DNA of 64,000 bases from Salinivibrio sharmensis (lineage in GTDB: Bacteria > Pseudomonadota > Gammaproteobacteria > Enterobacterales > Vibrionaceae). Below, one piece after another: positions 1-64,000 of the stretch. The position numbers were made by a program, and so were the translations under genes. The notes under the pieces were generated by a model. The model did not search any database. It was not told where the DNA came from and saw only the letters and a program-made list of their open reading frames with translations. The stretch covers positions 1 to 64,000 of the forward strand of contig NZ_MUFC01000012.1 of the NCBI RefSeq assembly GCF_001995985.1, in the 5' to 3' direction. Position 1 is the stretch's first letter, and every line of letters starts with the position of its first letter.

Positions 1-197
1 TGAAAAAGCACTTACCAGCAATCCTTAATGCAATGCGGCTTAAGGCATCGAATGGCTTGGCGGAGGCTATAAATGCCAAAATCCAATACATGAAGCTTAG
101 AGCTAAAGGCTTTAGAAACAAACAAAGGTTCAAGACAGCGATACTGTTCTATTTTGGGGGACTTGATATGACTTTCCACCATGAACGATGAAGAGCC
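1..197 (+). mobile_element. Right end of an ISL3-family insertion sequence (partial)
   Basis: The first 197 bases are the 3' end of an IS whose left part lies outside the window. The reading frame at 3-191 gives the C-terminal part of an ISL3-type transposase. The element appears to stop at 197, because the sequence ending there (gaagagcc at 190-197) is the reverse complement of GGCTCTTC, the typical outer end of ISL3-family inverted repeats. Coding sequence of a different origin resumes at once after it. The left inverted repeat and the target duplication cannot be seen, so whether the IS is whole is unknown. Confidence 0.75.
3..191 (+). CDS. ISL3-family transposase, C-terminal fragment (runs off the left edge)
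   Basis: About 62 codons are visible, ending in TGA at 189-191. The peptide contains NGLAEAINAKIQ followed by RAKGFRNKQRF and ILFYFGGLD. This is the layout of the C-terminal end of the ISL3/IS204 transposase catalytic domain, in which the last acidic residue of the DDE triad lies in an NGLAE-type motif (E at about residue 21 of the fragment). The gene is cut by the window edge, so activity cannot be judged. It acts in DNA transposition of its own element. The family call rests on motif memory only. Confidence 0.75.
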   Translation, partial: KKHLPAILNAMRLKASNGLAEAINAKIQYMKLRAKGFRNKQRFKTAILFYFGGLDMTFHHER

Positions 198-398
198 AAG
201 CTCCAGGTTGAAGAGAGGCCAAGAAATCTCACCGTTAATAGCGTTGATTTTCAGACGATGAAGGTTCAGTTTGTAGCCCTAGGTTTAATTACAAAAAGTG
301 AGAAGAAGCGAAGCATTAAGGACAGTGGAACATATTGGTCTTTGACGCCATTTGGGGAGACAAAAATGATGCAACTGAGAGCATTGCGAAAAGAATAA
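198..398 (+). pseudogene. C-terminal remnant of an integron cassette gene, cut by the ISL3 element
   Basis: The frame stays open from the IS end to a TAA at 396-398, and from about 225 it reads as protein: FQTMKVQFVALGLI followed by TYWSLTPFGETKMMQLRAL. This kind of ending, with an LxPxG stretch, resembles the C-terminal winged-helix-like tail of several proteins found in Vibrio cassettes (I recall it from DUF4062-type proteins, which is unverified). It has no start and no 5' part, and an attC site follows 20 bases after the stop. The simplest reading is a cassette gene whose 5' part was removed or separated by the IS. It is probably not functional. Confidence 0.6.
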
Positions 399-417
399 TA
401 GAGGTTTCAGTCTGAAT

Positions 418-478
418 TACATAACAATGCAAAGCACTCGGACGCAGCGATACTTCGCCGGTGTTTGAAGCGTTAGGC
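418..478 (+). other. attC site 1 (short, about 60 bp)
   Basis: The site runs from an AACAA-containing 5' core near 421 to the 3' core GTTAGGC at 472-478. The two halves (AACAATGC..AAGCACTCGG and CCGGTGTTTGAAGCGTT) are imperfect inverted complements, as expected of a folded attC recombined by an integron integrase. It closes the remnant cassette on its left and sits 26 bp before the next cassette gene. Confidence 0.75.
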
Positions 479-504
479 AACTATAAAAGGAGTTCTGTGT
501 AAGA

Positions 505-1254
505 ATGAAGTCTGCATTGCATCCAACGGTAAATAGAAGTATTACTGTTGTAGATTATATAAATGAATTTGGGGTAAAACTTGATGGCAATGGACACCTG
601 AGAGTTAGGCCATTTGCTAGATGTCCTGCCTGCGGTAGCGAAATGCATACTAAGGGAGAGGCAAATCCAACTGTTGATGGTGTGTTTAGCCATCAGCCAA
701 ATGTTAATCAATTTTGTCCATTAAAAGCTTCAGCAGGGCAGTCATATATAAATCTTCCACCGGTTGATGAAGATCCAAATAGAGCCAAAGCACTTCGAGA
801 TTCTTTTATAAATAACTGGAAGTTTCACTACGGATTGATGAAAGGTCACTTGACTGTACTTAGTATTTTTGACTTCATTAATTTAATAAAATTTGCAGAC
901 AACAAAAGAATATGGAGTTACCGGCATGTCAAAGAAGCGCAGCTTTCATATATATTTTTGGCGTTAAAAGAGTTTCCGCCAGTAAAGTCTAAGGGTAAAT
1001 ACATCCGCCGAGATTGGGTAAGATTTTGGTTCGATTCAAGGGTACGAAGCCTTGACGACTTATGGATCAAAACAAATGGAGATTGGTTGATGATAAAGGC
1101 TACCTATGCAAACCCGAGAAGTGGCGGCTTGCCAACGCATAAACAGCTTAAAGATACAGAGATCATTCAACCTGATCTAGGTTTCTTAAACACAGAAGAA
1201 CCGAAATTAGCTGACTTTGTTCTCAAAGAAATGGAGAAAGCATTTGGAGTTTAG
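505..1254 (+). CDS. Cassette-encoded hypothetical protein with an N-terminal CxxC motif
   Basis: A 249-residue protein I do not recognise. Visible features are a CPACG motif at about residue 40 and a second Cys-rich stretch near HQPNVNQFCPL, which together could bind one zinc ion. A long mixed-charge region rich in Trp and aromatic residues follows. No signal peptide or membrane segment is apparent. A Shine-Dalgarno-like AAGGAG lies at about 486-491, somewhat far from the ATG at 505. The gene fills one cassette between attC 1 and attC 2 and has lower GC than the core genes of the window. Its function is unknown. Confidence 0.8.
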   Translation: MKSALHPTVNRSITVVDYINEFGVKLDGNGHLRVRPFARCPACGSEMHTKGEANPTVDGVFSHQPNVNQFCPLKASAGQSYINLPPVDEDPNRAKALRDSFINNWKFHYGLMKGHLTVLSIFDFINLIKFADNKRIWSYRHVKEAQLSYIFLALKEFPPVKSKGKYIRRDWVRFWFDSRVRSLDDLWIKTNGDWLMIKATYANPRSGGLPTHKQLKDTEIIQPDLGFLNTEEPKLADFVLKEMEKAFGV

Positions 1255-1256
1255 TT

Positions 1257-1346
1257 GCCTAACAAGCGCAGGCACGGCGACGGCTTTTTCGCTGCGTCTT
1301 CGCCTTCGCCTCCACTACAAAGCCGCGCGTGCTGCGGGCGTTAGTT
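1257..1346 (+). other. attC site 2 (about 90 bp)
   Basis: The 5' core GCCTAAC is at 1257-1263 and the 3' core GTTAGTT at 1340-1346. Between them the arms AAGCGCAGGCACG..CGGCTTT and AAAGCCGCGCGTGCTGCGGGCGTT form a strong imperfect hairpin. GC content is far above that of the flanking cassette genes, as usual for attC. It ends the cassette of the gene at 505. Confidence 0.85.
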
Positions 1347-1364
1347 GCTAGGTGAAAAATTAGG

Positions 1365-1622
1365 TTGTTGGAGATAATCAAGTTGGTTCAAATATACGGC
1401 GCTGAAGAGACCAAAGCGTTCTGTTGTAATTGCAAAAAGGTGACGCTTCATAAGTATGAAAGCTTCTCTAAATCTGGTGAAGCCACGGGAAAAGAAGTTA
1501 AGGGTTTCTTTTCTGGCTTATTTGCAGCAATAGCGAATGCGTTAATGGAAGGTGAGCATTCAGGTGATTACAAGTGCAAAGTCTGCGGTACAAACTTACA
1601 TACACCAGACTACCTAGATTAA
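1365..1622 (+). CDS. Cassette-encoded small protein with two CxxC motifs (zinc-ribbon-like)
   Basis: An 85-residue protein of unknown function. Two pairs of cysteines, CCNC near residue 21 and CKVCG near residue 72, suggest a small zinc ribbon. Between them is a glycine/phenylalanine-rich stretch that could be a short amphipathic helix. No ATG is available. TTG at 1365 is the longest start; TTG at 1383 has a better placed GGAG (1370-1373) and may be the true one. The gene lies between attC 2 and the IS-interrupted attC 3, so it is one cassette. Confidence 0.65.
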   Translation: MLEIIKLVQIYGAEETKAFCCNCKKVTLHKYESFSKSGEATGKEVKGFFSGLFAAIANALMEGEHSGDYKCKVCGTNLHTPDYLD

Positions 1623-1654
1623 GGTTGTAGATCTCGGCAGGTGGTAAGTTTCAC

Positions 1655-1774
1655 AACTAACAATAAGATTTAAGGGTGATTCACAACGCTAATCTCTCTC
1701 ACTTCAAGCAAGTTTAGTGTTTATGGCACAATGCTTTAGGTAGGTGGTTAGCGTTGTTCACACCTTAATTTGGC
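1655..1774 (+). other. attC site 3, VCR-type, split by an IS1111-group element
   Basis: The 5' core is AACTAAC at 1655-1661. The body shares long stretches with attC 4 at 4038-4162 (for example CACACCTTA.TTTGGC, and TTTAGT preceding a GGT-rich segment). The site lacks a 3' core here. Its 3' core GTTAGTG is found at 3121-3127, on the far side of the insertion element. Joining 1774 to 3121 restores GGCGTTAG and a total length of about 127 bp, close to the intact attC 4 (125 bp). Confidence 0.8.
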
Positions 1775-1789
1775 TACATGGATTCCCCC

Positions 1790-2028
1790 GTTCGTCAAGC
1801 ATCCGCGAAGCGTATTGAGTTTGGTTTGGACTGCCGCTCTACATTCGGCCTTTTACTGACTCACGTCATGGCCCTGATGACATTGCGCGGTTGCAGTGCC
1901 TGATTCGTTAGAAGGCATCAAGGTGCCCGCCGCATTAACAGGCTCTCTGCAAATGGTCTTCACCGATACTCATCAGCTTGCGTGTGCAATGACCCGGTTG
2001 GTGTATTTTTCCTTACGACAGCGACGAG
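1790..2028 (-). ncRNA. Candidate guide (bridge/seek) RNA region of the IS1111-group element
   Basis: This 240-bp non-coding stretch lies downstream of the transposase stop, inside the element. That is where IS1111-group members are known to encode the structured RNA that guides target choice. Suggestive here: the 9-mer attcgttag at 1903-1911 equals the junction of element end and target at 3117-3125, and ttgagtttgg near 1815 resembles the left target ttaatttgg. Boundaries, orientation and fold are not established. The assignment rests on position and these short matches. Confidence 0.45.
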
Positions 2029-3051
2029 TTAGGCCGCGTAGTCTTGATAATCCGTTTGATGGTGCAATAACGCCCACACAATGCGTGCATTTTTGGCCGC
2101 GAGAGCGACAATGGCGCGGTTCATGCCACGTCGCTCAAGGACATTTCGCCCCCAAACACTGAGCCTATCTTGCTTATCGCCTAGGTTCGTGATGACGGCT
2201 CCCGCACCATGCACTAAGAGCGTTCTGAGGTATTTATCTCCTCGTTTACTAATACGACCCAATCGCGGCTTTCCTCCGGTTGAGTACTGTTTGGGCACTA
2301 ATCCAAGCCAAGCCGCAAAGTCTCTACCGGAATCAAACTGCTCGCCTTTTCCGATAGTGGCGATAATCGCCGTTGCTGTTTGTGGGCCAATGCCGCGAAC
2401 ATTAAGAATACGCTGGGCATTAGGACTGGCCTTGGTAACCATATCGAAACACTGCTCGGTATCGGCGATACGCTGATTAAGTGTTTGTAGGTGGTCAAAG
2501 CAATCTGCCACGACAGCACGAGCAATATCAGGCAGGCCATTTTCTGCTGCCTCGAGAATGAGTGGTACTTGACGGTGAACGGCGGCCCGTCCTGTTGGAA
2601 TAATAATGCCGAACTCTGGCAGTAATGCACGAATACGATTAATGAGGGCGGTACGTTCATTGACCCAATGTTCACGTACACGATGTATGGCGAGAATCGC
2701 TTGGCGTTCGGGTGATTTAACAGGAATGAACCGGCTGTTTGGACGCTGAGCAGCGTCACAAATGGCAACGGCATCGTTCAGGTCATTTTTTCCTTTTGTG
2801 CGATAAGGACCGACGTACTTTGCGGCCATGATACGGGTATCGTGACCGAGCTTGTTGAATTCTCTGCCCCAATAATGTGCCCCACTGCAGGCCTCGATGC
2901 CTATGCACATCGTAGGCATATTTGCTAATGTAGCCAGTAGTTTAGCGCGTGAAACAGATTTATGGAGAATGACTTTTCCGTGGTCATCCACCGCGTGAAG
3001 AGAAAAGTGGTGCTTGGCGAGATCAACGCCACAAAAGAATTGAGTAGACAT
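2029..3051 (-). CDS. IS110 family (IS1111 group) transposase
   Basis: A 340-residue DEDD-type recombinase starting at ATG 3051, preceded by a GGAGG (on the minus strand) at good spacing; an upstream in-frame start at 3078 is less likely. The N-terminal RuvC-like domain begins FFCGVDLAKHHFSLH with the first catalytic Asp, continues with IGIEACSGAHYW (Glu), and includes KNDLNDAVAICDAA (the Asp pair). The C-terminal domain has VRGIGPQTATAII, then FAAWLGLVPKQYSTGG and GDKYLRTLLVHGA with the conserved Ser-containing region of transposase IS116/IS110/IS902. It cuts and joins its own ends and target using a guide RNA. The coding frame is intact. Confidence 0.9.
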   Translation of the reverse strand: MSTQFFCGVDLAKHHFSLHAVDDHGKVILHKSVSRAKLLATLANMPTMCIGIEACSGAHYWGREFNKLGHDTRIMAAKYVGPYRTKGKNDLNDAVAICDAAQRPNSRFIPVKSPERQAILAIHRVREHWVNERTALINRIRALLPEFGIIIPTGRAAVHRQVPLILEAAENGLPDIARAVVADCFDHLQTLNQRIADTEQCFDMVTKASPNAQRILNVRGIGPQTATAIIATIGKGEQFDSGRDFAAWLGLVPKQYSTGGKPRLGRISKRGDKYLRTLLVHGAGAVITNLGDKQDRLSVWGRNVLERRGMNRAIVALAAKNARIVWALLHHQTDYQDYAA

Positions 3052-3140
3052 GGTTACCTCCGGTATTAAAGGCCGCATCTAAGTGTGGCAGATCTTCAAG
3101 AGGGGAAATCCATGTCATTCGTTAGTGTCACGGAGGACAT

Positions 3141-4037
3141 ATGAACGATTCGGAATTGTTAGAACAAGCCTTACATAGTGGGGCAATAATTCATCAACCT
3201 CATGCGTTGAAAGCATTTTTATCAGCAAATTTCCTTGCTAAACGTTTTGGTGAAAATGACAAACTTTTTTCTCATACGTCTATTTTAATGGCTAATGATT
3301 CAGTTTTGGTACAGCCTACATATGAGGAATCTGTTCAAGCACCAGCATTACAAGACTTTCGTATTCAAAGAATACTGAATCGTGGTATTTATCCCGCAGC
3401 TTATCAAGCTACTTTTCAGTGGTATCAAAACAAAGGTTTTGATGAGGTTTTTCGCTACTTTGCCACCAAAGCAGCATCTGCTAATGAATACTTATCCCAC
3501 AATGTGACGATATTGCTTGCAATGAATAGTGTCTATAGGCAATTGAATGAACATCAGATCCCAGCCTTTCTTAATCGTTTTACAGAGTTCGTTACGTCTA
3601 CGTTTTCAAATATAGATAACGTTAACTCGAAACCAGTGCCAGTAAAGGCCAGTCTCTCAGATGTATTATCATCTTGTATTGAGCAATTTGGTTTCTTTGG
3701 ACACAACCTGATCACTTTGGCTTGGCTATTACGTTGCAAAGATCAGTTGTCAACATCGCTGTATGAAGCAATGCTGTCAAACTTATATGTTCAGGCCAAT
3801 AGTCCTTTGGAAGACCCCGAAGATGAAATCGATCAAGTCATATGGGGGCAATGCAAGGCCGAGCCGGGTATAGAATCGTTTGAATCACGTATAAATTGCT
3901 TAATCTTTGATTACACGTCAAATTTGCATCAAATCACATTTGCTGATGCTCTATGCTTGTTACAATCTGAGTTTCCTCAATATACGGCAGATTTAAATAA
4001 AATAGCAAAATATCAATGTCTTGTTCTTGAAAAATGA
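3141..4037 (+). CDS. Cassette-encoded hypothetical protein
   Basis: A 298-residue protein that I do not recognise. It appears mostly alpha-helical and acidic, with no signal peptide or transmembrane segment and no obvious catalytic motif. A good ribosome-binding site (cggagg at about 3130-3135) precedes ATG 3141. The start lies 20 bp after the 3' half of the interrupted attC 3, and the stop abuts attC 4, so the gene fills its own cassette. AT content is high compared with the chromosomal core. The IS upstream is oriented away from it, so expression from the array promoter is probably reduced. Confidence 0.75.
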   Translation: MNDSELLEQALHSGAIIHQPHALKAFLSANFLAKRFGENDKLFSHTSILMANDSVLVQPTYEESVQAPALQDFRIQRILNRGIYPAAYQATFQWYQNKGFDEVFRYFATKAASANEYLSHNVTILLAMNSVYRQLNEHQIPAFLNRFTEFVTSTFSNIDNVNSKPVPVKASLSDVLSSCIEQFGFFGHNLITLAWLLRCKDQLSTSLYEAMLSNLYVQANSPLEDPEDEIDQVIWGQCKAEPGIESFESRINCLIFDYTSNLHQITFADALCLLQSEFPQYTADLNKIAKYQCLVLEK

Positions 4038-4162
4038 AACTAACAAACGCTTAAATACGGATTCGCAACGCGTAGCATTTGTGGTTTGCGGCAGATTTAG
4101 TAATTTAGGTGGTATGCGTAACATCGGTATTGCGTTACTCACACCTTAGTTTGGCCTTAGGC
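4038..4162 (+). other. attC site 4 (VCR-type, about 125 bp)
   Basis: Starts with the core AACTAAC at 4038-4044 and ends with CTTAGGC at 4156-4162 (one mismatch to GTTRRRY). The length and internal sequence (TAACAAACGCTT, CAACGCGTAGCATTTG, a TTTAGT element and a GGTATGCGT segment) resemble the about 120-bp Vibrio cholerae repeats. It is the intact counterpart of attC 3 and separates two cassettes. Confidence 0.8.
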
Positions 4163-4176
4163 AAATGGAGATAGAC

Positions 4177-4698
4177 GTGAGTTTAAGGATAATTGAAGTC
4201 GTAGATTTTCAGTCGTCGTGGGCTGATGATTTTAACCGAGAAAAAGCGCTAATCTGTAATGCGTTAAGCAAAGAAAATGTGGTGGGAGTTCACCATATCG
4301 GTAGCACTTCAGTTGAAGGTCTATGTGCGAAACCAATTATAGATATTCTGCTTGAAGTTAAATGTCTCAGTGCGCTGGATGAGCAAAGTTACTTGATGGA
4401 ATCGTTGGGTTATCTCGCTAAAGGTGAGTTTGGTATCACGGGTAGGCGCTACTTTCAAAAAGGTGGGGTTCAACGAACTCATCAAGTCCACGCCTTTCTA
4501 ACCGGTTCACACGAAGCACAAAGACACATCGCTTTTAAAGAGTATCTTATTGCATTTCCTGAAGTGGCCGATGAGTATGGTGTGCTAAAGAAAAATGGAG
4601 CAGCAATCTGCAACAATGATATGGATGTATATTGCCGCCATAAAGATAGCTTTATTAGAGAGCATGAGGCTAAGGCTCTAAGCTGGAAATTTGCCTAA
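4177..4698 (+). CDS. GrpB family protein (UPF0157, nucleotidyltransferase-like fold)
   Basis: About 173 residues. The motif VVGVHHIGSTSVEGLCAKPIID is the GrpB/UPF0157 signature: a GS in a helix cap followed by KPIIDIL, as in nucleotidyltransferase-superfamily proteins. It continues with the family's HVFxxGS-like segment (HQVHAFLTGSHEAQRH) and a YCRHKDSFI ending. The enzymatic role of this family is not settled. GTG at 4177 has GGAG six bases upstream; the ATG at 4165 has no ribosome-binding site. The gene forms a cassette between attC 4 and attC 5. A second family member is at 48411. Confidence 0.85.
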   Translation: MSLRIIEVVDFQSSWADDFNREKALICNALSKENVVGVHHIGSTSVEGLCAKPIIDILLEVKCLSALDEQSYLMESLGYLAKGEFGITGRRYFQKGGVQRTHQVHAFLTGSHEAQRHIAFKEYLIAFPEVADEYGVLKKNGAAICNNDMDVYCRHKDSFIREHEAKALSWKFA

Positions 4699-4770
4699 CA
4701 ATGTAATTAATTTCGCTCCCTGCTGTCGCCGGACGCTCATTCCTCGCGCCACTTATTGCGAGCGTTATAC
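4693..4770 (+). other. attC site 5 (about 78 bp)
   Basis: 5' core GCCTAAC at 4693-4699, overlapping the stop of the GrpB-like gene. 3' core GTTATAC is at 4764-4770 (one mismatch to GTTRRRY). The inner arms (CGCTCCCTG..GTCGCCGG and related GCG-rich segments) can pair imperfectly. A typical cassette boundary. Confidence 0.75.
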
Positions 4771-4784
4771 AATTAAGGAGAAAA

Positions 4785-5261
4785 ATGAAGCCTGATTTAC
4801 ACGGAAGTAGAATTGTGTTGAGGTCAATTCAAACGAATGATTCTGATGATTTGCTTGAAATTTATGGTGATATTCAAACAATGGAATTTGCCTCAGATCC
4901 AGCTTTTACATCGAAAGATATGATAGTTCAAATGATAGAAAGCGTCGTCCAACTAGAGAAATCAGGTGAATCGTTGGAATGGGCGGTAATGGAGAAAGTG
5001 ACAAAAAAAGTTATTGGAACCTGCGGCTTACATGGTTTTAGTGGTAACGGTAATTCCTGTGAGGTCGGATGCTTACTAAATTCATCGTACTGGCGACAAG
5101 GGTATATGTCGGAAGCTCTTAGCTTATTATTTTCTCATGCTAAATCTTTGGGCATTAAAGAATTGTATGCAGATATTGATGAGGGTAACTTTCGGTCTCA
5201 AGCTTTGTTTAACAAGCTAGATTTTAAAGCTAAAAATGGGCAGTTTCAGCGCTTGCTATGA
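4785..5261 (+). CDS. GNAT family N-acetyltransferase (RimJ/RimL-type)
   Basis: A 158-residue protein starting at ATG 4785 with an AAGGAG just upstream. The fold order is clear: an N-terminal LRSIQTNDSDDLLEIYGD, a central strand with VIGTCGLHGF, then NSSYWRQGYMSEALSLLFSHA, which supplies the acetyl-CoA pyrophosphate loop (Q/RxxGxxA type), and a terminal NFRSQALFNKLDF. Relatives acetylate amino groups of ribosomal proteins, small amines or peptides; the substrate here is unknown. The gene sits in a cassette between attC 5 and a degenerate attC 6. Confidence 0.85.
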   Translation: MKPDLHGSRIVLRSIQTNDSDDLLEIYGDIQTMEFASDPAFTSKDMIVQMIESVVQLEKSGESLEWAVMEKVTKKVIGTCGLHGFSGNGNSCEVGCLLNSSYWRQGYMSEALSLLFSHAKSLGIKELYADIDEGNFRSQALFNKLDFKAKNGQFQRLL

Positions 5262-5328
5262 GGCATCGTATAATAAGCAGTTGCAGACGACGCCAGCAAG
5301 CCGGAGCGGCTGAAATGAGCGTTTTCTA
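5262..5328 (+). other. Degenerate attC-like site 6
   Basis: Downstream of the acetyltransferase stop lies a GC-rich imperfect inverted repeat (GCAGTTGCAGACGACG..CCAGCAAGCC and GGAGCGGCTG). It runs from an ATAATAAGC 5' end to GCGTTTTC at about 5316-5323. Core boxes are poor matches. It looks like an eroded attC at the end of the array; a folding comparison with sites 1-5 would decide. Confidence 0.4.
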
Positions 5329-5352
5329 TGTCAGGGAAGATCGAAAAATTAA

Positions 5353-5766
5353 ATGAAAATTAAGCATTTATCTGTTAACTCATGCCGACCGAAGCGTAGC
5401 TCGGAGATTTTAGCTGAGCTGACAAATGGTGAGACTAAAGCATTTCCTTCAAAGACGATGACTGGTGCATGGATGTGTGTTTGGAGCGAGAGTGATAACG
5501 AACTAATAGAGCTCATTCCAGTGCAGTATAAATTGACGTTTGGCGACTTAGCTGCAATTTATGAAGAGCAAGGTGAAAAGCAAAATTTTCATGCATCTCA
5601 CTTTATGCTCGAAGCAAACAAAACGGTAGATGAGTTAGTTGCGATAGCAGAAAAATATCAATTAAATCATCGATTTAGAAAACACTTTGGTGGTCCTTTG
5701 TATGAGGTTTGGCTAGAAGATGGCCTGCTAGTTGAATTTTGCTCTGCCGAAATTTCAAAACTTTAA
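5353..5766 (+). CDS. Hypothetical protein, possibly the last cassette gene
   Basis: A 137-residue soluble protein that I cannot assign. The sequence shows two halves: residues 1-70, beta-rich, with GAWMCVWSE, and residues 80-137, with ASHFMLEANKTVDEL and GGPLYEVWLEDGLLVEF. The second half resembles an alpha/beta unit of the kind found in VOC-like folds, but without recognisable metal ligands. Start ATG 5353 has only a weak ribosome-binding site (GGGAAGATCG upstream). It follows the degenerate attC 6, and no attC is seen after it, so it may be the final cassette or a chromosomal gene. Confidence 0.6.
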   Translation: MKIKHLSVNSCRPKRSSEILAELTNGETKAFPSKTMTGAWMCVWSESDNELIELIPVQYKLTFGDLAAIYEEQGEKQNFHASHFMLEANKTVDELVAIAEKYQLNHRFRKHFGGPLYEVWLEDGLLVEFCSAEISKL

Positions 5767-5811
5767 GTGTCGCGTAGCCAGCACTTTTTACTAAGTATGG
5801 AGTATAAAGCG

Positions 5812-6498
5812 ATGGATAGCATTGATAAATCTTGGCTTGCGCGTTTGGGCGTGAATCATATTGAGAGCAATTATATTTTCACTGGTTGTGAATACTATAA
5901 ACGAGGCGGCGAAGAGGATTTAGCGTTTCTGTATGCTTCTGATAACCTGACACTGGTCAGCTGCAATGAAGACGTTCGCACACACCTAGAAAAATCTAAG
6001 CTGCGATCGCTGCATGACTATATCGACAATGTGAACTCTCAAGCGTTTGAGGTCTGTATTGATGATATTGACTATTATCTATCAGGCCATATTTGTGACG
6101 CTAAATCAAAGGTAGAGATTGATCAGCTCACGCTGGAAGCCCATCGGGAGCACATCGAACAATTTATTACAGGGTTTGATGAGGAAGAATTATATAAAGC
6201 GGATTTTAGTCTGGACTCAGACTATTTTTATATGGCATATCTGGAAAGTCAGCCTGTTGGGATCATTGCATCATATTGTGGTGTCGAGCCCTTTGAATCG
6301 CTGTCTATCTTGGTGACACCAAAATGCCGTCAGCGTGGTGTCGGCAAGGCACTGATTTCAAGGTGGGTCAAAGAGGTTGAAAAGAGGGGACGTGTCGCCC
6401 GATATCGTGCCAACCGGGAAAATATTGCCTCTCGACGCCTTTGCGAGTCGTTAGGCTTTGTTGCTCACAGTCATATTCAAATACTGGCAAAACTATGA
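5812..6498 (+). CDS. GNAT family N-acetyltransferase with N-terminal extension
   Basis: About 228 residues. The C-terminal GNAT core is plain: a central strand LSILVTPKCRQRGVGKALISRW carries the acetyl-CoA binding RxxGxGxxL loop, followed by ANRENIASRRLCESLGF, the usual C-terminal alpha/beta element. The first about 130 residues are a less conserved extension that may contribute substrate binding. ATG 5812 is chosen because GGAG at 5799-5802 lies nine bases upstream. ATG 5797 or GTG 5767 would lengthen it by 5 or 15 residues, the latter abutting the previous stop. Substrate unknown. Confidence 0.8.
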   Translation: MDSIDKSWLARLGVNHIESNYIFTGCEYYKRGGEEDLAFLYASDNLTLVSCNEDVRTHLEKSKLRSLHDYIDNVNSQAFEVCIDDIDYYLSGHICDAKSKVEIDQLTLEAHREHIEQFITGFDEEELYKADFSLDSDYFYMAYLESQPVGIIASYCGVEPFESLSILVTPKCRQRGVGKALISRWVKEVEKRGRVARYRANRENIASRRLCESLGFVAHSHIQILAKL

Positions 6499-6649
6499 GT
6501 AGCGGCAACGACCCAATACGCATTGGTGGGGTTATCGAAATATGATGAGTGGGAGAGGCGTTTGTGGCTGATATTCATGGAGATTAAATGTTGTCTTTAG
6601 AACCCGCCATTAGATTGTTGATGATGCATTTTTAAGGGCGTTTTTGAGT

Positions 6650-6988
6650 ATGACTAATTGGCTACGGGCTTTACTCGTGTTTGGGGCTTTGGCGGTCTCT
6701 TTTTCATCGATGGCGCAGTCGCTGCCAGAAGGCGCAATCCAAGCAGGATCGCTAGCTAATCAAAAATTGATCCAAGATGCCATGGTAGGGGTGCTGGTTA
6801 CGGTGGCATCTCAAGGCTGTGAGAAACCGGAGGAATTTGTGCCTTATGTGCGAGAAATGCCGTCAGGCGAGGTAGGCACAAGGGTGTGGCGGGAGCTATG
6901 GATTGTCGAAGGCTGTGGTGACAGCTATCCGATAAAACTTCGCTTTCAGGAGGCGGGAGCTGGCGCCGCGAATTGGATGATTGAATAA
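6650..6988 (+). CDS. Small secreted hypothetical protein
   Basis: A 112-residue protein with a clear signal peptide: positive N-terminus, hydrophobic core ALLVFGALAVSFSSMA, cleavage likely after MAQS-type residues near position 22. The mature part is about 90 residues with two cysteines (SQGCEKP and VEGCGDS) that could form a disulfide in the periplasm. No known domain is recognised. A TTG at 6644 is a possible alternative start, better spaced from AAGGG at 6633-6637. It is followed after 12 bp by the ASCH gene, so the two may be co-transcribed. Confidence 0.65.
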   Translation: MTNWLRALLVFGALAVSFSSMAQSLPEGAIQAGSLANQKLIQDAMVGVLVTVASQGCEKPEEFVPYVREMPSGEVGTRVWRELWIVEGCGDSYPIKLRFQEAGAGAANWMIE

Positions 6989-7000
6989 ACAAGGACGCTC

Positions 7001-7498
7001 ATGAATACAGAACAACAGGCATTTTTAAACGCCTACCTTGCCACCTTAAGTGAAGCAGAACGTCAAGCCGTGCCTGAAACGATTGCCGAGTACTTTTGCG
7101 CGGATGAATACAATGCTAACGAATGCGCCCGTTTGATTGACCAAGGCATAAAACGCGCATCGTGTAGCTTAAAAGCTTGCTACGAGATCGAAAACGAACC
7201 TTACCCGCAAGTAGGGCGTTTAACCGTGGTGCTTAACTGGGCGCAGCAGCCGGTTTGCATTATCAAGGTGACGGAAGTTAGCGAGTGCCCGTTTGATCAA
7301 GTGACTGCTGAATTCGCCGCAGCGGAAGGTGAAGGCGACAAGAGCTATGCGTGGTGGCGGCAGGCTCATCTGGCATTTTTTGAGCAAGAGGGGCAAGCAC
7401 TCGGTGTGCCGTTTACAACCCAATCTCTTTTGGTGTTAGAGCGCTTTGAGAAAGTCTATCCGCTTGATCACCATGAAACTGAGCAGGTAAGCGCATGA
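7001..7498 (+). CDS. ASCH domain-containing protein
   Basis: A 165-residue protein. The segment LIDQGIKRASCSLKACYEIENEP matches the ASCH-domain signature (GxK followed by a short alcohol/small-residue stretch), then GRLTVVLNWAQQPVCIIKVTEV, which forms the beta-barrel core, and DKSYAWWRQAHLAFF. ASCH domains share the PUA-like barrel and are thought to bind RNA or nucleotides; some bacterial members are amidohydrolases acting on acetylcytidine-type substrates. The precise role here is unknown. Its ATG overlaps nothing upstream, while its stop overlaps the GFA-family start by four bases (ATGA), showing translational coupling. Confidence 0.8.
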   Translation: MNTEQQAFLNAYLATLSEAERQAVPETIAEYFCADEYNANECARLIDQGIKRASCSLKACYEIENEPYPQVGRLTVVLNWAQQPVCIIKVTEVSECPFDQVTAEFAAAEGEGDKSYAWWRQAHLAFFEQEGQALGVPFTTQSLLVLERFEKVYPLDHHETEQVSA

Positions 7499-7890
7499 TA
7501 AAACAAGTCGGTCAAACGCCCATCCAACCCGAACATTTGGCGCGCTGCCACTGCGGAGCGGTTGTGTTAGCCCTTACGTTACCCAATGGCATTGAAAAAC
7601 CCAGACGTTGCGATTGCTCGATGTGTCGACGCCGCGGCGCCATTGTTGGCTCAGTCAAGCTTGCACAATTGCGTGTCGTTGCTGGCAGTGAACAACTCAG
7701 TGTGTATTCCTTTAATACCCACACGGCTAAGCACTACTTCTGCTCACGCTGTGGCATTTACACCCATCACCAACGTCGCTCCAATCCGAGTGAGTTTGGG
7801 TTCAATATCGCTTGTTTAGATGGCGTCAATCCGTTTGAGTTGGAGAATATTCCCGTGATGGATGGGATCCATCATCCAGCAGATCGTTAA
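7495..7890 (+). CDS. GFA family (glutathione-dependent formaldehyde-activating enzyme-like) protein
   Basis: A 131-residue zinc protein. It has the Gfa/CENP-V pattern: CHCGAVVLAL, then CDCSMCRRRGA, then a beta-rich segment ending YFCSRCGIYTHHQ. These are the expected cysteine clusters for two zinc sites. Family members include glutathione-dependent formaldehyde activation proteins, but many are of unknown substrate. The start overlaps the stop of the ASCH gene (ATGA at 7495-7498). It is convergent with the PhyH-type pseudogene, with only a few bases between. Confidence 0.85.
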   Translation: MIKQVGQTPIQPEHLARCHCGAVVLALTLPNGIEKPRRCDCSMCRRRGAIVGSVKLAQLRVVAGSEQLSVYSFNTHTAKHYFCSRCGIYTHHQRRSNPSEFGFNIACLDGVNPFELENIPVMDGIHHPADR

Positions 7891-7893
7891 GTT

Positions 7894-8657
7894 TTACAGC
7901 GCCTCTGGATAGTGCGTTTTCAGTAACTCTTCGACCACCGCTAGGTTCTGTCCGAGCTTTCTCAGTGCCAGCAGGCGCGTTTTGCTAAATTTAGCGTCTT
8001 TGGGCACCAAGCGCATGATGTAGGCCGCGCGTTTGCCTTGGTAGACATCCTCTGATTTATGGAAAAAAGCGTTACAGAACAGCAGCGCATCACCTGCATC
8101 CAACGCAGAGGTCACCTTACCTTTCTCCATATAGTCATACTCTTGGTGAGTGATTTGAAACGGCGGGTGCTCGGGCACCGACGGGTCGGCAATGCGCACC
8201 AGTGAGTGCAATTGATTGGCTTCGCGGATCAGCGATAGGCGTACCGCCCCCTCTTCCATCACGATAGATAACCGCCCTGAGCCGGCTTCTTTCACTGGCG
8301 TCAGCGGGATCCATACCGTGAGCATATCTTCCGGTCGCTCCATGAAACCAATCGAGTCAAAATCAGTATGGAAAGGAAAGCCTTGATCCTCAGGCGTTTT
8401 CTCCAAATATAAATCGGCCAAAATGCGATAGTCTGGCAGGAGCGCCTCGATGGTGTCAGCGATGTTGAGATCTGGGTCGCGGAACACCATGGGCCCATAG
8501 ATCGCTTTTTGTAGATGTCGGCATACCACGTTTGGCCATTGGGCATGGCGTCGAGTTTAGCGGCGAGGGCTGTTCGTGTCTCTTGGCTCAGTACACCAGG
8601 GACGACTTTGCCGTGGTGAGGAGAGAGGTTGTCGAGAAAGTCGGGGCGAGCTGACAT
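7894..8657 (-). pseudogene. Phytanoyl-CoA dioxygenase (PhyH)-like Fe(II)/2-oxoglutarate oxygenase, frameshifted
   Basis: Two overlapping frames on the minus strand together make one about 254-residue protein. The first starts at ATG 8657 after AAGGAG and reads to TWYADIYKK; the second continues with AIYGPMVFRDPDLN to the stop at 7894. The break is in a run of five A (minus strand) at about 8509-8513; six would restore the frame. The second part has the iron-binding HTD motif (FPFHTDFDSIGF) and a distal FFHKSEDVYQGKRAAYIMR with the last His and the 2-oxoglutarate Arg. The protein would hydroxylate a small molecule. As written the gene is broken; a homopolymer sequencing error is possible. Confidence 0.75.
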
Positions 8658-8779
8658 AGAAGCTCCTTGGTGGGGACATAAAACTTAATGTGTTACCTGA
8701 AGTTTAGCAAGTCACCGTCGTCACTGAATAACAGCGATTGGCGAGGTAAGCGTACTAATCGAACAAGCCGCCAGCAAGG

Positions 8780-10255
8780 TTAAGCATAACAGACGACCCG
8801 ATTGCGCCCGGAGAGTTTGGCGTTATATAAAGCGTCGTCGGCATGCTGGTAGAGGTGTTTAGCATCGAGTAGGGCCGCGTCGAGCTCTGCACAACCAATT
8901 GAGACGGACACGCGGATAGCCGGGGAGTAGCCGAGAATCGAGTTGTGGTCATAAATCGCCTCACAGAGCTGGTTGGCATAGTGTTGCGCGGCCTCTTTAC
9001 CGGTATTTTCCAGCAGACAAGCAAACTCTTCCCCACCAATGCGATAAATGTTGCTGTGCAGAGGAAGATGCGTTTCGAGTAAAGACGCGAAGGCTTCGAG
9101 GACGTGATCGCCAACGATATGGCCGTAGTTATCGTTAATGCGTTTAAAATGGTCGATATCAATAATAAGCAGGGATAGAGGTTGATGTTGGTAACGGGCT
9201 TTGTCGCCAACGCGAGCAAGGTCGCTGGCAAACTGACGACGATTGTATAGTTGTGTGAGCGGATCGGTCGCGGCTTGGCGCATTAATGCTTGTTCTTCCG
9301 CCTTACGCTGACTGATATCCCACATCACGCCTGCGACCACACCTTGAGGCTTATTTTTAGGATCGTTATTGGTGGTGATTTCTACCCATGTATATTCGCC
9401 ATTATCGCATTGAACCTGCATGTCCATTTTTAGCTCGTTGCCAGCAGGCGATAAAAAGTGGCGCACCCGCGAGAAGAACTCTCTACGATATCCAGGATGA
9501 ATGCGGCGCAGCCAGTGCCGGCTGGTGTAGGTACGGGAATCACGAATGCTGCTGGTAGCACTGTCGCCGATGATCTCTGCCGAGCACCAGCAGATACCGC
9601 GTTGTACATCCACTTGCCAAGTGCTGCAGTGGGTATTGTCTTTAATGATGTCTATTTGTCGTTGTTTAGAAAACAACTCGTTTTTTAGCACTTTGCTCGC
9701 GATCAGATGCCCTGTTGCGCGCAGCAAGGTCACATCACTTTCTGACCAGCGTTGCTCACGTTCGCAATCATCAAACCCCAGCGTTCCCCACCATTTGTTA
9801 TCGACAATGATGGGGATAGTCAGCATCGATAAAATGCGCTGTTGCGTTAAGTAGCGTTTGAGCCAGGATGAGGGTAATTGATCAGTAATGACCGCTTGGT
9901 ATTCGCCCCGCTGTCGGCTTTCAATTAGCTTTCGGTATTCGGGGTGAGCGAGGCTAGAGCTAAAATGATTAAAATGGGGCAGGCGAATTTGCGCATACTT
10001 CTTCTCGTTGGCCCACTCGAAAACATAATCCTGCAAAATATCGGTATCGCTGATCGCCAATACTTGAAACACCCACACGCGACTGACTTGCGTGACAGCT
10101 CCTATTTCAGCGAGCAAGTGATTAATGTTGGCAAGCCTGTCGTCACCACTGACCAGCATGTCTGCGCCGCGTAGCACGGCCGATAGCAGATCGACGTTTA
10201 GCTCAGAGAGTTGGTGTCTATCAAGTTCAGGTTGGATCCCAGTTAGGATGGTCAT
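8780..10255 (-). CDS. GAF-PAS-GGDEF diguanylate cyclase
   Basis: A 491-residue cytoplasmic signalling protein. Residues about 30-195 form a GAF domain (with WWGTLGFDDCEREQRWSESDVTLLRA typical of its end). Residues about 205-320 form a PAS/PAC unit ending GVMWDISQRKAEEQ. The C-terminal about 165 residues are a GGDEF domain with the active-site motif IGGEEF, IDHFKRINDNYGH for magnesium and GTP binding, and SIGCAEL at the end. All catalytic residues seem present, so it should make cyclic-di-GMP from two GTP. I see no RxxD inhibitory site just upstream of GGEEF. It is monocistronic, reading towards the PhyH remnant. Confidence 0.9.
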   Translation of the reverse strand: MTILTGIQPELDRHQLSELNVDLLSAVLRGADMLVSGDDRLANINHLLAEIGAVTQVSRVWVFQVLAISDTDILQDYVFEWANEKKYAQIRLPHFNHFSSSLAHPEYRKLIESRQRGEYQAVITDQLPSSWLKRYLTQQRILSMLTIPIIVDNKWWGTLGFDDCEREQRWSESDVTLLRATGHLIASKVLKNELFSKQRQIDIIKDNTHCSTWQVDVQRGICWCSAEIIGDSATSSIRDSRTYTSRHWLRRIHPGYRREFFSRVRHFLSPAGNELKMDMQVQCDNGEYTWVEITTNNDPKNKPQGVVAGVMWDISQRKAEEQALMRQAATDPLTQLYNRRQFASDLARVGDKARYQHQPLSLLIIDIDHFKRINDNYGHIVGDHVLEAFASLLETHLPLHSNIYRIGGEEFACLLENTGKEAAQHYANQLCEAIYDHNSILGYSPAIRVSVSIGCAELDAALLDAKHLYQHADDALYNAKLSGRNRVVCYA

Positions 10256-10471
10256 GCCGATAGTCCGTTATCTACAAAGTCACCGCTTCGTTGAGCTTAG
10301 CAGCCAACTGAGTAATTAGTTAACACGTTATGAGCAAATCTTCAGTGTCGTGGCTCACGTTTACCTCAAAACACGATAGTGTTGTAGGTAAAAATAGACA
10401 TAATAAGCGCCGCAGTGGGATGAGCCCTGTGAAAGTGTGAGTCAATAACGCACCTTAATATGGAAATAAAA

Positions 10472-10867
10472 ATGAGAAAGTCAGTAGTAATAAAACAAAC
10501 GCCAACCCATTTATGTGTGAATGATGATTGTTATGCGATGCGCAATATTGTTGACGCTAGCGTTGAAGCGCTCACGTGGAAAGATCACCTACTAAGGATG
10601 TTAGGGCTAGGGATGCTAACCGCGAGCATTTTATTTTTTATGTTAGCGGGAGAGTTGCCTTATGCGGAGTATTTGCCTGCCGTGGGCTTTGCTGCAGGCG
10701 CGCTGTTAGCTTTGCTGACATGCGAAAAATACGTGTTACGCATTGAGTATAACCACCAAGACGATACCGGTGTGCAGTGGCTGACTATCGCTAAAAGTGG
10801 AAAGAAAACGGATAAAGTGCTTTTTGACCAGCACGTCGCGCAATTAAAGCGATTGTTAGTCTCATAG
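10472..10867 (+). CDS. Hypothetical membrane protein with two transmembrane helices
   Basis: About 131 residues. After a short N-terminal polar region (ending WKDHLLRMLG) come two hydrophobic segments, LGMLTASILFFMLAG and AVGFAAGALLALLTC, separated by a short loop. A polar C-terminal domain of about 50 residues faces the cytoplasm or periplasm. No family is recognised. ATG 10472 is chosen because GGAAAT lies just upstream; ATG 10460 would add four residues. A strong terminator follows at 10906. Confidence 0.65.
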   Translation: MRKSVVIKQTPTHLCVNDDCYAMRNIVDASVEALTWKDHLLRMLGLGMLTASILFFMLAGELPYAEYLPAVGFAAGALLALLTCEKYVLRIEYNHQDDTGVQWLTIAKSGKKTDKVLFDQHVAQLKRLLVS

Positions 10868-10905
10868 CGATACTGGTGGCGTTGTTGGATAGAGCGGATA
10901 GACTA

Positions 10906-10932
10906 GGGCCTGTGATGTAACAGGCCCTTTTT
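10906..10932. terminator. Rho-independent terminator
   Basis: GGGCCTG-N8-CAGGCCC followed by TTTTT. It ends the membrane-protein gene on the + strand and lies 15 bp past the stop of yciA on the other strand, so it may serve both. Confidence 0.85.
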
Positions 10933-10946
10933 AGTTATGGATCGCG

Positions 10947-11345
10947 TTATTTTTTGATCGCGCGAGGGCGGCCGTTTTCATCAATAGCGACATAATTAAA
11001 GGTCGCATGGCTCACTTTGCTGCGATCGCCAATCTCATCATGACTGACAGGCTTAACCCAAACTTCAAGCTCAATGGTAATCGAGGTATTGCCGATACGT
11101 TGGCAAGTCCCGTAGCAGCAAACCACATCGCCGACACTGACGGGCGATTTAAATGTAATGTCATTGACAGAGACAGTGACAACGCGTCCACCAGAAATTT
11201 CTTTGGCGAGGATCGCACCCGCTAAATCGAGCTGGGACATAATCCAGCCGCCAAAAATATCCCCATTGGCGTTAGTGTCGGCGGGCATTGCCAATGTACG
11301 AAGCAGCAGTTGGCCGCGGGGGCAGTTGTTTTTATTGTCAGGCAT
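10947..11345 (-). CDS. yciA: Acyl-CoA thioesterase YciA
   Basis: A 132-residue hotdog-fold thioesterase that hydrolyses a broad range of acyl-CoA esters in the cytoplasm. The sequence LLLRTLAMPADTNANGDIFG is nearly identical to the enterobacterial YciA N-terminus and includes the catalytic Asp/Asn region. It continues with GWIMSQLDLAGAILA and the CoA-binding GDVVCCYG segment. The ATG at 11345 is preferred because known YciA proteins begin just before this block; a GTG at 11357 would add four residues. It sits next to yciB, as in enterics. Confidence 0.93.
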   Translation of the reverse strand: MPDNKNNCPRGQLLLRTLAMPADTNANGDIFGGWIMSQLDLAGAILAKEISGGRVVTVSVNDITFKSPVSVGDVVCCYGTCQRIGNTSITIELEVWVKPVSHDEIGDRSKVSHATFNYVAIDENGRPRAIKK

Positions 11346-11367
11346 GGCTCTCTTCACATCTTATCGC

Positions 11368-11392
11368 AAAGGGGGATTGCCCCCTTTTTTAT
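11368..11392 (+). terminator. GC-rich hairpin with T run
   Basis: GGGGG-ATT-GCCCCC followed by six T (11385-11390) in the gap between yciB and yciA. The T tract favours termination on the + strand, where no gene is seen; on the minus strand it precedes yciA and could partly block read-through from yciB. Confidence 0.6.
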
Positions 11393-11440
11393 AGAACAAG
11401 ATAAGAATTGTGACCGCTAACACAGCATTTGGGCAAGTTT

Positions 11441-11983
11441 TTATTGGTCTGAGTTGCTCTCTTTGGGCATATGGCGATAGATATACACCCCAGTTGCAAT
11501 CATAAACAGGAAGGTCAGGATTAAAGTGCCGAAGACCTTAAAGTTCACCCAGGTATCAAGCGGCATACTATAAGCAACATAAATGTTCACCCCGGCTAAT
11601 AGGGAAAAGAACCCAATCCAGGCCCAGTTAACGGTGCGCCACACGCGCTCTGGCAGTGTAATCTCTTTGCTGAGCATATTCTTAATCAAAGGCTTACCCA
11701 TCGCCTCGGACACCGCCAAGCCAATGGCGAATAAGACATACACAATGGTGACTTTCCACTTGATGAAGTTGTCATCGTGAAAAAATAGCGTCATGCCGCC
11801 AAATATGGCGACCAGAACGGCGGTAATGATTTGCATCTTTTCAACGCGCTTATACAACGCCCAAACCAGTACAACTTGCACTAGGGTGGCGATGATCAGT
11901 GCACCGGTTGCCATATAAATATCGTAGAATTTGTATAAGGTGAAAAAGATAATTAAAGGAATAAAATCAATCAGTTGTTTCAT
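11441..11983 (-). CDS. yciB: Inner membrane septation protein A (YciB)
   Basis: A 180-residue inner-membrane protein with about five hydrophobic helices. It starts [21 protein letters not shown], the highly conserved YciB/IspA opening, and has [11 protein letters not shown] and [15 protein letters not shown] further in. YciB is connected with cell envelope integrity and division-site function. Start ATG 11983. Located between the sodium symporter and yciA, in the same orientation. Confidence 0.93.
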
Positions 11984-12090
11984 AACGCCGCCGCGTAACT
12001 AGGTGTATTTAAGCTAAGTATGTACGCAGTGTACCCAAATGCGCAGGGAGGGGAAACGACAAGGCGGAGAGAGGAAAGGTAACAAGGTAG

Positions 12091-12118
12091 GCGCCTTGGC
12101 AGGGGGTTGCCAAGGCGC
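12091..12118 (-). terminator. Hairpin downstream of the sodium symporter gene
   Basis: A perfect 10-bp stem (GCGCCTTGGC / GCCAAGGCGC) with an 8-base loop lies just past the stop at 12127. The downstream sequence on the minus strand (CTACCTTGTTACC) is only modestly U-rich, so it may be a weak terminator or a 3'-end stabilising hairpin. Confidence 0.6.
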
Positions 12119-12126
12119 GTTGAAGA

Positions 12127-13470
12127 TTAAATCCAATCCCAGCCGAACACCAATAGCATCAGTATCGGGCAGATAACACGAACATAGCCTGGCCATATTT
12201 TCCAAAACCAGGTTTCGCCGAGCTCAGGGCTGCCCTGAACCAGCTCTTTCAAGATTTCGTTGCGGTGCCATAGCCAGCCTGCAACCAGAGCAAACAGCAG
12301 GCCAAGGATAGGCTGTGCGTACTCGGTGGTGACGGTAACTACCAAGCCAAACAGATCGCCAAAGTTGTAAACAATCACCGCCGAGGCAATCGTGATAAGG
12401 CCGCCAATCCACCATACCGCTTTATCTCGTGATTGACGGAATTCCTCAGTAGCACAGGCTACAGGTACTTCAAGCAATGAGATGGCTGAGGTGAGGGCGG
12501 CAATGACCATCAGCAAGAAGAAGGCAAAACCGACAAAAATGCCCGCCGTTCCCATGGTGTCGAACATGGCAGGGAGAACACTGAATACCAGTGTATCACT
12601 GCTGAGAAGCGCGCCTGCATCGCTGTAGATAGCCACGCCATTGTGTTGGGCAACAAACATGGCAGGCATGATCAACAGCCCCGCAATAAAGGCGATGCCC
12701 GTATCGAGCAGTGCTACTTGTGCAGCGGTTTTAGGGATGTTGGCGGTTTTGGACAAATACGAGCCGTATACCATCATCACGCACACCCCCAGAGAGAGTG
12801 AGAAAAACGCTTGCCCCATGGCACTCACGACCAGCCCCGGCGAGAGGTGCGACATATCTGGGATCAGGTACATCTTCAGCCCTTCCATCGCGCCAGGCTG
12901 AAATAAAATGTAAACCACCATGATCACGAACAGTAAAAAGAGGACGGGCATTAAACGTGAGGACCAGCGTTCGATCCCGTTGGCAATACCATTACGGACC
13001 ACCAAAATCGTTGGCACCATAAAGCACAGCATCAATGCGAGGTTACGGGTTTCGCTAAACGACTCCAACCATGCTGCCGCATCGGTAAAGCCTATTAATG
13101 CAAGTAAGGGGGAGACCATATAGCCCACCAGCCAACCGGCCACGATGGTGTAAAAGCTTAAAATGCCAGTCGCGCCGAGCAACCCGACTAATCCAAGTAA
13201 TCGACCAATCCATTTTTGTCCACCGGATACGGCTGACAGAGATCGAACGGGGTTTGCATTGCCATAGCGTCCAATAGTGAGTTCTGCTATCAAAAGGGGA
13301 TACGCTAGGACAAAGACCATCAGCAAATAAATAAACAGAAAAACGGCGCCGCCGTTTGAGGCTGTTTGCGTGGGGAAACCCCAAATGTTGCCGAGCCCAA
13401 TCGCGGAGCCAGCAGCCGCCAAAATAAACCCTAATCGGGATGAAAATTGTGCGCGTTGTGTGTTTGCCAT
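12127..13470 (-). CDS. Sodium-dependent transporter, neurotransmitter:sodium symporter (NSS/SNF) family
   Basis: A 447-residue polytopic inner-membrane protein with 11-12 predicted helices. The opening RLGFILAAAGSAIGLGNIWGFP is the NSS signature in the first helix, which forms sodium and substrate sites in LeuT-like transporters. NGGAVFLFIYLL follows. Bacterial members import amino acids or related compounds with sodium; the substrate is not predictable here. The length is slightly short of eukaryotic members but normal for bacterial ones. Divergent from cls across a 518-bp gap. Confidence 0.9.
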   Translation of the reverse strand: MANTQRAQFSSRLGFILAAAGSAIGLGNIWGFPTQTASNGGAVFLFIYLLMVFVLAYPLLIAELTIGRYGNANPVRSLSAVSGGQKWIGRLLGLVGLLGATGILSFYTIVAGWLVGYMVSPLLALIGFTDAAAWLESFSETRNLALMLCFMVPTILVVRNGIANGIERWSSRLMPVLFLLFVIMVVYILFQPGAMEGLKMYLIPDMSHLSPGLVVSAMGQAFFSLSLGVCVMMVYGSYLSKTANIPKTAAQVALLDTGIAFIAGLLIMPAMFVAQHNGVAIYSDAGALLSSDTLVFSVLPAMFDTMGTAGIFVGFAFFLLMVIAALTSAISLLEVPVACATEEFRQSRDKAVWWIGGLITIASAVIVYNFGDLFGLVVTVTTEYAQPILGLLFALVAGWLWHRNEILKELVQGSPELGETWFWKIWPGYVRVICPILMLLVFGWDWI

Positions 13471-13988
13471 ACCTACTCGATATCGTATTCGATAATTAAT
13501 TGATTATTATGGACGCATAATCAGTGGCGCCCGTCAGGTACTCATTTAAGGTGTAAACTAATAATTACAGTCTTAAGTGAGTGGTTCCCTCTACAAAGAC
13601 TCGTAAGTAAACCAGTTTATGCGTAGAATTTGAAGATCATGCCGTACGTAATACCATCATATCGCCACATTTCCCCATATTCTCTCTCCGTGTGATTACT
13701 TAGTGTGCATCGATAAGGGGAATCCGCTGCCTATAGTGAGTATCACAGTGGCTTTCTCTATCGCAATTATTGATTTAACACATTTTTAACATTGCTGCTT
13801 TGGGTCACGTTAAAATGCATCATAAGATGTACTTAACATTAAATTGGTGTGGTATTTATCACGACTTTTCCGCCGCTTGTCTTTTTCTAAAGACAAATCA
13901 TGGCTTGCACCGAGTGGCAAGCTAGGCAGAATAGAGAAGGCGAGAGAACACGCTTTCGTCAGTTATTAATTAAGGTGTGCAATAAGGC
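13471..13988. other. Intergenic region between the symporter and cls
   Basis: 518 bp without a convincing gene. It should contain both divergent promoters. Visible structures are a hairpin TGTCTTT-TTCT-AAAGACA at about 13878-13895 and CTTGC-N8-GCAAG at about 13904-13921, both in the cls 5' region. A TTAAGGTG-type element precedes cls. The hairpins could be part of a cls leader or a small RNA; nothing firmer can be said. Confidence 0.4.
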
Positions 13989-15449
13989 ATGGAAAAAGTC
14001 TACGAGATCGTAACCTTACTGTTGCTGTTGGTCTATTGGTTAACCATTGCTGGGGTAACTGTGCGAGTGGTATTCAAGCGCCGCGCGCTGGGTGTATCGA
14101 TCGCTTGGTTAATGATCATTTATATCCTCCCGATTGTGGGGGTGATTGCCTACCTGCTATTTGGCGAGCTTAACCTCGGTAAAACGCGTGCAATGCGAGC
14201 AAAAGCGATGTTTGAGCCATATCGTCAATGGTTGCTCAGTTTGCAGTCGTGTCCTGCACACCGTCCTCAGCATATCAATGAACAATCTCACCATGTCAAT
14301 CGACTTTGCCATGCCCGAATTGGTGTGCCGGAGCTCACCGGTAACCAGCTGGCGTTGCAAACAGAGCCGGCTGATATTCTTAAGTCGATCGCGCTCGACA
14401 TTCGCCAAGCGCAAAAAAGCGTCGATATGGTGTTTTATATTTGGCATCCCGGCGGCCATGCCGATGAAGTTGCGCAGGCGGCCTGCGATACCGCCAAACG
14501 GGGGATCCCCGTGCGTATTATGCTAGACTCTGCCGGCAGTAAAGTTTTTTTCCGCAGCAAATGGCCACATGCAATGCGTGAAGCCGGCGTTGAGCTGATT
14601 GAAGCTCTTGCCGTGAATCCATTTCGGATGTTCTTCCGTCGCCTTGATATTCGCCAGCACCGCAAGGTGGCGATCATTGATAATCATATTGCCTATACCG
14701 GCTCGATGAACCTCGTGGATCCGCGCTTTTTTAAGCAAGACGCAGGTGTGGGCCAATGGGTGGATGTGATGGTGCGGGTCTCTGGTCCCACCGTGCCGGT
14801 ATTAAGTAGCGTATTTGCGTGGGATTGGGAGGTAGAGACTGGACTCCGCGACTTGCCGTCATCGCCAGAGTGTTTGCTGATTGAAGATCACCAACACGCC
14901 AATCACGCGGTGCAGGCCATCCCGTCTGGACCTGGCTTGCCAGAAGGGATGATTCAACAAGTGCTGACTCTGGCTATCCATCAAGCAGAGAAGAGTATTG
15001 TGATCACCACCCCGTACTTGGTGCCAAGTGAAGGGCTGATGGTGAGCTTACAAACGGCCGCGCAGCGTGGGGTGTCAGTCACGCTGATTATTCCCGAAAA
15101 AAATGACTCCTTGATGGTGGAGTGGGCGAGCCGCTCGTTCTTTGAAGATTTAATGTCAGCAGGGATAGAAATCTACCGCTTCGGTGGTGGATTATTGCAT
15201 ACCAAATCCGTGTTGGTCGATGAGCAGTACTGCCTTGTGGGTACGGTTAACCTTGATATGCGCAGTTTATGGCTGAATTTTGAGCTCACGCTGACCGTCG
15301 ACGATCCCGAGTTTTGTGCGAGCATTAACGCGCTACATCGCCACTATTTGGCACAATCGACCCGCATTAGTGCGGACGCTTGGCAACAAAGGCCGGTCTA
15401 TCATAAGCCGATCGAGCAGTTCTTTTACATGTTTAGCCCGCTATTATAA
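13989..15449 (+). CDS. cls: Cardiolipin synthase (ClsA type)
   Basis: A 486-residue membrane enzyme that condenses two phosphatidylglycerol molecules into cardiolipin. Two N-terminal transmembrane segments (residues about 5-25 and 35-60, including IIYILPIVGVIAYLLFGE) are followed by two phospholipase-D domains. The HKD motifs are complete: QHRKVAIID with His224 and the following GSMNLVDP, and LLHTKSVLVD with His404 and GTVNLDMRS. Length equals enterobacterial ClsA. Start ATG 13989; upstream AAGG-like sequence is modest. Placed next to the yci/trp cluster, as in E. coli. Confidence 0.93.
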   Translation: MEKVYEIVTLLLLLVYWLTIAGVTVRVVFKRRALGVSIAWLMIIYILPIVGVIAYLLFGELNLGKTRAMRAKAMFEPYRQWLLSLQSCPAHRPQHINEQSHHVNRLCHARIGVPELTGNQLALQTEPADILKSIALDIRQAQKSVDMVFYIWHPGGHADEVAQAACDTAKRGIPVRIMLDSAGSKVFFRSKWPHAMREAGVELIEALAVNPFRMFFRRLDIRQHRKVAIIDNHIAYTGSMNLVDPRFFKQDAGVGQWVDVMVRVSGPTVPVLSSVFAWDWEVETGLRDLPSSPECLLIEDHQHANHAVQAIPSGPGLPEGMIQQVLTLAIHQAEKSIVITTPYLVPSEGLMVSLQTAAQRGVSVTLIIPEKNDSLMVEWASRSFFEDLMSAGIEIYRFGGGLLHTKSVLVDEQYCLVGTVNLDMRSLWLNFELTLTVDDPEFCASINALHRHYLAQSTRISADAWQQRPVYHKPIEQFFYMFSPLL

Positions 15450-15666
15450 GCGCTGCTGAGTCGCCGGGCGATACGCGAGGAGACGTGCGGGCGAATTCAT
15501 TTACCGTATGCAGTATTATTGAATAAGTATTTGTTGTTGCGTGGGCTGATGCAACAAGAATGTAACCATCTATGATCTTAAGCAATACAAAGCTGGATAG
15601 TCCTCCATTCCTTATGGGAAAGCACTATAATAGGGAGTGCCCCAAGTCGAGTGATAGGAGGCTAAC

Positions 15667-15972
15667 ATGTCTATCCATTCACGTAGTTACACCTTAAACA
15701 CCACCCCCGCGCGTCAAGCGCATGTGCGGGTGATCCCCAATGGCAATGTGACGGTGCACATCGCCGACGAGGAGAGCCCCCACCTCGCTGAATTTGATGA
15801 AGTGTCGTTTCAGCGCAAAGGCAAAATTACCCAGTTGTTGGCTGAGCACATTGAGCCCGGCAAACATGATAATTGGGCGTTACCTTTGAACCATCGTGAT
15901 GCCAACGAGCTCGCGACATTGATTGACCAAGCTCAAGAAGAGTTCGAGATATTAATGCGCGATCTAAGCTAA
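15667..15972 (+). CDS. Conserved small hypothetical protein
   Basis: A 101-residue soluble protein of unknown function. The N-terminal half is beta-rich (HVRVIPNGNVTVHIAD) and the C-terminal half helical (ANELATLIDQAQEEFEILMRDL). A strong ribosome-binding site TAGGAGG precedes ATG 15667, and a clean terminator follows 37 bp after the stop, so it is a self-contained transcription unit. No signal peptide or membrane segment. It is not the DUF440 protein YciU of the same E. coli neighbourhood. Confidence 0.8.
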   Translation: MSIHSRSYTLNTTPARQAHVRVIPNGNVTVHIADEESPHLAEFDEVSFQRKGKITQLLAEHIEPGKHDNWALPLNHRDANELATLIDQAQEEFEILMRDLS

Positions 15973-16008
15973 TACACGATCGAGCTAATACGCGATACAC
16001 TAACGCAT

Positions 16009-16042
16009 GACCCACCAGTGCAACAGCTGGTGGGTCTTTTTT
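16009..16042 (+). terminator. Rho-independent terminator
   Basis: GACCCACCAG-N8-CTGGTGGGTC followed by six T. It ends the gene at 15667 and separates it from the convergent trpA. Confidence 0.9.
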
Positions 16043-16054
16043 ATCAGGCCCTGA

Positions 16055-16876
16055 CTAACCTTGGTCTGTTGCGGCTTTCATTTCTCTCACAAACTGCGTG
16101 AGCGCATGAAGCATCGTGGGCACATCATGTTGATGCTGCTCGATGATTTTCACCACCGCAGAGCCAGAGATGGCGCCTGCCGCCCCGGCGCTAATTGCCG
16201 CTTTGACTTGCTCAGGGGTTGAGATGCCAAAGCCAAGCAGCGGGCGCGGTGCCTCATGATGATGCAAGGTGCCGAGTAGGTGTTCAACCGGTGCCCCTGC
16301 TTTAGCCTCTGCCCCTGTGACGCCGGCGCGCGATACCAGATAGGTATAGCCACGACCCAGCTCCGCCACTTGGGCTAAGGTTGCATCGTCTGCGTTAGGT
16401 GGGGCGATAAAAATTGGATCAATACCCTGCGCCAAGGCTTGTTCACGAAATGGTGCAGATTCAGCAATCGGCACATCTGCTACCAGTACCGAATCGATAC
16501 CCACTTCCGCACACCGGCGGTAAAAAGCGTCAACACCGCGTGCATAGACTAGGTTAGCGTACATCAGCAGCCCAATCGGCACGTGAGGGTGTTTTTCGCG
16601 TATCGCTGCCAACATGTCGAAACAGCTATCAGGTGTGGTGCCTGCCGATCTTGCTCTGATAGTGGCATCCTGAATAGTGGGGCCATCGGCCAATGGATCG
16701 GAAAAAGGCATGCCAAGCTCCAGCGCATCGGCGCCGCCTTCAACCAATGCATCGACCACGGCGAGTGACTGTTCTGGGCTTGGATCCCCCAAGGTGACAA
16801 AAGGAACAAAGGCACCCTGTTGTTTGGCATCCAGGTTTGCAAACATCGCTTGATATCGAGTTGATGGTGCCGTCAT
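16055..16876 (-). CDS. trpA: Tryptophan synthase alpha subunit
   Basis: A 273-residue TIM barrel that cleaves indole-3-glycerol phosphate to indole and glyceraldehyde-3-phosphate, passing indole to Trp[17 protein letters not shown], then [20 protein letters not shown] with the catalytic Glu and Asp, and [10 protein letters not shown] with GAISGSAVV for phosphate binding, are all present. Full length. Last gene of the trp operon; its ATG overlaps the trpB stop by one base. Confidence 0.97.
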
Positions 16877-18066
16877 TACAGCTCTCCTTTGCCTTCTAAA
16901 ATGTCATACACAGTAAAGATATCTTTATCACCACGTCCGGATAGATTGACCACTAAAAGCTGTTCTTTTTCAGGATCAGCGGCAATCATTTTTTGTGCCT
17001 GAGCAATGGCGTGGGCAGATTCTAACGCGGGAATAATGCCTTCGTTCCGCGCAAGAGCTTGAAACGCTTCCAAGGCTTCATCGTCGGTGATGGCCGGATA
17101 TTCGGCACGACCAATGGCGTTAAGGTGCGCATGCTGTGGTCCCACGGACGGGAAATCCAATCCGGCTGATACTGAATACGACTCCTCGACTTGGCCATAT
17201 TCATCTTGCATCAATGGGGATTTCATGCCGAAGAAAATACCGGGCTTGCCGTGCTTTAAGGGCGCGCCGTGTTGATCGGTATCGAGTCCTTTGCCCGCCG
17301 GCTCAACACCAATTAAACGCACATCTTTGTCATCGATAAAGTCAGCAAACATGCCAATCGCGTTTGAGCCGCCACCCACACAGGCAATCACCGCATCCGG
17401 CAAGCGACCTTCTACCTGCTGAATTTGCGCGCGGGTTTCCTCACCAATAATGCGTTGAAACTCGCGCACAATGGTCGGGAAGGGGTGCGGGCCCGCCGCA
17501 GTGCCGAGCAAATAGTGGGCGGTATCATAGTTGGCTGACCAGTCGCGCATTGCTTCGTTACATGCATCTTTTAACGTCGCAGAGCCTGCATGTACTGGGA
17601 TCACAGTGGCACCCATCAGCTTCATTCGAAACACATTAGGACTTTGACGCTCAACGTCTTTGGCCCCCATATAGATGCGACACTTTAGCCCCAATAGCGC
17701 ACATGCCAGCGCGGTCGCCACACCGTGTTGGCCGGCTCCGGTTTCGGCAATGATCTCTGATTTGCCCATACGCTGGGCAAGCATCGCTTGACCCAGTACT
17801 TGGTTGGTTTTGTGCGCCCCGCCGTGTAGCAAGTCTTCACGCTTGAGATACAGCTTGGTGTTCGTCCCCTTGGTGAGGTTGCGGCAAAGCGTCAACGCGG
17901 TGGGTCGTCCAGCATACTCTTGCAGCAGGCGGATAAAGTCGTCTTTAAAGTTAGGGTCGTCTTGGGCATCAATAAACGCCTGTTCGAGCTGATCAAGCGC
18001 AGGCACCAGAATTTGGGGCACGTACTGACCACCAAATTCGCCAAAATACGGGTTAAGCTTGCTCAT
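16876..18066 (-). CDS. trpB: Tryptophan synthase beta subunit
   Basis: A 396-residue PLP enzyme that joins indole with L-serine to form tryptophan. The PLP lysine lies in [30 protein letters not shown] and [12 protein letters not shown] bind cofactor phosphate and substrate. It begins [19 protein letters not shown], the usual opening. Directly upstream of trpA with a one-base overlap, and 92 bp after trpCF. Confidence 0.97.
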
Positions 18067-18158
18067 AATTATCCTTTTACGTCTTTAACTGGGGGCCGAG
18101 ATACGTTGACTGTCTTGGTGACATCTGTTCTCTCAGCCAAATCAACTATCTCGAAAAA

Positions 18159-19547
18159 TCAATAGCGGCGAAGGGCGCGGAACGCCGTGTTTAACTTGTT
18201 GGCATCTTTCACCCCAGGCGCATGCTCGACACCGGAGTTAAAATCCAGCCCAAGGCACCCTTGTTCGGCCGCTTTGGCCGCATTCTCGGGGGTGAGCCCG
18301 CCGGCAATCATGACTTTGTCTTTGGCAGTTTTAGGGATCAGGTGCCAATCAAAGGTTTTACCCGTGCCGCCAGATTGTTGGCCGACTCGGCTGTCGATAA
18401 GGTGACGGTCCGCATTCACGCCGTCTAAAGCCGGTGCGACATCAGAGACACCGTGCGCTTTCCAAATTTCACAGTGCTCAGGGAGCTTCTCGCGCAGTGC
18501 TTGTAGATACGCTGCGTCTTCATCCCCATGCAGTTGCACCGCGTGAAGGCTTAGCTGTTGGGCATAGTCGCCTACGGTGTCCAGTGCATGATTTTGGAAC
18601 ACGCCCACATAGCGCAGCGGCGCACCTTGCTGGACGCGCTCGGCCACGGCGGGAGTCACCGCGCGCGGAGAGTGCTCAACAAAAATGAGTCCACCGTAGA
18701 CAGCGCCAGCGTTATAGGCGGCGAGGGCATCGTCGGCGGAGGTGAGCCCGCAGACTTTGTTCTCTCCTAAGATCACTTTACGTAGCGCGAGGGTCAGATT
18801 GGGCTCTGCCATTAATGCACTGCCAATCAAAAAGCCATCCGCATGGTGGGCAAGATCGCGCACATGACGATGACTATGAATGCCACTTTCTGAAATCACG
18901 ATCGCTTTTTCGCCCACTTGTGGTGCTAAGCGTTTGGTGCGATCGCGATCGATACTTAAATCGCGCAAATTACGGTTGTTAATCCCAATCACCACCGCCC
19001 CTAAGGCATTGGCACGTGCGAGCTCGTCTTCGGTGCTCACTTCAGTAAGCACGCCCAGCTTTAGCGATTCGGCTAAATCGGCCAGCTCGCGGTATTCGGC
19101 GTCGTCGAGTACCGATAGCATCAATAAGATCGCATCGGCTTGATAATGACGTGCGAGGTAAACCTGATACGGGTCGATAATAAAATCTTTACAAAGCACA
19201 GGCGCATCGACTTGTGCGCGCACGATCGGTAAGAAGTCAAAACTGCCCTGAAAGTGGTCCTCGTCCGTCAGGACTGAAATGGCCGCGGCAAAGGGTTGGT
19301 AAGCACGGGCGATACTGGCTGGATCGAAGTCTTCTCGGATCAGGCCTTTTGAAGGTGAGGCTTTTTTGCACTCCAAGATAAACTGTGACCCCGGCGCGGC
19401 CAGTGCAGCACGAAAATCGCGATCACTGAGCGTCAGTTGGTCGATAAAGCTATCCAGCGGCTGAGCACTTTTGCGCGCGGCTACCCAGCGTTTTTTGTCA
19501 TCGACAATGCGGCCTAAAATGGTGTCGTTGAGGGCTGAGGTGGTCAT
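18159..19547 (-). CDS. trpCF: Bifunctional indole-3-glycerol phosphate synthase / phosphoribosylanthranilate isomerase
   Basis: A 462-residue fused enzyme. Residues 1-255 are TrpC: FILECKKASPSKGLI and LCKDFIIDPYQVY carry catalytic lysines, and GINNRNL and SESGI are core motifs. Residues about 260-462 are TrpF: KVCGLTSADDALAA, VGVFQNH, LHGDE and IAGGLTPENA. It performs two successive steps from phosphoribosylanthranilate. The fusion is usual in enterics and vibrios. The start overlaps the trpD stop by four bases. The 92-bp gap to trpB is the only sizeable gap in this half of the operon apart from trpG-trpD. Confidence 0.97.
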   Translation of the reverse strand: MTTSALNDTILGRIVDDKKRWVAARKSAQPLDSFIDQLTLSDRDFRAALAAPGSQFILECKKASPSKGLIREDFDPASIARAYQPFAAAISVLTDEDHFQGSFDFLPIVRAQVDAPVLCKDFIIDPYQVYLARHYQADAILLMLSVLDDAEYRELADLAESLKLGVLTEVSTEDELARANALGAVVIGINNRNLRDLSIDRDRTKRLAPQVGEKAIVISESGIHSHRHVRDLAHHADGFLIGSALMAEPNLTLALRKVILGENKVCGLTSADDALAAYNAGAVYGGLIFVEHSPRAVTPAVAERVQQGAPLRYVGVFQNHALDTVGDYAQQLSLHAVQLHGDEDAAYLQALREKLPEHCEIWKAHGVSDVAPALDGVNADRHLIDSRVGQQSGGTGKTFDWHLIPKTAKDKVMIAGGLTPENAAKAAEQGCLGLDFNSGVEHAPGVKDANKLNTAFRALRRY

Positions 19548-20551
19548 ACTGCGCTCCTTTGTGCTAACGCTTGCATGATGGTGTAAGGCTTGCCCGACGC
19601 CATCACGTCCAAGGCCTGTTGTGTGTTTGCTTTCAAGTCTTCTTGTCCGAATAAGCGTAGCAATAGTGCCACATTGACAGCCACCGCCGCTTGCTGGGCG
19701 TCTGTGCCTTTACCTTGCAAAATCGCGCTGATCATCGCGCGGTTTTGCTCCGGTGTGCCCCCAGCAATGCTGTCCAGCGGGTATTCGGATACACCAAAGT
19801 CGCTGGGGGTTAAGGTGTATTGCTCAATGTGGGTCGGGGTGATTTCTGCCACCGTTGTGGGGCCGTGAATAGCCACTTCATCCAGACCGTCACCATGAAC
19901 CACGGCCGCGCGCGTCATATTGAGGTTTTGCATGGTTTGTGCAATCGGCGCAACTAGGGCTTGGTCGTACACGCCCATCAGCTCAATGCTAGGTTTCGCC
20001 GGATTAATTAACGGCCCAAGCAGATTAAAGATAGTGCGGGTTTTCATCGCTTGGCGCACGGGCATCGCATGTCGCACGCCGGTATGATATTGCGGTGCGA
20101 ACAAAAAGCAGACGCCCAGATTATCCAAGGCCTCGCGGGCGTGGTCGGCAGGCATCGCCAAATCAATGCCAAAGGCGGCGAGTAAATCCGACGAGCCCGA
20201 TTTGCTCGACACCCCGCGGTTACCGTGTTTGGCCACTTTCACGCCACAGGCGGCGGCGACAAAGGCGGCCGTGGTTGAAATATTAATGGTGTTCGCGCCA
20301 TCGCCTCCGGTGCCAACGATATCGGCAAACGGATAACTAGGGCGGGGGAACGGCTCGGCGTTGTCAGTCAGTGCTTTTGCCGCGCCCGCGATTTCTTCAG
20401 GCGTTTCCCCTTTAATCTTCAATGCGGTTAACGCAGCCGCTAATCGTGCTGGCTCGAGCTCGCCCTGAATGATCGCACTAAACAGCTGCTCGCTCTGCGC
20501 TTGGCTGAGTGACTGTTGTTGGTAAAGCGTCTCTAGTAGTTGATCCATCAC
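19544..20551 (-). CDS. trpD: Anthranilate phosphoribosyltransferase
   Basis: A 335-residue enzyme transferring phosphoribose from PRPP to anthranilate. Visible motifs are DIVGTGGDGANTINIST for PRPP/magnesium binding, VAKHGNRGVSSKSGS, and RTIFNLLGPLINPA. TrpD is separate from TrpG here, unlike the TrpGD fusion of E. coli; separate genes are the vibrio pattern. A start at the second Met (20548) is equally possible. A 77-bp gap separates it from trpG. Confidence 0.96.
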   Translation of the reverse strand: MMDQLLETLYQQQSLSQAQSEQLFSAIIQGELEPARLAAALTALKIKGETPEEIAGAAKALTDNAEPFPRPSYPFADIVGTGGDGANTINISTTAAFVAAACGVKVAKHGNRGVSSKSGSSDLLAAFGIDLAMPADHAREALDNLGVCFLFAPQYHTGVRHAMPVRQAMKTRTIFNLLGPLINPAKPSIELMGVYDQALVAPIAQTMQNLNMTRAAVVHGDGLDEVAIHGPTTVAEITPTHIEQYTLTPSDFGVSEYPLDSIAGGTPEQNRAMISAILQGKGTDAQQAAVAVNVALLLRLFGQEDLKANTQQALDVMASGKPYTIMQALAQRSAV

Positions 20552-20628
20552 TGTACTTAACCTCGGTATTTGTCTGTTCGAGCTCCGTGCTTATCTGGCA
20601 CGTGTTGTTGTTAGCGCTGATGTTCTTG

Positions 20629-21243
20629 TTAGCGATAATAATAGCCACTGGCCCAATCGATGGTGTGGGTGAGCAGGGCGGCGCCTTGTGCGGTCAAAAT
20701 AGATTCTGGGTGGAATTGATAACCGACCACGTAGTCGGTATTGCTTACCACGGCCATCACTTTTTGCGCGTCGCCATCCAAGGTCGTGGCGATGACATCC
20801 AAGCTGGCCGGCACCTCAGTCGCCACCAGCGAGTGGTAACGGGCCACGGTGAGTGGGGATGCCAATGGGCCAAATACCGCATGTTGCTGGTGGTGCATGG
20901 CTGAGGCTTTGCCGTGCATGATGGTGCCAGCTCCGGCGACTGTGCCTCCGTAGGCTTCGACGATCGCTTGCTGACCCAGGCAAATCCCCAGCATCGGCAC
21001 TTGGCCGCGTAGCTTCTCAATCAACGCGGGCATACAGCCGGCATCGGAAGGCGCACCTGGGCCGGGCGAAAGCACCAGTAGCGGCTGGGGCAGGGTACGA
21101 ATATGACGAACAATCGCCTCGGCCTCTAAATGATTGCGAAACACCGTGACTGGGTAACCAAGTGCGCGAAATTGATCCACCAAGTTGTAGGTAAAGGAGT
21201 CCATGTTATCGAGCAGCACGATGTCCATTGGCGGGGTACTCAT
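20629..21243 (-). CDS. trpG: Anthranilate synthase glutamine amidotransferase subunit
   Basis: A 204-residue class-I glutamine amidotransferase that supplies ammonia to TrpE. LLDNMDSFTYNLVDQFRALG opens the protein; the nucleophile lies in MLGICLGQQAIVEAYGG (Cys) and the His/Glu pair in YQFHPESILTAQG. It overlaps the trpE stop by four bases, so the two subunits are translationally coupled. Confidence 0.97.
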   Translation of the reverse strand: MSTPPMDIVLLDNMDSFTYNLVDQFRALGYPVTVFRNHLEAEAIVRHIRTLPQPLLVLSPGPGAPSDAGCMPALIEKLRGQVPMLGICLGQQAIVEAYGGTVAGAGTIMHGKASAMHHQQHAVFGPLASPLTVARYHSLVATEVPASLDVIATTLDGDAQKVMAVVSNTDYVVGYQFHPESILTAQGAALLTHTIDWASGYYYR

Positions 21244-22844
21244 GATTGGCCTCCTTGGTGGGCGGTTTGAATCGCATGGATCACCGCTTGAGCTTTGCCG
21301 CGGGTTTCGTCCGCTTCGGCTTGTGGGTCAGAATCAAACACCACGCCCGCGCCGGCTTGCACGGTGGCAAGGCCGTTTTCAACGTAGGCAGAGCGGATCA
21401 CAATGCAGGTATCCATCTCGCCTGATCCGGTAAAATAGCCCACGGCGCCACCATAACTGCCACGACGGCACTGTTCGGTGTCACGGATGAGCTGCATCGC
21501 CCGAAGTTTAGGTGCACCGGTGAGCGTGCCCATATTCATACAGGCTTGGTACGCATGCAGCGCGTCTAAATCGGGTTTCAGCTGACCCACAACCCGAGAA
21601 ACTAAGTGCATCACATGGCTGTAGCGGTCGACTTTGAGCAAGTCGGCGACATGGCGGCTACCGGGTGTGCTAATTCGCGCAACATCGTTGCGGGCCAAAT
21701 CGACCAGCATCATGTGCTCGGCGTTTTCTTTTTCATCATTGCGCAGCTCAAGCTCAATGCGGCTATCCAAGTCGTGGTCAATGTCGCCTTGGGCGGTCTT
21801 TCCGCGTCGGCGTGTGCCCGCGATGGGATAAATCTCAACCTGATTAGTCGCTTGAGTGTATTTGAGGGCGCTTTCTGGCGAGGCGCCAAACAAGCTAAAT
21901 TGGCTATCACGCAGATAAAACATATACGGGCTAGGGTTGCCGCGCTTCAGCGCCCGATAAGCATTGAGCGGTGACGGACACGCGAGGGTAAAGCGGCGCG
22001 ATGGCACCACTTGAAACACATCACCGGCAATCACGTGCTTTTTCAACGCGTCAACCTGCTGACAAAAGTCTGAATCAGAGACAGAAACCGCGACGTTGTG
22101 ATCAGTGACCACGGGCGCTTCTGGAAGCGGCGCAGGCGATAAGCAGGCTTCTTTGATGCTTTGCAAACGACGCGATAAATCCACATAGTGGGCGCGGGCG
22201 TTATCACCCCCAAATAAGGTGCCTTGTAAGCGCGCTTGACGATGCTGGTGGTCAATCACCAGCAAGCTCTCTGCAACATAAAAAAGGTAGTCGGGGCAGT
22301 GCTCGGTGCCCTCCACCGCTGGCAGGGTTTCAGTGCTGGCCACCAAATCATAGGCAAAAAGGCCACCGACAAAGAGCGCATCGTCAGGTTGGTTATTCAA
22401 CGCAACACTTTGTTTGATAACACGCAGGGCATCAAACACCGACGCTTGGCGCAGACGGGCGTCTTCATCCATTAGCGCACCATTGTCGTTGGGATGGCGG
22501 AACGTCAACGTTAGGGCGGGGAAGTCGCCATCGTTGGCCTGTGCAACCTCACAGGCGAGGGCTTTCAGCGCTGCGCTCTGGGCGATGCTCTCCAGCAAAT
22601 GACTGCCATTATGAGCAAGCGCTTGTAAGGTGACGCGCTGCCCGCGGCATTCAATGCGCACGGCGGCATCGATCAGCATCAGGCTTTTAAGGTTGCGTTT
22701 GGAGTCAATCTCTGCCGACTCCAACAGCATGCTATAAGGCTTATCTTGGCACACGGCGGCATACAACTCGGTTGGGTCGGCCACATAAGGCACCGAGAGT
22801 TGGAGCGTATCAAGCTCGCCATGTTGGGGATCATGAGTGTTCAC
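21240..22844 (-). CDS. trpE: Anthranilate synthase component I
   Basis: A 534-residue chorismate-using enzyme that makes anthranilate with TrpG. The N-terminal MLLESAEIDSKRNLKSLML contains the LLES element of the tryptophan feedback-binding site, so inhibition by tryptophan is expected. The C-terminal chorismate-binding domain shows IAGTRRRGKT, DLARNDVARI and PKLRAMQLI. Its start overlaps the DAHP synthase stop by four bases, placing trpE second in the transcript. Confidence 0.97.
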   Translation of the reverse strand: MNTHDPQHGELDTLQLSVPYVADPTELYAAVCQDKPYSMLLESAEIDSKRNLKSLMLIDAAVRIECRGQRVTLQALAHNGSHLLESIAQSAALKALACEVAQANDGDFPALTLTFRHPNDNGALMDEDARLRQASVFDALRVIKQSVALNNQPDDALFVGGLFAYDLVASTETLPAVEGTEHCPDYLFYVAESLLVIDHQHRQARLQGTLFGGDNARAHYVDLSRRLQSIKEACLSPAPLPEAPVVTDHNVAVSVSDSDFCQQVDALKKHVIAGDVFQVVPSRRFTLACPSPLNAYRALKRGNPSPYMFYLRDSQFSLFGASPESALKYTQATNQVEIYPIAGTRRRGKTAQGDIDHDLDSRIELELRNDEKENAEHMMLVDLARNDVARISTPGSRHVADLLKVDRYSHVMHLVSRVVGQLKPDLDALHAYQACMNMGTLTGAPKLRAMQLIRDTEQCRRGSYGGAVGYFTGSGEMDTCIVIRSAYVENGLATVQAGAGVVFDSDPQAEADETRGKAQAVIHAIQTAHQGGQS

Positions 22845-23857
22845 AGCTTTCTCCCTGCCGCTTGCACAAAGGGGGTAAGTTCTTGCATTAGCTGCGCGAA
22901 CATATCGCCGGTTAAGGCTTGGTGACCGTCTGACAGTGCTTCGCTTGGGTTTAAGTGGCTCTCCACAATGATGCCATCCGCGCCCACGGCCGCTGCGGCG
23001 CGTGATAGTGGCGTCACCAGCTCTCGCACGCCGGTACCATGGCTTGGGTCGACCAACACTGGCAAATGGCTGCGCTGCTTCATCAAGGCCACGGCATTCA
23101 AATCCAAGGTGTTACGTGTGGCGGTTTCGTAAGTGCGAATACCGCGTTCACATAAAATCACATTGGGGTTACCCGCATCGACAATATATTCCGCTGCCAG
23201 CAAACACTCTTCGATAGTGGCGGAAAGCCCACGTTTTAACAAGACAGGTTTGCCAGTTTCGCCTACCGCTTTGAGTAAGCCATAGTTTTGCATATTACGT
23301 GCGCCAATTTGCAAGCAATCAATGTACTCGCATACCGCGTCGACTTGGCTAATTTCCATCACTTCTGACACGGTTGGCATGCCAGTCAGCTCACTGGCTT
23401 GTTTGAGTAGCTTTAGTCCCTCAACCCCCATGCCTTGGAAATCATAAGGGCTGGTGCGTGGTTTAAAGGCGCCGCCCCGTAATACACGTGCACCATGGGT
23501 TTTAACGCGGTCCGCCACGGATAGCAATTGAGACTCCGACTCCACCGAGCAGGGGCCTGCCATGACCACGAAGTGTTGACCGCCTACAGGTACATTGCCG
23601 ATATGCACCACGCTGTCGTGCGGCTGCACATCACGGCTCACGCGTTTGTACTTGGTTAAAATCGGTTTGACTTCCTCAACCAGCGGGTTGGCCTCAAAAT
23701 GACACTGTTGCAACACACGTTCATCACCCAGTGCGCCCAATACAATGCGTTCCACTCCCGGCATATAGAGCGGCTTTAACCCGCATTGCTCGATTTCATT
23801 GAGGAGGGCTTTGGCATCCTGCTCGGTAGCTTGGGGCTTAAGTACAATAATCATCAA
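22841..23857 (-). CDS. 3-deoxy-7-phosphoheptulonate (DAHP) synthase, type I-beta with N-terminal ferredoxin-like domain
   Basis: A 338-residue enzyme for the first step of the shikimate pathway (PEP plus erythrose-4-phosphate to DAHP). Residues 1-80 are a ferredoxin-like regulatory domain (MIIVLKPQATEQDAKALL). The barrel has VVMAGPCSVESESQLL, GGAFKPRTSPYDFQG and DPSHGTGVREL, typical of the Thermotoga/Bacillus-like I-beta class rather than the AroF/G/H class of E. coli; databases often name this class aroF. It is the first structural gene of the trp operon, four bases overlapping trpE, downstream of the trp promoter and attenuator. It should feed chorismate into tryptophan under tryptophan control. 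Confidence 0.93.
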   Translation of the reverse strand: MMIIVLKPQATEQDAKALLNEIEQCGLKPLYMPGVERIVLGALGDERVLQQCHFEANPLVEEVKPILTKYKRVSRDVQPHDSVVHIGNVPVGGQHFVVMAGPCSVESESQLLSVADRVKTHGARVLRGGAFKPRTSPYDFQGMGVEGLKLLKQASELTGMPTVSEVMEISQVDAVCEYIDCLQIGARNMQNYGLLKAVGETGKPVLLKRGLSATIEECLLAAEYIVDAGNPNVILCERGIRTYETATRNTLDLNAVALMKQRSHLPVLVDPSHGTGVRELVTPLSRAAAAVGADGIIVESHLNPSEALSDGHQALTGDMFAQLMQELTPFVQAAGRKL

Positions 23858-23937
23858 ATATCCTTATCAATTATGGTTGCCGGTTACCGCGGCTGAATGC
23901 GTGGTGGCACGATAACGCGTGATGGCAAAACTGAGAG

Positions 23938-23966
23938 ACAAAAACGCCCGCATCAGTGGCGGGCGT
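23938..23966 (-). terminator. trp operon attenuator terminator
   Basis: On the minus strand ACGCCCGC-N7-GCGGGCGT followed by TTTTTG, 30 bases after the trpL stop and 80 bases before the DAHP synthase start. Its first arm (23961-23971 region, TCACAACGCCC) can instead pair with GGGCGGTGTGA at the end of trpL (23997-24007) with one mismatch in 11. That gives the alternative antiterminator needed for ribosome-mediated attenuation. Confidence 0.88.
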
Positions 23967-23996
23967 TGTGAATAAGGTAGCTGTTTATACAGCGTG

Positions 23997-24170
23997 TCAC
24001 ACCGCCCGTGAGGAGCCGTGCCACCAAATAAGTGCAACAGAGGTCATGGATGTCGCTAACACACTCACGGCCTGTGTGGCAGTGGGTGTAGTGTGAATCG
24101 AATGTGATCTAAACGCGGCGTTGAAATACATGCTGCGAGACTCCGTTGTGACTGTTACCCTTAGCGCCAT
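23997..24170 (-). CDS. trpL: trp operon leader peptide
   Basis: The peptide ends MTSVALIWWHGSSRAV with two adjacent Trp codons, followed by antiterminator and terminator structures. Stalling at these codons under tryptophan shortage would expose the antiterminator strand. Two starts are possible. ATG 24047 gives a 16-residue peptide but has no clear ribosome-binding site. ATG 24170 gives 57 residues and has GGGGAG four bases upstream, so I annotate the longer form. The longer form would be an unusually long leader peptide. Confidence 0.72.
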   Translation of the reverse strand: MALRVTVTTESRSMYFNAAFRSHSIHTTPTATQAVSVLATSMTSVALIWWHGSSRAV

Positions 24171-24198
24171 ATTGCTCCCCGAAACTGAGAAGTGGTGC

Positions 24199-24244
24199 GC
24201 GTTAACTTGTGTACTAGTAAACTGATATTTTGCTTCTGTGTCAA
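24199..24244 (-). promoter_or_regulatory. trp promoter with overlapping TrpR operator
   Basis: On the minus strand TTGACA (24239-24244) is followed after 17 bp by TTTACT (24216-24221), a good sigma70 promoter very like the E. coli trp promoter. Overlapping the -10 is ACTAGTACACAAGTTAACGC (about 24199-24219), which matches the E. coli trp operator half sites (ACTAGTACGCAAGTT). TrpR with tryptophan should block initiation here. The transcript would begin near 24209. Confidence 0.85.
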
Positions 24245-24448
24245 CGGGGAAATCGAAAAGAATGCAGAAAAAGTGCGGAGTAAGCACACGATAATAAACA
24301 ACAAAGATATTCACCGTGCTCGCCGAGCGCTGATTAACTTGGCGCATTCGCATCGACTGAACCCGCATGGCGCATACCTAGACTCGGGCTGATAAGACAC
24401 CAACTGACAGTGCCAAGGTGCGAGCACATTAAGGAAACCCGATACACC

Positions 24449-25351
24449 ATGATCATTGATTTACATAGCCATACCACAGCCTCCGACGGCCGCCTATCAC
24501 CAAAAGATTTGGTGCAGCGCGCCGTCGAGCGTCGCGTGGGCTTGTTGGCGATTACCGACCACGACACCATCGCTGGGCTGGTGGAGGCGCAAGCAGAAAT
24601 CGACCATCAAAACTTGCCCCTTACTCTGGTCAACGGCATTGAAATTTCGACCTTGTGGCAGAATTTTGATATCCACATTGTAGGGTTAAATGTCGATCCC
24701 CAGCACTCGGCATTAACCGCATTAATTGCCGAACAAGCTGAGCGACGCCAACAACGTGCTGAGCTGATTGCTGAGCGGTTAGCGCGCTCGCATTACACAG
24801 GGGCGCTCGCGGGTGCGCGTGAACTGGCTGGCGATGCACCGCTCACCCGTGCCCATTTCGCGCGCTGGTTGGTTGAACAAGGTCACGCGAAAACCATGCA
24901 AGCCTGTTTTAAGCGCTTTTTAACTCGAGGGAACACCGGCTATGCACCACCGAACTGGTGTTCGATTGCAGATGCGGTTGCGGCGATCCATGAGGCCGGC
25001 GGGCAGGCGGTGCTTGCTCATCCGGGTAGATACAAGCTCAAAGCCAAATGGCTGAAGCGATTACTGGCGGCGTTTTCTGACGCCAATGGCGATGCTATCG
25101 AAGTCGCTCTTCCTCAGCAGTCGCAACAAGAGCGGCGTTTGCTGGCCGATTACGCGCGGGATTACGGCTTGTTGGCCTCGCTGGGATCGGATTTTCATTA
25201 TCCTTCTCCGTGGACAGAGCTAGGCCGCAATTTATGGCTACCCAAAGACAGTCAGCCGGTTTGGCATGACTGGACATGGTTAGACGCGGCTGAACAAAAA
25301 TGGCAATCAGTAAATCAACTAGATAGCGACAAGCCAGACGCGTTACAATAA
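24449..25351 (+). CDS. rnm: RNase AM / PHP-domain 5'-nucleotidase-like protein (YciV/TrpH)
   Basis: A 300-residue PHP-domain metalloenzyme. [26 protein letters not shown] and VLAHPGRY hold the metal-binding His and Asp residues, ending with [11 protein letters not shown]. In E. coli the orthologue YciV (RNase AM) matures 5' ends of rRNA and degrades short oligonucleotides. ATG 24449 follows AAGGAAA. It is divergent from the trp operon across the regulatory region, as in enterics, and precedes yciO. Confidence 0.9.
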
Positions 25352-25457
25352 ACAAATACGTTATATTGATAGCGATAAGGATTATCCGGCGCGCAGACCA
25401 TTCACGCTGGATTTGCGGTGCGCATCCCGATGGGGTCAAGCTACAGCAGGAGGAAAC

Positions 25458-26078
25458 ATGAGTCAGTTTTTTTATGTCCACCCAGAGAACCCGCAAGCGC
25501 GGCTGATCAAACAAGCGGTGGAAATTGTCCGAAACGGTGGGGTGATCATTTATCCGACCGATTCGGGCTATGCGCTTGGCTGTCAGCTTGAGAACAAACA
25601 AGCGTTAGAGCGTATTTGCCGTATTCGTGATCTCGATAAAGATCATAACTTCACCTTACTGTGCCGTGATCTGTCTGAGTTATCACTGTATGCACGGGTC
25701 GATAATGTTGCATTTCGCTTGATTCGTAATAACACACCTGGCGCATATACGTTTATTTTCAAAGCGACCAAAGAAGTGCCAAAACGGTTGATGAATCCAA
25801 AACGGAAAACTATTGGCATTCGTGTTCCAGACAACCAAATCGCCCTGGATTTGCTCGAGGCGCTGGGTGAGCCGCTAATGTCGACCTCACTGATTCTGCC
25901 CGGTAATGATTTCACCGAATCCGATCCTGAAGCGATTCGCGATCAGCTAGAGCACAGTGTGGATTTGATTATGCACGGTGGTGTACTAGGTGAGCACCCC
26001 ACCACAGTGGTCGATTTCAGCGAAGGCTTGCCTGAAATTCGCCGTCATGGCAGCGGTGATCCCGCCCCGTTTGATTAA
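25458..26078 (+). CDS. yciO: YciO, Sua5/YrdC family protein
   Basis: A 206-residue protein of the Sua5/YciO/YrdC RNA-binding family. VRNGGVIIYPTDSGYALGC and RIRDLDKDHNFTLLC match the threonylcarbamoyl-adenylate-binding fold, but YciO paralogues generally do not replace TsaC in tRNA t6A synthesis and their role is unclear. Starts at ATG 25458 after AGGAGG at ideal spacing. Probably co-transcribed with rnm (106 bp apart). The length equals E. coli YciO. Confidence 0.92.
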   Translation: MSQFFYVHPENPQARLIKQAVEIVRNGGVIIYPTDSGYALGCQLENKQALERICRIRDLDKDHNFTLLCRDLSELSLYARVDNVAFRLIRNNTPGAYTFIFKATKEVPKRLMNPKRKTIGIRVPDNQIALDLLEALGEPLMSTSLILPGNDFTESDPEAIRDQLEHSVDLIMHGGVLGEHPTTVVDFSEGLPEIRRHGSGDPAPFD

Positions 26079-26152
26079 TATCGGACGACGGGTGAACCAA
26101 CGCACAGTGTCGCGCGTAATTACCCATGCAATGTTCTTGTTCTGATGTTGCG

Positions 26153-26206
26153 TCAACCACAGGTTGACCTTCCATTCCCGCCCAGCCGCCTTGCTGGGCG
26201 TTTTTT
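26153..26206 (+). terminator. Hairpin pair and terminator before rluB
   Basis: GTCAACC-ACA-GGTTGAC at 26152-26168, then CGCCCAGC-N6-GCTGGGCG at 26179-26200 followed by TTTTTT. The second is a strong Rho-independent terminator ending the rnm-yciO transcript. rluB should have its own promoter in 26210-26370. Confidence 0.85.
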
Positions 26207-26377
26207 GTCCAGGTGTTTTGCGATTGACTCAGCCACAACAGCTGATACGGCGTGAAACTGTTTCTCTACTCCCTAGGTTCTTGGTATCATGCACGGCTGG
26301 CTAACTTATTATCGTTAGCTCTTATGCCAACCGAGACAGTGATGACGCCTGTGAAGGCGACAGTAAGGTAAGAAAAC

Positions 26378-27355
26378 ATGAGCGAAAAATTACAGAAGGT
26401 GCTAGCGCGTGCTGGCGTAGGTTCACGCCGCGAGATGGAAGGCTACATCCAAGCCGGTCGGGTGAGTGTCAATGGTGCTGTTGCCAAACTAGGTGACCGC
26501 CTTGATGACCCTAGTGCGTTGGTACGTGTTGATGGTCACGCGGTGCAGCTTAATGCGCCTTCTGAGTCTGTGTGTCGCGTTCTTGCATACAATAAACCAG
26601 AGGGTGAGTTGTGTACGCGAAGCGACCCAGAAGGGCGTCGTACTGTATTCGACCGCTTACCTAAATTGAAAGATGCGCGTTGGGTTGCGGTCGGTCGCCT
26701 GGATGCCAACACCTCAGGCTTAATGCTGTTCACTACCGACGGTGAATTAGCGAATCGCTTGATGCACCCAAGTCGCCAAGTGCAACGTGAGTACATGGTA
26801 CGTGTGTTTGGTGACGTGAACGAAGATATGGTGAAAAACCTCGTTCATGGCGTTGAGCTAGAAGATGGCGTGGCACGCTTTGAAGACGTCGTTTATGCGG
26901 GCGGCGAGGGGATGAATCACACCTTCTATGTGGTGATTACCGAAGGGCGTAACCGTGAAGTGCGTCGTTTGTGGGAAACCCAAGGTGTGACGGTAAGCCG
27001 TTTGAAGCGTGTGCGCTACGGCGATATCTATCTTGAAAAAGATCTGCCGCGTGGCGGCTGGCGCGAGATGGACCTTAAAGAGGTCAATTACCTGCGCGAA
27101 ATGGTAGAGATGAAGCCAGAATCGCAAACGGTGATCACGCCAGAAGATCAAAAGCGTAAAAAATCGCGCCAGAAGATCCGCCGTGCAGTACGTCGCTACG
27201 AGGAGCGTATCGACAGTAATGATAAGCCGAAGAAAACACGCCAGGCTCGTCGGGGCAACGCACCTGCAGCAGGGCCGAAAGGCGGAAGCCCGAAAAAGGG
27301 CAATCAGCGTTCGGGCGCGCCACGTGGTAAAGGTAAACCCAGAACGCGGAAGTAA
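26378..27355 (+). CDS. rluB: 23S rRNA pseudouridine(2605) synthase RluB
   Basis: A 325-residue enzyme. Residues 1-60 are an S4 RNA-binding domain ([24 protein letters not shown]). The RsuA/RluB-type catalytic domain follows, with the active Asp in [21 protein letters not shown] lysine/arginine-rich tail from about residue 245 ([13 protein letters not shown] and later GKGKPRTRK) is low-complexity and probably binds RNA; long basic tails are common in RluB. Well conserved gene of the yci cluster. Confidence 0.95.
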
Positions 27356-27376
27356 GTCTGCGTGATGTTCGCTAAA

Positions 27377-27399
27377 GCCCGGCCATGTGCCGGGTTTTT
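27377..27399 (+). terminator. rluB terminator
   Basis: CCCGGC-CATGT-GCCGGG followed by TTTTTG and another T run, 20 bp after the rluB stop. Confidence 0.88.
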
Positions 27400-27492
27400 G
27401 TTTTTGTATGACGGTCTATGTCGTCGCGATCTTTATTATTGATAGCAGCCATCTCATGCTTCTAATTGGTTCGCCGATCGCAAGCTAGTGGT

Positions 27493-27511
27493 GATAATGA
27501 TTATTGTTTGT
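27493..27511 (+). promoter_or_regulatory. Fur-like box
   Basis: GATAATGATTATTGTTT closely matches the first part of the Fur consensus (GATAATGATAATCATTATC). It lies 45 bp upstream of an AraC regulator that precedes a TonB-dependent siderophore receptor, so iron repression is expected. Another, weaker match (TGCGAATGATTACG) lies at about 28483-28497 before the receptor gene. Confidence 0.6.
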
Positions 27512-27555
27512 GTTAGTTTTGGGTTTATTTATAAACTTGTCGACAAACGGATGTG

Positions 27556-28455
27556 ATGACAACGGCATTAGCACCAGAGCAAACCGCACGCTTTGATCGC
27601 ATAGAGCGGGTTTTAGACTTTATTCACTCAAACCTTGATCAACCACTTTCTGTTAGTGAGTTGGCCGCCCACAGCTGCTGGTCTCGCTGGCAGTTACAGC
27701 GCGTTTTCTCGGAGCAAACTGGCGTGAGTGTGGCGCACTATGTACGTGAACTGAGGCTTAGTTATGCCGCTAAACAGTTGCTCACTCGGCCCGATAGAGT
27801 GATTGATATCGCGCTGTCGTTTGGGTTTACCTCAGAGGCAAATTTTTCCCGCGCATTTCGTCAACAGTTTGGGGTAAGCCCTCGGACCTATCGTCGCCGA
27901 GGGGTGATGGATGGCATCCGAACGCCACTGCATATCACCACACTGGCAACCCCAAAACCCTCGTGGCTGTCAGTGCATATTCAAACGCGATCATCGATCA
28001 CGCTGGTGGGGCAGACTTCGCCGATATTAGGCTTGTTCGCACCTCATCCCAATTTTATGGACGTGGTGCCTAAGCTGTGGCGTGATGCGCATGAGGCTGG
28101 GTTTATTGACGCCAGCCAGCCAAGTATTGGTGCGATTGATGTAGCCAGTGCTGATACGCTTCAAACGCCGTTACCGTATTTAGCGGGTCAACAAGGCGAC
28201 ACCTTATCAGCGACTTCTTTTACTCAATGGACGGTGCCTGAGTCGACCTATGCGGTGATTACGCATTTAGGGCCAGTGAGCGAGCTACCTAATACTTTGC
28301 ATACCTTTATTTATCATTGGCTGCCAGCCTCAGGCTATCGGTGCACTGACGGGATTGAGCTTGAAGTTTATCCGTCGGGCTATCAACCACAGCGTGACAC
28401 TGCAGAAATGACGTATTGGATCCCGCTCGAGTGTCGCCATCATGCACCAAAATGA
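27556..28455 (+). CDS. AraC family transcriptional regulator
   Basis: A 299-residue regulator. The two helix-turn-helix units of AraC come first (residues about 12-112: LSVSELAAHSCWSRWQLQRVF and VIDIALSFGFTSEANFSRAF), ending FGVSPRTYRR. A C-terminal domain of about 170 residues resembles the GyrI-like effector-binding fold (Rob/SoxS-like arrangement of HTH first). It lies 77 bp before the siderophore receptor on the same strand and behind a Fur-like box, so it likely controls iron uptake. ATG 27556 is preferred over GTG 27553. Confidence 0.88.
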   Translation: MTTALAPEQTARFDRIERVLDFIHSNLDQPLSVSELAAHSCWSRWQLQRVFSEQTGVSVAHYVRELRLSYAAKQLLTRPDRVIDIALSFGFTSEANFSRAFRQQFGVSPRTYRRRGVMDGIRTPLHITTLATPKPSWLSVHIQTRSSITLVGQTSPILGLFAPHPNFMDVVPKLWRDAHEAGFIDASQPSIGAIDVASADTLQTPLPYLAGQQGDTLSATSFTQWTVPESTYAVITHLGPVSELPNTLHTFIYHWLPASGYRCTDGIELEVYPSGYQPQRDTAEMTYWIPLECRHHAPK

Positions 28456-28470
28456 ACAGTATTCATTTTG
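28448..28470 (+). repeat. Perfect 9-bp inverted repeat across the regulator's stop codon
   Basis: CAAAATGAA-CAGTA-TTCATTTTG. The TGA stop of the AraC gene is part of the left arm. No T tract follows, so it is a poor terminator; it could be an operator for the receptor gene or an RNA stabiliser. Confidence 0.5.
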
Positions 28471-28532
28471 TGCCTCTTTAAAATGCGAATGATTACGTTT
28501 TACGTTCTATTTGCATTGAGAGGAAAAACATC

Positions 28533-30704
28533 ATGGATATGGGTTGTGCACGCATGCAGCAGGTTGGCGGGTGGCGACTGTCCCCGTTAGCAATGGCGGT
28601 CATGGGGTGCCTGATGGTGCCATCAGCTTATGCCAAGTCGCAACACGCCGAGATGGAAACCATAGAAGTCTTGGGCGATACCTACCGAAACACCGCCACT
28701 AAAACAGTACTGGCACCAGAAGAAACACCTCAAGCGGTCACTGTCATCGACCGAGAGGCCATCGAACAGAGCCAAGCTAGTTCATTGAGTGAAGTGGTGC
28801 GCTATACGCCGGGTGTAAATACTGAACTGCGGGGTGGGGCCGTCACGCGTCTCGATCTCTTTAACATTCGTGGTTTCATTAACTACCAAAACTTTTTTGA
28901 TGGCCTCGCGGTTCCCTACAATACTTGGAATTTACAGCCACAGATTGATCCGATTGCGATTGAACAGGTGGAAGTGTTTAAAGGGCCGACGTCGGTGTTA
29001 TACGGGAATATTCCACCGGGTGGGATGGTGAATATGATCGCCAAAACGCCGCAACAAGAAACGGCACACCGCGTGGCAATGAGCACTGACTCTGATGCCC
29101 TGCGTGAAGTATCTGTTGACAGTACCGGTGCGATTTCTGACACTCCATTGGCGTACCGGATGGTGGCGCTGGCACGACAAAAAGATGGTCAAGCGGGCGA
29201 TTCAGAAGAAGAGCGCTATGTCGTCGCTCCATCGTTAGATTGGCGGGTGTCGCCAGATACGTTGGTGAACGTTAACCTTTATTACCAAGCGGATCCAGCG
29301 GCGGGCATTTATACCTCATTGCCGGCCAAAGGCTCGGTATTGCACAGTGACCAAGGCAGCCTCTCTAGCGACAGTTTTTCCGGGGACAACAACTGGAACA
29401 CCTATGATCGTGAGTTTCTGATGCTGGGTTATAAGGTGCAACACCAGCTCTCATCAAATTGGTCGTTGCTGCACTCAGCACGCTACACAGATGCTGATTT
29501 GCTGCAAAAAAATATGTACATCGATACACGGTTAGTGAATGACGACAACTATCGTCAAAATACGTTTGATGGCCGCCACTATCCGCGAAACGCTTACCTG
29601 ACCAATGAAACAATGGCGGCTTGGGTGGTCGATACACAGCTTTCTGGTGATTTGAGCTGGGGAGCGGCACAGCACTACACCTTATTCGGCGTTGATTATC
29701 AAGATATGTCTTCAGACGTTGATTATGACGACACGTTGGCGAATGTGGTGCCGGATATTGATATTTTTGACCCCGACAACAACCAGGTTGATCCTGATTC
29801 TCTGGATTTTGTCTACCAAGATAAGCATGACATCTCGGTAACGCAGACCGGCCTCTATGCCCAAGATCAGATCCTGTGGAACCAATGGGTGTTGCTCGCA
29901 GGGGCTCGTTACGACGAGTACGAGTTAAAAGATGACCAGCACACACTGTATGCGGGTTCACCGAGTACGTCAGAGAAAAACATTCGCCATTATAATCTGG
30001 CATTTCGCGCCGGTGCGATGTATCAGTTTGATAACGGTATTTCTCCTTATCTGAGTTACTCAGAAAGCTTTGAGCCAACGGATATGGATAATCGCGGTAA
30101 TGTGTTTGACCCATCCACCGGCAAACAATGGGAAACCGGCCTCAAGTACTTGTCGCTAGACGGTAGTACGGGCGTCAACGTGGCGTTGTTCGAGCTTAAA
30201 AAGCAAGATGCGCTGGTGAACGATCCCAATGACTCGTATGCAAAAATCCAAACCGGTGAAATTCGCTCTCGTGGCATAGAGGTCGAATTTAATCATGCAC
30301 TTAGTTTAGAGACGGATGTGGCCTTAACTTATGGCTATATTGACATGGAGATCACGGATGACCCTAACCTAGAGGGCAAGACCCCAGTTTGGGTGCCAGA
30401 GCAGACTGCCAGTGCGTGGCTGAATCACCAGATCAGTGCGGGTACACGCGTGAGTGTGGGCACACGTTATGTGGGTGAGTCACAGGGTAACGCAACCAAT
30501 ACCTTTACGGTGCCCGACTATACCGTGTTTGATACAGCGGTGAGTTACGATCTCTCGCAAGCATCATCGTCGCTATCAGGCGCAAAACTGTCCCTATCTG
30601 CAACAAACTTGTTCGATAAAACCACTTACAGCTGTTTTGATGAATTGAACTGTTGGTATGGTGATGAGCGAAATGTCAAGGCAACACTCAGCGTTGACTT
30701 TTAA
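28533..30704 (+). CDS. TonB-dependent siderophore receptor
   Basis: A 723-residue outer-membrane receptor importing a ferric siderophore. Signal peptide at residues about 15-35 (PLAMAVMGCLMVPSAYA). Plug domain about 40-180 with a TonB box-like METIEVLG, ETPQAVTVIDREAIEQS, YTPGVNTELRGG and NIRGF, and VEVFKGPTSVLYG. Then a 22-strand barrel ending in NVKATLSVDF with the terminal Phe. The arrangement matches the FhuA/FpvA-type siderophore receptor family; the ligand cannot be read from sequence. GAGAGGAAA precedes ATG 28533. Confidence 0.92.
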   Translation: MDMGCARMQQVGGWRLSPLAMAVMGCLMVPSAYAKSQHAEMETIEVLGDTYRNTATKTVLAPEETPQAVTVIDREAIEQSQASSLSEVVRYTPGVNTELRGGAVTRLDLFNIRGFINYQNFFDGLAVPYNTWNLQPQIDPIAIEQVEVFKGPTSVLYGNIPPGGMVNMIAKTPQQETAHRVAMSTDSDALREVSVDSTGAISDTPLAYRMVALARQKDGQAGDSEEERYVVAPSLDWRVSPDTLVNVNLYYQADPAAGIYTSLPAKGSVLHSDQGSLSSDSFSGDNNWNTYDREFLMLGYKVQHQLSSNWSLLHSARYTDADLLQKNMYIDTRLVNDDNYRQNTFDGRHYPRNAYLTNETMAAWVVDTQLSGDLSWGAAQHYTLFGVDYQDMSSDVDYDDTLANVVPDIDIFDPDNNQVDPDSLDFVYQDKHDISVTQTGLYAQDQILWNQWVLLAGARYDEYELKDDQHTLYAGSPSTSEKNIRHYNLAFRAGAMYQFDNGISPYLSYSESFEPTDMDNRGNVFDPSTGKQWETGLKYLSLDGSTGVNVALFELKKQDALVNDPNDSYAKIQTGEIRSRGIEVEFNHALSLETDVALTYGYIDMEITDDPNLEGKTPVWVPEQTASAWLNHQISAGTRVSVGTRYVGESQGNATNTFTVPDYTVFDTAVSYDLSQASSSLSGAKLSLSATNLFDKTTYSCFDELNCWYGDERNVKATLSVDF

Positions 30705-30714
30705 CCCACCATCT

Positions 30715-30748
30715 AGCAAAGCGCCCCCAGTGCTGGGGGCGCTTTTGC
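30715..30748. terminator. Bidirectional terminator
   Basis: AGCAAA-GCGCCCCCAG-TG-CTGGGGGCGC-TTTTGCT. It ends the receptor gene on + and yciK on -. The outer arms AGCAAA/TTTTGCT give A and T tracts on both sides. Confidence 0.9.
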
Positions 30749-31492
30749 TTAACGTTTTGGCTGCGCATCAATGCACTGACCATGCTCCTTGATGCCCTCT
30801 GGCGCCATGAGGTACAGATAGAGCGGCATAATATCCAATGGTGTTTTCAGTGTTTCTGGATCTTCCCCTGGGAAAGCGCTCGCGCGCATGCTGGTGCGGG
30901 TACCACCCGGGTTGATCGCGTTGACACGTACTTTGGTATCAGACATTTCATCTGCCAGCACTTGCATCATGCCTTCGGTCGCGAACTTAGAAATCGCATA
31001 GCTGCCCCAATAAGCACGCCCTTGGTGGCCGACAGTCGATGTGGTAAACACCACGCGGGCATCGTCAGACTTTTTCAATAATGGCAACAGGGCTTGCGTC
31101 ATCAGCATGGTGGCTTTGACATTCACCTGCATCACATCGTCATGTGACTTTTCATCAATTTGATCGAATGGGCTAAGCACACCGAGAAGGCCAGCGTTGT
31201 GCAACACGCCGTCTAAGCGCCCGAACTGCTGCTCAATCGTATCTGCCATATCCAAATAATGCTGACGCGTGGCACCCAGCATATCTAATGGGATAATCGC
31301 AGGTTGCGGTGCGTCCATTGCTTCAATTTCATCGTATACTGCTTCAAGTTTTTTCACGGTGCGGCCGAGAAGGATGACAGTGGCCCCTTTCTCTGCATAG
31401 CTAAGTGCGGCTTGGCGGCCAATGCCAGCGCCTGCACCGGTCACCAAAATCACACGCCCTTCAAGCGCGTTTGAGCTTACTTGGTAGTCCAC
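30749..31492 (-). CDS. yciK: YciK, short-chain dehydrogenase/reductase
   Basis: A 247-residue NAD(P)-binding Rossmann enzyme. VTGAGAGIGRQAALSYAEKG is the glycine-rich cofactor loop; VLHNAGLLG, TSTVG and YAISKFA give the Asn-Ser-Tyr-Lys catalytic set, and AINPGGTRTSMRA the following loop. The physiological substrate of YciK is unknown. Divergent from sohB. Confidence 0.94.
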   Translation of the reverse strand: MDYQVSSNALEGRVILVTGAGAGIGRQAALSYAEKGATVILLGRTVKKLEAVYDEIEAMDAPQPAIIPLDMLGATRQHYLDMADTIEQQFGRLDGVLHNAGLLGVLSPFDQIDEKSHDDVMQVNVKATMLMTQALLPLLKKSDDARVVFTTSTVGHQGRAYWGSYAISKFATEGMMQVLADEMSDTKVRVNAINPGGTRTSMRASAFPGEDPETLKTPLDIMPLYLYLMAPEGIKEHGQCIDAQPKR

Positions 31493-31617
31493 GATATAAA
31501 TCCTTATTTATTGTTAAACGTAGATTATTGTAAGGTTGCAGATAAAGTGTGACAACCAAGTGCGTGATGTACGGTTAACGGCATTGCCAACGTAGCGATA
31601 AAAAAGAGGATACAACA

Positions 31618-32670
31618 TTGGATTTCATTGCGGATTATGGGCTTTTTCTGGCCAAAGTCGTCACTTTCTTATTAGCGGCATTTGTGTTGGTCGCTTTAGT
31701 GCGCGCCGCGAGCGACAAAGGGGGGCAAAAAGGTAGCCTGAAGCTCACTGACTTGACTGAGCGGTTTAAAAACTATCGTCAATCGCTAGAGCAGCATTTG
31801 TACAATGACTCGGCGTTAAAAGCGCGAGAGAAAGACGAGAAAAAAGCCAAGAAAAAGGAAGAAAAGGCGCAAAAAGCCGCAGCCAAAAAGCAGAGCGAAT
31901 CATCGGCTCAACGAGATCCACAACTGTTCGTGATCCACTTTAAAGGCAGCATTGATGCCCGCGAAGTGGAGGCGTTACGCGAAGAGGTGACGGCGATTTT
32001 GTCGGTAGCAACCGAACAGGACGAAGTCTTGGTCAACGTCGAGAGTGGTGGCGGTATGGTGCATGGCTACGGCCTAGCGGCGTCTCAGCTGGCACGCTTC
32101 CGTCAAGCAGGCGTGCCCTTAACCGTGGCGGTCGATAAAGTAGCGGCAAGCGGTGGGTATATGATGGCATGCGTCGCGGATAAGTTGATTGCAGCGCCGT
32201 TTGCGATCATTGGCTCGATTGGGGTGATTGCCCAGCTGCCCAACTTTAACAAGCTGCTCAAGAAAAACGATATCGAGTTTGAGCAGCTGACCGCCGGCGA
32301 GTTTAAGCGCACGCTAACCATGTTTGGTGAAAACACTGATAAAGCACGCGAGAAGTTCAAAACGGAGCTGGAAGAAACCCATGGTCTGTTCAAAGCGTTT
32401 ATCAGCGAATACCGCCCGTCTCTTAATGTCGATAAGGTTGCCACCGGTGAACACTGGTTTGGTAACCAAGCATTGGATCTGGGATTGATTGACCAGGTCT
32501 GTACCAGCGACGAGTATTTGTTCCAGGCGGCGAATAACGAGCGAAAAGTGCTGTCGGTGTCTTACCATCAGCGTAAAAACATTGCTGAAAAGCTTGCTGG
32601 CGCATCCGCGGAGGTGGCCGATCGTGTGCTGCTAAAATGGATCAGTCGTGGGCAGCGCCCGCTCGTATAG
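31618..32670 (+). CDS. sohB: SohB, inner-membrane signal-peptide-peptidase-like protease
   Basis: A 350-residue S49 family protease. One N-terminal transmembrane helix (residues 8-30) is followed by a Lys/Glu/Ala-rich linker (residues 60-100) and the serine protease domain. The nucleophile is Ser178 in VAASGGYMMAC and the general base Lys230 in AGEFKRTLT. Starts with TTG at 31618, supported by AGAGGA seven bases upstream and by the family opening DFIADYGLFLAKVV. Related to SppA; degrades membrane-associated peptides in the periplasm. Confidence 0.93.
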   Translation: MDFIADYGLFLAKVVTFLLAAFVLVALVRAASDKGGQKGSLKLTDLTERFKNYRQSLEQHLYNDSALKAREKDEKKAKKKEEKAQKAAAKKQSESSAQRDPQLFVIHFKGSIDAREVEALREEVTAILSVATEQDEVLVNVESGGGMVHGYGLAASQLARFRQAGVPLTVAVDKVAASGGYMMACVADKLIAAPFAIIGSIGVIAQLPNFNKLLKKNDIEFEQLTAGEFKRTLTMFGENTDKAREKFKTELEETHGLFKAFISEYRPSLNVDKVATGEHWFGNQALDLGLIDQVCTSDEYLFQAANNERKVLSVSYHQRKNIAEKLAGASAEVADRVLLKWISRGQRPLV

Positions 32671-33064
32671 CCCTCAGCCTCCCAGCACGCGCACGGCGTG
32701 ATACTGGGAGGCCGGTGTTTACGCACAGTGCGCTAAGCAAATACGTACAATAATTAGCTCAATACCAATAATAATGTGAGCCAAGCCAAAAATTACCGCA
32801 TCCATTTAGCTATTTTACGTGTGGCAATGGTAATGATTAGCGCGTTTTTTACCGGAAAGTGGCATCAAGAAGCATAGATACATCCCTCTCACAATTGATT
32901 AACAATTGCGGAAGGGACGAGCAATCAGCGTGTTTTGCTGCGAATTTAGTTGATATTCGGCTAGACTCGCTCAATATTGTAAACAGAAAGCGGCACTCCA
33001 GCATGGGAGTGAAACGCAACGAATTTTCGACAGTTTTAGCGCAAAGGGCGTCAATTAGGTCATT
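32671..33064 (+). other. Intergenic region sohB-topA with a hairpin
   Basis: 394 bp with no convincing gene. GCCTCCCAG (32677-32685) pairs with CTGGGAGGC (32704-32712), probably a weak sohB terminator since no T run follows. The rest is AT-richer and should contain the topA promoters; a TAATTAG-rich stretch lies at 32750-32830. topA has no obvious strong ribosome-binding site (GTCAATTAGGTC before ATG). Confidence 0.45.
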
Positions 33065-35695
33065 ATGGGCAAATCTCTCGTCATCGTGGAGTCCCCAGCA
33101 AAGGCGAAAACGATCAACAAATATCTCGGCAAAGACTTCGTGGTGAAGTCGAGTGTCGGGCATGTTCGTGACTTGCCAACTGGAGCGACGCAAGGCGGTA
33201 AAAAGGCCGCACCTGTGTCCACGAAAGGGCTCAGCGCCGAAGAAAAAGCGCGAATTAAAAAAGAAAAAGAACAGAAGGCGCTCATCAACAAGATGGGCGT
33301 TGATCCTTACAATGGTTGGCAAGCGAAATACCAAGTGTTGCCCGGTAAGGAAAAAGTCGTCGCCGAGCTTAAGTCACTGGCTGAGAAAGCCGACAACGTT
33401 TATCTCGCAACGGATTTGGACCGCGAAGGGGAGGCCATTGCTTGGCACCTGCGCGAACTGATTGGCGGTGATAACGACCGCTTCAAACGCGTGGTCTTTA
33501 ATGAGATCACTAAAAATGCGATCACACAGGCGTTTGAAGCACCGGGTGACGTCAATATCGACGGTGTCAATGCGCAGCAAGCGCGGCGGTTCCTCGACCG
33601 TGTGGTGGGCTTTATGGTTTCACCGCTGCTGTGGAAAAAAGTGGCGCGAGGCTTATCGGCCGGTCGTGTGCAGTCGGTCGCGGTCAAGCTGCTTGTTGAA
33701 CGTGAGCATCAGATAAAAGCCTTTATTCCCGAAGAATTTTGGGATGTGCACGCCGATACGCTCACGCCGAAAGAGCAAGCACTGCGTTTGCTCGTGGCGC
33801 AGCAAAACGGTAAGGCGTTTAAGCCGAAGAACAAAGAAGAGGCAATGGCGGCGGTGTCGGCGCTTGAGCGCGCCAGCTTTGAGGTGCGTGATCGCGAAGA
33901 TCGCCCGTCAACCAGCAAACCATCAGCGCCTTATATCACCTCAACTTTGCAACAGGCGGCAAGTACGCGCCTGGGCTTTGGGGTGAAGAAAACCATGATG
34001 CTGGCCCAGCGTCTTTATGAAGCCGGTTATATCACTTACATGCGTACCGACTCGACCAACCTCAGTAAAGAGGCGGTCGAGGCAGCGCGTGGTCACATTG
34101 CCAGCGAATACGGTGAGAAATACTTACCTGAGTCGGCCAACGTCTATGGGGCAAAAGCCAACGCGCAAGAAGCGCACGAGGCAATTCGTCCGTCAGATGT
34201 CAGTGTAAATGCCGATGATTTGCAGGGGATGGATCCCGATGCGCATCGCCTGTACGACTTGATCTGGCGTCAGTTTGTGGCCTGCCAAATGGTACCGGCA
34301 AAATATGACTCGACTACCTTGACGGTCGATGCGAGCGATTACACCTTAAAAGCGAAAGGACGTACGCTGCGTTTTGACGGTTGGACTCGGGTACAGCGAC
34401 CTTCTGGGAAAAACGAAGATCAAACGTTGCCAGCGGTCGAGGTGGGTGAGTCACTGACACTCGATAAGCTTGATCCCAAGCAGCACTTTACCAAGCCACC
34501 GGCCCGTTATACCGAAGCGGCTTTGGTCAAAGAGTTAGAGAAAGCGGGGATTGGTCGTCCGTCTACCTATGCCTCTATCATTTCCACCATTCAAGACCGT
34601 GGATATGTGCGAGTCGAAAATCGTCGCTTCTATGCTGAAAAAATGGGCGAGATTGTCACAGACCGTCTCAACCAAAGCTTTGCCGATTTAATGGACTACG
34701 ACTTCACTGCTCGCATGGAAGCGTCGCTCGATAAAATCGCTGAAGGTCAAGCCGACTGGAAAGCGGTGCTTGACGATTTCTTTGCTGACTTTACCGCTGA
34801 GCTAGAGCAAGCGGAGCAGGATGAAGACGAAGGCGGAATGAAGCCCAACTACATGGTAATGACAGATATCGACTGTCCAACCTGTGGACGTAAAATGGGG
34901 ATTCGTACCGCATCGACTGGGGTGTTCCTCGGGTGTTCGGGCTACGCATTACCACCGAAAGAGCGATGCAAAACCACCATCAATTTGATGGATGAAGATG
35001 GCATCGTCAATGTGCTCGAAGAGGACGTTGAAACCGCAGATCTCCGGGCGATGAAGCGTTGCCCGATTTGTGAAACGGCAATGGACTCTTACCTCATTGA
35101 TCAGCATCGCAAGCTGCATGTGTGTGGTAATAACCCGAGCTGTGAAGGTTATGTAGTTGAAAAAGGTGAGTTTAAGCCGAAAGGCTATGATGGGCCTGTG
35201 GTGGAGTGCGACAAATGTGGTTACGACATGGTGCTGAAAAATGGCCGGTTCGGTAAATACATGGGTTGCACTAACGAGGAATGTAAAAACACGCGTAAGA
35301 TCCTCAAAAATGGTGACGTGGCGCCACCGAAAGAGGATCCGGTGCACTTCCCAGAGCTGCCATGTGAAAACTCGGACGCCTACTTTGTGCTGCGAGATGG
35401 TGCTTCTGGCCTGTTCATGGCCGCGAGTAATTTCCCGAAATCTCGTGAAACGCGTGCACCGCTGGTGGAAGAGCTTCACCGCTTTAAAGACCGCATTTCG
35501 GACAAGTTTAAATACCTTGCCGATGCCCCGCAGGAAGATCCCGATGGGCGTCCTACTGTGGTTCGTTTTGCACGTAAAACAAAAGAGAATTACGTGCGCA
35601 GCGAGGAAGACGGTAAACCTACAGGCTGGTCAGCCTTCTTTGTTGATGGCCAGTGGGAAGTCACTGATAAGCGCAAGAAGAAAGCCAAAGCCTAA
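33065..35695 (+). CDS. topA: DNA topoisomerase I
   Basis: An 876-residue type IA topoisomerase that relaxes negative supercoils. Toprim domain at the N-terminus ([33 protein letters not shown]). The active Tyr is Tyr325 in [13 protein letters not shown]. The C-terminal region holds zinc-binding units with [18 protein letters not shown] and [21 protein letters not shown], as in E. coli TopA. Length is normal. Confidence 0.97.
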
Positions 35696-35716
35696 TCGGT
35701 ATACCCGCCAACGACT

Positions 35717-35743
35717 AAACCCGCCACCAAGGCGGGTTTGTTG
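35717..35743 (+). terminator. topA terminator
   Basis: AAACCCGCC-ACCA-AGGCGGGTTT followed by GTTGTTTT, 22 bp after the topA stop. Confidence 0.85.
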
Positions 35744-35837
35744 TTTTAGGACAAGCTCGCTCTTGCTTGATCCGCACCAATATCTCCTCGACAACAGTTG
35801 TTAGAATCTCGCCTTTGTCTTTTATCGCTGAGGCGTC

Positions 35838-36761
35838 ATGGAGCTGCACCAACTCGTCAATACACTTGGCCAAGATTTAAAACACCGCTATGGCGAACGC
35901 GTCCATAAACTCACTTTGCATGGGGGTTTTAGCTGCCCAAACCGCGATGGCACGCTCGGGCGAGGAGGCTGTACCTTTTGCAATGTCGCATCGTTTTCCG
36001 ATGAAACCGCGCAGCACCAATCCGTTAGTGATCAATTGCGCCTACGCGCCAAAGAAGTAGACCGAGCACGTCGTTATCTGGCGTATTTTCAAGCCTACAC
36101 CAGTACATATGATGAAGTAGAGCGATTAAAGGCCCTGTACGAGCAAGCATTAGCGCGTGAAAACATGGTCGGGCTGTGTGTCGGTACACGGCCAGATTGT
36201 GTGCCTGACCAGGTGTTAACGCTGTTGGCGGACTATCGTCAACAAGGGTTTGAAGTCTGGCTAGAGCTTGGTTTGCAAACGGGGCATGATAAGACGTTGA
36301 AGCGCATTAATCGCGGCCATGATGTGGCGGTGTACGAGCGAATCACCCGACAAGCTCGTGCGCTCGGTATCAAAGTATGCACGCATTTGATTGTTGGCTT
36401 GCCTGGTGAGGGTATCACCGACCATCAAACAACGATTGACCGTGTCGTGAACACAGGCACCGATGGCATCAAATTGCATCCTTTGCATATTGTAGAGGGC
36501 AGTACCATGGCGAAAGCGTGGCGGGCGGGACGTCAAAGCGACATCACGTTAGACGCCTACGTTGACAGTGCCACGATGATGATCCAGCGAACGCCCCCTG
36601 ACGTGGTGTATCATCGCGTGTCTGCGAACGCGCGCCCACCAACGTTACTGGCCCCTTCATGGTGCGAAAATCGCTGGCTAGCGATGACGGCCATTGCTAA
36701 CCAGCTGGACAAACATGGCGCACAAGGCGCTGCGCTCGGAACTGCTTTTATTGCGCGTTAG
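35838..36761 (+). CDS. TIGR01212-type radical SAM protein (YhcC-like)
   Basis: A 307-residue radical S-adenosylmethionine enzyme. The iron-sulfur cysteines are in GFSCPNRDGTLGRGGCTFC, with the wide first gap that marks the YhcC/TIGR01212 group. ETGLQTGHDKTLKRINRGH-like and HLIVGLPGEGITDH motifs follow. The reaction is unknown. Its last 14 bases overlap the 3' end of the convergent RND permease gene. Confidence 0.9.
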   Translation: MELHQLVNTLGQDLKHRYGERVHKLTLHGGFSCPNRDGTLGRGGCTFCNVASFSDETAQHQSVSDQLRLRAKEVDRARRYLAYFQAYTSTYDEVERLKALYEQALARENMVGLCVGTRPDCVPDQVLTLLADYRQQGFEVWLELGLQTGHDKTLKRINRGHDVAVYERITRQARALGIKVCTHLIVGLPGEGITDHQTTIDRVVNTGTDGIKLHPLHIVEGSTMAKAWRAGRQSDITLDAYVDSATMMIQRTPPDVVYHRVSANARPPTLLAPSWCENRWLAMTAIANQLDKHGAQGAALGTAFIAR

Positions 36762-39700
36762 GCTTTGACTGTGATGAGGAAACGCCGGGAGTGAGCCGGC
36801 GCAGCAGCTGTCCAATATCTTGCAACATCAGATATAAACACGGTACCAAGAACAGCGTCAGCAAGGTGGCAAACATCACCGCAAAGCCAAGTGCGACGGC
36901 CATCGGGATCACAAATCTTGCTTGCAGGCTGGTTTCAAACATGATGGGTAACACGCCCGCAAAGGTGGTGATAGACGTCAGTGTGATCGCCCGAAAACGG
37001 GCACAGCCTGCGTCGATCACTGCTTTTTTGATCGCAACCCCCGCGTGACGCGCTCGATTAATATAGTCAGTCATCACCAGCGCATCGTTGACCACCACGC
37101 CTGCTGCGGCAATCAAACCAAAGGTCGACATCATACTTAAATCGATATCAAACCAATAATGTCCCCAAATAGCGCCCGTTAAGCTAAAAGGGATCACCGA
37201 CATGATAATCAGCGGTTGCGTATAGCTTTTTAAGGGCACGGCTAATAACGCATAGACTACAATCATCCCGGCGACAAAGAACAGCTTTTGTTCATCTTGC
37301 TGTGCCTGCTGCTCTTCAATTGAGCCACTGAGTTCACTGGTAACATCCGGATAATCGGCTAAAACTTCAGGGATCACCGATTGTTGAATGGTCTCAACCA
37401 CTTGATTGGGTTCGACTAACTCTTCATCAATTGCCCCATAGACATAAACCGTTCTAAATCCTGCTTCGCGGCGCAGGCTACTCACCCCAGGTTGCTGTTC
37501 AAGTTTAACCACATCGCCTAACATAACTTGTTGACCGGTTGGGGTGGTGATCACCGCGTAACGTAGTGATGAAAAGGCCTCCCGGGTTAACTTGGGGTAG
37601 CGAACCATGACTTTTATCTCTTCACCGTCACGGATTAGGCGTTGTGCTTCGCCCCCGTAAAAACTTCCACCGACTTGCTGGGCAATGGTGGTGAGATCCA
37701 ACCCCAAATCATGAGCGACCGGGGTGAGGGAGATCAATACTTCCTGACTACCTGAATCGATTGACGAGGAGATATCAAAAAGGCCAGCTTGTTGATTCAG
37801 GCGAGACATCAAGGCGCGACCTGCTGCGTTAAGTGTGTCAATGTCAGGGCCAAATAATAGAAAACCGAACTCATCACCTTGTTCTCCACCATTCACGTCA
37901 TCTTGAATGGTGAGTTTTTTAACCCCTGGGATCTCCGGCATCGCCTCGCGCCAGCGCCGAGATAGCTCGAAGGTGGTAAAGGGGCGCAAGGTGTCATCGA
38001 CTAAGGGGATCACCAGCTGTCCAGATGTTCGTCCTTCGTTAAACACCAGGGTGTCTTGCACCATGGCTTGCCCTGTTGCTTCCTCTGTCTTTGCATCGAC
38101 GTGATAAACCATGTCTTCAATGGCTTTAAGCGCAGCAATGGTTTGCTCACTGGACGCATTGTTGTTCATCTCCAGCCGAATATTGGGAAAATCATGCGGG
38201 ACTTTGGGCGTGGGGACCATACGCACATGACTGGCGACCACCAATGAAATACTGATAGCTAATAAGGCACCAAATAATGCGAAAGCCGACCAGCGCCAAT
38301 GTACCGCGAAAGTGACGGCGCGGCGGTATGGTCCATTCACAAAACGATGAAATTGCCGATTAAAGCGCTGTCGGAAGCTATTTGGTTTGGGCGCGGAAAA
38401 GTGGGTATGCGCCAAGTGAGCGGGCAAAATAAGCTTCGACTCTACCAAGCTAAAGATAAGGCACAAGATGACGATTGACGCGATGCCAAAGAAAAAAGCG
38501 CGTTCAGGGCCGCTCGACATAATAAAGGGAGCAAACACTGCAATGGTGGTCAGTACCCCAAAAGTGGCAGGGGTGGCAACACGCTGCGCGCCTGCGACAA
38601 CGTTTTGAATGCCGCCGCCTTTGTGTTCCACTTCGGTATAGACACTTTCACCGATAACGATCGCGTCATCGACGACGATCCCCAGCACCATAATAAACGC
38701 AAACAGTGAGACGATATTGATGCTGACCCCAATCACTGGCATTAGCATGACGGCACCAAGAAAACAGACAGGCAAACCGATAAGCACCCAGAGCGCAAGT
38801 TTGAAGCGCAAGAATAATGTGAGTAGCAAAGCGACCAGTACAGCACCTTGTAATAAGTTTTTCAGCATCATATCAAGGCGCGCGTTGAGGTAGTGTGTCA
38901 TGTCTACCACCGATTTGAGCGCGAGCCCGGCGGGCAATGCTGCGTTTTTGTTTTGTATGTAACCTTTGACTGCATCAGCGACAGTGACCATGTTTTCGCT
39001 CGCTGTGGCGTTCACTGAGAGAAAAATTGCGTTTTTCCCTGAGTATTTAAAATAGCGTTCGCCCTCCGTAAACCCATCTTTAATCGTGGCAATATCCTGC
39101 AGCAACAGCTGACTGCCGTTGGGGCCAATTTTGATTGGGATCTGGCGAAATTCATCACCGCGGTAGCGTTGATTCTCGACACGAATCGCAATCATTCCGC
39201 TATCGGTGCGCACTTCACCGGCAGAGAAGTTGGCGGAATAGCGGGCAATGGCATCACTCACCTGGTTAAGCGTGAGGTTATACTTGCGCAGAATGCGTGG
39301 TGCCACCTCGATGGCAATTTCGTAGGTGGGGGCACTGAGCTCCACCAAGGTGACGTCTTTAAGCTGGAGGAGTTCGTCTTCAATATCCTGTGCCGCGCGC
39401 TTAAGCTCAGTCAGTGGCTTATTGCCCACCACCGCCATTTGAATAACGGGTTGGCGAAACTCCACTTGCGCCACGTTCAGCGGCTCCATCGATGCTGGGA
39501 GGTTAGAGAGGGCGTCGACTTCTTGTTTGACCCTATCAAGCACTTGGTTAAGATCTTCGCCAACATCGACTTCGATTTCTACTTGGCCAAAGCCACGCCG
39601 CGCGGTTGAAACCACTGATTCAATGCCCGTGACATCTTTAATGGCCTCTTCGACTTTAACCAGAATACTTTCTTCGACCTCTTGTGGAGATGCCCCCGGA

Positions 39701-39876
39701 TAGTCCGCTGTGATATGGATATAGTTGATCTCGATGTTAGGGAACATCTGGCGTTGAATGAAAAAATAACTGGCCACCCCCATAACCAGAACAAACACCA
39801 TGATCAGGTTCGCGGCGACAGGGTTGTGGGCGAAGTAGGCAATGATCCCGCGCGAGTGTGCGTCAGTGTTACTCAT
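36748..39876 (-). CDS. RND efflux transporter permease
   Basis: A 1042-residue inner-membrane transporter with 12 helices and two large periplasmic loops, the AcrB/MexB/VmeB architecture. The proton-relay Asp pair is in VLGIVVDDAIVIGESV (helix 4). The N-terminus has MVFVLVMGVASYFFIQRQMFPN, the C-terminal half FGLIAAAGVVVNDALVMTDY and LTSITTFAGVLPIMFE. It would export hydrophobic compounds by proton exchange with its adaptor (39869) and an outer-membrane channel encoded elsewhere. It overlaps the adaptor gene by eight bases. Sequence features are closer to the uncharacterised multidrug-like RND clade than to heavy-metal pumps. Confidence 0.93.
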   Translation of the reverse strand: MSNTDAHSRGIIAYFAHNPVAANLIMVFVLVMGVASYFFIQRQMFPNIEINYIHITADYPGASPQEVEESILVKVEEAIKDVTGIESVVSTARRGFGQVEIEVDVGEDLNQVLDRVKQEVDALSNLPASMEPLNVAQVEFRQPVIQMAVVGNKPLTELKRAAQDIEDELLQLKDVTLVELSAPTYEIAIEVAPRILRKYNLTLNQVSDAIARYSANFSAGEVRTDSGMIAIRVENQRYRGDEFRQIPIKIGPNGSQLLLQDIATIKDGFTEGERYFKYSGKNAIFLSVNATASENMVTVADAVKGYIQNKNAALPAGLALKSVVDMTHYLNARLDMMLKNLLQGAVLVALLLTLFLRFKLALWVLIGLPVCFLGAVMLMPVIGVSINIVSLFAFIMVLGIVVDDAIVIGESVYTEVEHKGGGIQNVVAGAQRVATPATFGVLTTIAVFAPFIMSSGPERAFFFGIASIVILCLIFSLVESKLILPAHLAHTHFSAPKPNSFRQRFNRQFHRFVNGPYRRAVTFAVHWRWSAFALFGALLAISISLVVASHVRMVPTPKVPHDFPNIRLEMNNNASSEQTIAALKAIEDMVYHVDAKTEEATGQAMVQDTLVFNEGRTSGQLVIPLVDDTLRPFTTFELSRRWREAMPEIPGVKKLTIQDDVNGGEQGDEFGFLLFGPDIDTLNAAGRALMSRLNQQAGLFDISSSIDSGSQEVLISLTPVAHDLGLDLTTIAQQVGGSFYGGEAQRLIRDGEEIKVMVRYPKLTREAFSSLRYAVITTPTGQQVMLGDVVKLEQQPGVSSLRREAGFRTVYVYGAIDEELVEPNQVVETIQQSVIPEVLADYPDVTSELSGSIEEQQAQQDEQKLFFVAGMIVVYALLAVPLKSYTQPLIIMSVIPFSLTGAIWGHYWFDIDLSMMSTFGLIAAAGVVVNDALVMTDYINRARHAGVAIKKAVIDAGCARFRAITLTSITTFAGVLPIMFETSLQARFVIPMAVALGFAVMFATLLTLFLVPCLYLMLQDIGQLLRRLTPGVSSSQSKPNAQ

Positions 39877-41014
39877 CGTCGCCCTCCGTTGATACCTCGG
39901 ATGACAGCCGTACTGTCATGCCTGGCTCTGGGAACTCTGGCGGTGTCGTAACGACTTGGTCATTCGGTGTCAGCCCCTGATCGGCGTAGATATATTGACC
40001 TTCGGTTCTTACGACACGCAGAGTGCGAGGGGAGAGTTTTCCGGCTTGATCAACCACCCACACTTGACGGTTATTGATTATAGACTGAGGCAGTTTGAAT
40101 ACGCGCTCTAACGTCTTTCCTTTGAAGGTTGCTTCGACATAGCTGCCAAAAGGAAGAGCTGGCTGAGCCGATTGAATGCCATATGGGTCGTCAAGGCGCA
40201 CTACCACTCGCATCATTCGCGTACTTTGCTCGACGATGCCTAGATCGCGCACAAGCTTTGCCTGGCGTTGAATCGGTTCGCTGCCGTTGCGAACTAAGTG
40301 CACATCAGTACCTGGCAATGGCTTGGGGAGAAAAAGGCTATCGAAGCCAGCGATTGGGAGATGGATCTCCGCAGCTTCAACGCTGTTAAGCGTGCCTACA
40401 TGCGTCCCGGCGCTGATGTATTGGCCGGTACCGATGTCGCGTGACACCACAAGTGCATCGTAAGGGGCAGTCACTTGGCAGTTGTCTAAGTCGCGTTGTG
40501 CGCGTTTTAACGCTGCTTGCGCTGATTTTACCCGGGCTTTTGCACTGAGTACTTGTGGCTTGCGTAAGTAGAGATCGGTGACTTGTGAGGGAGGAAGGCT
40601 TTTTGCCTGACGTTTTGCCACCGCTGCCTGGGCTTGTTCTTCAATTAGCGCTGCTTTGGCGCTGGCCAGATCGGCCTCGGCAGTTAACACTGCGGCTTGA
40701 TAGTTATCTGGCTCAATGGAAAGCAGCACCTCGCCACGCTTAACAATGCCACCTGCAACGAAGTTTGGATGCCACGTAACCACTTCACCCGACACTTGGG
40801 CAGAAAGCTGTGTGGTTTCTAACGGGGTAACTTCGCCGTGGGCCCGCAAGAGCACTTGGTGTTGTGTGGGCTGCACAACGCGTGTTTCAACAATCGGCGG
40901 TGGTGGTGCCGCGTCACCTTGTTGGGGGGCGGACTTTGTTGCCGCGATGGCGGTATAGCCGAGGTAGCCAAGACCGAGAATTATAAGGGGTAAAAACCAA
41001 CGTAGTCCTTTCAT
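39869..41014 (-). CDS. RND efflux periplasmic adaptor (HlyD/MFP family)
   Basis: A 381-residue membrane fusion protein. N-terminal hydrophobic anchor (LPLIILGLGYLGYTAIA) without a lipobox. Then a lipoyl half motif GEVTPLETTQLSAQVSGEV, an alpha-helical hairpin (residues about 100-175, Ala/Gln/Lys rich), the second lipoyl half with APYDALVVSRDIGTGQYIS, and beta-barrel domains. It links the RND permease to the outer membrane channel. First gene of the two-gene operon. Confidence 0.92.
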   Translation of the reverse strand: MKGLRWFLPLIILGLGYLGYTAIAATKSAPQQGDAAPPPPIVETRVVQPTQHQVLLRAHGEVTPLETTQLSAQVSGEVVTWHPNFVAGGIVKRGEVLLSIEPDNYQAAVLTAEADLASAKAALIEEQAQAAVAKRQAKSLPPSQVTDLYLRKPQVLSAKARVKSAQAALKRAQRDLDNCQVTAPYDALVVSRDIGTGQYISAGTHVGTLNSVEAAEIHLPIAGFDSLFLPKPLPGTDVHLVRNGSEPIQRQAKLVRDLGIVEQSTRMMRVVVRLDDPYGIQSAQPALPFGSYVEATFKGKTLERVFKLPQSIINNRQVWVVDQAGKLSPRTLRVVRTEGQYIYADQGLTPNDQVVTTPPEFPEPGMTVRLSSEVSTEGDDE

Positions 41015-41816
41015 TAATGCCGGGATCCTTTTTCGCCATAGCGTGGTGATATGTTGCGCTTTAGGGTGAGCTTAACGCTTCATTGACTAATTTATCACGC
41101 GAATTTGTGGATTGAATGACAGGTCAACCTAACTTTTGATGCGCATCAGTTTTTCCACAGGGGTCAGTACGGCTTGATATGCAACAGCGATCGTTGGACG
41201 ACGGCGCATCAACGTCTAAGTGCCAAGACGAGGTTTTGTCACGGATGAGTACCGAGAAGTAAATCCAGTCGTAATCGTAGTTATTTTTCATAATAAAATT
41301 ACATGCCCCCTCGATGTTATGCGTCTTTTTGCCGTTTTTAACGATAATAAAACCTTTTTTATGTAAAAAAATACCTTCCCTTATCCATTTTTCTCTCGTT
41401 AATTTCGTAATAAAAATAAGTTGGACGGTTTTTGTCGTTTTTGACGTGATTTTATATCCATGTTTTATGATATTTATTCCATATTGTTTGCATGAAGTGC
41501 TTGTCTGCGGGTACGGTGACTTTTGGTTTTTTTATTTAAGTTGTTGTTTATAATGCTTTTTTGTTTTTTGCTGGATAAGATCTATGTCATAAAACGGTCA
41601 AAAACATGCTCTAGTTCATATTATTCGCATTAAAAATTAAGCCGTGATTGATATTTTTCTTTGCGTAATTAGTCTGAAGGTGTGGCTACACGAAATGTGT
41701 AAGCAGCGGGGGAAAGCTGAAATATGTTTCTTAGCTTTCAAATCGGTTTTGCACTCGACAAAACTTAATAAATCAACGAGGCAAAACCCGTATCTTGCAG
41801 ATAGCAGGAGTCTTTC
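41015..41816 (+). other. 802-bp AT-rich region upstream of the porin gene
   Basis: From about 41290 to 41660 the sequence is strikingly AT-rich with repeated T tracts, unlike the surrounding core. It holds an open frame of 79 codons (41314-41553) that I reject as non-coding. It should contain the divergent promoters of the adaptor gene and the porin. Long AT-rich leaders upstream of major porins often bind OmpR, H-NS or ToxR-like regulators; no site can be assigned with certainty. A good GCAGGAG ribosome-binding site precedes the porin ATG. Confidence 0.5.
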
Positions 41817-42866
41817 ATGAATAAGATTTTTAAGCGTTCGCTTATTAGTGCAGTGGTTGCATTAGGATCAACTGGTGCAATGGCCGCCGACCACGAAGGT
41901 GTGGTTGGTGTTTTGACTGACTACAATGTCGACCTTTATGGTGTTGCGGCTATTTCAGCCTTCAACCAAGAAGATGGTAACGGCTACGACTATGAGAATG
42001 AATCTCGCGTCGGGGTTCGAGCCGGTAAGGCGTTTAATGAAGATGTCTATATCTTCATGCAAATCGAATCAGGGTATGTCGGTGAAGATGGCACAGGCGC
42101 AACATTAGGTAATCGTGATACTTTCATTGGTATGAGAGGGGATTGGGGGCAAGTGCGTTTTGGTCGTATGTTGACGCCAATGTACGAGGTCGTTGATTGG
42201 CCCTATTCGAACCCTGGGTTAGGCCGCGTTTTTGACTGGGGGGCGGACACCAAGTCGCATTATGATCGTAAGGGCGATATTGCCCGTTATGACTCGCCAG
42301 ACTTTGATGGTTTTAGTTTCGATGTCTCGGTTGGACGCGGTGATAAAGATCGCAAAGGGTCAAACCACTTTGGGGCTGCGGTGCATTATACAGTGGCAGA
42401 AGCCTTTACGCTGCACGGCGGTTACGAGTACAACTCTAATTATGAGACTGATATTGATAATTATGAGGGTGATATTGATACTAAGGCCTATTTAGCCGGT
42501 ATTGAGGTACCCCTTCCAGGGGGCTTTAAGATTTCAGCGGCCTATAAATACAATGACGGCGTATATAAAGTTGGTGATTCAGACCCGCTGAAGACCTATA
42601 ACGGTGTAGAGTCTGAACAAGAGCAAATATCCGTTGTCGGTGATTATTGGAACGGGCCTTGGGGATTCCGTTTGGGTTATGCGGCGAATGGTGATTCGGA
42701 TCTTGACAACAATGTAGATGTCGATGATAGCGACTCCGTCATTGCTGGTCAGTTGATGTACTCGAAGAATGGTTTCTTACCTTATCTTCGTATTGGCCAG
42801 CACGATGCGGGCAATCTAGAGGACAAAAAAGCGTTTGCCCGTTTGGGTATCGAATATAACTTTTAA
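41817..42866 (+). CDS. Outer-membrane porin
   Basis: A 349-residue general porin of the Gram-negative type. Signal peptide MNKIFKRSLISAVVALGSTG with AMA cleavage before ADHEG. The barrel strands alternate, with a VDLYGVAAISAF start strand, QVRFGRMLTPMYEVVDWPY constriction loop, and the terminal strand ARLGIEYNF with the final Phe needed for assembly. Strongly acidic and glycine/tyrosine rich, as in vibrio OmpU/OmpL-type porins. Codon usage appears that of a highly expressed gene. Confidence 0.93.
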   Translation: MNKIFKRSLISAVVALGSTGAMAADHEGVVGVLTDYNVDLYGVAAISAFNQEDGNGYDYENESRVGVRAGKAFNEDVYIFMQIESGYVGEDGTGATLGNRDTFIGMRGDWGQVRFGRMLTPMYEVVDWPYSNPGLGRVFDWGADTKSHYDRKGDIARYDSPDFDGFSFDVSVGRGDKDRKGSNHFGAAVHYTVAEAFTLHGGYEYNSNYETDIDNYEGDIDTKAYLAGIEVPLPGGFKISAAYKYNDGVYKVGDSDPLKTYNGVESEQEQISVVGDYWNGPWGFRLGYAANGDSDLDNNVDVDDSDSVIAGQLMYSKNGFLPYLRIGQHDAGNLEDKKAFARLGIEYNF

Positions 42867-42897
42867 CAGTAACACTTTGCCTTTCTATTCTTTTTTG

Positions 42898-42921
42898 CCG
42901 GCCAGGATGGCCGGTTTTTTT
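42898..42921 (+). terminator. Porin terminator
   Basis: CCGGCC-AGGAT-GGCCGG followed by seven T, 32 bp after the porin stop. Confidence 0.9.
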
Positions 42922-42942
42922 AAATTCCTGTAAGGGGGCTGT

Positions 42943-43761
42943 ATGAAAGCAACTTTCCGTCTTGTGATCGCATCGAGTTGTCTACTTATTGTCGGTTGTA
43001 CTAGCTTTGATTCGTCGAGCCAATTTGATGATGTTGCGAGTTCAGTGAAAGAGCGTCGCCACTATGTGCAGGTGGTGACGAAATCTATCACGCCAGACAT
43101 TCAGGTCTTGTCTGGGACGAATGTCGTTAAAGCCAGTGCGAATTATGTGGCGAACTATCCCGTTGATAAGTCAGCAGGCCCCGACGTGGCTCCTTCCAGA
43201 TTGATGACCGAGGTATCGTATTTCAAAAACTATCAAGAGTATGAAAACGTCACCATCAATGGTGAAATGGTGTCGCTTAAAAATACCCAAGTAACCTCAG
43301 AGACGTGTACAGAGCATTGTGTGACGACGCAATATGTATCATTTCCATTATCTCCAGATACCGTCGCCAATTGGCCTGAACAACAGGTAACCTACACATT
43401 TAGCAGTTCTGGAGGCGGGAATCGGGTGCAATTATCGATTCCGAAAGCTTACTTTCTTGCGGCCTACGATGAGGTTTCGCGAGTATTGGGGCAACAAAGC
43501 CAGTCCGTTGTATCCGCTAGTCAGCCAACCTCTGTGAAGGCTAAGGAAGAGAAACCAGAAGCAATGGTAAACTACTGGTATCAGCAAGCGAGTGACGCCG
43601 AGCGTCGCGACTTTGCGGATTGGGCGTTTGCGCATCGTGATGGAAGCGGTGTACTGCCGACCACTCAAAGTCAGCCTTTGCAGATGATGGGATATTGGTA
43701 TCAGCAGGCGACTGCTACCTCGCGGAAAGCCATCCTTACTTGGTTACTAAACCAGTCCTAG
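42943..43761 (+). CDS. Lipoprotein with a C-terminal internal repeat
   Basis: A 272-residue predicted lipoprotein. The lipobox LLIVGC places the lipidated Cys at residue 19. The middle region is beta-rich, with a disulfide candidate (TCTEHC). Near the C-terminus a unit of about 22 residues occurs twice: MVNYWYQQASDAERRDFADW and MMGYWYQQATATSRKAILTW, about 38 residues apart. Function unknown. It may be co-expressed with the porin by read-through, but the strong porin terminator argues otherwise. Overlaps the MocR gene by four bases at the 3' end. Confidence 0.8.
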   Translation: MKATFRLVIASSCLLIVGCTSFDSSSQFDDVASSVKERRHYVQVVTKSITPDIQVLSGTNVVKASANYVANYPVDKSAGPDVAPSRLMTEVSYFKNYQEYENVTINGEMVSLKNTQVTSETCTEHCVTTQYVSFPLSPDTVANWPEQQVTYTFSSSGGGNRVQLSIPKAYFLAAYDEVSRVLGQQSQSVVSASQPTSVKAKEEKPEAMVNYWYQQASDAERRDFADWAFAHRDGSGVLPTTQSQPLQMMGYWYQQATATSRKAILTWLLNQS

Positions 43762-45182
43762 CGTATTACCAAGCTTTGAATGTGCTGTGCAATCAAATCA
43801 CATAAGGTTGCCAGCGCATTTTTATGTGCATGATCGAGTGGGTAAGAGGCATTCAACCGAAAGCAATGGGCAAACTGTGCGTGTGTCGCAAACATATTGC
43901 CCGGCGCGATACTGATATGGTGTTTGAGCGCAAGGTGGTAAAGCGCGGTGGTATCACTGCCTTTAGGCAAAGTTATCCATAAAAAATACCCCCCTTGGCT
44001 GTTAATGACATTAACGCCTTGCGGTAAATGGGCGATCAGAAACTGATAGGTCTCCTTTTTTCGTTCAGCCAGTGTGCGACGCAGCTGCTTTAGATGGTGT
44101 TCATAGTTTCGATTATGAAGATAATGCGCGACGGCAAGTTGAATGGGGACGCTGGTGGTCACTGTGCTCATTAGCTGCAGCTTTTGTAGTTTCTGGGCTT
44201 GATCACCGGCTGCCACCCAACCGAGGCGAAAGGCATCGACCAAGGTTTTTGAGAAAGAGGAACAGTGCAACACATGGCCGCTGCGATCGAACGCTTTAGT
44301 AGGGTGCGGTTTGTGTTCTCCATCATAGAGTTCGCCATAGACATCGTCTTCGATTAAATACACCTGATAGCGTTTGACGAGTTCGGCAAGGCGTGCTTTT
44401 TTCTCGTCTAACAGCGAATATCCCAACGGATTTTGATGATTGCTCATCAGCCAACAAGCGCGGATTGGATGGGTTTGCAAGGCGCGTTCAAGTGCATCGA
44501 GATCAATACCTTCTGTAGGATGTGTTCGGATCGCCATCGCTTTGAGTCCCCGGTTTTCAAGGGCTTGTAATGCCCCGTAAAACGCCGGGCTTTCGACTGC
44601 GACCCAATCGCCAGGTTGTGTGACCGCGCGTAAGCTTAGGTTAAGCGCATCCAACCCGCCCGCGGTGATCACGATTTCATCGGGAGAAACCTGCATCCCC
44701 TGCGCTGCATAGCGTTGGGCAATCAGGTGACGTAGTTGGGTATTACCCGGGGGAAGATTGTCGACCACACTATGAATCGACATAAAGCGCACCGCAGTGG
44801 TGAGCGAGCGGTTTACTTGATGGCGAGGGGCAAGCAGGGGATCAACATAGGCATGCCCATAGCTTGCCATGCCCGGCGAGCGGCTGGCTTGCAACACATC
44901 GAAAATATAGTCATTGATATCGACAGATTCTGCAGGATGAATCGCACTATCTGGCTTGTTATCGTCGAGTTCGGCATGAGGAGCGACGCGGTAACCTGAG
45001 CGGGATTGAGAAACAATCCACCCTTGGCTTTCTAGCAGTTGATAGGCTTGAAGTACCGTCATAACACTCAACCCTGAATAAGCGGCCTGTTTTCTCAGCG
45101 AGGGGAGTTTTTCTCCCACATGCCAAATGCCGGCTTGAATTTGTTGTTTGATCTGCTCGCTAAGCTGCTGATACTTCGACAT
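43758..45182 (-). CDS. MocR-type GntR regulator with PLP aminotransferase domain
   Basis: A 474-residue fused protein. Residues 1-70 are a GntR winged helix (QQIQAGIWHVGEKLPSLRKQAAYSGLSVMTVLQAYQLLES). Residues about 100-474 are a fold-type I aminotransferase-like domain, with ITAGGLDALNLSLRA, LIEDDVYGELYDGE and SSFSKTLVDAFRLGW where the PLP lysine lies. MocR proteins usually sense an amino compound or PLP and act on the divergent or adjacent gene. An inverted repeat lies right upstream. Confidence 0.9.
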   Translation of the reverse strand: MSKYQQLSEQIKQQIQAGIWHVGEKLPSLRKQAAYSGLSVMTVLQAYQLLESQGWIVSQSRSGYRVAPHAELDDNKPDSAIHPAESVDINDYIFDVLQASRSPGMASYGHAYVDPLLAPRHQVNRSLTTAVRFMSIHSVVDNLPPGNTQLRHLIAQRYAAQGMQVSPDEIVITAGGLDALNLSLRAVTQPGDWVAVESPAFYGALQALENRGLKAMAIRTHPTEGIDLDALERALQTHPIRACWLMSNHQNPLGYSLLDEKKARLAELVKRYQVYLIEDDVYGELYDGEHKPHPTKAFDRSGHVLHCSSFSKTLVDAFRLGWVAAGDQAQKLQKLQLMSTVTTSVPIQLAVAHYLHNRNYEHHLKQLRRTLAERKKETYQFLIAHLPQGVNVINSQGGYFLWITLPKGSDTTALYHLALKHHISIAPGNMFATHAQFAHCFRLNASYPLDHAHKNALATLCDLIAQHIQSLVIR

Positions 45183-45215
45183 CTTCCTACCATAATCGCC
45201 GCTAAGTGAACCAGA

Positions 45216-45246
45216 CTATAACACTGACAATATAAAACTGTTATAG
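45216..45246. promoter_or_regulatory. Inverted repeat in the MocR-cioA intergenic region
   Basis: CTATAACA-N15-TGTTATAG, 33 bp upstream of the MocR start and 87 bp upstream of the oxidase gene. The perfect 8-bp arms spaced 23 bp centre to centre suggest a dimer-binding operator, most simply for the MocR regulator on its own promoter. Confidence 0.5.
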
Positions 45247-45332
45247 GTTAATCTGAATCGTCTGTATATGGGCACATTAAAAATGAGCTTCTACCATGCG
45301 CGTTGGTCTAATTACTGAAGTGGACTTCACGT

Positions 45333-46697
45333 ATGTTTGGTCTTGATGCCTTTATGTTGGCCCGTATTCAATTCGCGTTTACGGTTTCTTTTCACATTAT
45401 TTTTCCTGCGATTACTATTGGTCTTGCCTGTTATCTTGCGGTGCTTGAGGGGCTATGGCTTAGAACTCGCGAGCAAGAGTACAAAACCCTCTACCTTTTC
45501 TGGTCGAAAATTTTTGCGGTCAACTTCGGGATGGGCGTGGTGTCTGGGTTGGTAATGGCATACCAATTTGGCACCAACTGGAGTGGCTTTTCCGAGTTTG
45601 CGGGCAGTATTACCGGCCCGCTGCTGACTTATGAGGTACTTACGGCGTTCTTTTTAGAAGCCGGATTTCTTGGTGTGATGCTGTTTGGTTGGCAGCGTGT
45701 CGGTGATCGTTTGCACTTTTTCGCCACGTCCATGGTCGCGTTGGGCTCTGTGATCTCTGCCTTTTGGATTTTAGCCTCCAACAGTTGGATGCACACGCCA
45801 CAAGGGCATGAAGTGGTCAATGGTCAAGTAGTACCTGTAGATTGGTTCGCGGTGGTGTTTAATCCCTCTTTCCCTTATCGCTTAGCGCACATGGTGGTCG
45901 CGGCGTTTTTATCCAGTGCCTTATTTGTTGGTGCGTCGGCGGCGTGGCACCTGCTCAAAGGGCAGCGCAGCCCAGCCGTGAAGCGGATGTTTTCGATGTC
46001 GATGTGGATGCTGTTGTTCACCGCGCCCATTCAAGCGTTTATTGGTGATTTGCATGGCCTGAACACCTTGGAATATCAACCTGCCAAAATAGCAGCGATG
46101 GAAGGGCATTGGGACAACAGTCATGGTGAACCCACGCCGCTTATTTTATTTGGCTTACCGGATATGGAGGCGGAAACCACCCGCTACAAAGTAGAAATTC
46201 CCTATTTGGGGAGTCTGATCTTGAAACATAGTTTGACCGAGCAAATCCCAGCGCTAAACGAATTCTCTGCGGAAGACAGACCCAATTCGCCCGTAGTCTT
46301 CTGGGCGTTTCGTCTGATGGTGGGCTTAGGGCTATTGATGATCACACTTGGACTAGTGGCGGCGTGGCAGCGCTATAAAGGGCGTCTGTTTGAACACCAA
46401 GGGCTGCTCCGTTTTGCTTTCTATATGGGGCCGGCGGGGTTGGTCGCGATTCTAGCTGGCTGGGTAACTACTGAAGTAGGGCGCCAACCTTGGGTCGTGC
46501 ATGGCCTTTTACGCACCCAAGATGCGGTGTCTGCCCACGGTGACTTGCACATGAGTATTAGCTTGATCAGTTTCTTTGTAGTGTACGGCTTGGTCTTTGG
46601 GTTGGGGTACATCTATATGATCCATCAAATTAAATTAGGTCCGGATCAGCATGATGATACACCGCATGAACCGTTAACTGTCTCTGGCCGTGTCTAA
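45333..46697 (+). CDS. cioA: Cytochrome bd-type (cyanide-insensitive, CIO) quinol oxidase subunit I
   Basis: A 454-residue inner-membrane subunit with about nine helices. It carries the heme b ligands (first in VSFHIIFPAITIGL, another in YRLAHMVVAAF) and GRQPWVVHGLLRTQDAVS near the C-terminus. The quinol loop is short, about 60-70 residues shorter than in E. coli CydA. That, and the sequence WVVHGLLRT, place it in the CIO (CioA/short-Q-loop) group. It oxidises quinol and reduces oxygen without pumping protons. First gene of cioA-cioB-small subunit. Confidence 0.92.
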   Translation: MFGLDAFMLARIQFAFTVSFHIIFPAITIGLACYLAVLEGLWLRTREQEYKTLYLFWSKIFAVNFGMGVVSGLVMAYQFGTNWSGFSEFAGSITGPLLTYEVLTAFFLEAGFLGVMLFGWQRVGDRLHFFATSMVALGSVISAFWILASNSWMHTPQGHEVVNGQVVPVDWFAVVFNPSFPYRLAHMVVAAFLSSALFVGASAAWHLLKGQRSPAVKRMFSMSMWMLLFTAPIQAFIGDLHGLNTLEYQPAKIAAMEGHWDNSHGEPTPLILFGLPDMEAETTRYKVEIPYLGSLILKHSLTEQIPALNEFSAEDRPNSPVVFWAFRLMVGLGLLMITLGLVAAWQRYKGRLFEHQGLLRFAFYMGPAGLVAILAGWVTTEVGRQPWVVHGLLRTQDAVSAHGDLHMSISLISFFVVYGLVFGLGYIYMIHQIKLGPDQHDDTPHEPLTVSGRV

Positions 46698-46706
46698 GGG
46701 GGAAAC

Positions 46707-47708
46707 ATGGATTTAGCAATGATTTGGTTTGGCATCATCGTGTTTGCCACTTTAATGTACATCGTGATGGACGGATTTGACTTGGGGATCGGAATCCTGA
46801 TGCCGTTTATTACTGAGCGCGAAGAGCGCGACTTGATGGTTAACAGTGTCGCGCCGGTATGGGATGGCAATGAAACTTGGTTGGTCCTGGGTGGGGCGGC
46901 ATTATTTGGTGCTTTCCCCTTGGCATATGCCGTGATTGTCGATGCGTTAGCAATCCCGCTCACTTTGATGTTGGTGGCGCTTATTTTTCGTGGTGTGGCG
47001 TTTGAGTTCCGTTTCAAAGCCTTGCCCGGGCATCATGGCTTTTGGGATACCGCTTTTATGGCGGGGTCGATTTTTGCCACCTTTTTCCAAGGGGTGACAG
47101 TGGGTGCGGTGATTGAAGGTTTTCCTGTCGAGGGCCGCGCTTTTGCTGGTGGCGGCCTCGATTGGTTGGCACCGTTTCCTCTCTTTTGCGGCATAGGACT
47201 GATTATTGCGTACGGTTTACTGGGGGCCACTTGGCTGATCATGAAAACGGAGCATGCGTTGCAAATGCGTATGTACCACTTGAGTCGTCGACTGGTTGTG
47301 TTGATGGCGATAAGTATTGCGATAGTCAGTGTCTGGACGCCATTCGCGTATCCGGGGATTGCCGACCGTTGGTTTAGTCTGCCAAATCTGCTCATTCTCT
47401 CCCCGGTTCCTTTATTGACCGCTTTTTGTTTGCTCCGTCTCTGGCGCACCCGCCCTGATCACGCTCACCACCGACCATTTATCATGGCGTTGTGTGTCAC
47501 CTTAGTCGGGTTTATTGGCATGGGCATCAGCATTTGGCCACATATCATTCCACCCAAGATCACAATTTGGCAGGCCGCCTCACCGCAACAAAGCTTGCAA
47601 TTTATGCTGATTGGCGCGGTGTTTATCATCCCGGTTATTTTGATGTACACCTATTGGAGTTACCGTGTCTTTAGTGGCAAAGTGAATCCGGACGAGGCCT
47701 ATCACTGA
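46707..47708 (+). CDS. cioB: Cytochrome bd-type quinol oxidase subunit II
   Basis: A 333-residue polytopic protein (about eight helices) with the CydB opening IVMDGFDLGIGILMPF and NSVAPVWDGNETWLVLGGAALFGAFP. It supports the heme-containing subunit I. GGGGGAAAC-type ribosome-binding site precedes ATG 46707, and its stop overlaps the small third gene by one base (TGATG). Confidence 0.93.
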   Translation: MDLAMIWFGIIVFATLMYIVMDGFDLGIGILMPFITEREERDLMVNSVAPVWDGNETWLVLGGAALFGAFPLAYAVIVDALAIPLTLMLVALIFRGVAFEFRFKALPGHHGFWDTAFMAGSIFATFFQGVTVGAVIEGFPVEGRAFAGGGLDWLAPFPLFCGIGLIIAYGLLGATWLIMKTEHALQMRMYHLSRRLVVLMAISIAIVSVWTPFAYPGIADRWFSLPNLLILSPVPLLTAFCLLRLWRTRPDHAHHRPFIMALCVTLVGFIGMGISIWPHIIPPKITIWQAASPQQSLQFMLIGAVFIIPVILMYTYWSYRVFSGKVNPDEAYH

Positions 47709-47842
47709 TGGCTGATATGACAAAACCGACTTGGCAGCGTTGGCTTTGGTTAATCGCTATCTGGGGAGCCAGTGTAGCGGCATTGGGGGCTGTCTCTTGG
47801 CTATTTAAGCTTTTGATGCACGCTGCGGGTTTGCAAAGTTAG
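47708..47842 (+). CDS. Small oxidase-associated membrane protein (DUF2474-like)
   Basis: A 44-residue protein that overlaps the cioB stop (TGATG at 47706-47710). One transmembrane helix, IAIWGASVAALGAVSWLFKL, follows a Trp-rich WQRWLWL start. The ending LLMHAAGLQS is characteristic of DUF2474 proteins that follow cioB. By analogy with CydX it probably stabilises the oxidase complex. Confidence 0.85.
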   Translation: MADMTKPTWQRWLWLIAIWGASVAALGAVSWLFKLLMHAAGLQS

Positions 47843-47996
47843 CTGCCGTTAACTTTCTATTACGTGGCGAATCAGTGATAAGCTTCTCAAGCTAATGATA
47901 AAGCGGTCGGATGTCTTATCACTGAAATAGTACTGACTCGATAGTCCGTTTTATGATACGTGCGAACACTTCTTTCAACTAAAAATAGGGTTACGT

Positions 47997-48344
47997 ATGG
48001 AATGGTATTTAAAAGTGCTGCGCAATTATGCCACTTTTTCAGGGCGCGCCCATCGTCGAGAGTATTGGATGTTCTTTCTGATTAACTTTTGCATCTCATT
48101 GGCGCTAAACATTGTCGCTGAAGCGACGGGGCTGGTGTTGCTGAGCATTGTGTATTCATTGGCGGTACTACTGGCAACCTTGGCAGTCACATCAAGGCGT
48201 TTGCATGACACGGGACGTTCGGCATGGTGGCTGCTAATCGCTTTTATCCCTATTATCGGTATGATCACTTTGCTGGTGTTGTGTGCGTTGGAAGGCGAGC
48301 CTGAAAGCAACCCTTACGGTCCCGCTCCGCTGAGTGTGTCGTGA
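47997..48344 (+). CDS. DUF805 family membrane protein
   Basis: A 115-residue inner-membrane protein. The opening LRNYATFSGRAHRREYWMFFL and the central VTSRRLHDTGRSAWWLLIAFIP are the DUF805 (YhaH/YhaI) signature, with four hydrophobic segments and a polar C-terminus ending in ESNPYGPAP. Function unknown. It follows the oxidase operon after 154 bp and is closed by its own terminator. Confidence 0.9.
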   Translation: MEWYLKVLRNYATFSGRAHRREYWMFFLINFCISLALNIVAEATGLVLLSIVYSLAVLLATLAVTSRRLHDTGRSAWWLLIAFIPIIGMITLLVLCALEGEPESNPYGPAPLSVS

Positions 48345-48364
48345 AGTCATACCTAACGCTATTT

Positions 48365-48393
48365 TAAAAGCCGATGTTATTATCGGCTTTTTG
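48365..48393 (+). terminator. Terminator after the DUF805 gene
   Basis: AAAAGCCGAT-GTTATT-ATCGGCTTTTTG, 20 bp after the stop; followed at once by the GrpB-family gene. Confidence 0.88.
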
Positions 48394-48410
48394 TCCCCTC
48401 GGAGCCTAAC

Positions 48411-48935
48411 GTGATAGCGATCGAACCTTACCAACTGATTCCTGCCAGCTTTTCGCCTTGGCGTCCCATTTACTTAGAGATTGCCCAAGCCCTGTCTGAT
48501 CATATCTCCACACCTCGTATTGAGGTACTGCATTTTGGCTCCACGTCAGCGAAAGTAGGAGGCAAGGGGATTATTGATTTATCCATTCTGTATCGTCCTG
48601 GCGAGCGCGATGATACTGTCACTCACCTCTATGCGCTAGGCTTCCAAGATCAGCACAGTAAGCAGCCGTTTCCAGAACACCGCCCTCGCAAAGACGCGTC
48701 TGTGACCTATCAAGGTGAGCGATTTTTGATTCATGCTCACGTGATTGAAAAAAACAGTGATGAGCATCATCGCCAAGTGGCATATAAACAATATTTGCTC
48801 GATAACCCCGATGTACGCGCCGAGTACGAAGAAAAAAAGCGCTCTATTTTAAAAGCAGGCGTTAACGAGCAAGACAGCTACGTAAAGCATAAAGCGCCGT
48901 TTGTGAAAGCGATTCTTAATGACATCAGTGATTGA
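48411..48935 (+). CDS. GrpB family protein (UPF0157)
   Basis: A 174-residue member of the same family as the cassette gene at 4177, but chromosomal and only distantly similar. IEVLHFGSTSAKVGGKGIID is the family motif, followed by FLIHAHVIEKNSDEHHRQVAYKQYL and KHKAPFVKAIL at the end. GTG start at 48411. Function of the family is unsettled. Confidence 0.85.
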   Translation: MIAIEPYQLIPASFSPWRPIYLEIAQALSDHISTPRIEVLHFGSTSAKVGGKGIIDLSILYRPGERDDTVTHLYALGFQDQHSKQPFPEHRPRKDASVTYQGERFLIHAHVIEKNSDEHHRQVAYKQYLLDNPDVRAEYEEKKRSILKAGVNEQDSYVKHKAPFVKAILNDISD

Positions 48936-49107
48936 ATATGAATTCAAAGTCCTTTTCTTACGCTTTTCCCTCTCATCACTAGACTTTAGTCGTATGGGGG
49001 GATGTCACTCAAGTGCATACGCTATTGTTGGTCTATAGTACTGAAGTATGCACGAGGTATTGAACCTTGAGGCTTTTGCTTTTCCAGAGGGCGAAGAGGG
49101 TCCGTGA

Positions 49108-50313
49108 GTGAGTGACTTACAACAGGGAATACTAGTTGTTGATGATCAGAAAGTGGTTCGGCACACCCTATTTTTATGTCTTCAAAACCTCGGTTTTACA
49201 AACGTTTATCAGGCTGAGAACGGTCGCGAAGCGAAAAAACTCCTAAACACTCACTCGATTCAATGCGTATTTTGCGATCTCAATATGCCCATTGAAGATG
49301 GGTTTGAGGTGCTTAAATTTCTAGACGCACAAGCCTATCAAGGCGCCATTGTATTAATGAGTGGTGAGGAAGAGGAAGTACTGGCTTCAACCGCCAATTT
49401 GGCGCGTCTTTATCAACTGAATATCATTGAATGTGTGGCCAAGCCACTTTCATTTGCAACAGTGAAACGACTGCTGACCGCCAGTGAACGTGTACTAGAT
49501 ATGGAGGCTCACCATGCGCCGCATGCACTGCCACCACTCACCGCCAAGTTATTAAAAGGATACATAGATAAAGGCGGGCTAAGGGCGTTTTTCCAGCCGC
49601 AAATTTCTTTGTCCTCAGGTCGCCTTAAGGGGTTTGAGGTGTTGGCACGGTTGTTCAAACCTGACGAGAGCATGGTTTTTCCTGACCTGTTTATCCCCAC
49701 CGCAGAAAAGCATATCGAAAGCATAACCGATCTGACCAAGCGTGTTATTGAGTGTGCGTACCAAGATATTAATCAATATGGGCAAGATATCGCCACTTTG
49801 TCATTTGCCTTTAATATATCCGCCAAAGTGTTGGAGGCCCCTAATTTTCCCCAGTGGTTACAAGCGACAACCGCCAAGTATCAATTGCGTCCTGAACAGA
49901 TTATCTGTGAGTTAACAGAGACAGCTTTTACCACTGATCAAGCGACCATTGATACCCAAATGCTGCGGTTAAAAATGATGAAATTTAAATTATCCATCGA
50001 TGATTTTGGCACAGGCTATTCGTCTATTGCCCAGCTGCATTCGATTCCTTTTGATGAGCTGAAAGTGGACAAGCGCTTTGTGCTCGATTGTTTATCGAAT
50101 ACTAAATCTGCGGCTGTGGTTGAACAAAGTATTCAACTCGCCAAAGCAATCGGGGTAAACGTTGTGGCGGAGGGGATTGAGACTCAAGCCGTATGTGACT
50201 TTGTTAAGGCACTGGGATGTGACATTGGACAAGGCTACTTGTACGCCAAACCAGAACCACTGAATGTATTTGATTGGCGTACAGCCAGTATTCAGCGTGG
50301 GAATCGTGAATGA
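49108..50313 (+). CDS. Response regulator with EAL phosphodiesterase output domain
   Basis: A 401-residue protein: receiver domain (residues 1-125; phosphorylated Asp57 in [12 protein letters not shown], acidic DD near VVDDQK) joined to an EAL domain (residues about 150-400). The EAL domain keeps the metal-binding Glu in GFEVLARL (here EVL rather than EAL), [19 protein letters not shown] and VVAEGIETQ, so it probably hydrolyses cyclic-di-GMP. GTG start with GAAGAGGG upstream. Its stop overlaps the next gene's start (ATGA at 50310-50313). A likely output of the hybrid kinase that follows. Confidence 0.92.
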
Positions 50314-53300
50314 AGTTTTCTGTGAAGCTACCTATTATTTTGTTGATGCTGGGCGGCTTAATGCTGGCATCCGTTACCGTGGTCTCTTGGAAAGGCCGCG
50401 ATCTGCTTCAAGAAAGCACATTAACTAACATAGAGCGAGAAGCAGCACTACTGATTCGATTGATTGAAAGGAATCTTTTTGAAAGGTATCACGATGCTCG
50501 CGCGTTTCCTCTGTCGCTAGGGGAAATTGAATCAGATAGCCTGAGTAACCAACAAGTAAATGACAATACGGTAAGAAACCTTAACGAGTTAATCGCTAAT
50601 TATAAAGTTTACCGTCGTATTGCGATTGTGAGTATGGAGGGCGAATTACTGGCGATAAATAACCAAAATACGCATGGTAAATCGCTCCCGCCTCTTGACC
50701 TTTCCCAAGCACAAATTATGAACAGTGTTTGGTTCAATGAGATCCTTAACGGCCAAACCCTCGCCCCCGAACAACCGAATAGTACGTATGTCACTGGGCC
50801 AGAGCGTTTTATTTTCGGCTCCAATGCCTCTTCCTACGACATGATCTTTGCTTCTGTGATCCGTAATACCGCCAACCGCCCTGTCGGTATTTGGGTCAAT
50901 GTGGTCGATTTCTCTACCGTTGAGTCCATTGTGGCTGAAAGCTACGACTTACTCGCTAAACGCGGGCTAGTCAGTGCGGAATTAACCCTCTTAGACCGCC
51001 AGGGCCGTATTATCGTTGATTATGATCCTGTCGGACAAAATGAATCAACGTATCAAAGGGACTTTCAAGTTCTGGGTAAATTAAACTTGGCGACAAACGG
51101 TGTCGAAGGGGCGAGATTAGCCGTTGCTGGATTAACGGGGTCAAACATCTCAACACACTATCGGAAACAAGTGGATCAGGTCACCGGGTTTGCCCATACC
51201 GAAGGGGCGTATGATTATCCAGGACTGGGTTGGTCAGCGATGATCCGCGTCGAAGTGGGGGAGGCGCTGCTTGCGCCCAATACCCTGTATAAAAATTCTT
51301 TCATCATGACTGCCACACTGCTGTCGTTGATTGTACTGCTTGCCTTCTATGTATCACGGCAAGTTTTTAAACCTTTAGGGCAGCTAAGCACCGCGGTGCG
51401 AAAACTGGCGCGGGGCGAGCATAACTTTTCCCTACCACAGCGAGACAGAGGCGATGAAGTGGGGGTCATGGCCAGTGAGCTGCTCAAACTGCGTGATATG
51501 GTGAGCGAGCGAGAAAGCTTAATCAGAGAAACGGAAGAGCAGCGCTTTCAGTTAGATATCCAAAGTCGCGCTATTGAAGCGACTGCAACAGGGATCATCG
51601 TCTCTGATGTTAGGCTTGCAGATTACCCCATTATTTATGCCAATAAAGCGTTTGAGACCTTAACAGGCTACAGCTCGAAAGAAGTGGTGGGTAAAAACTG
51701 TCGCTTTTTGCAGGCCGATGATCGTGATCAGCCCGAGTTTGAACGCCTCCGCTATGCCCTTAAAAACGCCTTATCTTGCTCCGTAGTGGTGCGCAATTAT
51801 AAAAAAGACGGCACACTTTTTTACAATAGTCTACGCCTCGATCCTATTTTTGATGATGCGGGCTCGTTGACCCATTATATCGGGATGCAGTCGGATATTA
51901 CGGAGCTTAAGCAGGTAGACGATGAGGCTAAATTTAAACTCGAACAAGAAATACAACGCCGAACCCAAGACTTACAAGAATCCGAAGGGCGTTTGAGGAC
52001 GGTGTTTGACACCGCACTTGATGGCATGGTGGTGATCGACACCCAAGGCAATATTCTCGAAGTTAACCGTTCATTGGAGCTTATCTTTGGGCGCATTCGT
52101 GAAGAGCTGGTGGGAGAAAATGCCTCTATTTTGATGCCAGATAAGTATAAAGCCCATCACGATGGGTTTATAAGTCAATATCAGTTAACAGGGAGTAAAA
52201 AGCTGATTGGCACACCACGAAAACTGCAGGGTGTGCATAAATCCGGGCGTGAGTTTCCCATTGAGGTATCCGTTGGCGAAACCTGGTTTGGCGATACGCA
52301 GGGATTTGTCGGTGTTATCAAAGATATCACAGTCGAAGAAGACGTTAAGCAGCGAGAGCAACGTCTTCAATATGCGCTAAAAGAAAGAGAAGTCATCTAT
52401 CGAACTGCTTTTGATCAGGCGGCAGTGGGTATATGTCGTGTTGACCTTGAGGGTAATTTTATTGAGGTCAATGACAGAATGAGCGAGATACTGGGCTATA
52501 GCCAAGAGGCGCTGCTACAACTTAGTTACCAGGACATTACTCACCCAGATCATCTTTCAACCAGTCATGCGCAAGTCGCGCAACTCACCATAGGGGAAAG
52601 CCGCTCGTTTTCCATGGACAAGCAATATATCACCCAGGGCGGTGAAGCCTTATGGGCCACGGTATCGGTGTCTACTGTGATGGATGAAGACGGCTCGCCT
52701 AGGTATTTTATTGCGGCGTTGGAAGATATTAGTCAACGTAAAGCAATAGAGCGTGAATTGCTCTCTGCAAAAAGGGCGCGAGATGAGCTGCTTCGCGGTA
52801 TGCAGTTAGCCTCTGATGCGGGAGGGATTTGCAATTGGTCAATGGATGTCACTACGGGGGAGCTTAAGTGGGACGATAACATGTATCGTTTGTATGGGAT
52901 TGCACCTGAAGCGCCGGTAAATTACGAGGTGTGGCAGGCGTGTATTCATCCCGATGACCGTCAAAATGCGATTAAAGAAGTAGAAACGGCACTAAACGAT
53001 AGCAACGTCTTTAATGCTGAGTTTCGTGTGATCCACCCTAAGACTCAGCGAATCAGTTGGATTAAAGCCGCGGGCAATGTGGTGAAAGATGATCAGTCGG
53101 GGCGAGAAATGCTCTTTGGCATCAACCTAGACATTACGCATGATCGACAGACACAAGCCAAGTTAGAGAAGGAATCCGTGATGGCGAGAAATGCCAATGA
53201 GGCAAAATCTCGCTTCTTAGCCACCATGAGCCATGAAATTAGAACGCCCATGAATGGTGTGATTGGAATGGTGGATTTACTAAAAGAAACGCCTCTGGAG

Positions 53301-55094
53301 CCAGAGCAATCTAAAATGGTGTCGACGATTCGAGACTCTTCTTTCTCGTTACTTGAGATAATCAACGATATTCTTGATTTTTCCAAAATCGAATCAGGGC
53401 AAATGGAGTTGGACCCGACCGACGTCAATGTACTCGACTTAATTGAGAAAACCTTGGACGCACTATGGGTTAGCGCTGATCAAAAAGGCGTCGAACTCTT
53501 TTTCTCACATGACTATGCCACCCCTGACTTTATCTTGGTTGATCCGGTGCGCGTGCGCCAAATTCTTCTTAACTTATTAGGGAACGCCATTAAGTTCACC
53601 AGCAAAGAAAAAGAGGGAGGCCATGTCTTTGTCAAAACAGCATATTGTCAAGACAGTGAGATGCTTACGTTGAGCATCCGAGATACTGGCGTTGGCATGA
53701 CCCACGAACAGATGGATAAACTGTTCAAGCCCTTTACACAGGCGGATAGTTCCACCACGCGGAGATACGGGGGAACGGGTCTAGGACTGAGTATTTCCAA
53801 GTCATTTGTCGATATGATGGGTGGGGATATTGAGGTTGAGAGTGAGTTTGGTAAAGGCAGTGAGTTTATAGTCCGAGTACCTGCCCGCAGTAGCGCCAAA
53901 ACCCATGAAACCAATCGACGTTATCCGTTTTCTGCGTTTTCTTTTGTCTTATTTATCGATCATGAACCGCTTGAGAACACCTGTATAGCATTGCTTGAAA
54001 GCTTATACCCCCGTGAGATTCTGGATGCAAAAGTCACGGTGCCAGCTAACTGGGACCCGGATACTATGATTGCGATTACAACAGATGAAAGAATGTTGGA
54101 AAGACATCAGGGCGTGCGTTGCCTATTGCTTGGGGATGATTTAGGTGGAAATGACGCCTATAAGTATCCAGGGCCTTATCGGTTAAACCGATATCCCCTT
54201 AAACCCAGTGAATTTGTACTGGGCGCTGCAGTGATGTGCGGGCTTGAAAGCCCGGATGTTGATTGGAGTGAAGCGGTAAATGGCGATGCCTTTGCCGATA
54301 GCAGTCAAGTGGATGCACAAGCGTGTGGCACCATTTTATGTGCTGAAGATCAGCCAACCAACCAGCTCGTTCTTGCCAAGCAGCTAAAACAGCTTGGTTA
54401 TCAATTTGAAATGACATCGGATGGCAAAGAGGCACTTGAGAAGTGGTATCAAGGGGAGTATGCAATGCTCTTAACAGACTGTCATATGCCCGAAATGGAT
54501 GGTTTTGAATTGGCGGCTGAGATAAGACGATTAGAGGCTGAAGAAAATCGCGAGCGTACGTTAATAATTGCCATCACCGCCAATGCACTCGTGGGAGAAG
54601 CGGATCACTGCTTGCAATCGGGGATGGATGATTATGTTTCCAAACCTGTTGAGATCCAGACACTTAAACGCGTGTTGGCATTGCGCCTTAGAGGGCGAGC
54701 GTTGAGAAAGGGCGAACCCGCAGTGGCTCAGACTAGCGAAGAAGTCTCTCATACGGAACCGCTCATCGATGACCGTCAGCTCGAGAAAGTCATTGGCAGC
54801 TCAGACCAGGAAATGAAGTCCGCTATATTGTCTATGTTCTGGGACGGCGTATCGGCAGATGTCAATGCGCTCGAACAGGCGATTGTCGGCGGTGACGATG
54901 AAAAAATAAAAGCGATTGCTCATGGGGCAAAAGGCGCATCTGCATCAAGTGGGGCGATGCGCTTGAGCGAGCTGTTCCGAGTCATCGAAAACAGCAGTCA
55001 CGATCTTGAACAAGTAAGAACTGTGTTTACCGAAATAAGTGCAATGATGACCGCAATTGAAACCGATCTGCGGGAAGAAAAAATCATTCAATGA
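50310..55094 (+). CDS. Hybrid sensor histidine kinase with LOV, multi-PAS, receiver and Hpt domains
   Basis: A 1594-residue membrane kinase. TM helices at residues about 6-26 and 331-352 flank a periplasmic Cache-like sensor. A HAMP segment (353-405) is followed by a LOV-type PAS (about 418-540) with GKNCRFLQ containing Cys464, [11 protein letters not shown] and GMQSD. Three more PAS/PAC units lie at about 560-680, 690-815 and 830-955. HisKA has His975 ([11 protein letters not shown]); the ATPase has NAIKFT, DTGVGM and [11 protein letters not shown] pseudo-receiver without Asp precedes a true receiver (Asp1390 in [12 protein letters not shown]) and a C-terminal Hpt (His1538, [11 protein letters not shown]). 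Translationally coupled to the REC-EAL gene. Blue-light control is inferred, not shown. Confidence 0.93.
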
Positions 55095-55110
55095 ATGTAA
55101 GAGGCGCGAT

Positions 55111-56031
55111 GTGATACATATCAACACGCAAGACCAAATTCCTTTTGAGCACTTTGAAAAAGCGAGTCGCGATACACTCAAATACTTGAATAAAAAGTTT
55201 GGCTACGGGACGTGGATGATGACTCGCAAGCATGAAGATCAATGGGTCATCTTACAGGTAGAAGGTAACAAATACGGTATTGATGAATTGACCACTCTCA
55301 GGTGGAGCGATTCAATGTGCAGCCGTATGGTGCAGGGCGAAGGGCCGCGTTGGGCGCCTGATGTTGACAATGTCTCCGCGTATGTGAACGCGCCAATTTA
55401 CCAAGCTGAGACAATTAAGTCTTATATTGGGATACCCGTTTGCTATTCGGATGGTAATTTATTTGGCACTTTGTGCGCGATAGACACAGAACCAGTCGAT
55501 CGCATCCCGCCTGATGGGTTAGAAACCATCGAGCTTGTCTCTAAATTACTTTCAACGCTATTACAGCTTGAGCTGCAAAACATCGACGTTTCGCGGAAAC
55601 AAATGAGTTTTTTACCCTCACAATTAAAAGATCATGAAACCGGTTTTCTTAATCGATTAGGTTGGTCTTTATATTTAGAAAAAGAAGAAAGCAATATCCG
55701 CTCGGTGGGTACACCCGTGCATGTGGTGGCTATTGATGTTTCTCTGGGCAACCAATCAACGCACTTAAAGGATACGGCAATGACCACCCTGTTTGTGTCC
55801 ATTCTCAATGGTGTCTTACATGACGGTGGCTATATTGCCCGATTGGGGGAAGATATCTACACCATGCTCTGTGCCAATAAAACCGAGGAGCAAATGGCAG
55901 TGATGGTTGAACGTCTTGCCAACGAATTGAGTGAGGCTGAGATCCCTGTCGCTATTGGCTTCAAAAAACACGACTATGGTGATGACTTGGATGTCACTGT
56001 GATTGCTGCCATCAAAAGTGTCCGGCAATAA
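55111..56031 (+). CDS. GAF domain protein with degenerate GGDEF domain
   Basis: A 306-residue cytoplasmic protein. GTG 55111 is preferred: AGAGG lies six bases upstream, while earlier in-frame starts would overlap the kinase gene. Residues about 15-150 are a GAF domain (SDSMCSRMVQGEGPRWAPDV, KSYIGIPVCYSDGNLFGTLCAID). The C-terminal domain has GGDEF topology, but the active-site motif is RLGEDIYTML, so cyclase activity is unlikely; it could bind GTP or act as a regulatory partner. Third gene of the LOV/EAL cluster, 16 bp downstream of the kinase. Confidence 0.88.
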   Translation: MIHINTQDQIPFEHFEKASRDTLKYLNKKFGYGTWMMTRKHEDQWVILQVEGNKYGIDELTTLRWSDSMCSRMVQGEGPRWAPDVDNVSAYVNAPIYQAETIKSYIGIPVCYSDGNLFGTLCAIDTEPVDRIPPDGLETIELVSKLLSTLLQLELQNIDVSRKQMSFLPSQLKDHETGFLNRLGWSLYLEKEESNIRSVGTPVHVVAIDVSLGNQSTHLKDTAMTTLFVSILNGVLHDGGYIARLGEDIYTMLCANKTEEQMAVMVERLANELSEAEIPVAIGFKKHDYGDDLDVTVIAAIKSVRQ

Positions 56032-56195
56032 CTATGACGTGAAAGCCAGCCACTCCCTAGTTTGTTTGCTCGCTTTTCAACCATCTGAATCAAAAAGAAT
56101 AACAGGACTATTGACCTCGGGTTAAATTTCATTAAAGGACACCCACGTTCGCAGCACAGTCTGCGGACTATGGTGCTACCACGCATAACTGCGTT

Positions 56196-56245
56196 GCCCT
56201 GGTGGTGGAATTGGTAGACACAAGGGATTTAAAATCCCGTGGGGT
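56196..56245 (+). pseudogene. 5' half of a tRNA-Leu(UAA) gene
   Basis: The sequence GCCCTGGTGGTGGAATTG onwards has a leucine-type acceptor, D arm (GGTAGACAC) and anticodon stem-loop with TAA, then loses similarity after the anticodon stem (CCGTGGGG..). There is no variable arm, T arm or 3' acceptor. It looks like a tRNA-Leu gene cut after the anticodon arm. The 3' half is not found in this window. Confidence 0.7.
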
Positions 56246-56322
56246 GATAGATTCGTAAGTGCATGTTTTACAAGAAAAAATAGACCGTTGTCCAAACTAG
56301 TTAACACATGTGACTTCAAAAA

Positions 56323-56409
56323 GCGGGGATGGTGGAATCGGTAGACACACGAGATTTAAAATCTCGCGGCGTACGCGCTGTGCGGGTTCAAGTCCCGCTC
56401 TCCGCACCA
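56323..56409 (+). tRNA. tRNA-Leu (UAA)
   Basis: An 87-nt gene including CCA. Acceptor GCGGGGA pairs with TCTCCGC (one G-T), D-loop TCGGTAGACAC, anticodon loop TTTAAAA giving UAA, a long variable arm GGCGTACGCGCT typical of class II tRNA, and T-arm GGGTTCAAGTCCC. It sits at the border of a mobile element and is a plausible integration target. Confidence 0.95.
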
Positions 56410-56413
56410 ATAC

Positions 56414-56447
56414 AGACCTTGAGCTTCGGCTTGAGGTCTTTTTTTGT
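56414..56447 (+). terminator. Terminator after the tRNA-Leu gene
   Basis: GACCTTGAGC-TTCG-GCTTGAGGTC with one internal mismatch, followed by seven T. Confidence 0.85.
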
Positions 56448-56615
56448 GTACATGTAGTCACATGTGGTTAAAGATGACTGTCGTTATGTGTGTGACATCT
56501 AATGTAAGGGGCTAACGCTCTCACGAGCAGCAACGAGACAACCTAGAGACAGGCAATAGGCATTTCCAACACCTATTTGAATCGCGTTTTCAAATAGCAC
56601 ATCGGGAAGGTCTAT

Positions 56616-56876
56616 ATGCCTAAGAAAAAACCAGAGCCAGTATTCACTAAAGATTCACTGAAAGTAGCTTTTGAGCGACCAAATCCAGAAGATTTAGGAA
56701 TACCACTACATGACGCCCCACGGAGAGCCCGTAGTTATTTATTAGTCAGCGTTATAGGCCTCTTAATGTTGCCTTTTGAACCTACCTCAAACAGCTACGG
56801 CAGGGTGGTCTATAAGTCCTGTTTGACAGTTTTAGGCCTATATAAAATTATGAGCCCATCTTATAGACCAAGGTGA
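56616..56876 (+). CDS. Small hypothetical protein with one transmembrane segment
   Basis: An 86-residue protein, ATG 56616 after GGGAAGG. A charged N-terminal half is followed by a hydrophobic stretch YLLVSVIGLLMLPF. No family recognised. It precedes the serine recombinase by ten bases and may be co-transcribed; both belong to the putative integrated element. Confidence 0.55.
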   Translation: MPKKKPEPVFTKDSLKVAFERPNPEDLGIPLHDAPRRARSYLLVSVIGLLMLPFEPTSNSYGRVVYKSCLTVLGLYKIMSPSYRPR

Positions 56877-56886
56877 AGAGTAAGAA

Positions 56887-57438
56887 ATGGCTGTTATCGC
56901 GTATTACCGTGTTTCAACTGACGACCAAACAATCGAGAATCAACGAAGAGAGCTCAATAAGACATACCGTATAGACAAGGAGTTCGCTGATTGTGGAGTG
57001 AGCGGGACAGTTAGCGCTGAGAAGAGGCCAGAGTTTAAGAAGCTACTCGACTATGTGCGCGAAGGAGACACGCTTGTGACGGTCGATCTTGATAGATTGG
57101 GGCGAGACAGCATTGATGTGCAAAACACCGTGAGAGAGCTTCTGAGAGGCGGTGTGAACGTCATTGTGACAAGGTTAGGGGTAGACCTCAGCACAGACGC
57201 AGGAGAGCTTCTGGTGACCATTCTGTCCAAGGTTGCAGAGATGGAAAGAAGGAAGATGCTAGAGCGCTCAAATGCAGGCAGAGAGCGTGCAAAGGCAGAA
57301 GGTAAGCATATGGGTCGCCCTCACACTATAAGCAAAGAGCAGGTGCGTGAGCTTCGCTCAAAGGGGTACTCTATTAATGCCACAGCCGAGGCTTTGGGGT
57401 GCTCTGTGTCGTCGGTTAAGAGGCTACAAAAGCCATAG
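56887..57438 (+). CDS. Serine recombinase (resolvase/invertase family)
   Basis: A 183-residue site-specific recombinase. The nucleophile is Ser10 in YYRVSTDDQ; the resolvase domain continues with FADCGVSGTVSAEKRPEF and VDLDRLGRDSIDV with catalytic Arg residues, and LVTILSKVAEMERR for the dimerisation helix. The C-terminal helix-turn-helix is INATAEALGCSVSSVKRL. This size fits Tn3-type resolvases and Hin-type invertases. It would invert or resolve DNA at its own sites; the three repeats directly downstream are candidate sites. Confidence 0.9.
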   Translation: MAVIAYYRVSTDDQTIENQRRELNKTYRIDKEFADCGVSGTVSAEKRPEFKKLLDYVREGDTLVTVDLDRLGRDSIDVQNTVRELLRGGVNVIVTRLGVDLSTDAGELLVTILSKVAEMERRKMLERSNAGRERAKAEGKHMGRPHTISKEQVRELRSKGYSINATAEALGCSVSSVKRLQKP

Positions 57439-57500
57439 ATGAAATATCAACCGAATATACATCGCTGAATTCAGATATTTGTGTTGTGCGGGCTGCTTGA
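57439..57500 (+). other. Short gap between recombinase and first repeat
   Basis: 62 bp after the recombinase stop with no gene or hairpin of note; the repeat array begins right after it. Confidence 0.4.
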
Positions 57501-57800
57501 TTTACGACGTCTAATTGAAGACCCCTAGGGAAAACTTTTAGATATACATTGAGAGAGGTTAACCATTGATAGCCTCGTGGGTAGCCCTCTTCATGGTTCC
57601 TTACGTTAGCACTAGGGCATTTACAACGCCTAATTGAAGACCCCTTGGGGAAAACTCTTAGATATACATTAAGAGAGGTTAGCCATTGGTAGCCTCAACG
57701 ATAGAGCCTTGTTGTCGAGTCTTCACGCCCTCACTAAGACATTTACAACGTCTAATTGAAGAGCCCAAGGAAAAACTCTTAGATATACATTAAGAGCCCT
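57501..57800 (+). repeat. Three structured repeats, about 75 bp each at about 120-bp spacing
   Basis: Copies begin with TTTAC(A/G)ACG at 57501, 57620 and 57742. Each reads ACG(T/C)CTAATTGAAG, then a CCCC/GGGG-type palindrome, then CTCTTA-N9-TAAGAG (with paired changes in copy 1), and copies 1 and 2 end with AGGTTA..TAGCCT, another inverted repeat. Copy 3 lacks the last part. Spacers between copies diverge. They lie immediately after the recombinase gene. A fourth, degenerate copy is at 59257. Function unknown; candidates are recombinase sites, replication iterons or a structured RNA. They are too long and too irregular to be a CRISPR. Confidence 0.8.
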
Positions 57801-58382
57801 CTGTGACATCACACCACTGCTGCTGTAGTCGTAGCAGATACTAAATAGACCACCAGCACAACACTATCGCACCTTTGCTTACATGGATGAGTAGCTAAGT
57901 AGAGCGACTCTGCGTTGACTGTTATTTCACTTAATAGAAGGAGTTATCATTGTGAGCAGCAGTCGAATAGAGTGTGTCTGAGCTGTATGGTCTAGTATGG
58001 CCTATGGTCTGTTGCCTTAAGAAAATACGCGAGCGAAGCCAAGAGAGCTTTAGCTGGCCTCGTTGGATCGTTGTTCTGATTTGAATGAGTGAACTACATA
58101 GCCATAGGCAGGATTGAAGCTGCTCCTCGCCAAACTCACGGGCAACAGATAGCATGAATAAGGGGTGACAAGAATTAAACTGATTAAAAGCGCGGTCTCT
58201 TCGTATTACAGTCGTCTGTGTAAACGCTACAAGACCACTGACGCTGCACAGAGGGTTACGCTCTCACGACACACTGCCGCAATAACTCTTACCATCAGAA
58301 ACCACTACCTCACTGTACGTATCCATCTATTCCACTCAGGAGCAAGTGACCCACACCCGCTGCTTCAATGCCTATGGTTGGT
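57801..58382 (+). other. Region with no convincing gene
   Basis: About 580 bp between the repeats and the next gene. Two short open frames (at 58165 and on the minus strand at 57931) have no good ribosome-binding site or recognisable protein. A phrase CCTATGG..TGGTCT occurs near 58000 and again at 58370. Nothing more can be supported. Confidence 0.4.
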
Positions 58383-59240
58383 CTAACCATTAAACATTGG
58401 GAAAGGTACTTTAACCTCTCTCTTTAATTCAACGCCGGATTCTTTTTCGAGTATTGCTTTGAACCTTTGGTCTAGGCATGCATTCAGTACTTGTTCATTG
58501 TTTTCCATCGTGTTTTCGATATCACATAATTCTGTGGTTGCCATTGTAATCGCAGAGTTCATTAATGCCGGTCTTAGGGGGTGCTTGGGGTATATTTCGC
58601 CATGGTTATTTTTATTGAAGAGCTCTACTAAGTCATTTAAAGTATCGCCATGGCGCATTCTGAGATAGTCAACCTTTTCGGAATAAAGACAAACTGCTTC
58701 TTCGTGCACAGTGTCTTTAATGGACTCGTCTATCCTCATGATGTAGTGATTCGATTGGCTATTAGTTATCTCGAACAAAAAGCCTCTCTCTATTAGTGTT
58801 TTAATGGCGCCATCAAGAGCGAGTGAGTTTAATTGAATATCCATAAGGCTTGCTGCCATTAGTATTTCTTTTTCTCTTTCTGAAAGAGTGTCTTTAACAT
58901 TCAGATAGTGCTCAATTTTTTCGGACTTTTTGTCTTCCTTTGAAGGTGGTTCGACTAAGCTAGTTTTTATGTTGCTCGTTTTGACGATACAAACCGAAAT
59001 TAGTGTATGAAAGCCTTTAAATAATAGTAAGCCTAAGAAAAAACCCAAAACCCCAAGCATAAATATGACATATGAAACATGCTCTTCGGGTAATGGTTTC
59101 AATAATAAAGTTTTGGTTGCGATAATAAGAGGTGTGAGTATTGCGGACGAGATGGCGACTATGATACGTAAAAGAAAAATCGCACTAGATTCACTAAGTT
59201 TTTGAACTGAGCTTATTAAGCACTCCGAAAATTTCACCAT
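58383..59240 (-). CDS. Hypothetical membrane protein with two N-terminal helices
   Basis: A 285-residue protein. Two hydrophobic segments at about 20-42 (FLLRIIVAISSAILTPLIIA) and 55-88 (VIFMLGVLGFFLGLLLF) form a hairpin, followed by a long cytoplasmic domain of about 195 residues rich in charged helices. The layout recalls phage-exclusion proteins such as SieB, but I see no signature that proves it. Start ATG 59240, on the minus strand; the fourth repeat copy lies just upstream. Confidence 0.7.
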   Translation of the reverse strand: MVKFSECLISSVQKLSESSAIFLLRIIVAISSAILTPLIIATKTLLLKPLPEEHVSYVIFMLGVLGFFLGLLLFKGFHTLISVCIVKTSNIKTSLVEPPSKEDKKSEKIEHYLNVKDTLSEREKEILMAASLMDIQLNSLALDGAIKTLIERGFLFEITNSQSNHYIMRIDESIKDTVHEEAVCLYSEKVDYLRMRHGDTLNDLVELFNKNNHGEIYPKHPLRPALMNSAITMATTELCDIENTMENNEQVLNACLDQRFKAILEKESGVELKREVKVPFPMFNG

Positions 59241-59256
59241 TCCACAATCCTATCTA

Positions 59257-59336
59257 AATATGACGTCTGATTGAAAGCACCAAGGGAAAGCTTGAGATAT
59301 ACTCTCAGTAGAAGCCTTGATTTTAGGTAGCCTAGC
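59257..59336 (+). repeat. Fourth, degenerate copy of the structured repeat
   Basis: GACGTCTGATTGAAAG, then CACCAAGGG, then CTTGAGATATACTCTCAG and TAGGTAGCCT follow the same order of elements as in copies 1-3. It lies in the 5' region of the gene at 59240 and 1.5 kb from the main array. Confidence 0.6.
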
Positions 59337-59536
59337 GTTATCTTTAACAAGTTATGCCAGGCTGCAGATGAGAGTGTTGCACTTCGCGGTTGAATCCGCG
59401 AGACCCTAGCTACCTTTGCTCTCCTTGCTGTCCCAACAGGCACAGGCACAGTTATCCTTCTGTGCCTGTCTTTCTAACACTTGGTCAGGTTGAAGGAAAT
59501 CGAGAGTTTTCTGACTAGTAATCTCATAGGCCACTA
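59337..59536 (+). other. Gap with a short inverted repeat
   Basis: 200 bp with no gene. CAGGCACAGGCACAG and GTGCCTGTCTT near 59440-59470 form a partial hairpin that may be a terminator for the minus-strand gene at 59537. Confidence 0.35.
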
Positions 59537-60115
59537 TCATCCGTCATTCATCGCGTCTCCATATCCCGCTTCCGCCTGTAGCGAGGCAATCATATTCTTT
59601 AACTGCATATTCTCAATGGTCGATAGACTGTTACCCTTACCGTCCATCAAAAACTCTAACTGAGGCTTAGTCATAGGCTTGTTTGCGATAAACATAGCAT
59701 ACAGGCGGTCTACCTCATTGCCATTCACGTCGCTGTCTGCTGGCGACATAAGCTGTTCTGGCTCATTCACCTGTAAACCAGTCAATTCAGCAAACAGCTT
59801 CTTGTTCAGTCGATACACATTCACCAGATGACCACCTTTGTCGCTGGTCGAAGAATGCTTTTCAATGATACCGGAGGCGACCAGACGCTTCACATTGGCA
59901 CTTACGGTCGTAACAGACCAACCTGTATCACGCGCCAAGCGTTTCAGTGATGGGTAGCACACAAAATCGCTGTCAAAATAAATAGATAGCTGCATTAGAA
60001 GAAAGCGTTCGTTTGCCTTTAGGTTAAGCGTTTGTGGGGGAATCTGTCCTAGCATCTTGGTCATCTCAAACTGTGTTTCAGGAAATTTGATAGCTTCGCG
60101 CTTAGTGTTTTTCAT
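59537..60115 (-). CDS. Winged-helix DNA-binding protein
   Basis: A 192-residue protein, start ATG 60115 (MKNTKREAIKFP) chosen over an earlier in-frame Met at 60190 that has no support. The segment LKRLARDTGWSVTTVSANVKRLVASGIIEKHSS is a winged helix-turn-helix of the ArsR/MarR or Rep-like kind, followed by VYRLNKKLFAEL. The C-terminal region is helical and unrecognised. It may be a replication initiator or repressor of the element. Confidence 0.75.
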   Translation of the reverse strand: MKNTKREAIKFPETQFEMTKMLGQIPPQTLNLKANERFLLMQLSIYFDSDFVCYPSLKRLARDTGWSVTTVSANVKRLVASGIIEKHSSTSDKGGHLVNVYRLNKKLFAELTGLQVNEPEQLMSPADSDVNGNEVDRLYAMFIANKPMTKPQLEFLMDGKGNSLSTIENMQLKNMIASLQAEAGYGDAMNDG

Positions 60116-60446
60116 TATAGCGTGCCTAAAGACTGTTGTGTACCTATCAAGAAACACAAGAAGAGTATCACTGGCTACTTGAATGCACAAGCGACTAATA
60201 AAAATTACTGTTCTATTTGATTGTTTAATAAACTTAACTAGGCATCCCTATGGTACTTATGTTTCTTGAGACCCCCTTTTAAAACTTTATCTGGCGACCC
60301 TACTCAAGCAAGTGGTAACAAACAAATCATTATAAACAAAACATTAAAACAAAGGGCTTACGCCGCTACCGCTCAATTTTTTTCTGTCTCTAAAGTGAAA
60401 AAGATAAGTGCAGAGCATCTTGATACTCTTGGGCTGTAATCAAGAC
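60116..60446 (+). other. Gap between divergent element genes
   Basis: About 330 bp containing the presumed promoters of both flanking genes. A stretch TTGAGACCCCCTTTTAAAACTTTATC at about 60267 distantly resembles part of the structured repeat. Nothing else of note. Confidence 0.35.
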
Positions 60447-60695
60447 ATGGAGACCAAAGCAATGCAGCTTTACCTGAACTACCGCAATGGGACGCTATCG
60501 ATCGATGAAGCACGGCTCTCAGACGAAGAAAGCGACCTCCCCACGATCTTATTCAACTACCAGTACACGCCACACGTCGTGAAGACCATGACGCTTGAAG
60601 AAAACTCAGTGCAAGGCTTGAGTGATGTGGTCGGTGATGTGAGCTGGCGCGAAAAGCACAACTTCGATGAAATCTATGACGAAGCCTATAGCTAG
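60447..60695 (+). CDS. Small acidic hypothetical protein, followed in frame by a possible extension
   Basis: An 82-residue protein from ATG 60447 (a GTG at 60408 would add 13), rich in Asp, Glu and Tyr, ending at TAG 60693-60695. The same frame continues for 29 codons to TAA 60783-60785, reading LLFQLRIQEALERDKIDEDF and further acidic residues, which looks protein-like. This could be a nonsense mutation or a longer gene read through an amber codon. No family recognised. The acidic character suggests a DNA-mimic or small regulator, which is speculation. Confidence 0.45.
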   Translation: METKAMQLYLNYRNGTLSIDEARLSDEESDLPTILFNYQYTPHVVKTMTLEENSVQGLSDVVGDVSWREKHNFDEIYDEAYS

Positions 60696-60785
60696 CTACT
60701 GTTCCAACTCAGGATCCAAGAAGCCCTTGAACGCGACAAGATAGATGAAGATTTTGGTCTCATTGATGGGGAAGTGAACCCATAA

Positions 60786-61263
60786 GCCTGGTCAGCTCGA
60801 ACCAGTTTTTAAACTACGGTAAAATTTTGGTTGTCTTAGTGTTTATACAGTCGCTACTATCTGGCATAGTGCACAGGTTTCTCTCACAAACCAGCACACA
60901 GGCACGCTCACAGCCTTGGTTAGATCGAGCCATATTGGTCACTAATTGAACACTGGAAGTTCTACTTGAAAAAATCTGAAAGCCCTTTTCCTAAATAATG
61001 AATTGGGGCTACCCCCACAACCCCATCTGCACAAACCCTGATAACCAAATAGACATGCATGACATTATCCTTTAATGCATTAGTAATGCTGAGATGAGTG
61101 CATATATATCCCTTTAGGCTCTCCTAATGTGTTACACCCTGTGGATTTAGAATCCCTTTTAGTGACAAGTAGAAGCACTCGACCTTTTCCCTGCTGTATT
61201 GTACTACCCGGCGAGTACAGTCTCCTGCCGTGGGGGAAACCCACAGCCAGACTCACAGCACCA
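60786..61263 (+). other. Region with no convincing gene
   Basis: 478 bp without a supportable open frame or RNA gene. Low-GC stretches alternate with C-rich ones; CTACCCCCACAACCCC at about 61010 is notable. It leads into the tandem repeat. Confidence 0.4.
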
Positions 61264-61378
61264 CACAAAGCTACCACATAGACCACGTACATTAAGCAAG
61301 GCACAAAGCTACCACATAGACCACGTACATTAAGCAAGGCACAAAGCCACCACATAGACCACACACAGCCGCGCATTA
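61264..61378 (+). repeat. 38-bp tandem repeat, two full copies and a partial third
   Basis: Copies begin CACAAAGCTACCACATAGAC at 61264 and 61302; the third, at 61340, changes to CACAAAGCCACC and diverges after the first about 22 bases. Period 38 bp. A CA- and ACAGCC-rich tract follows to about 61450. It could be a replication iteron array, a partition site or just a slippage product. Confidence 0.8.
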
Positions 61379-61942
61379 AGCCAAGCCAACCAAGTGCATT
61401 AAGACAACCTCACACAGCCGCACAGAGACAGACACACAGCCGCACACTAGGCCAAGCATTACGCCCATATAAGATAGAAACGGTCGGCACCAATATGATT
61501 AGTTCAGCTTAGTCAATGTATTTGTACCTATTGGGTGGTCTAATGTGGTCTATATGCTCATTCTTTAACCTGATTGTGCTGGGGAATGAATAATGTTGAA
61601 CAAAAGGTGCTTTTGTTTCTAGCTTGGTGTAGCGCATATTTAGCGATAGGCTGCTACAGGTTGGGCCGGAGTGTGCTAGTTATAGGGTTTAGGAGGCGTC
61701 AAGCCAAATGCTTATGGAGGTCTACAAACCAAGGAAGCATTTATAGTTATGCATAGATGTGTGTTTAAGTGGGCGGGTGTCTGGTTTTTTCAGGTGATAA
61801 CACTTTGACTTTCCAATTCATCATGGATAAAAGCATGCATGTCAAGCGTGAAAATTGACAGCTAGAAAGGTATCTTTTACATGAGCGTATTGAAATCAGG
61901 TATTGACATACATGCCATTGTAATCGATTTTTATTACCGCAA
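61379..61942 (+). other. Region after the tandem repeat
   Basis: About 560 bp. ACACAGCCGCACA repeats fill the first 70 bases. A 56-60-codon open frame at 61586-61756 encodes a possible short membrane peptide (VLLFLAWCSAYLAIGCYRLG) but has no ribosome-binding site; I do not call it. The rest is AT-rich. Confidence 0.35.
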
Positions 61943-62149
61943 ATGGATGCGCATGATATAACTAATACGGAGAAGATAACTGTAGACACCACATGGTATG
62001 CTTTAAAGGCAGACCACCTAGTAGATGCGGTGTCTATATTAGAAGGTTGTAAAGCCGAAGGTTTTCCGTGTATTGAAACACACGTGGGAACGTTTATAGG
62101 AGTTGAAAAATATGGAGCCATTCCCAAGTGCTGCTTGTCAGGCGTTTAA
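61943..62149 (+). CDS. Small hypothetical protein
   Basis: A 68-residue soluble protein from ATG 61943, no clear ribosome-binding site. The sequence TWYALKADHLVDAVSILEGC is protein-like. Its 3' end overlaps the next gene in another frame by 38 bases, including that gene's ribosome-binding site, which suggests coupling. Low certainty. Confidence 0.45.
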   Translation: MDAHDITNTEKITVDTTWYALKADHLVDAVSILEGCKAEGFPCIETHVGTFIGVEKYGAIPKCCLSGV

Positions 62150-62462
62150 GAAGCAAATACTAGCCTTTCGCGCCCTTGTTAGCCAAGAGTTTCATCCAGT
62201 ACAAATGATGATTTTTCTTGATGTTATCAATCAGCCTAAAGGCACTGTGACGGCCTCTTACGTACAGCATGCTTATGGTGTGTCACAGGTTTCAGCATCA
62301 CGCCACTGTAGAGCATTGACCAAGCGCGTTAACGCTAACCGTGCAGGGCACGACCTCTGTTACTGGCAGCTTGATGATTATGATTTCCGCACCAAGGTAC
62401 TTGTGCTTACTGAGAAGGGTGAGCAGGTAGCAGAAGAAATGCGCCAGCACTTCACACGCTAA
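62112..62462 (+). CDS. MarR-like winged-helix regulator
   Basis: A 116-residue protein starting at ATG 62112, with AGGAG at 62098-62102. HPVQMMIFLDVINQPKGTVTASY then YGVSQVSASRHCRALTKRVN is a winged helix with recognition helix, and the ending KVLVLTEKGEQVAEEM is the usual wing and last helix of MarR/phage repressor-like proteins. Possibly regulates the integrase downstream. Confidence 0.8.
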   Translation: MEPFPSAACQAFKKQILAFRALVSQEFHPVQMMIFLDVINQPKGTVTASYVQHAYGVSQVSASRHCRALTKRVNANRAGHDLCYWQLDDYDFRTKVLVLTEKGEQVAEEMRQHFTR

Positions 62463-62534
62463 CGTCTCTGTTTAGCGACATGGGTTATACAAGGCGGCTA
62501 CGGTCGCCTTTCTATTAACCTAAAGGAGGACGTA

Positions 62535-62756
62535 GTGACTATTCAGTACGCATCGAAGGGTATTGATAGGAGTGTCGTTAGAAGGGCTGAGAAAAAGCTA
62601 GCAATGGCAGAGCGAGACCCAAAAAGGATGATAAGAAAGCTACGCAAGCAAGGCTCAAAGGTCATTGAGGTGGGCATGAATTACAGGCTCATAGACCACG
62701 GCAAGGGCTGGCGGCTTGTTACCCATAGCCAATATAATCGGGAGGTCTGGAAATGA
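62535..62756 (+). CDS. Small basic protein upstream of the integrase
   Basis: A 73-residue strongly basic protein with GTG start and an excellent AAAGGAGG ribosome-binding site. GSKVIEVGMNYRLIDHGKGW resembles small proteins of phage-type modules, possibly with a RelE-like strand order, but no family can be claimed. Overlaps the integrase start by four bases (ATGA), so it is coupled to it. Confidence 0.65.
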   Translation: MTIQYASKGIDRSVVRRAEKKLAMAERDPKRMIRKLRKQGSKVIEVGMNYRLIDHGKGWRLVTHSQYNREVWK

Positions 62757-63832
62757 GCGAGGCGGCAAGCAAGCACAAGATCGTAGTTAGGAAGCGCGGC
62801 AACTCATACCAAGCTGATTTTAAGGTTGACGGCAAGCGTCGCCAGATAAGCAGGAAGACGGAAGAGGAAGCCAAGCAGGCAGCCTTAGAAGCGTTAGGCG
62901 TCAAGGAGAAAGCGCCAGAGAAGACGGGCATCACGCGCTATGAAAACGTAGAGCTGCTAATCAAACAAGGCACAAGCAAAAAGAATACGCTTGAGTATGC
63001 CTTTATCCGTGCCTGTAAGCGTAAGTGGAACGACGACCAGAAGGACAGCCAAAAGACACGCAGAATAGCTATGAGGCTGCTTGATTACTTTGGCTGGAAG
63101 ACTCACCCGAAAGAAATCACATCGTTTGCGGTGGCTGAGTTCTGCGACGAGATGATAGACCAAGGAAAATCAGGCAGCACTATCAATAGGTATCTGAGTT
63201 GCCTTAGCGTGATAATGCGAAACGCTGCGGTGGTCGGTGTGATTGACTCATTGCCGTACATCGAGCGAGCCAAGGAAGGAAAGAGGCGCGACCGTTTCTT
63301 CACTGAGAAAGAGGAAGCGGCAATGATTGCTTTCATGGAGGACACAGGGCGCTCTGATTTTGCTGACTTCATCAAGTTGGGTATTGATACAGGGTGCCGC
63401 ACAGGGGAGCTAATCGGTCTTTGCTGGGGCGACGTGGCAGATGATGGCCAAAGTATTCTATTGCGAGACACAAAGAACGGTGAGCAGCGTAGAGTTCCCC
63501 TCCTAAAGCGGTCTGCAAAGACACTGAGAAAGCGCAAGGCCACTACAGAGGCCACAGGGCAGCACGACAAGGTGTTTAGCACCATGACACATGATAAGCT
63601 GTCTTGGCATTGGCGCATCATGCGCAGGGAGCCGGGCTTTGCAAACGATCCATGCTTTGTGCCTCACGTAATGCGTCACACATGCACAACAAGAATGGCG
63701 TCGCGCAATATAACATCAGGCAAAATGATGGAATGGTTAGGCCACAAGTCGCCAGCAATGGTGAAGCGTTATACCCATATGAACATCACGCATCTTCAAG
63801 ATATTCGCAAGCTGTTGGACACGAAAAAGTGA
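62753..63832 (+). CDS. Tyrosine recombinase / integrase
   Basis: A 359-residue integrase. N-terminal arm-binding region and SAM-like core-binding domain (residues about 65-160, with INRYLSCLSVIMRNA), then a catalytic domain. Catalytic residues: Arg216 in GCRTGELIGL, the His/Arg pair in HVMRHTC (His305, Arg308), and the nucleophile Tyr340 in KRYTHMN. It would integrate and excise the element, probably at the tRNA-Leu. Last gene on this strand before a partial open frame at the edge. Confidence 0.9.
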   Translation: MSEAASKHKIVVRKRGNSYQADFKVDGKRRQISRKTEEEAKQAALEALGVKEKAPEKTGITRYENVELLIKQGTSKKNTLEYAFIRACKRKWNDDQKDSQKTRRIAMRLLDYFGWKTHPKEITSFAVAEFCDEMIDQGKSGSTINRYLSCLSVIMRNAAVVGVIDSLPYIERAKEGKRRDRFFTEKEEAAMIAFMEDTGRSDFADFIKLGIDTGCRTGELIGLCWGDVADDGQSILLRDTKNGEQRRVPLLKRSAKTLRKRKATTEATGQHDKVFSTMTHDKLSWHWRIMRREPGFANDPCFVPHVMRHTCTTRMASRNITSGKMMEWLGHKSPAMVKRYTHMNITHLQDIRKLLDTKK

Positions 63833-63841
63833 TAGAACAAG

Positions 63842-64000
63842 ATGTATGAATACGAAAACCTAGAGGATAAAGAAAAACGACCCACAATTGCTAAACTTGA
63901 AGCAGAGATTGAGCATTTAGAGGTGTCAACTCTGGTTGAGGTCGCAAGATTAATCCTATATGGTTTCTGTGTGGGTTCAGCATCGTTTGCCGCTTACTTA
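63842..64000 (+). CDS. Partial hypothetical protein (runs off the right edge)
   Basis: 53 codons are open to the last base of the window from ATG 63842, reading MYEYENLEDKEKRPT, then a hydrophobic run VEVARLILYGFCVGSASFAA. It lies 10 bp after the integrase stop and may be a small membrane protein of the same element. The end is outside the window. Confidence 0.5.
   Translation, partial: MYEYENLEDKEKRPTIAKLEAEIEHLEVSTLVEVARLILYGFCVGSASFAAYL

What the first reader, a model, noticed from the sequence alone, without database searches (positions are those of the whole stretch)
49108..56031. Three-gene LOV-kinase, EAL and degenerate-GGDEF module: candidate blue-light control of cyclic-di-GMP
The kinase carries GKNCRFLQ (Cys464), the canonical photoactive motif, with the flavin-contact residues [11 protein letters not shown] and GMQSD in place. 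It is coupled by overlapping stop/start to a REC-EAL protein, and 16 bp later comes a GAF/degenerate-GGDEF protein. The same kinase has a periplasmic Cache-like sensor, so it would integrate light with an external chemical. The combination in this order is not one I recognise.
Basis: partly seen in the sequence, partly recalled or inferred. Interest (0 to 1): 0.7.

Follow-up and report, generated by a model that had tools for sequence, protein, structure and literature searches.

The report
Light-and-oxygen kinase with c-di-GMP phosphodiesterase
A salt-loving marine bacterium carries a small gene cluster in which a blue-light sensor, sitting next to what looks like an oxygen-sensing haem domain in the same kinase, probably controls an enzyme that destroys the lifestyle-switching messenger cyclic-di-GMP; the parts are known, but in the papers I could search I saw this pairing of sensors only in an engineered protein.

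Summary
In a Salinivibrio genome three same-strand genes lie at 49108-56031: REC-EAL, a Cache-HAMP-LOV-PAS-PAS-PAS-HisKA-HATPase-REC-Hpt kinase, and GAF + degenerate GGDEF (REC-EAL comes first, not the kinase). The LOV domain keeps the seven positions that I aligned to YtvA (Cys464 = C62); REC-EAL keeps its phospho-acceptor and EAL residues; the GGDEF signature is gone in 9 of 9 copies, yet that gene is under purifying selection. REC-EAL adjoins the kinase in 20 of 24 relatives (Salinivibrio, Vibrio, Pseudoalteromonas, Shewanella and others). Best mechanism: a Hpt-to-REC phosphorelay setting phosphodiesterase activity, as in RocS1/RocR and ArrS/ArrR, here with light input. If it binds haem, this is a natural counterpart of the engineered light-and-oxygen kinase YHF. 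Cofactors, light and oxygen response, phosphotransfer and sign are inferred, not shown. New variant of a known kind.

The parts
49108..50313 (+). REC-EAL response regulator (401 aa): REC residues 8-119 (D12, D13, D57, S85, K112), EAL residues 153-382 (E177, N236, E268, D298, D299, K319, E355, Q375)
   Evidence: Pfam; best PDB hit RocR 3sy8 over residues 7-396, 8e-46; listed residues checked; each listed position is invariant in an alignment of 11 of the 20 known neighbours
50310..55094 (+). Hybrid histidine kinase Cache-HAMP-LOV-PAS2-PAS3-PAS4-HisKA-HATPase-REC-Hpt (1594 aa); inferred relay H975, D1390, H1538
   Evidence: Pfam; residues checked; relatives aligned
50397..51314 (+). Periplasmic Cache-like sensor, about residues 30-335; ligand unknown
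   Evidence: weak dCache_1 hit below cut-off; no PDB sequence hit
51351..51497 (+). HAMP domain (residues 348-396)
   Evidence: Pfam 25.8 bits, cut-off 25
51552..51920 (+). LOV domain (about residues 415-537), photo-Cys464 at 51699-51701
51987..52349 (+). PAS2, FixL/DosP-type haem-PAS candidate (about residues 560-680), His617 at 52158-52160, Arg637 at 52218-52220
   Evidence: 13 of 14 PDB hits are chains of FixL or of the DosP/YddU haem-PAS; conservation; motif
52377..52754 (+). PAS3 (about residues 690-815), no FixL or DosP match
52827..53144 (+). PAS4 (PAS_3 type, about residues 840-945)
53187..53909 (+). HisKA and HATPase_c, phospho-acceptor H975
54327..54689 (+). Internal REC domain, D1390
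54807..55079 (+). Hpt domain, H1538
55111..56031 (+). GAF + degenerate GGDEF protein (306 aa from GTG); signature position reads LGEDIY from residue 245

Best explanation
A light-gated two-component module for c-di-GMP breakdown that seems to move between genomes as a unit. Blue light forms a flavin-Cys464 adduct in the LOV domain; the neighbouring PAS2 probably carries haem (His617, Arg637) and reports oxygen; the periplasmic Cache-like domain reports an unknown ligand. The signals run down a rigidly spaced PAS stack to HisKA (H975) and set the kinase/phosphatase balance; phosphate passes H975 to D1390 to H1538 (Hpt) and then to D57 of the co-encoded REC-EAL protein, changing its c-di-GMP phosphodiesterase activity. 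The GAF/degenerate-GGDEF protein is not a cyclase but a constrained accessory or regulatory protein. Shown here: domain content, kept key residues, kept linkage, purifying selection, presence/absence at one site. Inferred: cofactors, light and oxygen response, phosphotransfer, mobility, accessory role. The sign is open; if it follows ArrS/ArrR (phosphorylation inhibits the phosphodiesterase), a signal that raises kinase activity would raise c-di-GMP.
For: LOV complete at seven YtvA-aligned positions. REC-EAL matches RocR over nearly its whole length; acceptor and EAL motif residues are invariant in the 11 proteins aligned, of 20 known neighbours. ATGA overlap. REC-EAL lies next to the kinase in 20 of 24 relatives: 18 of 18 with the photo-Cys, 2 of 6 without it. 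PAS2 has 14 PDB hits at E up to 0.001, 13 of them FixL or DosP/YddU haem-PAS chains, best 3.3e-25; these 13 stand for few proteins (FixL of rhizobia, DosP). PAS3 of the same kinase as a control has 11 weak hits, best 5.1e-5, none named FixL or DosP. His617 and Arg637 are kept in 12 of 24 kinases, all 12 with photo-Cys. Spacing LOV-PAS2-PAS3-PAS4-H975 is 143, 134, 135, 34 residues in 10 of the 11 His/Arg carriers measured (the window's included; L044 has 133 for the second; split L022 not measured). dN/dS of the three genes is 0.06-0.11 against two congeners.
Against: No biochemical evidence. The Cys/REC-EAL association is not significant once kinship is counted: 4 changes of Cys, 3 of EAL, 1 independent pair on well-supported branches and 4 on all, sign test p = 1 (which also warns of long branches); the naive Fisher p of 0.0014 ignores kinship. 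Two Cys-less kinases (L029, L030) keep REC-EAL, and three more distant Shewanella kinases (L091-L093) have the LOV motif with no REC-EAL match in the stretches fetched. A kept His in a FixL-like PAS does not prove haem: BvgS PAS has it and bound none (passages of PMC3726324). BjFixL R206, H214 and I218 are Gln, Lys and Thr here (numbering and roles recalled). Twelve of 24 relatives lack the His/Arg pair, so oxygen sensing cannot be general in the family. PvrR, another REC-EAL protein, did not need its Asp in a reporter assay (passages of PMC3842833). In 17 of 24 relatives another response regulator (xREC) is linked to the kinase, so REC-EAL need not be its only target.
Confidence: 0.6

Rival explanations
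1. Light-only module: PAS2 keeps the FixL-like sequence but binds no haem, as BvgS PAS; the system is a LOV-driven version of RocS1/RocR.
For: BvgS precedent (passages); R206, H214 and I218 of BjFixL not kept; Shewanella relatives and L028 lack the His and still keep LOV and REC-EAL.
Against: His and distal Arg are kept together in 12 of 24 kinases, which include the five Salinivibrio rows and the Pseudoalteromonas row; PDB matches are nearly all haem-PAS; PMC10468136 (passages) calls this His the primary determinant of haem binding in the FixL/DosP cluster.
Confidence: 0.35
2. LOV is used as a flavin redox or oxygen-tension sensor, or is only structural, and the true input is the Cache ligand.
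For: Six relatives lost the Cys or the whole LOV while keeping the Cache region and kinase core (L029, L030, L031, L068, L069, L072). In four Shewanella rows (L039, L040, L041, L070) the position of YtvA R79 is Ser or Ala (read by eye).
Against: In the window kinase every tested photochemical residue is kept. The Gln of GxQxD is kept in 16 of the 17 Cys-bearing rows displayed (L042 has Leu; L089 was not displayed), and PMC9098866 (passages) reports that LOV receptors without the Gln still signal.
Confidence: 0.15
3. REC-EAL acts independently of the kinase (constitutive phosphodiesterase), and the kinase addresses xREC-type or other regulators.
For: PvrR behaves so in a reporter assay (passages); xREC is linked in 17 of 24 relatives.
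Against: In the window's genome xREC finds matches only to its C-terminal REC part (38 matches), while the REC-EAL gene overlaps the kinase gene; receiver residues D12, D13, D57, S85, K112 are invariant in the 11 proteins aligned.
Confidence: 0.15
4. The third protein is a still-active diguanylate cyclase opposing REC-EAL.
For: Sequence match to a GAF-GGDEF cyclase, PDB 4zmu, 2.1e-8.
Against: The GG(D/E)EF motif is missing in 9 of 9 copies (LGEDIY, LSDEIF, LNENIF, LNESIF, LNDSIF), and by eye no RxxD inhibitory site is seen.
Confidence: 0.04

Closest known systems
RocS1/RocR and ArrS/ArrR (hybrid kinase with REC and Hpt, plus REC-EAL)
   Same: Kinase ends in REC and Hpt; partner is REC-EAL; RocR is the best PDB hit of REC-EAL. 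PMC11841396 passages describe Hpt-REC interaction and phosphorylation that lowers phosphodiesterase activity.
   Different: Those kinases have two periplasmic binding-protein domains and one PAS; here the input is Cache-like, LOV and three more PAS, and a GAF/degenerate-GGDEF gene follows.
Erythrobacter flavus LOV-1477 / DGC-2902
   Same: LOV kinase controlling c-di-GMP through a separate response regulator (passages of PMC12172448).
   Different: There the regulator makes c-di-GMP; here it would destroy it. The original 2023 study was not read.
YHF, engineered from YtvA LOV and FixL
   Same: LOV and haem-PAS in series in one kinase; answers blue light and oxygen in a positively cooperative manner (passages of PMC6798134 and PMC4469895).
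   Different: YHF is designed; the present protein is natural, predicted membrane-bound, has two more PAS domains and its own REC and Hpt. Haem binding here is not shown.
SL2 (LOV-GGDEF-EAL) and BlrP1 (BLUF-EAL)
   Same: Blue-light control of EAL activity (passages of PMC8846402 and PMC4844311).
   Different: Sensor and enzyme are in one protein; no phosphorelay.
PvrS/PvrR
   Same: REC-EAL; NCBIfam PvrR model hits at 1.2e-70, 238.2 bits.
   Different: Far below the family cut-off of 580; PvrS has no Hpt of its own (passages).

Membership tests
Photoactive LOV domain | Photo-Cys and flavin contacts (YtvA C62, R63, Q66, R79, N94, N104, Q123) | tested here: met
   choice of positions partly recalled
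Photoactive LOV domain | Flavin binding and blue-light adduct | not testable with these tools
   needs protein
FixL/DosP-type haem-PAS | His on helix F as proximal haem ligand | tested here: met
   His617 aligns to BjFixL H200; kept with Arg637 in 12 of 24 kinases; criterion from PMC10468136 passages
FixL/DosP-type haem-PAS | Distal Arg (BjFixL R220) | tested here: met
   Arg637; role and number recalled
FixL/DosP-type haem-PAS | Hydrophobic distal pocket (BjFixL I218, L236, I238) | tested here: inconclusive
   Thr635, Val653, Val655; two conservative changes, one not; roles recalled
FixL/DosP-type haem-PAS | Propionate contacts BjFixL R206 and H214 | tested here: not met
   Gln623 and Lys631; roles recalled; the domain is therefore called a candidate, not a member
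FixL/DosP-type haem-PAS | Bound haem | not testable with these tools
   needs protein
RocR-like REC-EAL response regulator | REC with acceptor Asp and pocket residues plus EAL with its motif residues | tested here: met
   catalytic roles recalled
RocR-like REC-EAL response regulator | c-di-GMP hydrolysis controlled by phosphorylation | not testable with these tools
   needs protein
PvrR (NCBIfam NF052596 equivalog) | Score over curated cut-off 580 bits | tested here: not met
   238.2 bits
Hybrid histidine kinase with Hpt | HisKA, HATPase, REC, Hpt with H, D, H | tested here: met
dCache_1 | Pfam gathering score 45 | tested here: not met
   23.6 bits; called Cache-like only
Diguanylate cyclase | GG(D/E)EF signature | tested here: not met
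   absent in 9 of 9 copies

The most novel reading that the evidence does not exclude
A natural kinase that joins a blue-light LOV sensor and a haem oxygen sensor in series, computes a joint light-and-oxygen signal as the engineered YHF does, and writes it onto c-di-GMP breakdown through a phosphorelay; a mobile cassette (about 8 kb in Salinivibrio) that gives marine bacteria a combined sunlight/oxygen cue for settling or leaving.
Probability: 0.4. Interest if true: 0.68.

Novelty: new variant of a known kind. Interest (0 to 1): 0.52.

Why it matters
How several PAS sensors in a row combine their signals is an open question; PMC6798134 (passages) says the molecular bases of integration in the engineered YHF await elucidation. 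A natural LOV/haem-PAS kinase with relatives that have lost the photo-Cys, the haem His, the whole LOV, or the REC-EAL partner offers ready-made natural variants for that question. It would also tie sunlight and oxygen, two linked cues in shallow brines and surface water, to the c-di-GMP lifestyle switch in marine bacteria.

Tried and rejected
Active cyclase for gene 3: rejected, signature lost in 9 of 9 copies. Membership in PvrR: rejected by score. Functional link to cydAB or grpB upstream: not assumed, since in the Vibrio, Shewanella, Pseudoalteromonas and other non-Salinivibrio loci examined no CydB or GrpB match was found beside the module. A statistical case that loss of photo-Cys goes with loss of REC-EAL: failed after counting kinship. 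Search for the same tandem elsewhere: 74 loci (L097-L170; 56 given chosen by me, out of many more matches, whose lists were themselves cut) from 369 and 398 genomes that partly overlap gave 2 co-occurrences of loose LOV and haem motifs in one frame, both judged by eye to be chance (the haem-like motif lies before the LOV and outside a FixL-like PAS), and none with the window's arrangement; one protein (L168) has a FixL-like PAS with the His and, further on, a LOV-like domain without the Cys. My haem patterns were too strict; one search used a looser one. This is a sample, not proof of absence. Promoter scan: 10 promoter-like sites against 11.6 (sd 3.6) in shuffles; terminator-like sites 14 against 7.1 (sd 2.6). 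Structure prediction of gene 3 and xREC never ran, so no fold comparison was made. A script error (a wrong record taken as the window) made the EAL, KIN, GAFG, GrpB and CydB rows void; one search repeated it correctly.
Full report
WHAT IS THERE. Three plus-strand genes run from 49108 to 56031: REC-EAL, then the kinase with a 4-base ATGA overlap, then GAF/degenerate GGDEF from a GTG 16 nt after the kinase stop. Pfam gives the kinase HAMP, several PAS, HisKA, HATPase_c, REC and Hpt; the periplasmic part is Cache-like only below cut-off. An 11-pair terminator-like hairpin at 56414-56439 lies after a tRNA-Leu (56323-56409), not directly after the third gene.

LOV. Against the PDB the best hit is 4.4e-33, and many of the 60 hits shown (of 158) are named LOV photoreceptors. 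On the printed YtvA alignment C62, R63, Q66, R79, N94, N104 and Q123 are identical. In the own genome the only other matches at E up to 1e-12 (1.1e-18 and 2.0e-15) lie in a PAS-GGDEF-EAL protein and a PAS-MCP protein in which my pattern for the Cys motif found nothing.

REC-EAL. RocR (PDB 3sy8) is the best hit over residues 7-396, 8.2e-46. D12, D13, D57, S85, K112 and the EAL residues E177, N236, E268, D298, D299, K319, E355, Q375 are present and invariant in 11 aligned proteins, of 20 neighbours known in the end; which of them are catalytic is recalled from work on RocR and other EAL enzymes.

PAS2, directly after LOV, has 14 PDB hits at E up to 0.001: 7 FixL chains (best RmFixL 3.3e-25), 4 DosP chains, one named heme PAS sensor protein, one named yddU (the older name of DosP/PdeO), and a GGDEF-protein PAS at 2.3e-4. 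The thirteen are different sequences of few proteins. As a control PAS3 of the same kinase has 11 weak hits, best 5.1e-5, none named FixL or DosP. His617 and Arg637 align to BjFixL H200 and R220; R206, H214 and I218 are Gln, Lys and Thr; L236 and I238 are Val (BjFixL numbering and roles recalled). Of 24 kinases, 12 keep both His and Arg, with the LOV motif and the His exactly 156 residues apart in each: window, L021-L027, L037, L042, L043, L044; one more (L029) keeps the His without the Arg; L031 lacks the domain; the other 10 lack the His. All 12 keep the photo-Cys. PMC10468136 (passages) holds this His to be the primary determinant of haem binding in the FixL/DosP cluster and finds it in 60% of that cluster; PMC3726324 (passages) is the warning case, BvgS, with the His but no haem. 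FixL-like PAS domains are common: many matches cover only the PAS2 half of the query. I put haem binding near 0.55, a judgement.

RELATIVES. Searches found the kinase in 12 of 197 Vibrionaceae genomes at E up to 1e-40, the window's own included; 4 of 394 genomes of the order at E up to 1e-60, own included; 8 of 129 of one genus, Shewanella by contig identity with named records, of which 5 match over nearly the whole query and 3 only in part; 2 of 12 of another family, both already seen; 10 loci in the named genome collection; and 4 of 72,556 plasmid records at E up to 1e-40. Three partly matching Shewanella kinases (L091-L093) were kept apart as outgroup. Photo-Cys: 18 of 24. REC-EAL next door: 20 of 24; two of these 20 (plasmids of V. 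coralliilyticus and V. europaeus) are split or cut as annotated. By Cys: 18 of 18 with Cys and 2 of 6 without have REC-EAL. GAF/degenerate GGDEF: 9 of 24. A further gene, here called xREC (about 380 aa, N-terminal part without Pfam match, REC at the C-terminus), is linked in 17 of 24 (in L027, L029 and L030 identified by place, length, opening residues and, for L027 and L030, the Pfam REC) and missing in the five Salinivibrio kinases, L028 and L031; in the own genome only its REC part finds matches.

A maximum-likelihood tree of 26 kinases (24 minus the split L022, plus three outgroup rows; LOV columns left out) needs at least 4 changes for Cys, 3 for REC-EAL, 3 for GAF-GGDEF and 4 for xREC; 5 of 23 inner branches are open, long branches are warned of, and independent pairs are too few for any test. 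So the Cys/REC-EAL link is suggestive only.

THE THIRD GENE. It aligns to the GAF-GGDEF cyclase 4zmu at 2.1e-8, but the signature is gone in 9 of 9 copies. dN/dS against two congeners (L021, L023) is 0.08 and 0.07, as low as for REC-EAL (0.07, 0.11), kinase (0.08, 0.06) and the neighbour grpB (0.13, 0.05) (synonymous change is high for L023, and saturated for L024 in these three genes, so no ratio was obtained there). It is kept for something other than making c-di-GMP.

MOBILITY. Within Salinivibrio 5 of 8 genomes have the module, in all five beside grpB and cydB. In L065 and L066 grpB is followed by the LysR gene that in L021 lies beyond the module and an HD gene; about 8 kb of L021 is missing there. 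The third genome without it ends its contig there. On plasmid records, kinase and REC-EAL occur in Vibrio coralliilyticus, V. europaeus and Pseudoalteromonas xiamenensis, and kinase with xREC but no REC-EAL in V. tritonius. Movement as a unit is my inference; loss from one ancestral site would also fit the Salinivibrio pattern.

MECHANISM. The simplest reading is a Hpt-to-REC phosphorelay on REC-EAL. ArrS/ArrR (passages of PMC11841396) show Hpt-REC interaction and loss of phosphodiesterase activity on phosphorylation, though in that study deleting arrS raised, not lowered, c-di-GMP; PvrR (passages of PMC3842833) is the counter-example that ignored its Asp. YHF, an engineered LOV plus haem-PAS kinase, answers light and oxygen cooperatively (passages of PMC6798134 and PMC4469895; mention in PMC9614035; the 2010 paper itself was not read). 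The near-constant PAS spacing here fits such conduction.

NOVELTY. The parts are known; blue-light control of c-di-GMP is known, also by a LOV kinase with a separate regulator (PMC12172448 passages). My ten library searches, limited to open-licence papers, showed me no natural LOV/haem-PAS kinase and no LOV kinase paired with REC-EAL, judged from titles, starts of abstracts and the passages read; supplements and surveys such as Glantz 2016 (seen only as a reference) may hold it. Hence new variant of a known kind.

Noticed in passing
56198-56409: By eye, a partial tRNA-Leu-like copy just upstream of the intact tRNA-Leu(TAA), followed by a resolvase gene (56887) and an HTH/DnaD-like gene (59537-60190): looks like an integrative element at tRNA-Leu right after the module.
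   Followed up: partly
L024:2019-9012: In Salinivibrio proteolyticus the module is unevenly diverged from the window: REC-EAL 57%, kinase 72%, GAF-GGDEF 86% identity, suggesting recombination inside the module.
   Followed up: no
L025:9047-10195 and relatives: xREC, a linked 380-aa response regulator with a C-terminal REC and an N-terminal part of about 260 residues without any Pfam match, in 17 of 24 relatives but not found in this genome.
   Followed up: partly
L042:3233-4437 and L043:3530-4423: REC-EAL genes split or cut in the plasmid copies of Vibrio coralliilyticus and V. europaeus, while kinase, GAF and xREC genes look whole.
   Followed up: partly
L021:9086-9820: An HD-domain gene directly after the module in 3 of 8 Salinivibrio genomes; no match at E up to 1e-60 in the window's genome.
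   Followed up: no
L042:4434-9206: A LOV domain with photo-Cys but Leu in place of the conserved Gln.
   Followed up: no
L031:4825-8781: Enterovibrio kinase that lacks the LOV and PAS2 domains and the neighbouring REC-EAL but keeps the Cache region, PAS3, PAS4 and the kinase core.
   Followed up: partly
L168: A protein of another genome with a His-bearing FixL-like PAS and, further on, a LOV-like domain without the photo-Cys.
   Followed up: no
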